From NCBI GenBank assembly GCA_020055645.1, contig CM034547.1:27900513-27964512 (forward strand): a stretch of 64,000 bases of DNA, read 5' to 3'. This document shows, piece by piece, positions 1-64,000 of this stretch. The DNA comes from Tomocerus qinae (Eukaryota; Arthropoda; Collembola; Entomobryomorpha; Tomoceridae). A program made the position numbers and the translations under genes. Numbering within the stretch: the first letter of the stretch is position 1; each line of letters opens with the position of its first letter. The notes under the pieces were generated by a model. The model did no database searches. It was not told the origin of the DNA and was given only the letters and a program-made list of their open reading frames with translations.

Positions 1-1020
1 ATAATATTGAATTGAACTAGACTTACTAGACTATTACAAATTTAATATACAAAAAATAAATTGAGCAGTGTAAGTTAAGTCAGACAGATGCTAATAATGA
101 CTTCAACAACTAATGGCCATGACTTGATGAACATTCTGAGATAAAAGGGTGAAAACGTGCTTGGCATTTTCATTTATTAGTCTACCCAGAATGTACAGTA
201 CAGAATGTGGCAGTTTGAAGACATTAAAAGCTTTCAACAACTAAAATGAACTTCCCCATTCCCACCATCTAAAAACTTCATGGCCAATGCTTTCACTTAG
301 ATGGTCATAATGGGTTGTTAATTAGACAATGTTAGTTAACACCAAAATGAAAATAAAGAAATGATTTAATAAACAGCGAGCAAAATATTTCATAAAACAA
401 ACAAAAATTGCAACGAGTCAAATGCTTTCGAATGATAAATTATCACAGTTATTTACACCATTCCGAGTAGTTTCAGCACCAAGGATTCCACATAAATAGA
501 TCATGTAATAGCTAGTACAGTCATCGTCATATTTTCTCCTACTATTACTACACAATACAAACGACGATATGAAGAGTTTTAGGCAAATTATCTAAAACCA
601 AACCGCTCACTTCCTTAAACATTCACCCTAAGTAAACCTAATAAACAATTAACTATTTCCTAAAAATAAGACCTACACCTGTACTCTGGTACTGGTGAAA
701 ACCCCTGATTTATTTCTTCTTTGGGCCTGCCGAAGGTTAAAATACAATTTTTCCAGTTCCTGACCCTTGTAGGTCTGTACTATTATACTTAGTTTAGTAC
801 ACCTATAACCAAAGTCTCGAAAAACTTGGGAGGCACGATTCACGATTATTTGGTATAATTAGACTTTCAGATTAAAATACCACGTCACATACATTCCTAA
901 CATATTGATTAGAATTATTGAACTGAATACAAACGGTCATTGTACATTGTACATACAAACATAAAAGAGCATTAGTAAGACAAAATCGACTTATTTAGTA
1001 GTTCACAAAACTAAACCACG
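1..1020. other. AT-rich gene-free stretch downstream of QSOX
   Basis: No open frame with recognisable homology on either strand. It lies just past the stop codon of the minus-strand sulfhydryl oxidase gene, so its right-hand part is probably that gene's 3' UTR. No repeat or mobile element stands out. Confidence 0.5.
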
Positions 1021-4000
1021 CTAAACCATGGAAGAGCACAACCTCCTGCTCCTACATATCATATAGGAATCTAAACGCCGTTTCGATACCATTCGAAAGT
1101 GAATATACCCAAGAACTAAAAGAATCACAACACTTATGTAAACAACCATAAAAATCCCTATATCTGCAAGACTGAAGAAACTAGAGGATTTGGAATTACG
1201 ATTTTCATGGGCTTCACTCTCCATTTTTAACGGCGAATCTCGCACGACCCGCTTAGTCATCCTTTGGGGATTTGAATATACATGAACGAGATAATCTGCA
1301 ACTTTGTTTTCATCATAATGTCCAGGTCCAAGAAAACATTTAGGACATTGACGTACACTGGGGTATAATTGCTTAAGAAAAGATGGATCTTCACTTGCAG
1401 TGCCCTTAAGCCTATTACACGACAACGAATGATTAAATGTAATATATACAGAAATAGCTTCACCAAACTGTAAAAACAATAAATTACTGCCAATATGAAC
1501 AGGAGTATAAAATTCTCAATAAAATACCTTATATTGACTTTGTTATGGGCACTCCAGAGCCACAAAGCTTGTTCTCTAATCGGTTTAATAAGAAGGGCAT
1601 TTTCTTTCGCAACCATAGAAGTGAAATGTTGCGAGCAGTCAGTACAGCCAAAAATCTCTTTCACGTATCCATGAATAGCATCCAAAACTTGAATGTCTAA
1701 CTGTTTTTCCAATCCAATTATAGTTAGCGTATGAAAAAGTCGCCACAATCCACATGTATAACCTCTTCTCCCTAGAATGTAAGGAAAATGATAAACGTTA
1801 AATTATGAAGGTTAAACCAGTGAAACATCAATTTTTCTGTTTCAACCGATCAACAAAGCAGGTATACAGTTACAGAAGTAACAGCTTGTCATAATTTACA
1901 AAGGTTTTGTCAAAATAAGCTATCTTCAAAATCTTCATGAGATCAGGAAGTCTATTTCAAAATTTAAATAGGCAGATTAAATTCAAAAATGTGACCCCAT
2001 TTATCTGAATCATGAGAAACAAATTCTTTGATTTTATAAAACTGTTTTTAGCCCCAAACACCAATTGAAATAAATTTTATTAGGAAAAACTGACGACAAC
2101 ATATAGGTACCATAATATAATCTATTTAAAAAACTCTATGTCTAATATAGGTACTATCAAGATATTGGACTCAGACGATGATAATCAGCCATGAAAAGTT
2201 AGGTCGCGAATAAACATGCTACAAACCTGGAATAGAACCTTTACACCCCACCCAAGTAGATATATCGATATCCCAAGGATGAAACTCAACTTCCAGTTCC
2301 GTTAATTTGTCAAAATAAGTCTTGTCCTATTAAAATATCATCATTAAATAAATGAAACGAAAATGAATATTCATGGTTGTACCAGAAACAACAATATTTC
2401 TGCAAAATCACACAGTTAATATTATATTTATAGGAAACGAACAAACTTAATTATAATTTTTAATAAATAGCTTACTTTAATTTCATTCAACGGATGCAAC
2501 CAATTCTCCAGTTTGAGAAAAAAGAGTTTGATTTCTCTGCGGTCTGCTGGGAATAATTGGCTAAGAATACCAATGTATTTTTTCACAGCTTCTAATTTGG
2601 ATCCTTCAAGTTGTTTTATAAGTCCAATTTCATTGTGCAAAGAATTTCGAACAGCGTGAATTAAGTCCTCCAAGCTAACCTTATCTACTTTTACATTTTT
2701 GGCACCAACATCAGACGCTATCACTTCTGGTAAAGTTTCAATTTGTTTAACAATGTTCGGCGAAGGTGGTTCTCTAGAAATAATCATTAAAAGAGTAAGC
2801 ATATATTATTACGTTAATATTATACATATTATTTATTATTTAATAACTCTTTTCATAAATAAATACTAAATCTTACGGTAACGAGAGCTTAGCCAGATTT
2901 AAAACTGTTTTTGTGAGACCATCCACAAGATTTAAGTTCTTTTTTAGACTTATAGATCCCGAATTTCCGTCACGCTCTATATATCCGACAGCGGGCCAAC
3001 CTTCCAATTTCAAACTCGAATACAATGGATTTCGTTTACTAAAACGGAAAATCCGTACTTTTGGAAATTCACCGAGTTGTAGGGCCAATTCCTTTCCAAC
3101 AATCGAACTTTCACCCTCATACACCAATACGATAAATGATGTGTGAGCCTCAAGACGAGAATCGGTCCAAAATTGCGTTTTATCTGGTGTTATAGTCCAA
3201 TTCGGAGGTTGAAATAACTTTGGATAAATTTGGGTTAAATTGGTCATTAATTCTCGGCGCATATCACCGATCAGGTCTGAACGCTTAAATCTGCTACCTC
3301 GATTTAGTATTGATTTTCCATCTGTGCTGGTCTAGAAACAACAAATTGTCATTGAAGTCTAAAAGTTAGTAGAAATTAGGAACAATAAATGAATAATTAC
3401 GTACAACTTTTACAACTATGACGAGTATGATTCGTTAAAATTGTGACTGTGAGACAAGAGAAAAATTGTTACTCAAGATAGGGTAAATGTGAGTGTAAAA
3501 GTTTATAATTGCCACTTTTTGATTCACACATTCACTGTGTGTAATTGTTATTACACTATTTAAAAGGCATCATAAAAATATAAACCAGTAGAAACGAATT
3601 AAAACTTACAACGGTAGGTGTAGCATTTGGGGGAAATAATACCAACGTAGGATATCCCATTATTTCATACTCTCTACAAGTCTGTATGTTATTTTCATCT
3701 GCACAATCAATTCCAGCTACAGCTACAGCATTACTCCACCCTTAATACAAAATTGACTGTTAAGAAATAGGAATTCTGATTTTCCACATCAAAACATATT
3801 ACCTAGACTCATAAAAATATGAACACTACACATATATTTGATATTATAAAAATCATTTTACCGGAAACGTTTTCAGCAAAGGCTTTCCACGTGGGCGCAA
3901 AATGAATACAATGTCCACACCTAGTAAAAAATAATTGTAATTATATTGCTCAAAATGAGTTGAAAAACCATTATAATATTTATAATCGTCGGTTTTTGAT

Positions 4001-4270
4001 GTGATTAAGAAAAATATTAACATACCAGCTGCTGAAAAATTCTACTAGCCATGCTCTTGAACTTCCGTATACATTCTGTTTAATATTGGTAGCATTTAGA
4101 ATCACAACCTTGTCGTCAGGTCCGTAAAGACTATTACTGCTGGTTTCGAAATCCGATTTAACAGAACTGATAGGCAAATAGACCATTGCAAAAAACGCAA
4201 CCGCAAAAGTAAGGCGAAATCTAAGCTGAAAAATCCTTATACGTCTAGTTTTTGCAAGAGAAATATACAT
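1021..4270 (-). CDS. QSOX: Quiescin sulfhydryl oxidase (QSOX-like), 8 exons
   Basis: Flavin-linked enzyme of the secretory pathway that makes disulfide bonds in client proteins and passes the electrons to oxygen. Coding exons, in transcript order: 4270-4026, 3920-3862, 3740-3610, 3331-2877, 2773-2476, 2326-2227, 1771-1528 and 1411-1021. All junctions are GT-AG, and the exons sum to 1923 nt (640 aa plus stop). A hydrophobic segment near residues 17-37 looks like a signal peptide or anchor. A thioredoxin domain follows, whose CGHC redox site is created by the exon 1/2 junction. Next come a second thioredoxin-like region and a helical linker. The Erv/ALR domain begins at TCGLWRLFHTLT and contains CTDC and the WLWSAHNKVN motif, which binds FAD in this family. 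A late CPKC and one C-terminal membrane helix (about FMVVYISVVILLVLGYIHF) complete the QSOX order. The identification is firm; the number of paralogues is unknown. Confidence 0.95.
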
Positions 4271-4701
4271 TTTTATAGTGTGCAGTAGAGTAACCGCGGT
4301 TTATTAGGCTGCTAATATGTCAATGAGTGACAGTTGACAGTGATGAGGATCAAGCAGATGGACAAAAACTAAGAAATAAATGGACTATGGAAATGGAATC
4401 GTGAATCGACCATTAAAATTCCAACCAAGAGTAAGCAAGAGAATATTCAATTTTCATTGTAATTTGGTTTAAAAAAATAGTTTCCACCTGTCTCACCAAA
4501 CTCAGAAGAATATCAAAGTTAGTAATTTTACCATTACCAAAATAATTAATTTTTAAGCCTATTTTTTATTCTACTTAAACTCGCATCGCACAATAAAATT
4601 TCAAATGCCGTGTTCTGTTAATCAGCTGGTGTAGAACAATGTGACACAGGTGTCTGTTGTGTACAGTGTACACTGCACTCTGCACTGTTGTGTACACAGT
4701 A

Positions 4702-5443
4702 GGCCAACTCAACCTACTCGCAGAATTGCAGAAATGCAGAAACGCAGTCAGTTTGCGCATGATCAGAAACATTTGCCTCATTTTTGCAACAACCTGCTTG
4801 AGTTGATTTTGCAACTAAAAATAGCAAAGCACTAGCATTTCCTAATTACCTGTGATAAAAGTTGCATTATTCATCTCCGGAGATTTAAACTGCTGAAATC
4901 ATTAAGCAAAAGAAAACTCGTCGACACAATTGCCAAAAATGCCTGACTAGGTTATTATTATTGATGTTTATTGATGTTTACTTTTTGGTAGTAGCTATTT
5001 AAATAAAATTTTACCTCTATTTGCCTTCTAACTTTAATCGATTCTTTCAAAAACGAAAGAATTGATTTCACTCGGACACTACTTTTGTTGACCTCTTGTT
5101 TGTTAGGTATTTTTGGATGTAGTAGGTTGTACATTTTTTAGTTTTTGGGGATGTGTTGTCAATCGTTCAGAAATCAATTATAGGTAAAAGAAACTTGTTT
5201 AATTTTAAAACACACGATAGATAGTTCAAATATATGTGAATGTACTAGTAATTCTAGCGGCTGCGAAAGCAAGGTGCAGAAGTAAAACATGCCTTTTTGC
5301 TGCGCAATTCTGCTCAGAGTTTGCAAACGTATCAGCCAATGAAATGATTGGATTCGGTTCGAAATGAATCCCGCGTTCGCAATTGCTCGCAGTTCTGCAA
5401 CTCTGCGTATCTGCATATCTGCAACTAGTTGGTTGAGTTGGCT
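4702..5443. mobile_element. Non-autonomous element with imperfect inverted ends
   Basis: The left end (4702, GCCAACTCAACC followed by GCAGA-rich steps) recurs inverted at the right end (GGTTGAGTTGGC, to 5443), including the GCAGAAATGCAG-like motifs. The inside has no coding capacity. No target duplication was found, so the class is open. It sits upstream of the QSOX start. Confidence 0.45.
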
Positions 5444-5608
5444 TAGTGTAGACTGTAGCTACAATAGTTGCGCCGTTGCGTTGACGGGAAAAATTTATTT
5501 ATACCAAGTAAGCCAACATCAACTTTAAAGACAGCCGACGCTATACGAATGCTTAATATTGGGGGTGGATGAAGGCAAATACCCTAGAGCCATAGACTAA
5601 AACATGTC

Positions 5609-5776
5609 CCTGTACAATAAGACTGCTAATGCTATTGAGATATAGCTGCAACTTCCTTATTGGTTCTTACCCTTGGCTATTGTTTGTTACCCTTGGATAT
5701 TGGTTGTTACCCTAACACGTGGGTATATAAACTGCACCATGGGGATAATACGTCAATAGCAGTCTTATTGTACAGG
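5609..5776. mobile_element. MITE, 168 bp
   Basis: The ends are perfect inverted repeats of about 20 bp (CCTGTACAATAAGACTGCTA and its complement). The inside contains short direct repeats of TTGTTACCCT type. No coding sequence. No convincing target duplication, so the superfamily is not assigned. Confidence 0.7.
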
Positions 5777-5794
5777 TTTATTTAGTGGTCGGTG

Positions 5795-6734
5795 CCCTAG
5801 AGCCGCCCGCCCGTCAGATTTTGGGATCTGGTCCGGAGGGCGGGCGACTCTAGGGGCCTTCACAGCCGCCCGGTCGGCGCTAGGGGACATCTCTATCTAC
5901 ATGTCCCCTAGAGCCGCCCGCCTTTCTCTAAAGAAATGAATTCACCAAAATAAATAAAATACCCAAAAAAATAACAAAATTAACCACAAAATAAATAAAG
6001 TAGCCACTAAATAACTAAAGTAGCCGCTCAATAACTAAAATATACATAAAATAACTAAAGTAGCCGCTCAATAACTAAAATATACATAAAATAACTAAAG
6101 TAGCCGCTCAATAACTAAAATATACATAAAATAACTAAAATATACATAAAATAACTAAAATATACATAAAATAACTAAAATATACATAAAATAACTAAAA
6201 TATACATAAAATAACTAAAATATACATAAAATAAAATAACTAAAATATACATAAAATAAAATAACTAAAATACGAATTAAATAACTAAAATACGAATTAA
6301 ATAACTAAAATACGAATTAAATAACTAAAATACGAATTAAATAACTAAAATACGAATTAAATAACTAAAATACGAATTAAATAACTAAAATACGAATTAA
6401 ATAACTAAAATACGAATTAAATAACTAAAATACACATAAAATAAGCAATGTAAAGGAATTAAGCTAATTATTTATTTATTTTGCAGCTAATTTTGTTATT
6501 TTTTTGGGTATTTTATTTATTTGATGGTGAATTCATTTCTTTAGAGAAAGCAGGCGGCTCTAGGGGACATCTAGATAGAGATATCCCCTTACGCCGCCCG
6601 GCTCGGACGGGCGGCTCTGGGAGACATGTAGATAGAGATGTCCCCTAGCACCGCCCGGGCGGCTGTGGATGCCCCTAGAGCCGCCCGCCCGCCGGACCAG
6701 ATCCCCAAATCTGACGGGCGGGCGGCTCTAAGGG
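5795..6734. mobile_element. GC-rich foldback element with a minisatellite core
   Basis: Two arms are inverted copies of each other. The left arm starts CCCTAGAGCCGCCCGCCCG and the right arm ends CGGGCGGGCGGCTCTAAGGG. Both contain repeated motifs of the type CTAGGGGACATCTAGATAGAGATGTCCCCT, and both end internally in the same AATGAATTCACCA-like stretch. The arms are far richer in G+C than the surroundings. The core is an AT-rich tandem array (listed separately). No transposase is present. Confidence 0.75.
6001..6445. repeat. Three-stage 20-bp minisatellite inside the foldback element
   Basis: Reading left to right, a 40-bp unit (ATAACTAAAGTAGCCGCTCA plus ATAACTAAAATATACATAAA) occurs about three times. 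The second half alone is then repeated, two copies carry a 5-bp ATAAA insertion, and finally a variant ATAACTAAAATACGAATTAA runs for about nine copies. The blocks of identical variants indicate local stepwise expansion. Confidence 0.9.
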
Positions 6735-7258
6735 ACATCTAGAATCTAGATAGAGATGTTCCCTGCAGCCGCCCGCCATGGAGGCGCGGCTCTGAGGTAC
6801 TTGCCGGTGGATGACTGATGATTCTGTGACGCAGCCCGTGCAAGGAAAGTTGAATGAATCTATATGCGACGGGACTATAAAGTACAAAAGTAATGGAAAG
6901 TAGCTGTTGGAATTAGAACCGGGGTACATGCCTCCAGAAATCGAGAAAATTAAAGACATTTTTGTCTCCAAACGCAAAAAACCACAATCAATATTATTCT
7001 TTCTCCCCCGAGAAACTTTAGAACTAGTGCTTTAGGTAATGAAAATGATAATTACAATTGACGCAGAAAAAACGGGGACTCCTCGGAGCTTAGTTGCTAT
7101 TGATACGAAAATTTAATAGGCATTTGGATAGTCAATTTTTAAAAATAAACAAATTGAAGTCTTTGTTTTTTATGCGTCGATAATAGTTTGTCTTCTGGTC
7201 AAGTATAGAGTTAAGCAAAGTGGGTAAAATTTTAGATGGAAGGGGTCATGTATGGTAT
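6735..7258. other. Gene-free spacer
   Basis: The first part keeps fragments of the GC-rich foldback motif. The rest is AT-rich with no recognisable coding sequence. Confidence 0.4.
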
Positions 7259-7665
7259 GGTCATGTATTGAAGGTCAATTTGGCAAAAAAATATTTTTTC
7301 CCAAATTGTCGACTTTGGATAATTTGGCAAAACGTGATAAAACGTGTCGGATAATTTGGCAAAATACGGTTCATTATAACTGAAGAACATTTAGATTTTA
7401 TGCTAGGTTCAGTACTAAAAATTGTTGCCATGAACTTGATACAATGATATCATAATTTTAAAACTATGACTTGTTAATGATACTTTACAATAATTTTATT
7501 CCTACAATACTCATTACATGACAACATTTGTTTTTATTGACCTGCAAAGTTATAATAAATATAACTTCAAACTTGAACATTTGAACATTAGGAACACATT
7601 TTGCCAAATTATCCGCCCTTTTTTGCCAAATTATAAAAAAATTTTTGCCAAATTGACTTATGACC
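7259..7665. mobile_element. MITE with TTTGGCAAAA-type inverted ends
   Basis: The left end reads GGTCAT..GTCAATTTGGCAAAAA and the right end is its complement (TTTTTGCCAAATTGAC..ATGACC). The motif GGATAATTTGGCAAAA recurs subterminally on both sides, inverted. No coding capacity, about 405 bp. Confidence 0.65.
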
Positions 7666-7675
7666 TAGAACCGAA

Positions 7676-7794
7676 AAGGTAATTTCATGCTCCACGTTGC
7701 CAATGGCAACGGAAACCAGATAACTGCAGGGGTCAAAGGGGAATGTCGCCTCAATCGAATCAAAAATCAAGTTTTTCGAGCATGAAATTACCTT
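7676..7794. repeat. 119-bp inverted repeat, probable small MITE
   Basis: AAGGTAATTTCATGCTC at 7676 is matched by its complement ending at 7794. It directly follows another MITE. No coding content. Confidence 0.55.
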
Positions 7795-7894
7795 ATGCCA
7801 TATTACTATCACCTTGACAATTTAAAATTTTACCTACCTTGGATTTAAGGTTACAATTTACAACTATATAGTTACAAGATTCCTTTATGGTAAC

Positions 7895-8063
7895 AGGTTA
7901 GGCGAAGCGGGGATTGGCAAGTTAAAAATTCACTTTTTTCACTTCTGGAGGACAAATCCTATTGTTCATGTATGTTATTAATTACCATGGTGATTACAGG
8001 CAGGTGAATATGGAGGTGATAAAAGTGAATTTTTAACTTGCCAACCCCCGCTTCGCCTAACCT
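7895..8063. mobile_element. MITE, 169 bp
   Basis: The ends are about 40-bp inverted repeats starting AGGTTAGGCGAAGCGGGG and continuing through GGCAAGTTAAAAATTCACTT, with a single length difference between arms. There is no coding region. The flanks show no clear duplication. Confidence 0.7.
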
Positions 8064-9078
8064 CATCCCCAGAGGTAGTTTCTATAGAAACCTTGATATA
8101 GTTATATCCAGTGACTTATTCATAAAAAATTGCAAACCATAACAACAAATGAAAAGGACTTTTTATGTCAGATTCAAATGTTTATCGCGTTGGCTTGAAA
8201 CTATTATTCATAAATCATAAGGCAAGATTAAATAAGTTAAGACATTATTTCAAACGAAAATTGACCCAATTTCATATATAAATCGGGAAAAAGAATGTAC
8301 TATTTTGCATTTTATAGCTGTTTGTTACATGTCGGCTAAAGTTTTAAAGGGATGAGGCACATTTACCAACATTCCCTGTTGCAATGTTGGTTGGTATTTG
8401 GTATAAGTTGGTATGGTAGTTTCTTACTGACGGAGAAGACAAGTGGCAAAGCCAACGACCATCAACCAACACCAACCAGCCCAGTCGGCCGAGTCTCCGT
8501 CTATTCATTGCATTTTGCATTGTTTTTGGGTTCATTCAGCTTTCAGTCAGTTGTTTGTTTATGTTGGTTTCTTTGGTTTTTGGTGATTGCTGTGCCGTTT
8601 CCGTTATGTTACGTTGTTCGCATTTTCTATTTTTTCTATGACTGTATCGATGATCGATGGCCTGTTTCATCCTGTGTGTGTCATAGTCAAAGGCTCTGGC
8701 ACTCAGACCCTTGGCTTTTTGTTTGTGTTTTTGACTTCGACTGTTGTGATGGACTTAGACTGATATCGGCTAACAACAGGGTAGTTCATATAGTTTGTTC
8801 AATTTGGAAGGACCTGCGACGGCAGCTTTAGTTTAAAATAGTTTTAGAAGTTCAAAGTCATTCCTCAACAAATGACAAAGGGAATCTGGTCAGTCGTCAC
8901 CTAACTTCTTTGTCATCGCATCGTATCGGTAGAATCGGCACCTGTCATATTTATATAAGCAACCTAATAAGTCTAAGTCAGAAATAAGTGCTTGGCTTAT
9001 ACCTATAGCTGTCAGCTGTCATTTCAGTTATAGGGTTTAGTGGGGTTTAGGTTATGTAGGTAGTAGGTATTAGGTATA
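8064..9078. other. Gene-free stretch upstream of a possible first exon
   Basis: A T-rich open frame at 8352-8831 looks non-coding: it is rich in W, F, C and V and has no family resemblance. The segment may hold the promoter and 5' UTR of the candidate exon starting at 9079. Confidence 0.3.
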
Positions 9079-9168
9079 ATGAGTATTATGACTAACATTC
9101 CATTTCCATTGACTATTGAAGTTTCGCATCGTGGTCAAACATCTAAATCTTATTTTGATTCCGTGTGG
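9079..9168 (+). CDS. Candidate first coding exon of an unidentified gene
   Basis: An ATG opens a 30-codon frame (starting MSIMTNIPFPLTIEVSH) that runs into a consensus donor, GTAAGT, at 9169. The composition is balanced and protein-like. I do not recognise the protein. A possible next exon is a short piece after an acceptor near 10770 that reaches a stop after about seven codons, which would give a very small protein. Other plausible exon-like pieces occur near 11240-11290. The foldback element 9191-10644 lies in what would be intron 1. The reading is tentative. Confidence 0.3.
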
Positions 9169-9190
9169 GTAAGTTAAATAAATAGAGGTT

Positions 9191-10644
9191 TCCTGATCAA
9201 AACTTCCTGTATTCTCAATTCTATTCTTATTATTTCATAATAAGAGCATCAAGAGTCGGAGTCAAAATTTTTGAAATTTAGTTGGCTAATTTATTCTGAA
9301 AATAAGGGGAGGGTGCATGAATTTAAGAGATGTGTAAGCAAAATAATTTGAAATTGCAAATCGGATTGCAACAAGTGTTAACCTAATGAGAAAGAGGATT
9401 GTAAAAAACAACTTCTTTCCGATTTTCGATATACCGCCCCCTTTACTCAGGACACACCCTCCGAAGGTCGAAACGCTACTGTAAAATTACTCCGAAACTA
9501 CTCGACCGATTTGGATGAAATTTTTTTTAAATTGAAGGAGACAATATTTTGGAGGGTGGACTTTCAGCGTTTTTCAAAATTCGAACTCCTTCATGAAAAA
9601 CGAATTTCAAAATTTTTAAAAACACGTTTTTTTTTCAAGTTTATCGTTTTGAGGGCCAATCTTACTCTAATAGCTATACAAACAGCATATTTGCATATTT
9701 TATCAATTTGACCTCCAAAAATGTCAAAGGTCAACTTACTGAAAATGCTCCAATACACCTTGTGTGACATATCAATCAGCATCTACACAATTAAAGGAAA
9801 ACGATTATGATGTAATATGTTCAAAAATTTGAGGTGGTACAATGTCAAAGGTGAAGCCAAGTGAAAGGCATATTAACAACTTTTAAAAAAATTGCCTTTG
9901 AGCTTGTACTCTTGTACCACTTCAAATTTTTGAACATATTACATCATAATCGTTTTCCTTTAAGTGTGTAGATGCTGATTGATATGTCACACAAGGTGTA
10001 TTGGAGTATTTCAGTAAGTTGACCTTTGAAATTTTTGGAGGTCAAATTGATAAAATATGCAAATATGCTGTTTGTATAGCTATTAGAGTAAGATTGGCCC
10101 TCAAAACGATAAACTTGAAAAAAACGTGTTTTTAAAAATTTTGAAATTCGTTTTTCATGAAGGAGTTCGAATTTTGAAAAACGCTGAAAGTCCACCCTCC
10201 AAAATATTGTCTCCTTCAATTTAAAAAAAATTTCATCCAAATCGGTCGAGTAGTTTCGGAGTAATTTTACAGTAGCGTTTCGACCTTCGGAGGGTGTGTC
10301 CTGAGTAAAGGGGGCGGTATATCGAAAATCGGAAAGAAGTTGTTTTTTGCAATCCTCTTTCTCATTAGGTTAACACTTGTTGCAATCCGATTTGCAATTT
10401 CAAATTATTTTGCTTACACATCTCTTAAATTCATCCACGAGGGGAAAATGAGGGAAAAGACCCCATGCCCCAGACTAGACTTCTATAGGTATACAGTTTT
10501 GTGTCAATTTATTCCAAAGAGAAGGAGAGGGATTTTGAATTAAAATACCTCGTATCCAAAGTGATTTTCAAAAAATTTTACGCAGACTCTTGATTCTCTT
10601 ATTATGAAATAATAAGAATAGAATACAGGAAGTCTTGATAAGGA
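9191..10644. mobile_element. 1.45-kb near-perfect foldback element
   Basis: The arms (about 9191-9840 and 9905-10644) are inverted copies of each other. The ends are TCCT[GT]ATCAA[AG]ACTTCCTG and its complement. The inner arms share the stretch around CCGCCCCCTTTACTCAGGAC. Each arm has the same short open frame (begins MDEIFFKLKETIFW). The unpaired loop is only about 65 bp. No transposase. The right arm carries about 100 bp not seen on the left. Confidence 0.85.
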
Positions 10645-12264
10645 GTCTATGTATTGTGAGATACTTCTGTCATTTGACATATAACAGTTAATTTCCATTA
10701 AATTTGGTTTATTTTATAGTTTAAATGATAAAATAATGTGCATTTATTAATTATGAATTTAATAATTCTTAGATGTGCCTTGACGAATACTTGTGAGTTG
10801 TGGGAAGTGGATGACTGAAAACAAGACAAAAAGTTGTTTATATGCAGCCCTAAAGTCATCCGGTGTCTTGACTAGTAACTAGGCTAACTAACTAACCTAG
10901 AGTCGGGTTTTCACGACAATCCGGTGTCCGGTATCGGTACACTCTACATCTCTATTTATTTTAAATACCTACTGACGACCGAACGGACGAACAACCGAAT
11001 TCTGGACTGCGGCTTAACCAAAATCTGTCTGCTCTTTTTACTGTGTTTTCAAAGTCCTTTATTCGTGAATGTAAAACAAACCAGCAGGTTTTGTTTCCGC
11101 TACTCCTCTCACCTCTCCTTTTTCGCTTCACTGTTCACAGTTCACACCTTTTAAACCTTTCGTCGAAAAAAATGTCTTCTTAGCTCATTATTCACTGCAG
11201 CATTCCTTAAACCTTTGACATTTTCAAGTATTTCAAGATTCAAGATGCCAACGACGACGTTTTGAATGAGATTGAGGATGTAAATGTAAGTCATAAAATC
11301 ATAGTCGTAACTCCACAAATTCTGTCCCGTAGAATGTTGAATGTAAAATTAGGCAGATATATTGACTTGATTTTTAGGGACAAAGACAAGGAACCATTTC
11401 AGTTCCGAGGGATTCAGGGGGTTTTCCCATCAGCATTTTGCTTTTGTAGTAGTATTACTTAGTCATTACTTTTTCGGTTTGGACGGAGTGGAAATATTGT
11501 GGTAGGACGACTGTTTACAACGCCGGGGACCGGGGACATACATTTAGGTTTAGGAAACAAACGGTGATAAGAAGGTCACTAGCGTTAGTGTTGCAACTAA
11601 ATTGTGGCTTATTCCAAAATTTAAACTTTTGAATTTTTCATAGGGAGACATTCGAAGCAGGCTAACTGTCCTCAGGATTTGTTTCAGTTCCAATGCCCAG
11701 TTCCCCAATCTCCCAGGAGGCCCCAGATACAAAATCTGCATACATGCGAATTCTCTGGATACCTATCTTACTGTTAGCAATAGCAACCCGACATCGTTCC
11801 GAAGTTTTAACACTGAACATTTCGACCAGACTAAAATGAGGTGACCCACTCGCCCTACCCTACAAATCTAATAATTTTAACCTAAATCAATTAAGGACGA
11901 GACGCCCGCACCGTCCTAGGAGGTGACCTTTTAATAATTTGAAGGCCTTTGAGGTTGGTCCAAGGCCAGTTGTCCCGTATCTAGGAATAGGAAAATGTAG
12001 TGAAGAGAATAAAAATTGTAAAAGTTTGTTAAATTAAAATAGTATTATGTTTGGTATAGCTTATGCATGGCTTGAATAATAGATACTCCATGGTCATTGA
12101 CTGAATGTGCTGTCATTTATCAACAAAAATTATCTTTTTATTTTATCAATATAATTATTAATGAAATCCTTGAATGGTTGTTGGCTGGGGTTGATTACAA
12201 CACAGAAATAGTTAAAGGTGTATAAGATAAGTACATATATAATTTACTTTCCCATTATTTTGAC
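10645..12264. other. Gene-free stretch
   Basis: No recognisable protein. An exon-like fragment near 11245-11287 has an AG before it and GTAAGT after it (frame ANDDVLNEIEDVN) and might belong to the gene whose first exon could be at 9079. This is weak. No repeats stand out. Confidence 0.3.
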
Positions 12265-13330
12265 TATATATATGTCGTAGACTGGGAGGGAAAGGTGACT
12301 GGGAGGGATATAATATCCCTCTCCGACTAGGCAGGGAGAGATAGCTCTGTACCGCTAGCGGTACCGAGCCATGAGGTTTCCGACTGGGAGGGATATGTCG
12401 TAAACGATTGATATGAATGATTCTATGTGTATAAGTGCCACAAATGTCGCAGATTTTAGGTTACTCTTATATTTATTCATTGTAATCATTATTTTCTATA
12501 ATATTCATTAATATTAAGTATATTGCACTGCACTTTTTGAATCAGTCATAATAAAATCATAAATTATTAAGTCAAGATTGACAGTCAAATAGTTAAGTAT
12601 GCTACGCTGCTATAATTTTTATTAATTGATATTTTTTCCAAAGCCAGGAGTTCAATTATCTAAATTTTTGCAAGAACGGCTACTGCCGTTGTGGCATTTA
12701 GTACCACAGTGTATATCATTCTTTTTACAGGGACATTTTTTACTTTGACAGTTACCCTTGCACTTGCAAATGTAAATGGATTGAGAGGTGTATGATGTTA
12801 CAGATCGCAATGCAGTTATGTACTTTATAGGTGCCTCCGGCCATCCAGTTGTGTCGATTTCAGCGGTCCATCGACCGACATTTACTTCACTTACCATACA
12901 TTCAATGATCCCCTTGGCACATTGTAGTTTAAGATTACCATTTTCTAGTCATTTTCTAGCAAATATCAATTAATAAAAATTATAGCAGCGTAGCATACTT
13001 AACTATTTGACTGTCAATCTTGACTTAATAATTTATGATTTTATTATGACTGATTCAAAAAGTGCAGTGCAATATACTTAATATTAATGAATATTATAGA
13101 AAATAATGATTACAATGAATAAATATAAGAGTAACCTAAAATCTGCGACATTTGTGGCACTTATACACATAGAATCATTCATATCAATCCTTTACGACAT
13201 ATCCCTCCCAGTCGAAAACCTCATGGCTCGGTACCGCTAGCGGTACAGAGCTATCTCTCCCTGCCTAGTCGGAGAGGGATATTATATCCCTCCCAGTCAC
13301 CTTTCCCTCCCAGTCTACGACATATATATG
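12265..13330. mobile_element. Foldback element carrying a CxC-domain gene fragment
   Basis: Two arms of about 370 bp are inverted copies (12265-12636 and 12961-13330), beginning TATATATGTCGTAGACTGGG. Each arm contains repeats of CTGGGAGGGATAT and the perfect palindrome GTACCGCTAGCGGTAC (12349-12364 on the left). Between the arms lie about 325 bp of unrelated sequence coding on the minus strand for a cysteine-rich protein end. No transposase is visible. The flanks are TATA-rich, so a target duplication cannot be judged. Confidence 0.85.
12652..12897 (-). CDS. Cysteine-rich CxC-type protein fragment, 81 aa, inside a foldback element
   Basis: The frame is open from a TGA just upstream of 12945 to the stop at 12652; the first ATG is at 12897. 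The C-terminal 40 residues have the spacing CKCKGNC-x4-CPC-x6-C-x3-CH..C. This resembles the CxC repeats of tesmin/TSO1-like proteins and the cysteine-rich tails of some transposon-encoded integrase or transposase proteins. The upstream part (GRWTAEIDTTGWPEAPIKY) is not recognised. An AG lies just before the frame opens, so this could be the last exon of a longer gene captured by the element. The function is unknown. It is either a fragment or a small protein of its own. Confidence 0.5.
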   Translation of the reverse strand: MVSEVNVGRWTAEIDTTGWPEAPIKYITALRSVTSYTSQSIYICKCKGNCQSKKCPCKKNDIHCGTKCHNGSSRSCKNLDN

Positions 13331-15959
13331 TATGTGATTGTGAGTAATGAGTACTAATACTAAACTAATAGGCATATTAGGCAAAATAAGTACTTAGCCT
13401 CAGCCTGCTTGCTATACAAGTTTGATTGAAATTATATTATAATGCTACAAAATCAGTCAATACCTACCTAATTGCTAATCCTCAACAGTGTAAGTAGAAC
13501 ACGTCATCATTCGGAATATTCGGCGTAACTTGCACAAGCAATAGCGTTATTGGTCATTCAATTCATTGTTTCATTGTCGCGTACCTGACAACGTGAAAAG
13601 CTAACTGTATGGATTTCATTTTAAGAAGAAATTGTCGCTGATTTTGCTTTCCTTATTTATAAATAGCGTGTTAATGCCTCCCAAGTCCCCAGTGTACGTT
13701 ATACAAAATGTAATTACTAAGTTAGTTATTGTTAATTGGTTAATTGTAAATTTTTTCATTTTTAAGGAAAACTAAAAAATATTTATTATTTCCACAGGTA
13801 ATGAAAAGAATGTGTCAGTGACCGAAATGATTTATGTGAAGATTTAGTTTGAGAGGTCAACTACGAAACTGCAACTGTGCGACAACATTATTAATAGAAT
13901 TCATATGTGCCATTGTATGTACAAAACGACAAATATCGCCAATTCAACAGTATTTTATCTATAATATGGTCAACTGACATATATGTTTTATTATAAACCG
14001 GTTATACGGAATTAATGACCGAACGTTAAGTGGAGTGAGTGGAGTGAAACTGGAATTGATTTATTACTACAAAATAAAGGTACGTCCAGTAATTCAGTTA
14101 TTACATCAAATATAAAACAATCAAACATCAACAATCAGTAACACAAGAAAATTTTATTTTGGAGCAGTTGGCAGTTATAAAAATGGGCACAATAGACTTA
14201 TGTATAGGTTTTAGGTAAATAGTATGTAATATTCATTACATACGCGGTTACTCATTTCAACAAAAATCTGCTCGGTCCATGGTGTAGATTATATAACTTA
14301 GAACATAGAAGACACATAGTTAGTACATACATGACTTAGCTAAAGGTACAAGTACAATACAAACAGTTTTATTTATTGTGATGATGATGATGATGTGATG
14401 ATTTACTGAACCTCACTTTTAGGTAAACAGGTTGAAGCTCTTCAAAAGCTAAAGACTATTGCCATTGTCTAAAGTCATTCATCTGACAGTCCTCTGTCAC
14501 GGACCTAAATACCTAATTATTATTACAATATTTAATTTACTTAAAAAACTTATAATGACAGGTCGATTTAGCGATTTTTCGATAGAGATAATATGTTTTA
14601 TAATTGGAGAAAGAATATTCATAATATTTCGTGTAGCATCAGCAACTATTTAGGCCCTGTTACAATATTTGGCCTTGGCCGGACTCCTTTAAATTAAGCT
14701 TAAAATAGTCTGGCCCTGAATCGGACTTAATGTGAACGTGGACTTTACTTTTTATCTAATTTTGGTTGACGTTTAACTGGATATTTTTCTGGTTGTTTTA
14801 CTTTAGACAAAGGTCGGCCGGGGGGCGGTAACATAAATTATAAGGGGAACTGGAGAAAAAAATTGGGGCGCCTAAAAAATGTAGTTTGCCTTTTATTGTT
14901 CCAATTTCAGGGCCGCATCCAGAAATAAATTTCCGAAAGACGAAGAAACTTTTTCATTTGCTACATTTTGTTATAATAAAATATTTAGTGCTCATAATCT
15001 TTTGAGAATGAGATTCTATACGATCTAAGTCATAAGCTTGTAGCAAACCTTAATAATATTCATAGTGCTATAATTCTATCTTCTATAGACCGGTTGGGAT
15101 TGTGACATTGCGAAACTTAGGTGTATGAGAGTTTGATGTGTATCATTTATGTAGGCAACGGCTGGCTGTAATAGTTTTTGCATATCCCAATTGAGAAGGC
15201 AGGAGTGCAGGAGCAGTAAAAGTTTTTAATAAGCAGTTAACAAAAGGGTTTGTTTTTTCCTATCATTTTATCACTACCACATCAACAATCAACACGTATC
15301 TAAACTATCAGGCATAACATCACTGTTCTCTTTTGGTTAGAGGAAGTCATCATCATCATCATGCCATGCCATGCTATGCTATGCTATACTATACATCTTT
15401 AGTCTTATAACTTATAATTATAATATTCAATATTAATAATAAGTATTTGGTCTGACCGATAAATTGCAAGTTAATGCAGTACAAAATGTAGTTTTTAATG
15501 TGTTATTATTAAGAATATACTACTAGCAAAGTATGTGCCTTCGTGTGAATAGGAAGCTCTCTGCTTACTGGTATTTTATTATATTATTATTATACTTTAT
15601 ACTCCCCTCTGTAAGACAGCTGCCCACAACAAGCTACATCAAAACAGTGCAGACTAGATGTGGACATAAATAATGTTTCATTTGACCCAAATTGATATGA
15701 GCTAAAAAAGGACACATACTACCTATACCCTCACTATTATATATTGTAGATATAACTTGTAGCAGTAGCAATAGTCTTGCTCCCACTTAGACTTCGCTAA
15801 AAGCCAAATATCAAGTCATGATTATTATCCGTTCCGTTTATATGCAAGACAGATTTTGATGTAAATAGTTATAAATTAATATTAATAATGATTAAATTAT
15901 TAAATAGTATCATCTTATGAGATCTAATCTATAATCCGATCGAGCTCCTACTTCCATTT
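13331..15959. other. Gene-free stretch with microsatellites
   Basis: No coding sequence recognised. A short GATGAT run lies near 14380 and a CATCATCAT-CCATG-CTATG run near 15345-15390. A segment at 14650-14990 has transposon-like GGCCCTG and GGCCGGGGGG motifs, but no clear ends were found. Confidence 0.4.
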
Positions 15960-17915
15960 TCACCGAAAGTGTCACCGACCCCCTCCGATTACGACCAAAA
16001 TCGCTGAGCATATGTCTAAAATAGAGTAATTAACGAAATGGACCTTCAAAATTTTTTAAAAAATAAGAGGGGGCGTGGGGGGTAAGGGGAAGCTTTTCCA
16101 TTGGGAAGAAAGATTGTGACCAAACGGTAAGTCATAAAATTCTTTAGTTTTTTTCTAAAATAGCATAGATAGGTGCTTCATCCTGGCAAGGTATAAATTT
16201 TATTCAATTCGAATATTTTGGCGCGAAAAAAAATCGGTGAACCTGAAATTAGCAATAATTCAAACATTGTGGGTTGAAAATGGCACATATCGACTAAATA
16301 TTGAATATAAAAGATGCTAGATCATCTTAAATCTCCTTTCTAAGCAAGAATAAGGTTACATGTCCAAAATTTATTAACCCCTGTCCGGGGAAGCGGGGGC
16401 GATATAAGTTTGGATATTTAATTTCTCAAAACCTATTACGCCTAAAGACTTTAAACCACCGCCAAACAACTCAGCATCATGTAATGCATCATGGCATGGT
16501 GGTGTATTGTGTGTCACCCCACCCCCTCAGGGGGGTGTAGGGGAGGCTTAAGTTTGGAAACCCAATATCTCCAAAACTATTCGACGTACGGACTTGAAAC
16601 TACCGCCAATCAACTCAGCATCATGTAATGCATCATGGCATGGTAGTATATTGTGTGTTTCCTCACCCCCTTGTGGGGGTGTAAGGGAGGCTTAAGTTTG
16701 GAAACCCAATATCTCCAAAACTATTCGACGTACGGACTTGAAACTACCGCCAATCAACTCAGCATCATGTAATGCATCATGGCATGGTGGTATATTGTGT
16801 GTCACTCCACCCCCTGAGGGGGTTTAGGAGAGGCTTAAGTTTGGAAAGCCAATATCTCCAAAACTACTCAACGTACGGACTTGAAACTACCGCCAATCCA
16901 CTCAGCATCATGTAATGCATCATGGCATGGTAGTATATTGTGTGTCACCACACCCGTAGGGGAACCCAATATCTCCAAAACTACTCAACGTACGGACTTG
17001 AAACTACCGTCCATCAACTCAGCATCATGTAATGCATCATGACATGGTAGCAGGGTAGCCCTCAGTGGGTGTGGTGACACACAATATGCTACCATGCCAC
17101 GATGCATTACATGATGTTGAGTTGATTGGCGGTAGTTTTAATTCCCTACGTTGATTAGTTTTGGAGATATTGGGTTTCCAAACTTAAGCCTCCTTACACC
17201 CCCACAAGGGGGTGAGGAAACACACAATATACTACCATGCCATGATGCATTACATGATGCTGAGTTGATTGGCGGTAGTTTCAAGTCCGTACGTCGAATA
17301 GTTTTGGAGATATTGGGTTTCCAAACTTAAGCCTCCCTACACCCCTGAGGGGGTGGGGTGACACACAATACACCACCATGCCATGATGCATTACATGATG
17401 CTGAGTTGTTTGGCGGTGGTTTAAAGTCTTTAGGCGTAATAGGTTTTGAGAAATTAAATATCCAAACTTATATCGCCCCCGCTTCCCCGGACAGGGGTTA
17501 ATAAATTTTGGACATGTAACCTTATTCTTGCTTAGAAAGGAGATTTAAGATGATCTAGCATCTTTTATATTCAATATTTAGTCGATATGTGCCATTTTCA
17601 ACCCACAATGTTTGAATTATTGCTAATTTCAGGTTCACCGATTTTTTTTCGCGCCAAAATATTCGAATTGAATAAAATTTATACCTTGCCAGGATGAAGC
17701 ACCTATCTATGCTATTTTAGAAAAAAACTAAAGAATTTTATGACTTACCGTTTGGTCACAATCTTTCTTCCCAATGGAAAAGCTTCCCCTTACCCCCCAC
17801 GCCCCCTCTTATTTTTAAAAAAATTTTGAAGGTCCATTTCGTTAATTACTCTATTTTAGACATATGCTCAGCGATTTTGGTCGTAATCGGAGGGGGTCGG
17901 TGACACTTTCGGTGA
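15960..17915. mobile_element. 2-kb foldback element with internal ~143-bp tandem repeats
   Basis: The ends are TCACCGAAAGTGTCACCGAC and its complement. The arms mirror each other for at least 500 bp from each end (GGTAAGTCATAAAATTCTTTAG region) and on into the repeats, with the axis near 17050. The arms differ in how many repeat units they keep. There is no open frame of interest and no transposase. No target duplication was found. Confidence 0.85.
16400..17050 (+). repeat. Tandem repeat, unit about 142-145 bp, about 5 copies
   Basis: The landmark CAGCATCATGTAATGCATC starts at 16472, 16617, 16760, 16902 and 17020. The last interval is shortened (118 bp). Each unit also has GGCTTAAGTTTGGAAACCC and CCAATATCTCCAAAACTA, and a CACCCCCTNNGGGGGTGTA hairpin. 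About two further units occur inverted in the right arm of the foldback element. Confidence 0.9.
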
Positions 17916-18081
17916 TAACGAATACACGGGCCCGATCCACAGTATCTCTCATGTTTCTCAATGTACGTAGTACATGTACTATTACTAATAGAACACTAAT
18001 AGAAGGCTTGTTGGTTTAGGAAGTATATTGTGAATTGTACACTATATTTAATAGCATGTACTACTAAATATTATGGAAGAA

Positions 18082-18833
18082 CCCCTAATTGTCAACAACT
18101 TTTTGTCAACCCTATTTTGTCAACAACATTTTTTACGGTTTTTTTGTCAACACCTTTTTTTCAACACCAATACTCTTTTTGTCAACACTTTATAAGGAAA
18201 TGTACTCCTTATAAATGTGGGCAGTGTACGTTATACAGTTCATGTAAGATATTGTGTTTTGTTGTTACATTCCTCTCCTAATCTTAGTTATTGCCTGGGT
18301 TGATTACCATTTTATGCATTATCAGATATTTAAATTGCTGGTAATGAATGCAACGGCGAATAGAGGATGTAAGTCTCTGACTATGAAATTTATTTGTTCC
18401 TGTCTCTTCAAGCTGTGCACTACACAATAATACATAAGGAAAAAGTGGCATCGTATTTTTCTTTATTTACTTTCGAAACGAAGATTAAAGTGACCCAAAC
18501 ACTGGCCAGAAACGGTTATATTTATAGTCTAAGAACTCAAAGACCAGAAAAAAAGTACTGGTCTTGTACAGAAAGGGATATATTATGTAGTGCAGTAGTG
18601 GTAGAAGAAAACGGAGAGTTTGCTGAAGGAGTAAAAGGTTGGGTAAACGGAAGGAATTCTTAGGCAATACAATTAGTGCAAGGAAGAAAAATCTGTTGGC
18701 AAAAAAGGAAAAGTGGTGTTGACAAAAAGGAAAAGCGTGTTGACAAAAAGTAAAAGCGTGTTGACAAAAAGGAAAAGCGTGTTGACAAAAAGTACTTTTG
18801 ATGTGTTGGGATTTTAGTGTTGACAATTAGGGG
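18082..18833. mobile_element. MULE-like element with subterminal TTTTTGTCAACA repeats
   Basis: The terminal inverted repeat is CCCCTAATTGTCAACA. Inside each end the motif TTTTTGTCAACA (or its complement TGTTGACAAAAA) is repeated about four to five times. This is the type of subterminal array that a transposase binds. The flanking 9-mers ATGGAAGAA and ATGAATCAA match at 6 of 9 positions, compatible with a decayed 9-bp duplication. The internal FLYWCH-like frame also points to a Mutator-like origin. The element is non-autonomous. Confidence 0.65.
18394..18663 (+). CDS. FLYWCH-like zinc-finger fragment, 89 aa, inside a MULE-like element
   Basis: Residues about 36-75 contain GYIYSLRTQRPEKKYWSC followed by a second Cys (ILCSA). 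This is the aromatic/YWxC/C pattern of FLYWCH zinc fingers, a DNA-binding fold common in Mutator-like transposases. The closing His pair of a complete finger is not evident, and the frame runs out before it. It lies between the inverted ends of the element and is probably the remnant of the transposase N-terminus. The similarity is by eye and moderate. Confidence 0.45.
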   Translation: MFLSLQAVHYTIIHKEKVASYFSLFTFETKIKVTQTLARNGYIYSLRTQRPEKKYWSCTERDILCSAVVVEENGEFAEGVKGWVNGRNS

Positions 18834-21354
18834 ATGAATCAATATTATATACTCCTGTTAAATTATTAATCATATCATAATCATAATACAATGGTAATCA
18901 TAATGGCGTAAGTAGCTTCTGTTGCTCTGCCTAGTTGCCATTTTTCGGAGTTTAAAAATGCTTATGTTAGTGTTGTAATTGTAACTATTTATGTAATTGT
19001 AGATGGAGAGTAGTATAAAAATTTGTTATAAAATACTATCGCTAGCAAATATATGATAGAGTTATATTATAAAATAGAGTTAGTAGAAAATGCATGTAAA
19101 CATACACATAGTCCATAATCCATAACGACATTGAGTGGTGGCAAAAGCAGAGTGTTTAGTGACCATGTATTATGTCCATGTTCATGTCTATTATTGTTTC
19201 CTTTTATTTAATACATTCAGTAGTGATAATAATGGTATATAGTCGCTAGTCGTTTGTGTACTACAGTACTACTTGCTGCATATGTACAAGAATCTATATG
19301 AAATTAAATTGTATGAATAGATAGAACACACACGATAGTTGTTACGCATGCATATGTATCATAATATTATTAGTGTTATTAGTCGTACGTAGCAGTAGAA
19401 ATGGTAAATGCAGTGCACTGCAGTGGTGTTATTACTCGCCTGTATGTACTTATATAGAATATTATTATAGCTAGATTATTACTCTCTGGTCTCTAGTAGA
19501 TTGAGATTGATATAGGTGCAGATTTATGTAAAATTTAATAAATACTCTATTAGTCTATGCCCTATGCTTACTTGTGCAGAATATAATAGTGTAGAGAACA
19601 AGTTACGATATCGTCAACAAAATAGTAGCATGGTTGAATATTAGTTATCTACAGAAAAGTTTGTGGATCTTAGGCACAGGCATAACAGCTTTCCTGTATC
19701 TGTATCACTGTATCATATCATGCAATAATATAAAAATTACGTATTGCATTCAAACTAGTACTGTACTGCACAAACAAGTATGGTCATTCTTGCTTGGGTT
19801 GCTCCGTTTATTTTTCCATTTAGCTGTACTTTTAATTATCACAAGCAAAGCAAATATTTTACAGCATTTTTATTTAGGTATGTTGAGTTGATAACATAAA
19901 TGTTCGCTAAATAATTTCAACCAAACCCAAACTATTTTTACAATCATCAATATCAATATTAATACAATAATATGGGTCTGTGTTTTTGTTCTTGTGTTGG
20001 ATAGTTTATGATATTACTGATTACCAAAGAACTTTTTCGATAATACCTTTGTGATTATTGATACTTATTGTAGAGTTTTAGATAGAGATATTAGATAAAA
20101 TACAATGAATTTACTGATATTAAGCACACTATGGTATTGCCGGTATTGGTGGTGTATAGTTTTGGGTTTATGTGATTATATTATTTACATTGTTTGGAAA
20201 GGCTTTTTTTCAGTCACTGTAATGAAATGTACTGTAGGTAATCATTTTTATCCGTTAACAGTGTTACTTCTGGTAGCTAACTACTGGTATCTGGTAACCC
20301 TCCTATTGTATGAACATCACTCGACACTCCTTATTAAGGTGTCCGTAATTGTTCAACGATTCAATGTATTATAATTATAATAATCCAAGCTGCATATTAC
20401 ATAACACATTTCATAACATGTAGTATACTACATATTCTACCTACATGATTATAATAGTGGTGTTGGTATTGAGTAGTCTGCAGAGTAGACTCAATCAAGG
20501 ATATCACTATTTATTTTATTAGAGTTGACCGGTTAAAAGTATATTTATCTAGAATAAAAGTGTGTCATGTCATGATGTCGAATTTGGTTAGCTAAATGAA
20601 AGTAATGTCATTGTGATGTCTAGAGTATGCAGTGCTACGTTAGATTTTCACGAGAACTCGAGACTTGCCTATTGGAAAGTGAGTGAGTCGGTGCACTGTG
20701 TTCTAATAGTTTCTCAAAAAGTTGTAGAATTGAGATATTAAGATTCTTAAAAGAGTCAGAATGTGTACGAAAGAATTCGAACTGTAAAGGTCCACATTAG
20801 AGTAATAGTGGATTTTAGTCAATCATTCTGCTGTTGTCAAAAGTCAAAACGTGTATGTATGTTAGTTTATTAAGTGTTCTTAAGAATTGCAAGTAGTAAA
20901 ATTGCTTTTGTACATGAGTAGTTTGGGTTAGGATTGGGAGTTATCATCAATTAAATGAATTTGATAGTTACCTACTAAAACTTGTGGTAATCAAGTAATA
21001 GTACATTCCTAGGATTTTATCTTTAAAACTGTATTTATGTACGTACACCCTTCTTTCTGCTTTGGTACGTTACGTGGATATGGAACAAGTACGATACCAT
21101 CTGGCAAAGATAATATTACTTGTAGGTAGTGAAATGATAAGTTTCTGTTAGTATTAGTCAGTCAGATGGGTAAAAGTTAAAGCAGATCGGATGTCATTAA
21201 ATATTACTTATAATATAGGACTAACTACTAACTCACAGAGTACAGAGTGGTAAGGGTAGAACGAAACTGCCTTAGTCATTGGTTTTGTAGTGTTTCAACT
21301 GAAACCATTTATTAATATCTGAAAATATCTTTATTATTATATTTCTGGTTGCAG
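18834..21354. other. AT-rich stretch upstream of the taperin-like gene
   Basis: No recognisable coding sequence. It probably includes 5' UTR exon(s), promoter or a 5' intron of the gene whose start codon is at 21424, because a 5' UTR exon begins after an acceptor at 21354. Confidence 0.4.
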
Positions 21355-21423
21355 GTGGAGAACCAACAGGAAAGGGATTGAGCGAGTCTAACACGTTTCT
21401 TACTTAGAAGCCGTGGTTTTACA
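21355..21423 (+). other. 5' UTR part of the first coding exon (taperin-like gene)
   Basis: A pyrimidine-rich tract ending TTGCAG (21349-21354) is a good splice acceptor. The 69 nt that follow lead to the ATG at 21424 with no earlier ATG, implying at least one upstream non-coding exon. Confidence 0.55.
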
Positions 21424-24400
21424 ATGGCAGATACAAGGACGACTCAACCGCCATGGGCGTTAGAGTTGCTTGCCAAAAATATGAAAGTGGCCCGAAACAT
21501 GGGGATGTGGAGTTCTACAGAATCGTATTTTGAGTCTTCAGAAGCTATCCCTGTGGGGGAAGATGTATCGTTTGAGCATGAAGGACGGGGGACTCTCCGT
21601 AATAATGCAACTAGTAAGGTTGTTGACCCAGTCGGAGTGGCATCATCAACGTTAGGAATAGCAGCTTCAATACAGAGAAGAACCGGTAAGAAGCATTGGA
21701 GCAGAAAGAGTAACGGTTTCCCCTTAAACTGCTACAAATCAACATGTATTGTGCTCACTTCTTGTACGTGTTTCTCAATAGCACTTGAGTTTCACATACC
21801 TTCTATATCTATCTACTTTATCTCTGTCTATAATGGTAACTGAAATGTATGGTAGTTTCTGTTTGCTTGCATTCCTTCATGAATACTTAACCTAACCTAC
21901 CTGTCTCTCTCTCTTCCTTGTACAATATATACCTGTTGCCTGAGAAGAGATTATTGTGGTCTGCTATTAGGTAGTAGTACAATGTAGACTAGAGTAGACA
22001 GAATGCAGAACACTGAAGACAGTCACAACTCACAGCTCTGTGCACAACTGATATAAAATATTATCCTATGTTCTTATGTTCACATCTAACAATAAGCTAA
22101 ATAGGCAAGACATAGAGAGCTGGTACGCTGGTAGCGACTATACTATACATAGTAGTTACATAGCCGTTAAGGAATAAGAATTTGACTTGGCTTAAGCTTA
22201 CTAGTGAGTGAGATTCTTCTGTTACATTTACAATTCCATTATTTTACATCCGTGCTCTGGTTGGGTCAGGAACTGTTTCTTCTCAGCTTTAGTTTGCTTG
22301 GGTTGCTAATTCAATTGAAGCCAAGCCTCAGCTCTCTCCTTGTGTAAAAGTACATTGTAATTGTATGTAATTTTATAGTCATTTATACATACTATGTGTT
22401 TTATACTTTGCTACCACTTCTAATCATCATCCTCTCATTGTCTCCCATTTCTTGGACGATTCTGAGAGACTTGAGGCTTTGTTTTGTCCTCCTATAATAT
22501 GCCTTACTCTACAATCTTCACTGGTTGCTGAAGTATGTGTGTCTCGTAGAAGTTCCTTTTGTCAGATAGAAAAGCTCTAGGAAAAGCTAACTTTATTGTT
22601 TTTTTTATTCTGCACATCTATAAGGAGTGTGGTGTGTTTTGTGTGACCCTCTACTTTCTGGTATAATGCTCCTGTGCTCTGAATTCTGCCTGTGTGTGCT
22701 ATTAAAACTTGACATGTATGTATTGTTGTGATTGCAATTGTGAGCTAGGCATCCTTTGAATTGAAATTCTTGTATCAATTTATTCATAGTGTAAGTTGTT
22801 GGATTGTAGGAAAGTAACTTTAGTTGGATTTTGTCTTGTGCGGGGGTGAATGTGAGTTATAATTTTGCTGTGCTGCAGTGTTCTACGCTCTGTGATTGCC
22901 GGAAATAACTTCTTATCACTTGTTGCTCGCCAAAGAAACAGTTTCTGCAGTTTATTAGGATTTTATCTAAGCAGTACCTTCTTAGTAGTAATAACCATAA
23001 GTTTTAATAACATACAATTTGTAGGAAGACGTAAATAAATAAGTAGAGCTTTCCTAGTGCCCTAAGTGTACGGTGGTTTAGTTCTGTTCTCTCTCCTAAA
23101 TGTGATTGGTGTGCCTTGCCTCTTTATTTGTTTAGTGACCCGTTTGGAAGTTGATTTTGATTAAAAATCCTGAGCACATATGTATTATATTATGTTAATA
23201 GAGAAGTCGACACCGATACGGGAGGATGGCGTGGAAAACAACCGGAAGGAACTGAGGGATAAGATGAGTGGGGAAGAAAGCATCTTAGAGTATGGGCCAG
23301 GTATTGTGCGGAAATTAAGGTCAAGATATCAAAGCCTTGCTCTACGACAGAACAATGTACGACCTAGTTTACGCCGCTCAGCGAGCCTAGAGAATTGTCT
23401 TGATTCTGTCGGTGCTTCCGCTGAAGCGTTAGAACTTGTAGGTCTTGAGGTTGACTCCCCAAGTCCTATGCCTGTAAATGAAAATGAGCAGAAAAGTTTT
23501 AAGAGCAGCATGACTTTGAGTATGAGGTCAGATTGTGTCCCTGTGTCTCGGGGACGAGCGCCTGGAACAGAGAACAGTAATGTTAATCGGAGGGATCGAA
23601 TGCGACGTGCTCGTTCTGTGGATGCATTACATCGAACTCGACACGAAGAGGAAATATTGGAGAAATTCAAGACTGTGGTGTTACCTAAAGAGGAAATCGT
23701 CATTATCGAAGTGTCGAAACCACGAGCTAATCTTAGTAACTTAAGCCCAGATGATAAGGCAGTGAAGGGAAATTCGCAACAAGTATTTATGCCACCAGCA
23801 ACGTCAAACTTCAACTTGACTCTAAGCCCAATAGATTATTACAGCCAGCAACAGTATAATCAGTTACAGAGAGCTCGTAGTTTAACATCCCCAGAGCATG
23901 AGCTCCCTCCGCCAAATATTGTTTGTGAAACGGCACGAATTTTTGAAAAGAATCAAGAAAACATTCCCGCAAATAAAAAAGTTGGTCATGCTCTGAGATT
24001 GAGCAAGTCTAGCAGTGTTAGCAGCTTTGGCTCGCCCTCGCCCCCACCAACACCTTCTCCAACGAGTGCGCCTTTTAATCTAAGAAACAATCACGTCATG
24101 GCTCAAGGGTCACCATCAATGCAACATTTAGTCAAAGAAAAAGAGAAAAGTCCAAGTCCCTCATTCCCCATTTCTAAGGGGAATGCAAATGTGAGTGCTA
24201 ACTCCATCAATAGCACACAAAGCAATGTGAATAAATCTTCTGGCAACCATATTCTTGGATCGAAACAAGTTGGAGTGATTAGGCCCATTCCTTCGTCGAC
24301 GTTGAATGGCGAGAGAGGGCCGTCACCCGTTCTTATTTCACCCATAAACGTTCCAAATAAAACATTACAATTTTCGAAGAAACCACCGTTAAGTCCGAAA

Positions 24401-26117
24401 CCTATTTTTACATCGTCCCCGAAAAACCTCATTAATTCTTCTTCCTTGAGTAAAACTTCCACAATTGGGTCCTCGGGTGAGAACCACCCCAACAACCATG
24501 CTGACTCTTCGGAGATCAAGCATATGGATGTCAAAAGTAGTAAACAGATGACCAATAATCGTACTAAGCCTGTGCCTTCAACGCAAATTGTGCCTTCATC
24601 CCAATCTGTGCAAAATCGTGGCCTTATATCCAATGGATACACATCCAACGTTAGTTCTAGTAACAATGTAACCAGTCCGTCCTCTCCGATTCCTGTTGGG
24701 TCATCGGAACCGTCTATAGCAGTATCCTTGAAATCTGGTTCTAATAAAGTAAGCTTGGGTGTGTCTAGTGCTAAGGATAAAGATCCTCACACCACGCAAA
24801 TCTCTAACACAAATGGAATTATTGGGGGTAGTGAACTAAAGTCCACAATTTTGAAGAAAACCAATGATGCAAACGCAAAAACAGAGTTAAAAAATAGCAA
24901 CAGTGATAATAGTAAACCGAAGAATGTATCAGTAGAGCCAAGGAAAGATCAGCAACACAATAATATTAATTCTAGTGGTAAAAAAATTGAGGAAAATAAA
25001 CAAAATAAAGCTCCTTCACAGTTAAGAAGTTATCAGAAACAAAAGTTGTCACAATCTGGAAATGAGTCCATGGTGTTCAATTTTACAAATCGGCAGAAAG
25101 TGCCTGACTATATCGAAGATGATGGCCTGCATAAACGTAAAATAACCTTAGATGGAACTGTGACAGACGAGTCACATGATGATGTAGAATTAGACGAAGC
25201 TGACCGAGTAGATGGGAAATTGATTCATTTCGAAGGAGCCAATGTGATAATCAACGGAAAAAGTTCAATTCAAAAAAGGCCCAAGTCACAAAAGGTATGT
25301 AAAGTAAAAGAATACTTAAATATTATAATAATACATGAAACCATTATGGATGTATTTGTAACGCACTAAAATAAAAGACTTAGAGACTTAGCAGCAATTT
25401 TTGTTAGGTTTTTCCTTTTCTTTGCCATGTATTATTTACAATGTTGTTATTTGAACTTGTTAGTTTTACATTACTATCAAAAGTATAACACACGAAGGAA
25501 ACCACTTGTGTTTAAATGTATTTGTAAGCAAGCCAGCAATAGATACGATACAAATTCTTTAACCTGTTTCCATTATATGAATTAAGCTAACTGTGAAACG
25601 AGTTAAATAGGTAGTGACTGCTAATAGCATTATCACAAGTCCACTGTTTATTTATATGCACTTTTAATTTGCAGTTAAACATTTCGTTCAATGAGGAGGC
25701 TACAACTACATTTGAATATCCGTCTGAGGCTTCTATTCTGGGCGATAGCAGTAGTGTCAATGATGATGTAGATAAAGACAACCTACTTGGTCAAAAAACT
25801 CCTAATGTCATAAACAATTCTGGGAGTAAGTTTTTTGCTACTTAGTTTTTCCTTGTCTTGCGGTATTTAGTTTGGTAACCTCTTTCTCATGCGTTTCCTT
25901 TATGATATTTAATTATTGACTAGGTGGTCTGGGTAGCTACACACCAAGTAAAATGAACAGCTTATACCAGTTGGGAACGTACAGTGAAAGACTCGTTGAC
26001 TCCAAAGCACCGATAGAAATGAAGGATGAGAATACAGAACTGATTGAAGACTACTTAAAGCCTGACACACAATCAACAACTTGGAGCAACGAAATGGGAG
26101 CAGATATTTTGTTCTAA
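21424..26117 (+). CDS. Taperin/phostensin-like PP1-docking protein, 4 coding exons
   Basis: Coding exons 21424-21685, 23202-25294, 25675-25825 and 25924-26117 have GT-AG junctions, matching phases and 2700 nt in total (899 aa). The N-terminus has PPWALELLAKN, like the P-x-W-x-x-E-L-L start of phostensin/taperin proteins. A basic segment, ILEYGPGIVRKLRSRYQSL, and RRSASLEN/RRARSVD sites follow. A long Ser/Asn/Pro-rich, presumably disordered middle contains proline clusters (SPSPPPTPSP). Exons 3-4 give LNISF, in the position of the variant RVxF PP1-docking motif, then TTTFEYPSEAS and SYTPSKMNSLYQLGTY, both recalling the conserved tail of taperin/phostensin. In animals these proteins link protein phosphatase 1 to actin structures. 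The gene structure is secure. The family assignment rests on short motifs and is probable, not proven. Confidence 0.7.
21686..23201 (+). other. Intron 1 of the taperin-like gene
   Basis: Runs from donor GTAAGA to the acceptor TTAATAG before 23202. It is T-rich with no nested gene or obvious transposon. Confidence 0.6.
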
Positions 26118-27658
26118 AGCAAAAATGTGTTGCAATATATTGGGCTAAAATAATTCATATTCCTATTGTGTGAATGTCCACACATTCCAGAGCTACGCGT
26201 TTCCAATAAGAGTTGTATTAATATTATGTGCTGTGTAAATGTAATTATGTTACTGTATATACAAAGCATTTGTTGTAATTTAGCATAATAATATGTATTC
26301 CAATTATTATGTATTCTGTAAGTAGATTATGGTTTACTTCAAAAAGTAATTCGAAATTGCGTTGCAGTACCAATTATTTACAATGGCAAATTTCCCAGAT
26401 GATTGCCGGATTCCTCCTTGTGTTTGCAATTTCGCAATGGTATGATTACTGTATGCTTACGCTATAAATACTTGACAATCAGATCTCTTTCAAGATTGGC
26501 AAATTGATTACTACAAAATAGCCTTATTTGTATTGTATTTATGTATTTAATATTAATGCTGTGACTGCAAAACAAACATAAGGCCTCTTATATGCTTACT
26601 CATTGGTATGATAATGATCACAATTAAGTTGACTTATTTATTCCGTAACATTGTCACATTTAAGTCCTAGCGACCTAGTCTGAAAACCTTTATAAATGTA
26701 TGCACTTTAAAATCATGATTAATGTATGTATATAATTATTGTTAATTCATGTTTTTGTGTTTGTCTGAATGACTTAACCAGGCAAGGTATAGTGGACCAA
26801 ATAATACAAATTACCTACTCTCCTTTTGCTTTTAATGTAGAAGATAATGACCTTCTGACATTCGTTTACGATGAATATTTACGCTTTATTGTCAACGGAA
26901 AATCATTTTCAATTGACATTAATGAGGGAATACGAACGGAACGGAAAAGATAATTTTAAATCCTAGTATTCAGTTCTACATAGTGAAGAGTTTACGAGTG
27001 AACATTATTTTATTTTGTTTGAAGACCTTTAAACAGTAGTCTTATTAGTTGTTAAAGTTTAAAAGTGAAAGAAAGTATTCGAAAAATGAAATGTCTAATA
27101 AATTCAACCTTACATAGTCTTTCAAGATGAAATATTATATTTGCTGTTAAAATTAGGGAAATACTAATAGTTATTATTTCTGTATCACTGACTGTGACTG
27201 TAACTGACACGTCAATTCCATTATTGCACTTACAAAATATAACTAGGGTTCATTTTTATGTAAGTGTATGTTCAAGTACCGATTGAAAATATTCATTGGA
27301 TACTGTTTCCCCTTTGCTCATTTATCCCCCATTAATTTCCACCTATAGTCCGTAGCTCTCCTCTAAAAAGGTAATCTAGAGGAGCCAAATTTGGTCCTTA
27401 ATCTATCTATTCCTACAGGCGTTTTGAATTCGTTGACCCATGCCTTGCAGTATCAACCTAAACATCCCGATGATTAAGTTTTCTTTTGTTAATCTTAATC
27501 AGTTAGAGGTGATAAGTAAGTAATTATTATTGGGCCACTAAGCTTCCTGTTTTCCAATGCATCATCATGATAAAAGTAATTTTTCGCAGTAATGCTACAA
27601 AACGTAATAAAAAGGTAATCGATATCCACTGCTATAATATACTGTTTAATGTACAATA
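26118..27658. other. 3' UTR and intergenic stretch
   Basis: AT-rich, with no coding sequence recognised. It begins with the 3' UTR of the taperin-like gene; an AATAAA near 27097 is one possible polyadenylation signal. No repeat seen. Confidence 0.4.
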
Positions 27659-27976
27659 GCACCCTTCAACGCAAGTAGCTAAAATCGATTAAAAAGCTAA
27701 AAACGCTAATAAAATTCTTATCTCCTTATTGCGCATGCGAAACGGATAGATTTTTGTGGCGCGAAAGGCTGATCTATCGTCGAAACTTTATCCACTCCAA
27801 CGTGGATAAAAAGGATAAAGTTTTTATTTACTTTCTTGATAAATGTGAGAAACCATGGTAACCAATTAATACTTGTTGGATACAGCTAAAATACAAACGA
27901 CCCTTCAACGACCTAGCTAAATAATCTGTTATATCCAATAAGCTAAAATAGCTGTTGCCCTGATACTGAAGGGTGC
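27659..27976. mobile_element. MITE with TA target duplication, 318 bp
   Basis: The ends are GCACCCTTCA and TGAAGGGTGC, flanked on both sides by TA, as expected for Tc1/mariner-type insertion. Subterminal copies of ACCCTTCAACG occur in the same orientation (27661 and about 27900). No coding content. Confidence 0.7.
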
Positions 27977-29035
27977 TAATACACGTGTCTGTTGTAAAAT
28001 ATTTTGCATTCCTATTATCATTCTTTGCCGTATTTAATAGATAATAACTTATTGGGTATTAACTTATTATATTCTGTAAAATGTTAATACTAATCTTAAG
28101 ACGATTTCGATTCCTAAAGTATATAATGTAACCGTATGTAACTTAGAATATTAACATTAATAATCATACAAAAATAATAGGTAATAATACAAAACATGTC
28201 GTAGTACGTATGCAACAAGCATGTCTTAATATCATAAGATCACGCTGTAGGTTGCTATATACAAACATATATAATATACAATATTAATTAAATATGTACG
28301 ATTTTCATTGTATGTAATAAGACTCTGAAATTCATTTCGTGCGTAAATAATCATAGTCCATTATAGTTATTTTTTATTTTTCTGAGTAAGATATGCAAAA
28401 GAAAAGATCATGATGCAAAGAATACATTGCTGTTAAAGCATGTATAATTAAATGTAAGGGTTTCCATTTCCACCTTGTTTGATTGTTGGATGACTGGTCT
28501 GTTAAGGTAGGCGTGTGCAGTTGGTAGTACATCTGATAATATGTTACGCATCAGTAAAGCAAACACACAATAACTGTCTTTTTTGAGGGCACACAGTCAA
28601 CAGCAGCACAGAGCACAATAAATATTGCTCTCTAATGCGAGTTAGGTATGTAGTACCTAAAATGTACTATTTACTACATAGCCATATAAAATTCATCATT
28701 ACTTCATTGTAAGTTCGGGCACACGATATACAATTTATTTATACAACAAAAGACTGCATAGATAAAATTGCTCTAAACCTATAACGTGGTTTTTGGCAAT
28801 TTAGTATGCAATTACAACATCTTTATTTCACAGCATATCTAAATATTTATATACAGTAGGTAGGGGAGCTACATAAATTAGTTATGGTCAGTACACATTT
28901 CCTATTTATTCTCTAAACGAGAATTTTGACAAAAATAGTTTGCTCAAACTACAAAAACAATAGAAAAGTAGGTAGGTACCACATTATTTGGTTTATCAAA
29001 TACGTATGGGTACTTAATAGGGGCAATTGGTACTT
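27977..29035. other. Intergenic stretch between convergent genes
   Basis: AT-rich, no coding sequence recognised. It separates the 3' ends of the taperin-like gene and MED22 and should contain the MED22 3' UTR at its right edge. Confidence 0.4.
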
Positions 29036-32000
29036 CTATTTGAAAGAAGAAGAATAGTATTCTTCTTCGAGGTCATATAGGTCTGTCGCCATGTCGTCTC
29101 TTAAAGTCATCAACTTTCGATCACACTCCACTTGCTTCTGCTTGAAAAGATGACTGTTTTGTACAATGGCTTCATTCACCGAAGGGAAGTCATTTAAAAT
29201 TAAATACTGCTTGATGTCTGCTACCAATTTCATTAAAGATTCTCCTGCTCGTACCTGAAGTAAAACAAGAAATTTAATAGAATACCCAATTGTTAATTAA
29301 AAGCAAAAGCAAATTATGATACAGATAGTATGATACTGATACTGATGTGCAGTTAAACTTGGTATTTTTAGAATCTTTAATAACAGTAACTGCAGCTATT
29401 CAATCATTGCGTTTTCTCATTCTGCTCTGGCAGATCCACGATTAAAGAAAATGCAATGAAGATGTACATGTTAAATACAACAGCCAGATATATACACAGT
29501 TTATTCTTTACACGTTTTATATCATTTTATTCTTTGCTAGCCATTTAGATATACAGTTAATTGCCATTGCATTTGCAAGGTGCCATGTTTTAGTATCTTT
29601 TATTATCAACCTCAACTTACACTTACCATATTGGCAGCTCTTACAGACATTTCAAAATGATCTTCATCCGCTTGGGTAGCTCTAAAAACTTGGCCTTCAC
29701 TCTCGATACGGGCCAATTTGATGATCTCTATTAAAAATAAAGTGCACATTTATTACTTACCTATAATTAGATACATATAAGATATCAATGTATATAATGA
29801 TTATAATAACAACGAAAGTGCATTTTAAATGCATAATGGCGAAGTGATCTGGTTCTAAATATGTAGACATTTGCTTAAATGCACTAGATAGATACATGAC
29901 ATGCATTAGTGTCTTAGTGTTGTTCCATCTTTTTTACTGATAAACACTAGTTTAATGTTTTCATTAATAATCTCATTAATTAAATCTTACTTACTATGAG
30001 CTTTTGAGATCGAATCATCGAACACACAAAATATGATTATTATAACATATTAAATGAGCCCTCTACTAATTTAAATTAAAGGTAAAACAACTTTCTTTGC
30101 TATTTCGCCTGGTGGGTTGAAGTACGACACAGGTTGCAGAGGAAGGTGAGGAAAGATGGTGAAGAGGTGGGTGAGAGAGGATGAGGAGGAGAGTGAGGAG
30201 GTGGTCATTTTAAAATGGATATTAAAGGGGTTGAAAGGTGTATATGTTACACAGGAAGTCCAGACCAGATATATGTAAAATGTGTAAAATGTCTAGGATA
30301 TATGTATTTGCAAAAACCAAAATTTTGATTTATAACGAACCTAATTAAACTTACACGAAAGTACATTTGACAGTCAGTATATAACTCAGTGTACAAAATT
30401 TATCACTTTTTAGACTTTTTACCATCACAGTGGTAAAAATGCATTTAATGGTAAAAATGGTAAATTTCAGCGATATACACAAGACTTACTAAAATATAGG
30501 TTTTAAAACTTTATTTTCTATGAAATATTTCCAATTAGCCCTTTAGTTAATCAAAGTAATCCTATTAATTTGGTTGTTCCCCAAAAGTTATAAAAAAATG
30601 TTACTAAAACCAAGATTGCATTTGGTATCGCCAATGGACCAGTTGGCTATTCACGCAGCGCTCCATTAACGGCTACAGGTCTATCTTTTTAATGTCGTTG
30701 TGTCTCGTTAATGGGGCGCTGCGTGAATAGCCAAGCCAACTGGTCCATTTAAAATTGATATGAATGCGCCAATTTAATTGCAATTATATACTATCTCAAT
30801 CGGCAAATAAGAGCGATTAGTGTCCCCATCGGTTGAATCCAACTCTGATTGAATGGACATTTATCAATTTGTGACAACAATCATCAGCTGCTAAGCAATT
30901 TTATACTTTGGCACTCAATTTTATTCAAAATTTAAACACGAAATTTAAATGAAACTATTTTTTACCATTTTTACCAATTTATACCACTTACCACTAGTTT
31001 TTAGTTGGTGGTATTTAACGTTAAATACCATTAAAAACCACTTACCACTGGTAAGTGGTAAATGGTATTTTGTACACTGAATAACTGTCTTTAAGTGACC
31101 ACCTCCTTGCCCTTACTCACCTCCCTTCACCCTTGTTGGGATTTGCCACAGTTAGGAAAAGTTTGGGTTCTGCTTAGCTGCTTTATCAGAGCGGCAAATT
31201 AACATAAGATGTAATTACATAAGATGATGCACACCGACCTACAAAATTTTTCACTGCGCAACTCGAACTACACGATTATACTATAGTAGTGATATTACAT
31301 AAAGCAAGTACAAAGTATGGTGGTTTGGTAGTAGGCTCAGTGATGGATCCGGTCAACTGACGGATCCATCATGGTCCTTGGTCTATTACATCCATACCTT
31401 CCAACTCCTACCCTCCTCCCCTGAAAACCGAAGGAACCTTCTGCGACATTATGTACATTATGTACCACAAAATTTAAACCACTAAACTTTAAATTTACAC
31501 TTCAATTATCAAGTTTTTTATCGCTCATAAGCTGTTTAGAAGCGACTTTCCTATACCCCTTACACGTGACTCCCTAAAAAAATAATCTTCCAAAACTATA
31601 ATAGTGTCTACGTGTGACGTAGTATTTAGAGTATGTTGGAAAGGAGTAGTGACCAGCTACAATCCACTTCCAGTTTCCGACTATCCCCACTGCCGGAAGG
31701 ATTTTAAGTATACGGTATTTCAAAAGTTATCAAAAAACAAAACCAAGATTCTCGCATTTAAACCTAGTGTATGGTCGATGAGTCACATGGTACCAATGTA
31801 TTAGAGTAGGGAGTACATTTCCTCCAAGGAGGAAGTGTACTCCCTACTCTTTTAACATTGTATTGCTATACATATACTGTTATTATTATATGTATATCCT
31901 AAAGAAGGTATGTATGGCGGGAGCCTAGCTTAGCCTGGGTCCATTCACGTTCCATAGCCGTAGCTTTAGTCGGCGGTTGAACTTGAATTTATGCACTAAT

Positions 32001-33445
32001 TTAAGGGGAGCCACCCCTCCGTCGAGGTATCTACCGGAATTTGGCATGAACTCGATCTATTTACATTGAGTTGAGTACAAAACCATTCAAATTTTATTTT
32101 TTTAGGAAATCAAGGAAAACTCAAAAACTCTTCCGTTTTCAATTTTGATTTTTTTACCTAAAATTCTTACAGGGTCGTGGAGGGTCACAAGTTTGCGTTT
32201 TGTTCAAAAAGACTTTTGGTTATTTTATAAAAAATTCATAAACCTATCCCGCCAAAAAAAATAAAAAACTTTTTGGTAGAATGGCCAGTGTGACCTTTAC
32301 AGGTCAAATTTGTAACATATCTGAAACTTGTGACCCTCCAGGATCTTCATCCTAAATTTTGAGATCAACTACGCCCAGATTGCTTGAAAATTAGGCGACT
32401 TATCCATGATTTCCTGGAGTAGGAAATTACATTGAAAACCAAGTACTACTGCCTGACCTTAAACCTAGGTAGACCGATTATGCGTAATTTAATAAACTGC
32501 ATTATTAATACATAATATCATCAATAAGCCCATTCTTTTTAGCTTGCCTGAATAAGGCAGCATATAGAATCGCACAGTCCGTCAGTTTACATTATAACTT
32601 TTGAAGGCATGGATTATGGATGGATTTCAACTGAACTTAAATATCTATTTTCAATTTGTATTCAATTTTAGTCTTTACATTTTTCTAAATCCTATTCATT
32701 TTGATAGCTGTTATTACTTACTTTTAATTTTGTTTTGAATTTCATAGTCAAACCAATCAATTTAATTTTTTTTGATTTTGATACTCAACATTATTCGATT
32801 TTGTATTTATTTTGATAGTCAATATTAATCTAGGTATTTTGATTTTATATTAATCTTGATAGTCAATATTAATATATTTTGATTTTGTATTGATCTTAAC
32901 TAATATTAATATATTTTGATTTTGTATTGATCTTGATAGTCAACATTAATCTATTTTGATTTTTTGTTGATTTTCAGTCAACATTATTCTATTTTGGTAT
33001 TGATATAAAATATGATGATTAATATTGATCTAATTTGAATTACAGTTTAGCAATTAAAATAAATCTATTTCTATTATTATTTATGCCTACAAAAATGTGT
33101 ACATGGTCCCCTTCACTCAGGGGGGGAGGCGAGCTTCTGTTACGGCTTGCCATAGGTTTTAGTAATTAGTACAATAGTCTCATGCATCATTCATTAAGCC
33201 TGGCCTGTATTAATAATTGCTACCTACCATAGTATATAAAATGTAAACTACATTTGCAAGATAATTTATTTTATTTCTATTAAATGGGTATTGGTAATAA
33301 TACTTTATTGTGCATATAATATTATGTGTGTATCACCTGAGAAATTATCAACCATTGATTTAACGTTGTCTTTCAGTCTTTTATTGTATGCTTTCAGCAG
33401 GGCTTCTTTTCCTTGAGAAACAGCAGTGCGGCTTGGTTGGGCCAT
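29036..33445 (-). CDS. MED22: Mediator complex subunit 22, 3 exons
   Basis: Head-module subunit of Mediator, the complex that connects transcription factors to RNA polymerase II. Coding exons in transcript order: 33445-33337, 29727-29627 and 29254-29036. They join with correct GT-AG borders and phases to 429 nt (142 aa), the usual length for the insect protein. Diagnostic stretches are [10 protein letters not shown]-like [19 protein letters not shown] near the start, [25 protein letters not shown] across the exon 2/3 junction, and the acidic end [15 protein letters not shown]. Intron 1 is 3.6 kb and crowded with mobile elements. The start lies about 1 kb from the divergent POLR1H start. The identification is firm. 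Confidence 0.97.
30387..31079. mobile_element. hAT-like MITE in MED22 intron 1, itself carrying an insertion
   Basis: The ends are CAGTGTACAAAAT and its complement. Subterminal ACCATTTTTACC and CCACTTACCACT motifs recur in both orientations. ATAAC lies just outside each end (one base of extra homology), but no clean 8-bp duplication is seen. A second palindromic element (30633-30749) is nested inside. Confidence 0.6.
30633..30749. mobile_element. Nested palindromic MITE, 117 bp
   Basis: AATGGACCAGTTGGCTATTC at the left matches the complement at the right end. The arms continue through CACGCAGCGC and CATTAACG, leaving a loop of about 30 bp. The right arm has a 5-bp CAAGC insertion. It has inserted in the larger element. 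Confidence 0.75.
31767..31996. mobile_element. 230-bp MITE, copy 1 (in MED22 intron 1)
   Basis: Starts GTGTATGGTCGATGAGTCAC and ends TTTATGCAC, with TA on both sides. A second copy of the same 230-bp length is at 34109. It contains a strong internal hairpin, AGAGTAGGGAGTACA..TGTACTCCCTACTCT. No coding content. Confidence 0.8.
32003..32060 (-). repeat. Dispersed repeat fragment (also at 40573)
   Basis: On the minus strand this reads GAGTTCATGCCAAATTCCG then AGATACCTCGACGGAGGGGTG, closely matching 40573-40630 on the plus strand. The parent element is not identified. Confidence 0.5.
32690..33060. repeat. Degenerate tandem repeat, ATTTTGAT/AGTCAATATTAATC type
   Basis: A loose repetition of TATTTTGATTTTGTATTGAT and CTTGATAGTCAATATTAAT runs through this part of MED22 intron 1. 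Units vary between about 35 and 60 bp. Confidence 0.6.
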
Positions 33446-34498
33446 TTTATCTGAATCTGAAATTCATCTCACAAACATTCAAAGGGATATTAATAGTTAA
33501 TTTCTTTTGTTTGTAGCTATATCAAATCATCCAAAAATAGTGAATGATTATCATTTTATCATGTGTTATGGTCATGATGTCATGATCATTTCACAATTTG
33601 GCAATGGGAAAAGTTCTAATAGCACTTCCATAAATTATTAATTATTACATTCATGACCTCTAGGTACAATGGACCGGAAGTCACTACTCACTATTAAGGA
33701 CGCAGAGGATTAATCTATCTAATCTAACCACAATAATCAAAAATTAAACACCAAAAAAGTGGATTAGGTAATCACATTTAAGGAATTATGTTGTGAATAA
33801 CTGATTTACAAATACGTAAATAAAAGACAACAATTTGAATGTACACTTAGGATTAGGATGGAGTAGAATAATATTTTGTAATTTTTTTACTACAATAATA
33901 CTTACAAAAATGAAAAAAACGTGACGATTTCCCAGACTCTGCATGTGCATTGGACTCAAGATTTCACCCGACTCGGTTCACACAACTCACACAGATGCTT
34001 ATTGTTGATGTATCATGTATCACATGACCATGAATAAGCGCCAACCCTTGGGTATTCACAATGTGCACAGTGCACACGGAGAATAATATTGGAATTGGAT
34101 TTATATTAGTGTATGGTCGATGAGTCACATGGTACCAATGTATTAGAGTAGGGAGTACATTTCCTCCAAGGAGGAAGTGTACTCCCTACTCTTTTAACAT
34201 TGTATTGCTATACATATACTGTTATTATTATATGTATATCCTAAAGAAGGTATGTATGGCGGGAGCCTAGCTTAGCCTGGGTCCATTCACGTTCCATAGC
34301 CGTAGCTTTAGTCGGCGGTTGAACTTGAATTTATGCACTAGATTTATATACTCTTTCGACTTTACGCTTTACGTTGCAAAGCGTAAAGCGTATTATTGTT
34401 GATGTTGATATTTATACATTTATAATATAATATTAATTATTATTAAAAGTCAGACAATTTGTTGTTTGTAGTGACAATTTATATCTTTGCAAAAAATT
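33446..34498. promoter_or_regulatory. Divergent promoter region of MED22 and POLR1H
   Basis: The 1053 bp between the two divergent start codons must contain both 5' UTRs and promoters. A 230-bp MITE copy occupies 34109-34338. No core promoter element could be assigned with confidence. Confidence 0.45.
34109..34338. mobile_element. 230-bp MITE, copy 2 (between MED22 and POLR1H)
   Basis: Reads the same as 31767-31996 in the same orientation, with the same ends and internal hairpin, and is also flanked by TA. The close match over the whole length implies recent mobility of this family. Confidence 0.85.
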
Positions 34499-37400
34499 AT
34501 GACGACGTTAATGAAACATTTATTTTCAACCGCTCCAGATTTTTGTCCATCATGCGGTTCCATACTACAAACACCTACTGGCAGAGAATCTGATCGAGAG
34601 TGCAGTGTATGCCACTGTGACATTGGTGACAAAGGTTAACTTAATAGAGGTTTCCCACAATTGGTGACCGGTCGGTAAGGTTGCTGCAAACGGGACGCAC
34701 TAACCGGAAATTTTTAAGTTCTTTCCTCAATATGTAAGAATGACGAATTTAGTCTTCAGCATATAGTCACTTTTAACTTTATAAGCCACCCGTCCGGGGC
34801 CGTCCGTCACTATTTTCGCCTTTTTTCTAACCTAACCTAATAAAAATTAACAAAATAAATAAATGTTTGGTCGTTTCAATTTTATTAGGTTAGGTCAAAA
34901 AAGAGGCAAATAGTGACTGGTTTTGAAAATACTTAGACATTAGAAATTAGTTGCCTGATTGGGAAAAGAACTTAGGACAGGAAATTTCCGGTTACTGCGT
35001 TCCGTTTGCAGCAACCCAACCGGCCGGTGGCTGAATTTAGGCAGCGGTACCTCGTTGCCGGTGTTGCCGTTGTTGCCGGTGTTGCCGGTACACATTGTTG
35101 CCAAATAACTTTCTTACCGGCGACACCGGCGACACCGGCAACAGCGGCGACACCGGCAACACATTCCACATGCCCATCTGATTGCCTTTATCACTTATAG
35201 TTTAATAAATAATTACTGAGTTTCCGATTATAAGTCTTCTGGCGGATTTGGTCGTCACGAAGTGAAAATTCATCGTTATTGTGCTCGATAGATGCCCCAC
35301 CACTGCCCTGAAGGAAACGTGTATTTAAAGTGCACATGCACATGCTTTGACTGATTTTACACGCACATTTCCTTTAGTGCAGTGGTGAGGCATCTATCGA
35401 GCACAATAACGATGAATTCTCACTTGTTGACGACCAAATCCGCCAGAAGACTTATAATCGGAAACTCAGTAATTGAACAAGCGGTCCATATATTCCGGAT
35501 ATAACAAACATGAAACATAACATAAATGAAATAAACAATTTCGACAGTTATCATTATGAGTAAAAAATTATTATGTTATGTTCGTTATATTCAAATCTGA
35601 TAGAATGTCAATTTTCCCCAGATCCCTCCTTATTTGTTTAATTCATTTAGGTTAGGTTTATTATATCCGCATTATATGGACGGCTAGATCTATATTAATT
35701 TATTATATATTATACTACATAATATAAGTCATAAAGGCAATCAGATGGGTATGTGGAATGTGTTGCCGGTGTCGCCGTTGTTGCCGGTGTCGCCGGTGTC
35801 GCCGGTGTTGCCGGTGTCGCCGTTAAGAAAGTTATTTGGCAACAATGTGTACCGGCAACACCGGCAACAACGGCAACACCGGCAACGAGGTACCGCTGCC
35901 TAAATTCAGCCCCGGCCGGTCACCAAAACATAAATAGGTATTGAAATGACTCCAATAACAAACTGTCTGTGTTATCCTGGAATTGTGGGAAACGTGAATT
36001 TTACCGGACATAGTGTGTGCAGTACCGTATTTAAAAGCCATTTTCTCGGAGTTGTCTAGAATCTATACCCAATTGCCTCAGGAATTTTTTTGGTATTTTG
36101 AGAAAAAATTTCCTTTTTTCTTGGATTTTGAGGAGGCCCCCAATGCATTTGCCCCCAATGCAATGCCCCCCTCTCAATGCAGCCTTGAGTGTTTGTGAGA
36201 AATTCCTACTCTTTTCCATGTTAAACATTGTCCTCCAAACTTCGAAACCATATATTATATGTGTGAATCTATTTTTAAATGATCCAATTTTCAACTAAGC
36301 TTTTAGAACTTAGTCGCCCTAATCATGCATGACTAGCATCGTAGCGTAGCATCACTATGCTAAGCGCTAAACTTTGCTGGCTGGGATCGGATCGGTACCC
36401 GATAAATTCACATGCATAGCATACCTCGAATCGAAATCTCAACAGTTGTACAAGGGATTGAGGTGGTCTAGAAACTGCCCCACCGGATTAGGGGGTACAG
36501 ATTTTAGCGGAATTTGAGATATAATTACCATAAGAACATATAAGGTTTTTTGAATAAATACGTTTATTTACTATTGACACCAAGATGCCTCGAATTTGTC
36601 ACTCTATAGTAACGCATTTGTTTAATATCAATTCTTGATTGATCAATAGGCATCTTGATTGACACCATTTTCGGTGAGGGCTAATAGACAAATGGCTTAA
36701 GACCCCAGATAAAGTGTCACTTCCTTTTCACTTCCTCCGCAAAGGATCATGCATAAATAAAACAAGTGCGTTGCCCCAGGTGAGGAGATTTTGAATTTTA
36801 GACAAAATTGGTAACTGAATAGTCCTCTTTTCAGGAGGAAGTGAAAAGGAAGTGACACTTTAACTAGGGTCTAAGTCTGCAAAATTTCGTTGCATTTTGT
36901 GCCCAAAGCGCGAAAATTTTCGGGGAAAGTCAAGTTATTTTTTTCTTTTGATTTCGGGGGCAGGGGGAGGAGAAGCTCTTAAGCCTCCCTATAGATACGT
37001 CTAAGAACAAGCTTATGTAATCTATTTCGATAGCCAATATTTATATCTACGCGTACTACTTTTCTTCCAAACATGTGTACACGGTCACGGTCTCTTTTCT
37101 TCTTCTAATATTATGGCTTGCCGTTACTTTATGGGGTTGGGGTTTATGGCAGTACCGTATTTAGAAGTCGATTTTGGAGGGGGCAATGGTATCATACGAC
37201 AATATATATTAGGCATAATCGCGAAAAATTTTGGCTTATTTTGTTTAAAATGAGTCAAAAATAGCCTGAAAATGGCATAAAATCGCGCGAAATTTTTTTT
37301 TATTTTGATAAAAATTTTCCCTTTTTCTTGGATTTCGGGGGGGGGGGCATTTTCCCCCAATGCCCCCCCTCAATACGGCCTTGGTTTATGGTTTAAATTA

Positions 37401-38279
37401 AAGGAAAGGCTTCAGGATGATTCGCAGCAGATTATTGTTTTATTATAATTCAGTTGTAATAAATTGTAACTGAAATAAATACATTACGATTTAATTTTCT
37501 GTCAATAGCATTCAAAAGAGTTTACTACCGGATGCATTTTAATGACATCAACGTGTACACTGGGGAAGATAAAACTACAAGATCTAGCAAAAAAAATAAA
37601 AAAGGTAAACAAAATATTTCTGCCATCTCCAACTATACAATAATTAAGGAAACTGATAATAGCAATTATTACAATATGGTTTTTATGAGCATTATAATGA
37701 TATAAATTAAATTAAATAACTTAAGTAATAGTTAATGGGGTACATGTACTTGTACTAGTTAGTACAAAAAGTCGTGTCACGTGTGGTCACAAAATCACAA
37801 TACAGTTAACAATCACCCCCTTAAGCCCCAGTAAAGGTAAAATTGTATATTTAAAGTCACGCACCAAATACAATTCCCTTTGCAGTCACAGAGGTGGTGG
37901 TTTTCAATTGGCAATTATAATATTACCAATATAAAAAATTACTAAATGTTGATTACCGTTTTTATCTAAAAAAAAAGGTAAAAAAGAAGCTGAGGCAGAG
38001 GGACCAATTGTGGACCGTGAATGCAAGGAATGTGGCCACAAACAAATGAGCTATGCCACTTTGCAACTTAGATCAGCAGACGAAGGGCAAACAGTTTTTT
38101 ATACCTGTGTGAAGTGCAAGTAAGAACTATTTAGACGAACTTAAATATGTTGACATTAGCAATTACAACAAAACATTGGAAATATCACTAGGCATGGTAG
38201 GTATAGGTGTATTTGTTCTACGTTCCTTAACTATTATTTATTAATATTTTTCAGGTTCAAGGAAACTGAAAATTCTTAA
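34499..38279 (+). CDS. POLR1H: RNA polymerase I subunit RPA12 (A12.2), 4 exons
   Basis: Small Pol I subunit needed for transcript cleavage and proofreading in the nucleolus. Coding exons 34499-34634, 37521-37604, 37978-38119 and 38255-38279 total 387 nt (128 aa), the usual size. The N-terminal zinc ribbon has FCPSCG and CSVCHCDIG. The C-terminal TFIIS-like ribbon has [20 protein letters not shown] followed by [14 protein letters not shown], with the acidic hairpin DE that acts in RNA cleavage, and ends KETENS. For exon 2 the acceptor at 37519-37520 was preferred over the AG two bases earlier, because it gives the frame [17 protein letters not shown], which resembles the family linker. The gene is convergent with RBM18. 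Intron 1 is 2.9 kb and filled with foldback elements. Confidence 0.95.
34650..35993. mobile_element. Composite foldback element in POLR1H intron 1
   Basis: The outermost inverted repeat is GTTTCCCACAATT (34650-34662) with its complement at 35981-35993. A second pair, TTGGTGACCGG and its complement, lies at 34661 and 35915-35925. Inside are nested inverted pairs: 34671-34730 with about 34980-35030, 35007-35200 with 35733-35905, and 35212-35300 with 35388-35474. The 35007 and 35733 arms contain arrays of the 9-mer GTTGCCGGT. No transposase. Confidence 0.7.
36018..36186. repeat. Dispersed repeat copy 1, GCAGTACCGTATT type
   Basis: Begins GCAGTACCGTATTTA, includes TTTTTCTTGGATTT and ends in a C-rich CCCCCAATGC stretch with AGCCTT. 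It matches 37147-37383 with many differences. Confidence 0.55.
36696..36875. mobile_element. 180-bp MITE with CTTAAGACCC ends
   Basis: Inverted repeats of about 42 bp: the left starts CTTAAGACCCCAGATAAAG and includes TGTCACTTCCTTTTCACTTC; the right arm is the complement, with small differences near the end. No coding sequence. Confidence 0.75.
37147..37383. repeat. Dispersed repeat copy 2, GCAGTACCGTATT type
   Basis: Same order of motifs as copy 1 (GCAGTACCGTATTTAGAAG, TTTTTCTTGGATTTCGG, CCCCCAATGCCCCCC, AATACGGCCTT). The CCGTATT start and AATACGG end form short inverted termini, suggesting a DNA-transposon relic. Confidence 0.6.
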
Positions 38280-38296
38280 ACGGCAACATTTTCACT

Positions 38297-39419
38297 TCAT
38301 CTTCTAGAGACATTTCTGCCATATGGTTTTGCTCTGTACTTGTCTGAATTGTTATATCTTTGATGACGATAGCCGAATTGACTCTTTGTGTTGCTATTAC
38401 TATTACTACTACTGTTACTGTACGAAGAACTTCGAGTTGACATCATGGCATTTGTGCCTTTTTTACTTAATCCGGGACCAGCAAGGTTAAATGTAGATCC
38501 TTCGGTGTCTTTTTCCATTGATCGTAATTTAGCTTCTATTGCACTTATTGTCTTTTCCTTGTTTTGCGGCGTCTCGACTTCAGGTTTCATTCCTAAAGCT
38601 GGCAATTTACTCTTGAGTTTTTCGTCATCGTCCTAAAAATAAAATATTTCAACATTTAATAACTGTACAAATATGTGAAATTGAAGACTTAAATTATTAA
38701 ATTCATTTGCTGATTCTTACTGTATAATTTTGAGTTTCCTGATGAGCCCATCGCACCGCGACAAACTTTTCCAAAATTCTCTTTCCGTTTAACCCATTAA
38801 GACACTTATTAGCAGATTCAGCTGTTTTATACGTAACAAAGGCGTAACCTCTAGGTAGACCTGCATTTGGCCCAGACCGATGGAAGAGGAAGTCGAAATT
38901 ATCGATAAGACCGTAACGTTGCACCAATTTTAAAAGGTGAAACCCATATATCACAGAAACAATTGACCATTACTAAATATTTAATGCAAAAATTAAAATA
39001 AATTCGTAAAACCAACCTTAGCCATTTAGTTGTTAGTACTTTTTAGGAACATTGCCAGGACCAGTGCAGGGCAAAATAATTTTTAAATATAACGTGTAAA
39101 TATTAAATAAACATTTAATCAGATCACGATTATTGGATCCCATCACCTGCCTGTGCTCTGACAATGTCTATTTATGATTTATACTTACGTTCAATTTTTT
39201 TGCGGCTTTAGGTAGATCTTATGCAGATAATAATAGGTTGTAGGTAATATTTATGTTAGTAATATGTTTTACTTACTCTGTTAATTTTGGGTCTAAATTT
39301 CCAATCCATAATCTCAATTCTTTCGATTTATCTTCTTCTTTCACTTCGGTACTTTGGTTGGGGATAGTTGAAGATGCACAGGGATAAGATAATGCTGATG
39401 ACGTGCTAGCAGAGTTCAT
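38297..39419 (-). CDS. RBM18: RNA-binding protein 18, 3 exons
   Basis: Small single-RRM protein. Coding exons in transcript order: 39419-39277, 38943-38721 and 38632-38297, total 702 nt (233 aa). The RRM spans exons 1-2: RLWIGNLDPKLTE, then FHLLKLVQRYGLIDNFDFLF, GLPRGYAFVTYKT (RNP1-like) and FVAVRWAH. This follows human RBM18 closely. The tail contains KTISAIEAKLRSME, a conserved helix of the family, and a Ser/Asn-rich run. The exon 2 acceptor that keeps frame and homology is GG, not AG (at 38945-38944); no AG nearby gives an open, in-phase exon. The stop lies 17 bp from the POLR1H stop on the other strand, so the two 3' UTRs must overlap. Confidence 0.92.
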
Positions 39420-40111
39420 TTTCGGTGATTTGATAATCTGGAATAAAAACACAATCACAAAATATTAATTTGGAATTTGTTAGACATTAGAGTAGACCTT
39501 TAAATTATTAAACAAACAAATTCAACATCAAACGGAAAATATTTTTATGCCTGCCCATTACCTCTTTGCTTAATGAGCAAGTTAACCAGCAGAAGAGTAA
39601 TAAAATTTATTAAGTCCAGAAAAACTTAATGTTATAAAATAAATCGTTAGAGATTACTTATTTGGTTAGTAATAGTGTAGACAGTAGAGAAATGTAAATA
39701 TGAAATAGGGAGAAATTCAGTATTCAATCTAAAATATCGATTTTTGGATAGCCTGGGCCACTAACCGTGTAAAATAATTTTGTTTTGATATTTAACTAAC
39801 TTTGCTTATTTGAAACTGCGACTGTTAAAAGAGTAATTTTTTGGACTAAAAATTGTCAACTTGAGACAGCTGAGGTTTATTATTGTTATTACAGTATATG
39901 TGATTGTGATTGGTTGTTATATGCTAGTTTCACTGTCACAAGCCAACACATAACAAATAGAACTATTTTAGCAGTATGTTTAGGTGACAATAGATGGAAC
40001 TAGAACATCCAACTGTAGTTGTAGTTGTACTTATCACCAATTTGCTTTCTTTTTTACTCATCCCGACATTTATGCCGACTTTTCCGATATCCGACCGAGG
40101 CAGTCAATGAC
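39420..40111. other. Upstream region of RBM18
   Basis: AT-rich, no coding sequence recognised. Its left part should contain the RBM18 5' UTR and promoter. No repeat recognised. Confidence 0.4.
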
Positions 40112-40316
40112 CAGTGTTCAGTGACCGCTGACCGGCCATTTTAACCAGCCAGCCGGCCGGCTAAAATGGCTAGCCGGCTGGCCAAAAATCTTGTTAGTCG
40201 GCTAAAATCGAACTATAGGGTTTGGAGACCGGCCATTTTAGCCAGCCGGTTATGGCTGGCTAATATAACTAGCCGGCTGGTCAAAAAGCTTTTTAGCCTG
40301 CTAAAATGGAACACTG
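40112..40316. mobile_element. hAT-type MITE, 205 bp, with perfect 8-bp target duplication
   Basis: The ends are CAGTGTTC and GAACACTG, flanked by identical 8-mers TCAATGAC at 40104-40111 and 40317-40324, as hAT transposases produce. The inside is GC-rich and self-complementary (CCGGCCATTTTA, GCTAGCCGGCTGGC), with two diverged head-to-tail halves of about 100 bp. Confidence 0.9.
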
Positions 40317-40572
40317 TCAATGACATGACTACTATAGTCATAGTTATGACTATGACCTTGACCTACTATGACTTTATGACTTCCTACTTTCTAGGACGAG
40401 TAGGAGTGTAGGAGGAGGAGTGAGTAGATCTCATGGATCATATGGATGGTAATGACGTATTATTTTGTCTGGTTATTGATTATCGTCATCATCTTTGAAA
40501 CTTAGAAAAATAGGTACTATACTACTACTACCAGTACTACTACTATTGCTACAGTACTACACTAGTACTATA

Positions 40573-40690
40573 GCAATACATCGAGTTCATGCCAAATTCC
40601 GCTAGATATCTCGACGGAGGGGTGCGCCCCCTCCGAAGGGGCGATAAAGGCTCGAAGGCCCTTACGGCCCATTACGATTTGGTCGCATCC
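40573..40690 (+). repeat. Dispersed repeat fragment (also at 32003)
   Basis: Contains GAGTTCATGCCAAATTCCG and CTCGACGGAGGGGTG, shared with the minus strand at 32003-32060, followed by an extra GCCCCCTCCGAAGGGG hairpin-like segment. Class unknown. Confidence 0.5.
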
Positions 40691-41284
40691 CCTGTTTATG
40701 GAAGTGGGTAAATTTGGTTCTATTCATCGCAAAATACTAACACCTCTTTAGAGAGACACGACGTTTTAAACAACTTTGGTCATATTCGATGATGGGTACC
40801 TCACACCCCCTGTCTGGGGAAGTGGGTAATTTTCGTTCTATACATCGTAAAAATTCGCTCATTCGAAGCAAGACAGCCTATTACACAATTTTTCGACTTG
40901 TATTGTAACCACTTCTTTTGGTTTCTATCCACTTCTTTCGACTTCTTACTACATTTTCGACCTTTGACCTGTGAACCTTTTATTGCCTACATTCTGTGTT
41001 ACCTGAAACTACAAAACCTAAAAAGGTACTTAAGCATTCTAGTTATAGGAACGTATAGGCACCTCCTCGCCTCCTCGGAGTCTCCTCACTCCTGTTCTGA
41101 CTGACCATGCTATGGATCAAAGGACATTGCATAATATTATTATACTAGCTGGTTAGCCCGTCCTACGACAGGACTCTGTTTCACATAAAGCAAAATTAAA
41201 GATTCAAAACTAATCCCAAGCTCAAGTGCCCTGATATTTCATACCACAGTTTCCTATACAACCTCGGCCAATTCATAATCATTT
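40691..41284. other. Gene-free stretch
   Basis: No coding sequence recognised. A diverged pair of segments around TCATCGCAAAA and TACATCGTAAAA (near 40720 and 40840) suggests old repeat material. Confidence 0.35.
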
Positions 41285-42178
41285 AGTAGTCTCCACCTAC
41301 CCGCCCCCTCCCAAATAACAACTTTTTCACCGACATGAAAACTCCACCACCCAGCCCCTTCCAAAATAACATTTGTTTCATCGATATGAAACCTCCATCT
41401 CCCAGCCCCTTCCCAAATAACAATTGTTTCAGCGACATTTAGTCTTCACCTTTCCACCCCCTCCCAAATGATAATTTTTCCATCGACATGTAGTCTCTAC
41501 CTCGTAACCCCTTCCCAATTAAAAAAAATTTTGTCCACGCCGCTACCCAAATAACATCATTGTTACATCGACATGTAGTCTCCACCTTCCCGTCTCCTCC
41601 CAAATAACAACTTTATCACCGACATGTAACCTCCACCTACCCGTCCCTTCCCAAATAACAATTAATTCAACGACATGTAGTCACCATCACCCCGCCCCCA
41701 AATAACAACTTTTTTACCGACATGTAGCCTCCACGCCCCCCCAAATAACAAATTTTCATCAACTTGTATTCTCCAACTCCCCGCCCCTTCACAAACAGCA
41801 TAATTATTTCATCATATAGTTTCAACCTCCCCGCCCCTTCCCAAATCACGTAATTATTTCATCAACATGTAGTCTCCAACTCCAAGCAGGTATCGATAAT
41901 TTTGGTAAAGCGGGGGACGCGACCAAAGTAATGTAATTTTTTTCCAAAGATGGCTAAAAATTGAAAAAAAATTATTTTACAATACTTTTGTGTCGCCCTC
42001 GCTTGACCAAATTTCTGGATACTCTTTCCGGAAATATAATATATTGTTTTCATTGACATGTAGTAACCACCTTCTCGCTTCCTCCCCAAATAAAATATGC
42101 TTTTCACGTCATGAAGGTTCCACTTCCCCGCCTCCTCCCCTTTCCTAACAAAATTACATGTAGTCCCCACTTGTTGCC
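41285..42178. repeat. Degenerate 51-bp tandem repeat
   Basis: The unit is roughly CGACATGTAGTCTCCACCT, CCCCGCCCCTTCCCAAATA, ACAATTTTTTCAT. Two adjacent good units (from about 41330) are each exactly 51 bp. Copies diverge and are interrupted at about 41888-42040 by an unrelated segment. The array directly abuts the 21-bp minisatellite. Confidence 0.8.
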
Positions 42179-42186
42179 CCACATGT

Positions 42187-43497
42187 TGCTCTAATAGGGA
42201 TTCAACATGCTCTAATAGGGATTCAACATGCTCTAATAGGGATTCAACATGCTCTAATAGGGATTCAACATGCTCTAATAGGGATTCAACATGCTCTAAT
42301 AGGGATTCAACATGCTCTAATAGGGATTCAACATGCTCTAATAGGGATTCAACATGCTCTAATAGGGATTCAACATGCTCTAATAGGGATTCAACATGCT
42401 CTAATAGGGATTCAACATGCTCTAATAGGGATTCAACATGCTCTAATAGGGATTCAACATGCTCTAATAGGGATTCAACATGCTCTAATAGGGATTCAAC
42501 ATGCTCTAATAGGGATTCAACATGCTCTAATAGGGATTCAACATGCTCTAATAGGGATTCAACATGCTCTAATAGGGATTCAACATGCTCTAATAGGGAT
42601 TCAACATGCTCTAATAGGGATTCAACATGCTCTAATAGGGATTCAACATGCTCTAATAGGGATTCAACATGCTCTAATAGGGATTCAACATGCTCTAATA
42701 GGGATTCAACATGCTCTAATAGGGATTCAACATGCTCTAATAGGGATTCAACATGCTCTAATAGGGATTCAACATGCTCTAATAGGGATTCAACATGCTC
42801 TAATAGGGATTCAACATGCTCTAATAGGGATTCAACATGCTCTAATAGGGATTCAACATGCTCTAATAGGGATTCAACATGCTCTAATAGGGATTCAACA
42901 TGCTCTAATAGGGATTCAACATGCTCTAATAGGGATTCAACATGCTCTAATAGGGATTCAACATGCTCTAATAGGGATTCAACATGCTCTAATAGGGATT
43001 CAACATGCTCTAATAGGGATTCAACATGCTCTAATAGGGATTCAACATGCTCTAATAGGGATTCAACATGCTCTAATAGGGATTCAACATGCTCTAATAG
43101 GGATTCAACATGCTCTAATAGGGATTCAACATGCTCTAATAGGGATTCAACATGCTCTAATAGGGATTCAACATGCTCTAATAGGGATTCAACATGCTCT
43201 AATAGGGATTCAACATGCTCTAATAGGGATTCAACATGCTCTAATAGGGATTCAACATGCTCTAATAGGGATTCAACATGCTCTAATAGGGATTCAACAT
43301 GCTCTAATAGGGATTCAACATGCTCTAATAGGGATTCAACATGCTCTAAAAGGGATTCAACATGCTCTAATAGGGATTCAACATGCTCTAATAGGGATTC
43401 AACATGCTCTAATAGGGATTCAACATGCTCTAAAAGGGATTCAACATGCTCTAAAAGGGATTCAACATGCTCTAAAAGGGATTCAACATGCTCTAAC
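42187..43497. repeat. Homogeneous 21-bp minisatellite, about 62 copies
   Basis: The unit ATGCTCTAATAGGGATTCAAC is repeated with essentially no change for over 1.2 kb. The only variant seen, TAAAAGGG for TAATAGGG, appears once near 43348 and then in the last copies (from about 43430). The unit is a multiple of 3, so two plus frames and one minus frame stay open throughout, but none has its own ATG. This is repeat DNA, not a gene. Confidence 0.97.
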
Positions 43498-46400
43498 TAG
43501 GGGCGGACATTAATTAATTAATTTTGACGGTTAATTTTGATGTAAACCAAAGAGTAGAGCTGTAAACGAGCTGCAAAGCGTTTGTATTCAGAATGAAATT
43601 CAGTCATAGAAAGAATTCTGAATTAACCACACAGCTTATAAAAGAAAACTGCATAAAACAATTAACGACAACTCTCTTGCCTGGTACTTTACCAGTACTT
43701 TACTATACCGCTGCTATGCGCTCAACACCCACCTTTACCACCAGCAGTGCCCACTTGTGCCACTTGAGTTCAGATAAGAGCAAAAGTTGAAGTGGACACC
43801 AGGCAAAAAGGCAAAATTAGCACACAATTTGCATAATCCTGTTTTTCATTTACTCAACAGATATATTTTAGAGAAGCGACTTATTGAGTCTCGATTCTGG
43901 ATCCAGTTGCACAAGAACAAATAAAATGCTATTTTCATTATTTATAATGTGCATGCAGCATTAGCATGTAGTCAACATAGCCAACCAACATACTGATAGT
44001 CCGTGAAACCAACATCTTATAAATAGGTATGTCTTGTATGTATAGAACAAGTAGTGCATGTAAAAGTAGTAGTGAGTTTATGAGTTTATAATTTATTGAA
44101 TTCATTTGTATTTTTTAAAATATGTTTTTACATTTAAGTGTAAGACGGTCAGAAGATATTGAAGATATAACGGAAACAAAAACAAATAGATGCATTGACT
44201 TACATATCTACTTACTACATAATAACACATACAGAACACATACTTCGTGCATATAAAATAATACTCATACACAAACAATACATATAGGTTTAACATTTTA
44301 ACACATGTACATGATCCATACGAAATACGAATTAGTTTGTATTATACCTTTTCCATAAGAAACAATCCTTACCTTTACTTTTAGGTATAGTTTGCCATGC
44401 ATTTGATTATATGCACGCACGCATCACTGCTTCACATTCACACAACACAAACAAAACTCAAAAGAGAAAGTCAAAGCAAGAAAACGTAAAAAACAAACTA
44501 TACAGAAGAAAACCATCTGTCCGACAATCAGCAATAGATTATCATCAATATTTTTACGTAATTTTATATATAAATCACACTGTCTGCTCTGTGTTGCCGT
44601 GTAGTATACTTAACTTACCTATATACTTATACTTAACTCACCTACATGTATACTGTATAACATAGTATTGTTTTGCTATTTTCAAATGAATAATTTGCAA
44701 ACACATTGCATTGATCTTACTCATTTGCTAATGACCTAAATTTGAATTCCGTGTCACCCCACTTACTTACACAAGCCAGCTACACCTTAGTTGCGGTTAG
44801 TAAAGTAAAGATAAATACGTCTACTACTGACTACCAAACCAACAACTCAGTATTAGTACAAAATACCGATCTTCTTGTTTAATTGTTAGTCTGATTTAAA
44901 TAAAATCTGTGTTGATGTCTATTTTAAATTGAATTATACCAATACTATTTGTTTAAATATAGATTCAGAGAGAGTAGAACAGAAGATATTTATACACACA
45001 ACGACAGGAGGACACATCGACAATATATAATAATATCAGCACGAGCATTAGGAGTTTGGTTGGGCATTTATTTTTTCAGTGTTCAATATATATATACTTG
45101 GTTTAAGAAACAGTTTGAAAGCGTTTCTTTTAATACTTAGGACATTGAAATATTTAACGAAACTAACGAATTAATATTTGGTGGTCTTCTTGAGTCTTGA
45201 ATCATTATTATATATTATTATTATTATACACTGTGCAGTGCATATACAATACATACACTAAGATACCACAAGATCGCTGCCAAAGAAATTCAATTCATTG
45301 AAAAGTGTGTAACATTGCCATACCGCAGGGCCCTTGAAAAAGTCACTTGAAAAGAAATTGTCAGGGATTGGTCATCGGCTACAATCAAATTATCACTCAA
45401 ATTACTTGGTACGTTGTTTTTTATTATCTCAACATCAAGTAATTAACCTTAAAATATTACTACAAAATATAATTATTATTATTATTATAGTATAGTTTCT
45501 AATTTAAATAAGAAATTCTGGTTAAGAACTGTGATATTATTTATTTAATTTACAATTAATCAGTTGGGAGGGGGGTTAATGCATGAGCAATTGACAGTAT
45601 GTTATTATGTTATTGTAAATGGTGAATATCTCTCTAGTTTTTAACTTAGAGACGTATAAAATGAGAAAAAATTGCCAAAAGGTTGGCAGTGACGTAACAA
45701 ACCTATAAGTCTATTTCTTTTCCTACTACTGACTACCCACCATCCACCTTGTTTAATCATTGCCCCATTATTTCATGGGAAATTTGTTGATACGGTTGAT
45801 CGATTTGAATCTGAATATTGAAGGTATAGTCTTGTATTCACTGTTCGGTCTTCTCTTCGCCCACATTTACTCTAAGTTCAAAGTTTTATTATCGATTGTA
45901 ATTGTATCTTAACCTTCATTTCATAACTTACATATAGGATACAAAACTTTACATACAATACTCATTCATTTTATACATTTACATTTTCACATATTTGCAT
46001 TTAATTGCTATTCAGTTGGGATTCCCTTTTCCCCATTGTAATAGTACGCTGAAAACTGTATGTGTATTGTGTATTCTATTGTGTATTATTTTGCATTCAA
46101 TTCATTTTATCCTCAATTTAAAGAGTTTATCATTTTATATGGGAAAATCTCGTTATCCTATTATAAATTGACTTTCTGGAATGTAGATCTATAATATGTG
46201 TCGTATCTGTGTTAATTGTTTTGAAAATAGTAGAATAAATAATGTAATAATAATGCCAGTATTGTTCAATCAAAGCCTTTTTTATAGGTAAATCAAAGTA
46301 TTACTCGATACTCGTAAATATAAATATGTCGTAAAATAACGTAGATGACATAGACTTTTCGCGGACGCAATTTTTGCCCGACTTTCGACCGAAGTTCGTA

Positions 46401-49400
46401 AAAGCTACAGCTACAGGTTAAGATTAAACTTTGAAATTAAATAATGTTAATACTCCTAATTATTTTGAAATTCAGGAATAGTACTGGGGGCCTAGTATGG
46501 AGATAAAAAGAAAGCGAAGTGAGACTATTCTACATCTACAGGGTGCATCCTGTAGATACACCACCCTGCCTGACCACCACCAGGGTGGTCAGCTTCAGGC
46601 AGAGTGGTGTATAAAGTTTGGTTAATAATGGGGACTTAATGAATTTACTTTTAAAATCATGAGACTAAAATGTCATGTAACTTTCTCCAAAAAATGGGGG
46701 GTTTTCTGTGAGAGAAATCGTCATTTAATGAAATCACGGTATTCAGTCAGCGTATGCTGTAGAATAAAATAATATACTTAAAACAAATACTGACAAATAA
46801 GGATATATCGCTCAGCTCAATGCTTAGACAAAATTACTCCTCTTCCGGATTTTCCCATTGCATTGGTATTGGCGAAGTGACAACCCGATCCCGTGTGTGA
46901 CATTGACATGTATTGCGTTGCCCCATTTTTGAATGATTTGATCCTTTGAATTACTTTTGCAAGATATGAAAAAGACAAATAAATAATCTACTTAGCTTGG
47001 TCTACTAGGGTACATTTTTGACATTATCTCAAAAATAATGAAGGTGTAGAGTTTGTGTGCATTTCATAGCATCTACTATCTACTTCACTTACGTCCATGC
47101 AAAATGTTTTGCTTAATGTTTAAAAACAATGATAAAAATTAAGTTCTACTCTTTTCAAATCTTGAACTGCTATGTGTTCTTCAAAAAAAGTAGATGTACT
47201 TTATTTCATTCACATTTTTTGTACTCTGCAATCTCTTGGTTCGAAGCAGCAGCAAGCCAGTTTTAAATGTTAAATAAATCCTAGCGTTGCGACAAAAATT
47301 AAAACTAAGGTACGGGTAGTGCTTGTGTATTGTACTCAGTAAATTCTGTCGCATGTATACTAGCAAGCATACTAATGCAAGCATACTAATGTATACAAAG
47401 TATACATAATATTGAGATGAGTAAGTAGAAATAGCGGCTCTCATTTATATCGTCTAAGCAATGATTAAAACTATAACTAACTATACTTGATTCTGTATAT
47501 AGAAGTATATAATAAGTGCTAAAAATACTCAATGTGAGAAATAGGAACTACCTACTTTATTAGTACTATACAAGTGAACAAGTCGTTAGGACAGTTATTA
47601 TGGCATATAATCCTTATCATATCATGAATTTCATGATGATACTGTGTACGTCTGCTGCTGTAATTCCAAATTAATACCATTTACCATTAGTGGTTTAATT
47701 TCAGACTCCATGCATCATACATACTCTTTAGTTTGTACGTTTATTATTGTACTATTCATAGTTCCTAGTATTGACTCTATGTCTTTATTACTATAGATAG
47801 CCGATGATAAGGGCCCTATCTGTCTCTCGTTTCTACTTAATAAATCATGAACTTTCTGCTAATGTAATGTTTCAGGTTCACCTAAAGTGTCGTAAGATTA
47901 GGCTCGGTTCGATTCCCTCTGAGTAAGCAAACATATATAACATATACATATTCTTACATGCAAGACCTGCATTTATGATGCATAGGTAGAGAGAGGTAGA
48001 TTGACTGAAGAGTAGCATGCTACTTACTACCCAGTATTTCTACTGCTTTCTCTATGTCCATGTACCTCTCTCTCTCCTTAACCCGCTACTCCTCTCTTTA
48101 TAACATCGCCGTGGGGTTAGTGCTATATGTACTCATAAGAGAGAGAACTAATAAAAGTGTTATTCTTATTCTCTCACAATTTATTGATATTTCCCGTTTT
48201 GTGCTATATACTACCCCACCACACTGTAAATACTTACAAAGCCTAAACATACTTTATAGATTGTACCTTGCATTTTAGCCACTTACACTTATTAGTTAGC
48301 CAGTGTGAGATTTTGTATGTATTTCATATGAGTAGATATTTGATTCTACGAGAAAAGACCCTGGACGGGACGACCCCGCCTTTCTAATACCGTCATTTCA
48401 TTTCATGTGGCTGGCTAGTATGTTGGCCTCATGTGAGCCGTATTGTATGAACGTCATTCCTGAAGTGCAGAACAGCCGTCTTGGCGACCTATCGGCTTTT
48501 TCTCTGCTGATAGCAATCCGTAATCATACAGTAAGCTACTCTCGTCACGTCAGTAAACTCACGACCACAACTCAGTATTCTATACACAGTGCCCTGTAGT
48601 GTGTGCTGTGACAATACAGGGAGTCGTGTTCTAAATGTGTGTTATCTTTCTTTAGTTCATTCATTCATTACTTTCTCTAACCCTAATATTAATAATATTT
48701 ACGCAATGTAATTCCGCACCAGTGAGTCTTGTATATAAACTAGTAGGTAAGTATTTCCAGTCCATTTAAATACTTCAGTTCAGTGAATACAATAAACTTC
48801 TCCCACCAATGTTCATCTATACATTTATATTTAAGTTGTAGTTGTTCTATTTACCTGCAAATATTATACAGATTATTACACTATCGTAACATATTATATA
48901 CCCGGTAACACAGTCAAATGGATAGTACTCAGGGTAATGTAAAATGTAATCGTATATTTGTTTGTCCTACAATCTGCTTTTTCCTCTGTGCTGTGATTTA
49001 ATACCTTATTTATAAGGATTCTGGACATTTTAATTATTTAGTTCTGTAGAAGCAAATGAACGGTTATGCTTTCCACTTCCGTTTTTCACTGTTGTGCTGT
49101 GCCAGTAACTTTCTATGCAAATGCAATGTAGAAGTTATATTTAGTCACACGTTGGTAATAAGTTTCTATGAAGTGAGTGAACTCTTTAAGTAAATACATG
49201 CGTTTTACACTGAACAATAGTTTTTAGTCAAATGTTTATGCATGGAGCATCTTGATCAGTAACAACAGCCTACAACCTATGTGTAACCAAAATCATGTCA
49301 TGCAATTCAAGGAGGTTTAAATTAAGACTATTAAAAATGAAAATAAAGTCCCTACTCGTGTTCAGGAATCTGAATACAAAGTTATTAACCTCATTAGCAT

Positions 49401-49927
49401 TTTGTGACTTGGAAATTGTTTATGGTAGGTTGGTAATTTGCTGAATGAAAGCGGACAATTGTTATTAATAATCACACCCTATTTAATCGGGTGTGTGTTG
49501 TTTTGCGAAAGCTTAAAGGATAAATCTAAAAATATTTTCTACCTGCCGACCGCAGGTACTCGAAAGGCAATTTTGTTACCTGACCGTTGTACAGGGAGTA
49601 AGAAAACCTTAAGTGCCCTTCTTGTGCTTATATTTTTTTGGTAGTACTACTCTGCTTATGCTTGCTTCTCTTTCACACGAAGAAACATTATGCATATAGA
49701 AATAGCTTCAATGTACTGTACACATGTTGGTTGTTCAGTATGAGTATATGTGGTCAGCATATTTTATCGCATGGCCATTGTAACGAACTATACCTTGCAA
49801 ATATATTTAAATATATGATGAATGATGACTGCGTAATCTAAATTGCTTAATCGAAAATTAAATTTGTTGAAAAGCACAATTTCTTCGGGATTTTTTAGCT
49901 TGCTAGCTTGTTCTAGCAAATAAAATA
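43498..49927. other. 6.4-kb stretch without a recognised gene
   Basis: AT-rich on both strands. Open frames are short, rich in F, Y, I and C, and show no family features. A GC-richer hairpin lies at 46540-46615. No clear transposon ends were found. It could be intergenic or a long intron. Confidence 0.4.
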
Positions 49928-50620
49928 ATGGAATTTCGTAGATCTGTTAAAATAATTTATTTTATGATGGATAGTAAACAATTTTATTTTTTAAGAGGAA
50001 GAAAAGTGGGCAGCTTGTTAATTTTTAATGAAAGAATATATCGAAACTCAAAAAATAGTTTGGCAGGAAATGTGCGGTGTTGGAAGTGCCAATCAGATTG
50101 TCAGGTTCATTTAATCACTGAAAATAATTTACTTTTAAGTGAAGGAGACCAAAGCCAACATACACATGGATCCGAAATAATAGAGATAGTAGTTTTACAT
50201 TTTTTAAATCGGCTAAGAAATGCCATTGAAATGGATCCGTCACAGTTACTATCGATTCTGTACAAGTAAGCAAATTTAACAAGCTTTAAATTAAGTATAT
50301 GTATATGATTTCACATAGAGATAGTTAAATATTTTGCTGATAATTTAAATATACGGAAAGAGCTCGAATTAGTTCCAGTTGAAATTCGTCCATAAATGCC
50401 CCAATTTCATCGCTGCGTCACATTATTTGCCGAAATGATGATTTTAGGAGCTGAAAAAAATCTAAAGTTACTTTGTAAATGTGAAAAAAATTTACATGGA
50501 CGGAACATTTCAGAAAATTCCAAGGCTCTTGTTTTTCAGATGTACACTTTACATTGCCGTTGTGATTTCTACGATTTATCACATTATATTAGTAGAAAAT
50601 ATTTTAGAATTACAAAATAA
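49928..50620 (+). pseudogene. FLYWCH zinc-finger protein remnant
   Basis: The first frame (49928-50269, 113 aa) contains a good FLYWCH-type finger: KVGSLLIFNERIY, then RCWKC, CQVHL and a closing HTH. It continues with FLNRLRNAIEMDPSQLLSILY, like the helical stretch that follows the finger in many insect FLYWCH/Mutator-like proteins. A GTAAGC at 50268 could be a donor. A second frame just downstream (LNIRKELELVPVEIRP, then a TAA at 50394, then a 74-codon frame to 50620) may continue the protein but is broken by that in-frame stop. Most likely a decayed Mutator-like transposase or a domesticated derivative. An alternatively spliced FLYWCH exon of a host gene is the other possibility. Confidence 0.5.
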
Positions 50621-53600
50621 AAAACTAGTAAGTATTAGTAGTCATTTAATAGTATGAAATGTTTTCTGATTAAATTGCAGAGATATAATTAAATTGCTTT
50701 TAGCATGTAGCAGCTGTGGTTTTTTTGAAAATATTGTATACACACGCGTATTGTTTTTATAAATGTATGGACACTAAGTAGTGCTTTAGTTGTGACAAGG
50801 ATAAAAATTTCATTGCATTAGTTTTCTGTAGAAAGGATAGTAATTATTAAAAACAATTAGTATGTAGTCGGATTTTAGGAATTTTTTTGATTAAATTGGT
50901 GCCGTTTTTTAGAGACTATTAATATTTTTAACAAGTAGCAGCAACTTTAGCGAGTAGTTTTTAGAAAATATTGTAATTAAATAATGCAACGAATGCACTA
51001 TATGCCATTGGTCGTACATTAACAGAATAAAATACAGCATAATATTATGCTTGCACGCTTCACAACCAACACTACACTTTTCTATATGTTCATGCGTAGC
51101 ATATAATAACCTGAGCTACTAAATGCAAACATTAATTGGTGTATGTGAACTTTTCCTTCACCCTATAAAGCATAGGGTAGAAAATTGGGTTTCCTTCCTT
51201 GCGGTCGGTCATTTTAACCTTTTTGTAGTTCTTGGAAGAAGGATTAAGGCGCGGATTAGCTCATCACCATTTAATCTTACCCTAATTTTTGCGACAGTGA
51301 CTGATGAAATGGAAAAATCGAAAACAATCTCAATAATGTCAGTCAGTAAGGATTTGAGTATAAAATTGATTGACGTAATTCTGTTGTAGTCATACAGATT
51401 TGATTTACGCGACACAATTCCGTCGTTCTTTTAGTCGATTAAAGTTTCCTTTGTATCTCTGCGTCACTTACCGAGACCAATTCAAGAATAAGAATTATAG
51501 TGATATTGATAAAAGTAAGGTTGAAGACATCTTATAAGCATACAATATTGATTTTGAGCTTTTATTGTGGTTGTGATTTAAGGTATTCATTGCAATAACG
51601 ATTTTCCTTCTAAGATATAAAATGTTTCAAATTCTGTACTGTGCCAACTTTTATCATTGTTAACACAATATCCAAGGAGGGAGGGGCTTGCGAGTGCTCC
51701 TTCCTATGGTGTAGCAACAGATGCAAAGAACTACGTAGAGTTCAAGGATAATGGGTATATGGGTGGGTGTTCGGACGGGCTAATAAGTAATAGAAAATTG
51801 AAGAACGAAAAAGTTCTTAGACAAGTTTCATATATATGTGTAATAGTGTAAATGTAAAGGGAAACCCCATTCACAGCGGTAGGCATATCGAGCAGTTGTA
51901 TATAATGGACGAAGAAAAAAAAATTCTGTATGTATCGATTGATTAGATTAGACTTTCTCTTTTCATTCTTGATCTACCAATACCAGAACTTATGGAAATA
52001 TCTACATAAAAGTCTACTGTATAAATATTACAGAAGTTAAGCTTAGTTTTGTGCCTTAAGTTCATACAAAAACCCCGTCTGGGTGTTATAATATTATATT
52101 TATAGGATTTAAGCAGAAAGCCTTTGACGAATTTACTTTCAATTTCGAATTAAACACCCACGAAAAAATCGTAATCTAGGTGTAGGTTCCCCCTAGCTTT
52201 TGAATTATGATTATATAGAAAAATTATTTTAATCCAGATTCGGGAACTACTGCATGAGTACATTTTATGCGTATCTGGGAATATTTATTCCACGTTCTTT
52301 GATGAAAACTATAAGAACAAATGTGAACATTAATGGCATTAAGTATTTCTAAGAAATCGCTAGTTTGAGCATAATAAAAGGGAAAGTATAGTATAATATA
52401 ATAAAGCGAAAATTTCAGGCTGTGTTTGCATGCTAAAAGAGAAAGCTTTTACTACTGCTTTTCTTCCGTAGTATGTAAATACAAACGTCAGATATAAATA
52501 GAACTACTCCGTAACAGTAGAATTTCCCTTTGTAGTTTGCTTTCTCCTTGTAATCTCAAGTCTCAAGGGTCTTTGATTTCATTTACACTTTTAATGATTT
52601 GTAAGACAATATTTTCAGGGCTTAAGATTTTATTACGCATACTTTGCACAAATAAAAGAATAGAACAGATTCAATTAAAGGTACTAAGTCCGCATTTCTA
52701 GGAATTGACATATTCTGCTATTTGTTGTATTTGGGTACGATCCCACCCCTCTGTCCTAGCTAACCAATGGCAATGTTAGTAAAACTAGTATATACTCTTT
52801 AGTTATTATTGATTAAAGCAATTTTTTATGTGCACTTCATATGGTATGCTTGAAAGCATAGTAATTTTGTTCTCCAATTCAAATAGGTAATAGTGTTTTT
52901 GTGAATAACGTCAACGAACAGCTGGAAAAGTGTCTGAAAAGTCTGAATTGTTGCGTTGTCATATTCTTTATTCGTGTTTTCCTTTTATTTTATTTCGTTA
53001 ACCTAATATTAGAAATCAAAGTGACAAATGAGAGACTGCATGCTACGTCGGCTACGGTTATAAAGTAATTGCGTTAGATATACAAGACTGGTTTGTACTA
53101 CGTAAACTTTAATGACGAAACTATTCTGGAAGAGTAACTAGCATGGATAATGTATATAATGTGTTATTATATTGATGTACTATCTTACATATTTAAGCTA
53201 GGACGTATTTTATTGTTATAAGTGTAAAATTTGTTGTTGTATGTGTTCAATATATTTTTGTTGCATAAGTATTATGAAACTAAGTTACTTGAGTCTGTCT
53301 TCTTTCGATCGCAATATATCGCAAATATAGAAGAAGAGAAACCTTGAAATACTACAAAGCATTAATATTACATATTACACATACAATGTAGTAGCTCACC
53401 ACTTATAACACCAAATACAAGTAGGGCAGTGCAGTGTAGGTAGACGGTAGTAGTTATATTATTTGTATTATGTAGCTGTAGTCCAATAACTCACAAAGTC
53501 CATTCTATGCTATCGCTAAAATCATGTGGTTAAATATTCTTTACATTTGTTCCTTGAATAATTTACGAGGCAAAGCCAGCCAAAATATGTGTGCGTGTCA

Positions 53601-53885
53601 CTAATACTACTACTACTACATACGAATATGACTTAGATAGATATTAGACATTATTATATACCTCACTCACAAGCCAGTCAAACCACACATAAAGCTCATA
53701 TTATTAAATTATTTCTTTCCAAGTGTAAACCTTCTTATTCTTTTTACTTATTGCATATTGCTAGTTTGGTTTTTAGACTGTGCTAAATATTAGTATGTCG
53801 TTATACATTCTTATACTTATACTCTATTGTCCTTCACTAACATCAGTAACATCTTTTCAGTTTCTTAAGTCAAGTCATAATTGTT
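50621..53885. other. 3.3-kb stretch without a recognised gene
   Basis: AT-rich. The short open frames (for example 51123-51389 and its antisense partner) show no known motif. No transposon ends or tandem arrays noticed. Confidence 0.4.
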
Positions 53886-54044
53886 AGACAGTTAGTTTTT
53901 TTCTTTAACTTAACTTTGAGCCTGACTTAACGTAAGTCTTCACGCGATTTTCCTTACGAAATAAACTTACGCTAGGGTTACGTCGAACAGTTAGTGATTT
54001 TCAGTAAGTATTAGATTGCGTAAAATGATGCCGCAAATTTTAAA

Positions 54045-54121
54045 TTATTTTGCAAAAGTTTGAAATGTATACATTTCAAACTTTTGCAAAATAACGAGTA
54101 ACGGTATACCGTTACTCGTTA
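54045..54121. promoter_or_regulatory. Two adjacent perfect palindromes upstream of the transposase start
   Basis: 54045-54094 is a perfect 50-bp palindrome centred on GTATAC. 54092-54121 is a perfect 30-bp palindrome also centred on GTATAC, overlapping the first by 3 bp. They end 42 bp before the transposase ATG. They may be protein-binding sites, part of the promoter, or a transposition enhancer; this is inference. Confidence 0.7.
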
Positions 54122-54163
54122 CGAAATAAAAGGTTGGAAGCATCTTGAACCAATTTTGAAACC

Positions 54164-55499
54164 ATGAAACCTATGCCGGGTAAGACTTTTAATCAAGCAA
54201 ACTTTTTTGTAACTGTTCCCATAATTAATGATTTTGTCTATATCCATTAATTTAAAATATATTTTAGTGAAATCGTTGTTCAAACTATGCATCAGTGGGG
54301 TAATTTCTACAACCGAATACTGGAAGTATCGAAAACTTAGAAGAAGATCGTACAAAAGTCTACTTGCCTTTAGAAAACCATTCATTTTAACAAAGTATAC
54401 AGATGAAGAATCATTGCTTTACTTCAGATTTACTAAGTCAGAAATTAACCTACTCTGCCAGCAAATGCGGATGCCCAAAGCTATCAGAATGGCAAGCGGC
54501 GAGAGATTTTCTAGTAAGAATTAAAATAATACGCAGTGCCTCTATATTTCATTTCGAAACTATTTTTTGGCAATTAAAAATTACATATTTTTGTATTCAC
54601 GTATAGGAATTGAAGGACTGTGTATAATGCTCAGGAGACTGAGCTACCCAAATCGCCTTGTTGACCTGGTGCATATGTTTTATCGTAATCCAGGAAGTAT
54701 TTCAAAAATAGCTAATTATATGATACGTAGAATATACTCTACCCATTGTCACCTTCTTCAAAAGCTAAAACAAAAATGGTTAACTGCTCCAGTAAAGCTA
54801 AGTATGACTGAGGTGAGTACTGTATCAATTAACTAAAAAAGTAGAAAGGAAAACTCATAATAATATATCGTTTAAAGTATCCTATTTTTGTTCCAGAGTA
54901 TATCAGAATCAGGGTCAGTCTACCAAAATACCATTGGCTTCATAGACGGAACGGCAAGATCAATATGTCGGCCAAAGTACAATCAGAAAATAATGTATAG
55001 CGGTTACAAAAAGCAACATGTCATGAAGTACCAAAGTGTCGTGTTTCCAAATGGATTAATTGGACGGTTAGATGGACCTTTTACTGGAAGAAGGCACGAT
55101 TCTGCTATCCTCCACTTAAGCCGAATAAAAGAAGAATTGGAGAAGGAATTTGTCAACGGTGACGGCACTTGGTATACGCTGTATGGGGATCCTGGGTACT
55201 CTAACCAAAAATTCATAAAAGTGGGGTATAAAAACTATGGGAATTTAAGTGCTATTCAGAAAGAATTCAATGCAACAATGTCGGCTCTTCGGATATCAGT
55301 AGAATATGGCTTTGGAAAAATTGCGCAGCAATTTGCGTTCTTAGATTTCAAGAAGAATCAAAAAATATACCTCCAAGAGTTAAAGAAGCAATACTACGTA
55401 GCAGCACTACTTGTAAATTGCCAAACATGTATGAGAGGGGATCAAGTTTCCAAGTATTTCAATATGCATCCGCCAACACTAGAGGAATATCTAAATTAA
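54164..55499 (+). CDS. PIF/Harbinger DDE transposase (HARBI1-like nuclease), 4 exons
   Basis: Catalyses excision and integration of the element. Exons 54164-54179, 54268-54513, 54607-54812 and 54897-55499 have GT-AG borders and consistent phases, total 1071 nt (356 aa), close to the normal family length. The N-terminal helical region has LLYFRFTKSEINLLC and CIMLRRLSYPNRLVDLV, typical of Harbinger. The DDE nuclease shows the first Asp in GFIDGTARSI, the second in GRRHDSAI (with GDPGYSN following), and the Glu in SVEYGFGKI. No stop or frame break is visible, so it may be functional. The tiny first exon (MKPMP) is the least certain part, and translation could start elsewhere. The 3' end faces the partner gene 144 bp away. 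Confidence 0.93.
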
Positions 55500-55643
55500 A
55501 TCAGTAATTTATCTAAACGTTGAAAAGATTTAATGATACTAGTTTTGGAGTTATAGAGTACAAAAAATTTCAGAGTTTCTGAACTAAATACTTAGTTTAA
55601 TCATCAAGCGTATAATTATCCAAAAGGAAATAAAAAATTCTAA

Positions 55644-56816
55644 TCACAGATTGTCTTTATTTTTAGTTAAATTAGCCAATAACTGAAGCATTTGGGATTG
55701 TAGATGCAATTGTGAGGCATTGAATTCATTCCGCCGTTGGGTTTCTTCAGCTAAGCGCTCTTCTCGTTTATATTCCAACTGCAATCGTTTTTCTTCAACC
55801 TCGAGTCTTTTCTCTTCCATGTCCAGCTCTCTTTTCATTTTCTCTTCTTGTAATCTTAATTTCTCTGCTTCAATGTTCATATCATGAAGTTGTTTTGATT
55901 TAATCAGCTCATCTTCGGGGGCCATTGTCATGCGTTTTTTTCTTTGAAGTTTTAGCTGAGGAATCGATTCTGAAAAAAATACATTTAATTTTAGATTTAT
56001 CCTACCAAAATACATAAGACGCATTTTTTCATATTATGGTACTATCACCAATAATAATTAAGTGTTTAAAAATATTACCTCCAAAATTCTCAAGGGCATT
56101 ATTTCTCTCTTTATCTGCTTCCTCTCTTTCCCGTTTTTTCAAATTTCTGGGTTCAGCATCGGCACACGCCTGAGAAACTTCGCTTTCATTAAACGTTTCT
56201 GGAAGTTCTTCCACAACTGCATCAGCGTTAAACTCAAAGTTTATGGCAGCATTTGACTCTTCAATGAGGGATTTAATATTTTCTAATAGTAGTCCACGCT
56301 CACTTTTTTCTTCCTCGGTTCCGGTTCTAAAAAATCACATCATTTTAAAAATAGAAAAAAATGCCTGAAAAAGTAAAAATTATGGATATATTTAATAACT
56401 ACTTACTTGATAGATAACTCTTGTTTGTCATATTTTTCAACCAACAAATTTAGTCGACCCTTGATAGTTCTTTCAGTCAGTTTACATTGAAATTCAGCTT
56501 CTAACTCGGTCACGATATCTCCCATCTGCTTTACCTAACTGCCACGGATTTTGTTGTAAGGCGCATTTTAACAGGACTATGTCTTTGCGGATTGTGAAAA
56601 CAAACCTATGTTTATCTCCATCCTACAAAAATAAATGAAAATAAATTCGAGAAAATCATATTTTTATGTCTAATGTGCTTTCAGCGTTCTCATTCATAAC
56701 AATTCATTTTTCAATTCACTTTAACCGTGAAAAATGAATTGTTGTGGTTAACTGCTTTAACTTCATTGTTTTTGAATATTTTTTACCTTTTGACTTGACG
56801 TTTCAGCCTTTTTCAT
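55644..56816 (-). pseudogene. Harbinger Myb/SANT-like partner protein, with apparent 1-nt frameshift
   Basis: In this superfamily the second protein helps bring the transposase into the nucleus and binds the element ends. Exons in transcript order: 56816-56787, 56622-56407, 56326-56079 and 55969-55644. Phases agree across all junctions only if exon 2 is one base shorter. The SANT-like part begins RFVFTIRKDIVLLKCALQQN and PWQLGKA. Near 56525 the frame must shift by one to continue into MGDIVTELEAEF, LTERTIKGRLNLLVEKYDKQ and TGTEEEKSERGLLLENI. The C-terminal half is a long charged coiled coil (EAEKLRLQEEKMKRELDMEE). Without a shift translation stops 14 codons later. Alternatively, translation starts at the ATG at 56525, giving a protein lacking the first SANT helix. 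Confidence 0.8.
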
Positions 56817-57107
56817 CGTGATGACTTGAAAATCAATTAGTTTTTGTAACTTGCAACAGTTTCCGTTTAGTTGTAGTGTTGTAGTTTGCAAAAATTGCAA
56901 TGAGCGCTTTTAATTTTTGCAGGCAGACTAAATCCTGAGTGGCTTACGTGCGGTCGTAAGTCTCAAACGTAGTGTAGCCATTTTTACGCGACGTAAGTCG
57001 ATTTTTTTGGCGTAGCGTTGGAGTTTTGCGGAAAAGGGGAGGAGCTTAGCGTAAAACTTACGCTACGTCAGACTCAAAGTTAAGTTAAGGAAAAAAACTA
57101 ACTGTCT

Positions 57108-60100
57108 GTTATTGTGAACCCTGAAGTTATAATTTAAACCAGCTATTATTGTTGTGACGAATTTAATTACCCAACTAAACCAATACTTATGCAATTATTT
57201 TTTCAGGTTGGAAATGCAAATTGTTTGTCAACAATTGTTTTCCAGTCGTGAATTCAAAAATGAGTGATAGAGTCTTCCAAATTGGTGCCGTCCTTTTTCT
57301 CTGTCTGTAACCAATTCTATTCATTAAGTGTGGACCCACGGTTAAGGCTAGTCTCTTGTGTACGCCTTACCCTTACCTACCTCATTCTTTATACATGTTT
57401 CAACAGCGTGATGTAAGGAAGCAAATATACATAGGAAGTGGTGTGTCATCGTGTTTAGTTTCATTTATTATTTTCAAACTATTTTGCAATCGAATGTACT
57501 TATCTATTCTTGGAATTAATGATTAATCATCTAGTTTAACTACTTTTTTGTGTACCTGCCTACGTAACCTGAGATATATACTTACACACTATAATAATTT
57601 CCAATATTGTGAGTACATCAGTAAACTGTTGTTTAATACGTGTGATATAATAACATTTTAAATACCATTCGCCCTGAGACTGTGTGTACCCATAATCGTT
57701 GCCTTTACTTGTCTACATTGTCAAAACTGAAATTCTTCTGTCACTGGCGGAAAACGATGACAAGGAAGAGTTTTTGAATGTTGCCTTTGCAACTGCCCCC
57801 GAATGATTCACATGGAAGTTGGCATACGGGCGTGTCCACTCAGTTCACAAGTCCGCTTTGGGTCTCACCTGCACAAACCATTTAAAAATAATGGTCAGGT
57901 TTATCACCAGAAAAGATGACGAGCCAAGAGGTAAGTATGTATATTTTGTGCTAACATTCCTTTGTAGTCATAATACTTTATCTTTCGACAAACGCAATAA
58001 ATAATATATATTGAACGGGAGACACTTTGCATCGTAAATGTACAGGTATGTACATCATAAATGTACAGATACGTTGAATGATACTTTATCGCAGTTGTAT
58101 AGCTACTACGTAGAATTGTGTATTGATAAGCGACTCAATTTTATGTCTGCATTGGTGGAAATGTGGAAGAAAAAGTTGAAGAGACCTTTGGGAATGCATT
58201 CGAATTGAAAAAAATAATGGGAGCATTACGCTAATGATGTCATGAATTATTTACAAAATTCAGAGTTGTTGATAGATTGACAGCTGCTGCGACTATTTGT
58301 TCACGATGTCCACTTCAAAGAAAGTTTCGGGCTTCGTCCTTTCAACATTTTGGGTCGGTGCATGATAGCAAGTGGTAGATAACTGAGAAACCAATATATG
58401 ACGGGCACGGGACGAACCCAAGTTCATGCACATGCATGTGTTGGACAAGCTGTCATATCATTTATTCTTCTCTAATAATTTATTCACGGTTCTTACTTTT
58501 CGTGAAAAACTTTGGATTATTTTTGTGGAATTCAATGTAGAGATAGGCTTGTCTGTATCCACGAGTCCACCGTAATGATGATGGTCAGTCACGAATACTA
58601 AAGTAAGCTTTTAAGTGCCAGGTGAAACAAGGACTTGTCGTACTTTTTGTATTGCAAATTGTAGTATACATGCTTAAGTTATTTTAGCCCTATTGCTTTG
58701 TGAACATAGTAGAAGCTTGCACGCCAACGTGTGGGATGTATAAAGTTTAATGTCATCATTTACCGCTTAAAGAGAAAATAGAAGATGAAAGCAATAATGA
58801 TACATAACTGATCGATACAATCAGTTAGTGTCCTTGAGCATGGGTGACAAATACTCGGAACTATTATTTATTCATAAATATATTCCTCCTTTGAGAACAT
58901 GGCATATGTTAACCATGAAAAGAATTTCACCTTAACATAATTCATGTAGTACACTAACATTTTAAATTGTAGTGGATGACTCTGTGGTAGTCTTCTCAGT
59001 TTCTTTAGCATGTCATATTCATTTATTTCTGCGACGTGGCAAATGTGTACATATTGCTATTACCAATACATTAGCGTGTTTAATCTGCTTTCTCTATATG
59101 CTCAAGAAAATGTTTTTATGCGCCAGTGTAATAAATTCGGTATTGGTTGAATGACTACAAATAAATGCTAAGACAGATAAGTAGATAGGTTAGCGATCGT
59201 AAAATTCACCTTGGCACGCATGAAGGTGGGTGTATTGGCTTATTGGAGAAAGCTTTAGAATTACGGTAGAGAGCCTTGAAAGCCAGACCTTTTTAATACA
59301 CTCTCTTGTTGATTACCTCCTCCTACTGCCAATAATAATGGCTCTGCTAAAGCACTCCTTACAGGTATCTACCTAACATTCGAAAGTGTAACGAGAGGGT
59401 TGAGTTAGTGTTTGATTGCTATGTGATATTTGATTTGATGTGTCGATTCTATTTTGTCAAGTTACCCCTTCTTATCGCACGTGGACAATTATGCTACACA
59501 GATATATACACTAACAAAAGAGTCACTAAAGAAAAGAATAGTAATTAAGGGAACCACCAATCAATTAGAACAAATTCCATAATATTGACGTTTGAGAGTA
59601 TATAAATATTCCATTCAATCCGGGGCAATCCCCCCTGTGATTTTTCTTGCTACGCTCTAGACCACGTCAATGTCTACTTTGTCCATTTTGCTTGTGTGCA
59701 CCACTACAAGTATCGCAAAGTTATTGCAAGCCACACCTAAGGGAATACCTTTCAGACTAATACAACATGTAGATAATGTCTGTTTGCTTCATGTGAATAG
59801 GAATACACAAAGTAGTTCACATTTCCACATGCAAAAGTGCGATAAAGAAAAATGGAACGAAGAATAATAGAAAATTAATAATAACAGAAGTTATCACTCA
59901 CATGCACGCATTATATTTCCATATATAGAGTAGTAAAAGCAGTCGATTGGTAATGGTGACATGCTTTTAGTATCAGTAGACTGAACTTTATCAGATAATA
60001 AAATTTTTTGATAAATGGTAGGCAAAGGAAGGTATCAAGTATATTAATGTTTATTTTTATTAGTGCATATAGTGAAACTCAAGAAATTCCTAACCGCCCT

Positions 60101-63100
60101 ATAACGAAACTGTATTTTCGTAATGAATTATTTTCACTATCCTTTCACTACTTTTACTAATTTTGTCCACCTGATAGCTCTTGCTGCTTTGTATTGATGC
60201 ATCAGTCTCACTTTCCCCTTTATTGCATTTCAACCGACCAACTCATCATAAGAAAGACCAAACTCAATCCAGTGGCTACATGTCTACTTACCTTACAAAG
60301 GGTCTATCTAATATCTCCATAGTATGTGTATGCTGCGCTATGAGAGTGGGAACTTGAGAAGGGTGGACTGGTATGATATATTTATATAAGTCCTGGTTGT
60401 ATTCAACAACGCGGGTTGGGTTAGCATTTGTGTAATGCTTCGTGTGATCGCAAAATTCGTAGCCATTGGATTACATTCTTCTGACAGTGTGCTACATGGG
60501 GGAAAGGGGCATTGAGAACTTTCATTTTGTAGTTGTTGAACATCATTCCGTTTCATTCGTATTTCAATCGAAATGAGATGTGAGACTGTTGCGTAGCAGG
60601 GGACGGGGCAATGTAATGTACCAGACTATGAGACAGTTGGTTTCACTCAGTTTGTGAGAAACTGTGTAGTTGTTTTATGTTGAGGTTGGACGCATGCTTT
60701 CCTTTCGCCTGTTTGGCAACTTTCTTTGCTTCGTAAAGTACATCTATATACGTTGTTTCTCAACTTTCTTGAAAAGATTTCGTGACTTCGACTTTCACCG
60801 CTAGATGAAAGCAGTATTCTATTTTGGATCTGCTTTGTTGTCTTTGGCTTTTGTTTGGATAGTAACATAAACACTTTCACTATGAACTTACTCACTTGAT
60901 ATTTGTACATGGTATTTGCATTTTGCATATGTAATTTACACTCTCATTAATTAATTTTTGGGTGGCCAGGGGTGTCAATGAGCGAGTGTTCCATTGAAAC
61001 TGGCAACTAAAAATTATTTTAATCATGAATTTAAGCATACATGGCTACAACTATACTATGTATGTAACTTTAAGCTAATGAAGAATATATTGTAACACAA
61101 TTTGTTTAGTATGTGTAGTAATAATCACGTAGCTGTAGTCAGTAAAATTAAAATGCTTTTAATTATGATTGTTTTAATAATAAGTAACGCAATTTTTATG
61201 GATTACGTAAGTTGGATCACCTATATAATATAAAAGTGCAGTAAAGCGTGCACAATATTTTTCCTTTTATGGCAATCCCTATACCGTGTGCTACTTTAAT
61301 AAATATAAGGAGAAAGTTGTGAGCACAAACACATTATTTATATACATGGTGAGCAGCACTATATATATCACTACGTTTGTATATAACTGCAAAGGAGTAT
61401 TATATCTGTATATGTGTGACAAGAATTACCTGGGCAGAATGATTATGACAGAAGTCAATGAGCCCGAACGGCAACGGTCTAGGCTATGTGCAATGGACGG
61501 GCGTCGTCTTGTTGGTTATTTCTCATTCTCATGTTTACCCAGCAGTGGGCTAGTAAATAGGTAATTTGCTCTTTAATTTTCCCTAAATATATTGGGCAGA
61601 GTCATTACTCGCGTTATTATTAAATACCAAGTATTTCTTGATGCTATTTCTTATTCCTTATAAAAATCAACTGTCAATAATAATGTTCGGTGGGTGGAAA
61701 CTGTAAATTCTAATCTTTAAGACGCCCGATGTTTGCCCAAACGTCAAAAGCTACTTGTTGTGTTTGCTTTAAGGCTTCTGCAGTTGGCAAACCAAACAAA
61801 TGATGTTCAGGGAGTACATAACTCAAATAAGGCATCAATACCTACAGCTGTTATCGATTACATTTTTAGTTTCTTAGCAGTTGCTCTTCAATAATTTCCT
61901 TAATGGGGACCAATGACTCCCAATCGTTTTGGTTTCGAAGAGAACAATTGAGGTGTTGAGTACCTCACATGTTAAAAATAGTTGGCTAGCTAACTAGAAT
62001 ATTTACCAAAATTGTTTACATTTAAGTCAAGTTATAGTCGATTAGGACCCGGAAGAACTTTCTTTTTAACAATAGTACAACATAGGTAAGTGAGGGATTT
62101 AGTAGCATTGAAACCGTGGTCTCAAGTATTATAAAGTTAAAATGTCTAGGTAGATACAAAAAACTTGTATAGGCAATATGTAAATTTAATGGATTATATG
62201 CAAATACATAGATGCAGAAATCTATCATCAATCACTTTCACTTTGCATTCGTATCAAGTTTCAACTAATTATATATAGAGTTTCGTATTTTGATCCTTTG
62301 CAAGGAGCCATAAAGTAATATCGGTTTATGATTTTAAGGAGTGTTCTTCGATAGCGTTTGTAAGCTATCGTGTATTGTTAAAATCGATATGTAATCCGAA
62401 TGGTGTTGTTTGTTGCATGTCACAAAAATTAGCAAGATATTTATTTAGTTGTTTGTTTAAAATCATGGATCAACATTGTGTACATTGGTCGCATCGCAAT
62501 TTGCACTGCATAGTACACGGCAAGTACACGATGTTTACTTTTTAGATTTAGCAATGTGTATTTACGACAAAGTGTCCTGAATGTACGCTGCGCTGTTTCT
62601 GTTATCGATTAAAAAGCCCAGTGACGTAACATAGGAATGAACTTGCTGCCAGGATTTCGGTTTTCCATACATACAAATAATATCTGTGTATAGTGTAGTG
62701 TGTTATGTAAGTACTATCGCTTGAAGCCCACACTTCACGTTAGGTACGTACACTGCGTTCTCTTGCCGTACTCGCCGTTGTTGTTCAGTGTCTTGGTAAT
62801 GTATTACAAGACACCGAGTTTAGCTAGCTCCATAGGTTGTGTAGCTAGGCCTGTTCTTTCGCTCTGTGCTCTTCGCTGCTAGTGAATTTGAATTCCTTTC
62901 AGTTCATCCTCCTGCCCGGGTTCGGCCAGGATCGGATTCTTTAGTGCACATGCACTCAAAGGCATACTCTTATACATAAAGAATAGTTTAGGTAAGTTAA
63001 TAAAGCTGGCAAGGTACCGAGAGCAAGATTCACTACTACCCTACCCTACCCGCTATGCACTGCTTTCATAGTATATCAGGAGCGGGCGTGCATGCAAAAG

Positions 63101-64000
63101 TAGTCAGTCTCGGTCGCAATCCGAAAACTACACATATACAGACAGAATGCTGTTAGACGAGGAGTATTGTTAGTGCATGGCGAGGGAGAGACAGACAGCA
63201 ACGAACGTAGCTTAGTTCACTCACTGTAGTCGGATTCCAGTTGTCGTAATGCTAGATTTCGTTCCATTTGGTAGTAAAAAAGTATCGGTAGATACAGACG
63301 GAACTGCCGGAGTGTGGTCACATGGTTCGTAGTATCGGGTGAACCACCGATTTTCTGCATATTACAAAGGCTGCTACTACTACTGCGGCCAAATATATTT
63401 AGTACTCCTTTGCCTATAGCACACCATGGATGGACAATATCAACTAGTCAACTCTATTTTGACAACAAACTTACGATTAGAAGTTCTCTTAAGCTCCCAG
63501 AGCCAGTTGCTGTACTGAACATTATGTAACAGTGGTTTGGTTTGTTAGGGACGGTAGTTACAGTTTGACTACTACAAGGTACAATCTTTGCAAGTCACTA
63601 ACTATTTACTGCTCTACAGTTAGCTACTACTCTACTACAGTGTGTAGTGTAGTGAATAGTATTTATAATACTAATAGTAAAGTATTCTACTTATTTTCTT
63701 CGTTTTTCGGCATTCCTTCACCAAGAGTCACTTGATTACAGGTGTTGTGTTTATACTAGCATTAGAAATATCATTGAATGCACTGCAATATTATATAGCT
63801 GACAAATTGACATTCTTATTACCCTTATCTTTTTCCCTACCAAACCATCATTAAAGTGATCGCCAGTCTGAAACTATACGTCTCCTCCTTTAAAGTCAAA
63901 TATCAAAATCAAATCACAGTATTTATTAACGTCTCAGGAATTTGAGCATATAGTTACTTTGCTCTGTATTCTGTATGAAATAACTCCTTTAAATCAAAAA
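57108..64000. other. 6.9-kb stretch without a secure gene
   Basis: AT-rich with scattered GC-richer islands near 57.7-57.9, 61.4-61.6 and 62.7-63.3 kb. The first of these holds a coding-like segment (listed separately). A frame ending at 61564 (NEPERQRSRLCAMDGRRLVG, with CCCAGCAGTGGGCT in the DNA) recalls the 3' tail of insect LINE elements, but this is weak. No tandem arrays seen. Confidence 0.4.
57715..57930 (+). pseudogene. Coding-like segment interrupted by one TGA, ending in a splice donor
   Basis: One reading frame runs from about 57715 to a consensus donor (GTAAGT at 57931). It reads KTEILLSLAENDDKEEFLN and VAFATAPE, then a TGA (57804-57806), then FTWKLAYGRVHSVHKSALG and further to RFITRKDDEPRG. 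The composition is balanced and unlike the surrounding AT-rich noise. I do not recognise the family. It may be a decayed gene copy, or a true exon whose coding part starts at the ATG at 57889 with the rest as 5' UTR. Confidence 0.35.

Follow-up and report, generated by a model that had tools for sequence, protein, structure and literature searches.

A young, probably Pangu-type two-gene transposon in the genome of Tomocerus qinae

According to a survey of PIF/Harbinger and related transposons, target rules can be assigned by group: TWA for PIF/Harbinger proper, A-N-T for Pangu, CWG for NuwaI and TNA for NuwaII (Han et al. 2015, PMC4482050). In the same source, Pangu elements are characterized by a length of about 3.5 kb, two genes and inverted ends of 11-40 bp that begin with AG or GG, the ends of most PIF/Harbinger families are given as shorter than 60 bp and beginning with A or G, and the A-N-T target is also assigned to bacterial IS5. 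The second Pangu protein is reported to contain no known motif in the Results and a Myb/SANT domain in the Discussion, and 2 of the 34 Pangu families surveyed were considered potentially active, with both genes intact (PMC4482050). Pangu corresponds to Harbinger2 of Repbase (PMC12730594). Harbinger3_DR and the rice elements need two proteins, and the Myb-like protein of Harbinger3_DR has been reported to bind a subterminal motif (PMC9710019).

Here, we describe an element from the collembolan Tomocerus qinae that lies in a stretch of 64,000 nucleotides (GCA_020055645.1, contig CM034547.1, positions 27,900,513 to 27,964,512), the whole of which is referred to below as the window. The element is most likely a young Pangu-type (Repbase Harbinger2) two-gene transposon of the Harbinger superfamily, a reading to which we assign a probability of about 0.88.

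Structure, target sites and classification

The nearly complete element occupies positions 53886..57107 of the window (3,222 bp; plus strand, that of the transposase), as delimited by its inverted ends, the flanking duplication and four near-identical copies that end at the same bases. The left terminal inverted repeat (53886..53940, plus strand) begins with AGACAG, and the right one is located at 57053..57107 on the minus strand. Both are 55 nt long and 91% complementary to each other, with a local alignment score of 88, whereas 300 simple shuffles gave scores of 25 at most. When up to three mismatches were allowed, an 18-base end motif was present in the window only at the two ends of the element. 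The trinucleotide GTT is found on either side (53883..53885 and 57108..57110). Both the matching inverted ends and the exact GTT duplication, as proposed in a preliminary description of this DNA, were therefore present, and the limits given there for the element are exact. Because the G is repeated at either flank, the simplest reading is that the duplication is a genuine one of 3 bp, and that the A seen in most cases is preferred at the target instead of belonging to the element. A search of one haplotype with the joined flanks, carried out for a paralogous empty site of this insertion, matched only the insertion's own place.

The target rule was analyzed using short, internally deleted copies. 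We examined 50 loci, of which five lacked a standard end and were dropped, and 45 had both ends. Exact 3-bp duplications were observed in 37 of these 45 copies, all of them A-N-T (AAT in 19, ATT in 15 and AGT in 3), and the other eight were mismatched. All six full copies (four of the window subfamily and two of a second subfamily described below) also had an exact 3-bp duplication (GTT, AAT, ATT, AAT, AAT and ATT, respectively), which was A-N-T in five, the GTT of the window copy being the sole exception. In a separate reading, window-type short copies with both ends included three with an exact A-N-T duplication and one (L015) with a mismatched one. Five of the eight mismatched duplications (L034, L042, L047, L059 and L080) differed solely at the central base of A-N-T, which could result from recombination between copies or from a repair effect.

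The element has the features of the PHIS superfamily, namely a DDE_Tnp_4 domain with three acidic residues, terminal inverted repeats and a short duplication. The name Harbinger used in the preliminary description is appropriate at this level, whereas the target rule, the ends and the coding content fit Pangu and not PIF/Harbinger proper. The properties shared with Pangu/Harbinger2 are the A-N-T rule, the two genes (within about 3.2 kb in this case), a transposase without any domain beyond DDE, a second protein lacking any confident Pfam match, and ends with the expected AG or GG start, which read AGACAG in the window element and AGGCAG in the second subfamily. On the other hand, the 55-bp ends of the window element exceed the 11-40 bp of Pangu, which is a reported range and not a strict criterion, its insertion occurred at GTT, and it carries palindromes (see below) that are not described for Pangu in the available text of PMC4482050.

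It might be argued that the element belongs to PIF/Harbinger in the narrow sense and simply has a loose 3-bp target. The DDE_Tnp_4 domain of the same superfamily, the presence of a partner gene, the 3-bp duplication and the short non-autonomous derivatives are all shared with that group (Ping/Pong, Harbinger3_DR). A weak resemblance of the partner to Myb proteins, seen in below-threshold matches only, would also fit it, as would the length and first base of the ends (<60 bp, A or G; PMC4482050). However, the TWA rule of PIF/Harbinger was not seen in this family, with no TWA among the 37 exact duplications of short copies or those of the six full copies. In addition, in a family of the same genome with 50% protein identity, A-N-T was found in five of five copies if the ends were set at AGAGAGG, a boundary of our own choice. 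We consider a narrow PIF/Harbinger assignment quite unlikely and prefer the Pangu assignment.

Bacterial IS5 elements have a related DDE domain: plasmid transposases were approximately 27-33% identical to that of the window element (best 15 of 20 matches), and the NCBIfam model IS5_4 matched the latter with E = 1.1e-7 and a score well short of the model's cut-off. Unlike the window element, IS5 consists of one intronless gene and is not known to have a partner protein. Two places on another contig of the assembly (C12:10282-10764 and 22961-23443) also gave distant transposase matches, with 25% identity and open frames of 304 aa; these may be IS5 copies from bacteria, either a symbiont or a contaminant.

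Elsewhere in the window, a 21-bp minisatellite at 42187-43502 (62.6 copies, 99% match) leaves several reading frames open over 1.3 kb. Two tandem arrays with units of about 144 bp (16447-16955 and 17059-17470) look mutually reverse-complementary and would form a large inverted pair. A FLYWCH zinc finger, matching at the Pfam cut-off (E = 5.6e-5), is encoded by an open frame at 49907-50269 on the plus strand, and what is probably a quiescin sulfhydryl oxidase gene is represented by exons at 1021-3331 on the minus strand (Evr1_Alr, E = 2.1e-15; QSOX_Trx1 only below cut-off).

Sister copies, age and wider relatives

A DNA search of the organism's own genome (334 Mb in 115 contigs) revealed four full copies, 3,220-3,225 bp in length, on four different contigs, with exact 3-bp duplications of GTT (window), AAT, ATT and AAT. 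Pairs of these copies differ at 3-14 of 3,226 alignment columns; 17 columns differ in all, just two of which are outside exons. Only four private substitutions could be identified, two in the copy on contig C3 and two in that on C1 (one of the latter adjoins a 3-bp deletion), and none in the copy on C4 or in the window copy, which corresponds to a load of approximately 0.03% per copy. The mutation rate of Drosophila is about 3e-9 per site and generation; using this value, the divergence of the four copies would be on the order of 1e5 generations old or less. A second subfamily with approximately 70% DNA identity to the window element is represented by two copies on contig C5, which differ at 2 of 3,031 columns and are flanked by AAT and ATT duplications. 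Furthermore, the 45 short copies scored included identical sets at different places (three over 379 bp and five over 390 bp), and one short copy is nested in another, two uninterrupted relatives of which show the empty site with a single AAT. On the basis of the near-identical full copies, the near-identical C5 pair and the identical short copies, recent movement of the family is well supported without recourse to the argument of the preliminary description. This is consistent with the youth and recent activity suggested previously, and the idea that all related copies might be highly diverged is contradicted by the four near-identical ones.

Selection that holds the transposase open could in principle give a youthful look to a copy that is in fact old, or to a pair of domesticated genes, and strong purifying selection is indeed visible between the two subfamilies (see below). 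However, across the four copies, the ends, introns and spacer, which contain the two non-exonic differences mentioned above, are at least as identical as the genes. The exact duplications and the dispersal of the four copies also oppose such a history, and domesticated pairs are described as being without ends and duplications (PMC9710019), both of which are present in the window element. We regard an old or domesticated origin as extremely improbable, and the element as a genuinely young transposon.

A wider search of the same genome with exon 4 of the transposase yielded at least 89 match rows from 150 of 180 candidates scored. It should be noted that these rows are pieces rather than elements, many being fragments, and that introns were read through. 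The first 11 of the 89 listed rows are stop-free in exon 4, and 42 of the 89 contain at least one stop, some of which perhaps stem from the read-through introns. The preliminary assumption that most genomic copies are badly decayed did not apply to the closest relatives, that is, the 11 stop-free rows, and the wider set is mixed. At least two further related families with about 50% transposase identity (L089-L094 and others) were observed, one of which has at least 17 places of near-equal score. An in-frame TAG at these 17 places (175.2-175.6 bits) and at further, lower-ranking ones may not be a shared defect, since in L094, the one such locus read, it falls where a short intron could lie. In another of these families, namely that with 50% protein identity to the window transposase, the matching stretches of five copies show 99.0-99.8% identity to the first copy. 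The genome appears to be rich in young Pangu-like families.

Transposase and partner genes

The transposase gene is predicted to consist of four exons on the plus strand, at 54164..54179, 54268..54513, 54607..54812 and 54897..55499, and the same exon structure could be identified in the 70%-identical subfamily. Every intron of this splice model is GT...AG, and the coding length is 1,071 nt (356 aa plus stop). Exon 4 contains the DDE_Tnp_4 domain (PF13359; E = 1.1e-23, full model covered) with the acidic residues D173, D254 and E292. The sole other Pfam match above cut-off is DDE_Tnp_1, which overlaps DDE_Tnp_4. The gene is open in all six full copies of both subfamilies, and in the C1 copy one residue is missing near the first aspartate. 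An unbroken four-exon transposase with all three catalytic acidic residues had been claimed for the window copy, which agrees with our observations for predicted exons. With regard to remote relatives, none of the PDB sequences searched was a convincing relative of the transposase (best E = 0.46), and no transposase relative was confirmed in viral contigs, in which 37 stretches fit the peptide pattern. A candidate phage relative was rejected, being a single record with 28% identity, and a structure prediction of exon 4 alone was set aside (mean pLDDT 31.9).

The partner gene is convergent to the transposase gene and lies on the minus strand between 56816 and 55644, with predicted exons at 56787..56816, 56407..56622, 56079..56326 and 55644..55969, the last of which includes the stop. 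Exon 2 contains a weak Myb/SANT-like region, and exon 4 encodes a charged C-terminus, which on visual inspection resembles a coiled coil. The 273-aa protein had no Pfam match. Its N-terminus alone gave a Myb/SANT match below threshold (E = 0.073). A trace of the same kind was seen for the partner N-terminus in a related family (E = 0.0057), and none for the corresponding piece of the second subfamily. Between the two subfamilies, protein identity is 85.1% for the transposase and 65.4% for the partner, and the dN/dS values are 0.025 and 0.11, respectively, which are rough estimates because synonymous sites are saturated. Both proteins have clearly been kept by selection between the subfamilies.

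In the window copy, the partner is out of frame. Only one lesion had been noted previously; this should be corrected to two private 1-bp homopolymer contractions in exon 2 (56518..56532, minus strand), which are located near 56520 and 56529, about 9 bp apart. A third private contraction of the window copy lies between the two genes. As each of the three affects a homopolymer, they could plausibly be errors of the assembly. Two of the six full copies, one in each subfamily, have an open partner together with an open transposase. One explanation is that the partner of the window copy is truly dead and that this copy could move only with help from its sister copies. In addition to the two contractions themselves, all six frameshift events in the six full copies fall in the partner and none in the transposase, for which the chance is 0.0067 by length alone and 0.036 if counted by copies (4/4). 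However, 1-bp changes in homopolymers, which are common as assembly errors, account for five of these six events, three homopolymer runs of at least 6 are present in the partner compared with one in the transposase, and the test of frameshift bias was devised after the data had been seen. The arguments for and against a dead partner appear to us to be evenly balanced.

Subterminal motifs, palindromes and a model of movement

CGTAA/TTACG motifs are clustered just inside the ends of the element, at 53931..54023 on the left and 56943..57063 on the right, and may represent protein-binding sites. Of the 13 motifs counted in the sister copy on C4, 11 are in the outer 170 and 190 bp and two in the remaining 2,865 bp, and in the C5 subfamily 10 of 11 are in the outer parts; words spanning the cuts between outer and inner parts are left out of these counts. 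By analogy with Harbinger3_DR and the rice elements, the partner, with its weakly Myb/SANT-like region and charged tail, probably binds these clusters. The bound partner would then recruit the DDE transposase, which would cut at the AGACAG ends, and the element would be joined into a 3-bp staggered A-N-T target (the unusual GTT in the case of the window copy), leaving the duplication. Machinery supplied in trans from open copies could also move short copies and copies with a broken partner, and in this way the family may still be moving at present.

A perfect 50-bp palindrome (54045..54094) and a perfect 30-bp palindrome (54092..54121), each with GTA|TAC at its centre, overlap by 3 bp and lie approximately 40-120 bp upstream of the transposase start. 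The pair is unchanged in all four full copies, with no differing column in this region. It is missing from all eight relatives for which both flanks could be aligned, and these read straight through (a ninth, L023, aligns on the left only and was left out of the count), and the C5 subfamily is without the palindrome region. Chance was rejected as an explanation, given that positions 100-63900 of the window hold only three perfect spacer-free palindromes of at least 18 bp, two of which are these, and an assembly slip is unlikely for a feature common to all four copies. The gain amounts to 46 bp and comprises the left arm, its inverse, the inverse of the right arm and the right arm, joined at a shared TAA. 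It could have arisen by short-range template switching or by foldback repair of a break, processes that are reported elsewhere (PMC7954356, PMC10622511). As RNA, the stretch was predicted to fold much more stably than shuffles (z = -9.25), as expected of any palindrome. No full copy of the window subfamily without the palindromes was found in the DNA search of the genome, and most simply the four copies descend from one that already carried them. A more far-reaching scenario, in which the family is moving now with intact source copies and, in addition, the newly gained hairpin-forming pair has changed expression or escape from silencing in the expanding lineage, seems unlikely to us.

Apart from the rarity of intact Pangu families, the element is an ordinary young transposon from an established, if little-studied, branch of the Harbinger superfamily. 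Its interest comes mainly from the small number of such families in the survey mentioned above (PMC4482050, as far as its available text goes). Among the literature matches listed for Pangu/Harbinger2, none seems, from the text available, to have addressed Pangu movement by experiment. Since the genome contains a pair of young subfamilies, both including a copy in which the two genes are open, as well as freshly moved short copies, the requirement for the partner becomes testable in it, as does the question of why Pangu elements target A-N-T.
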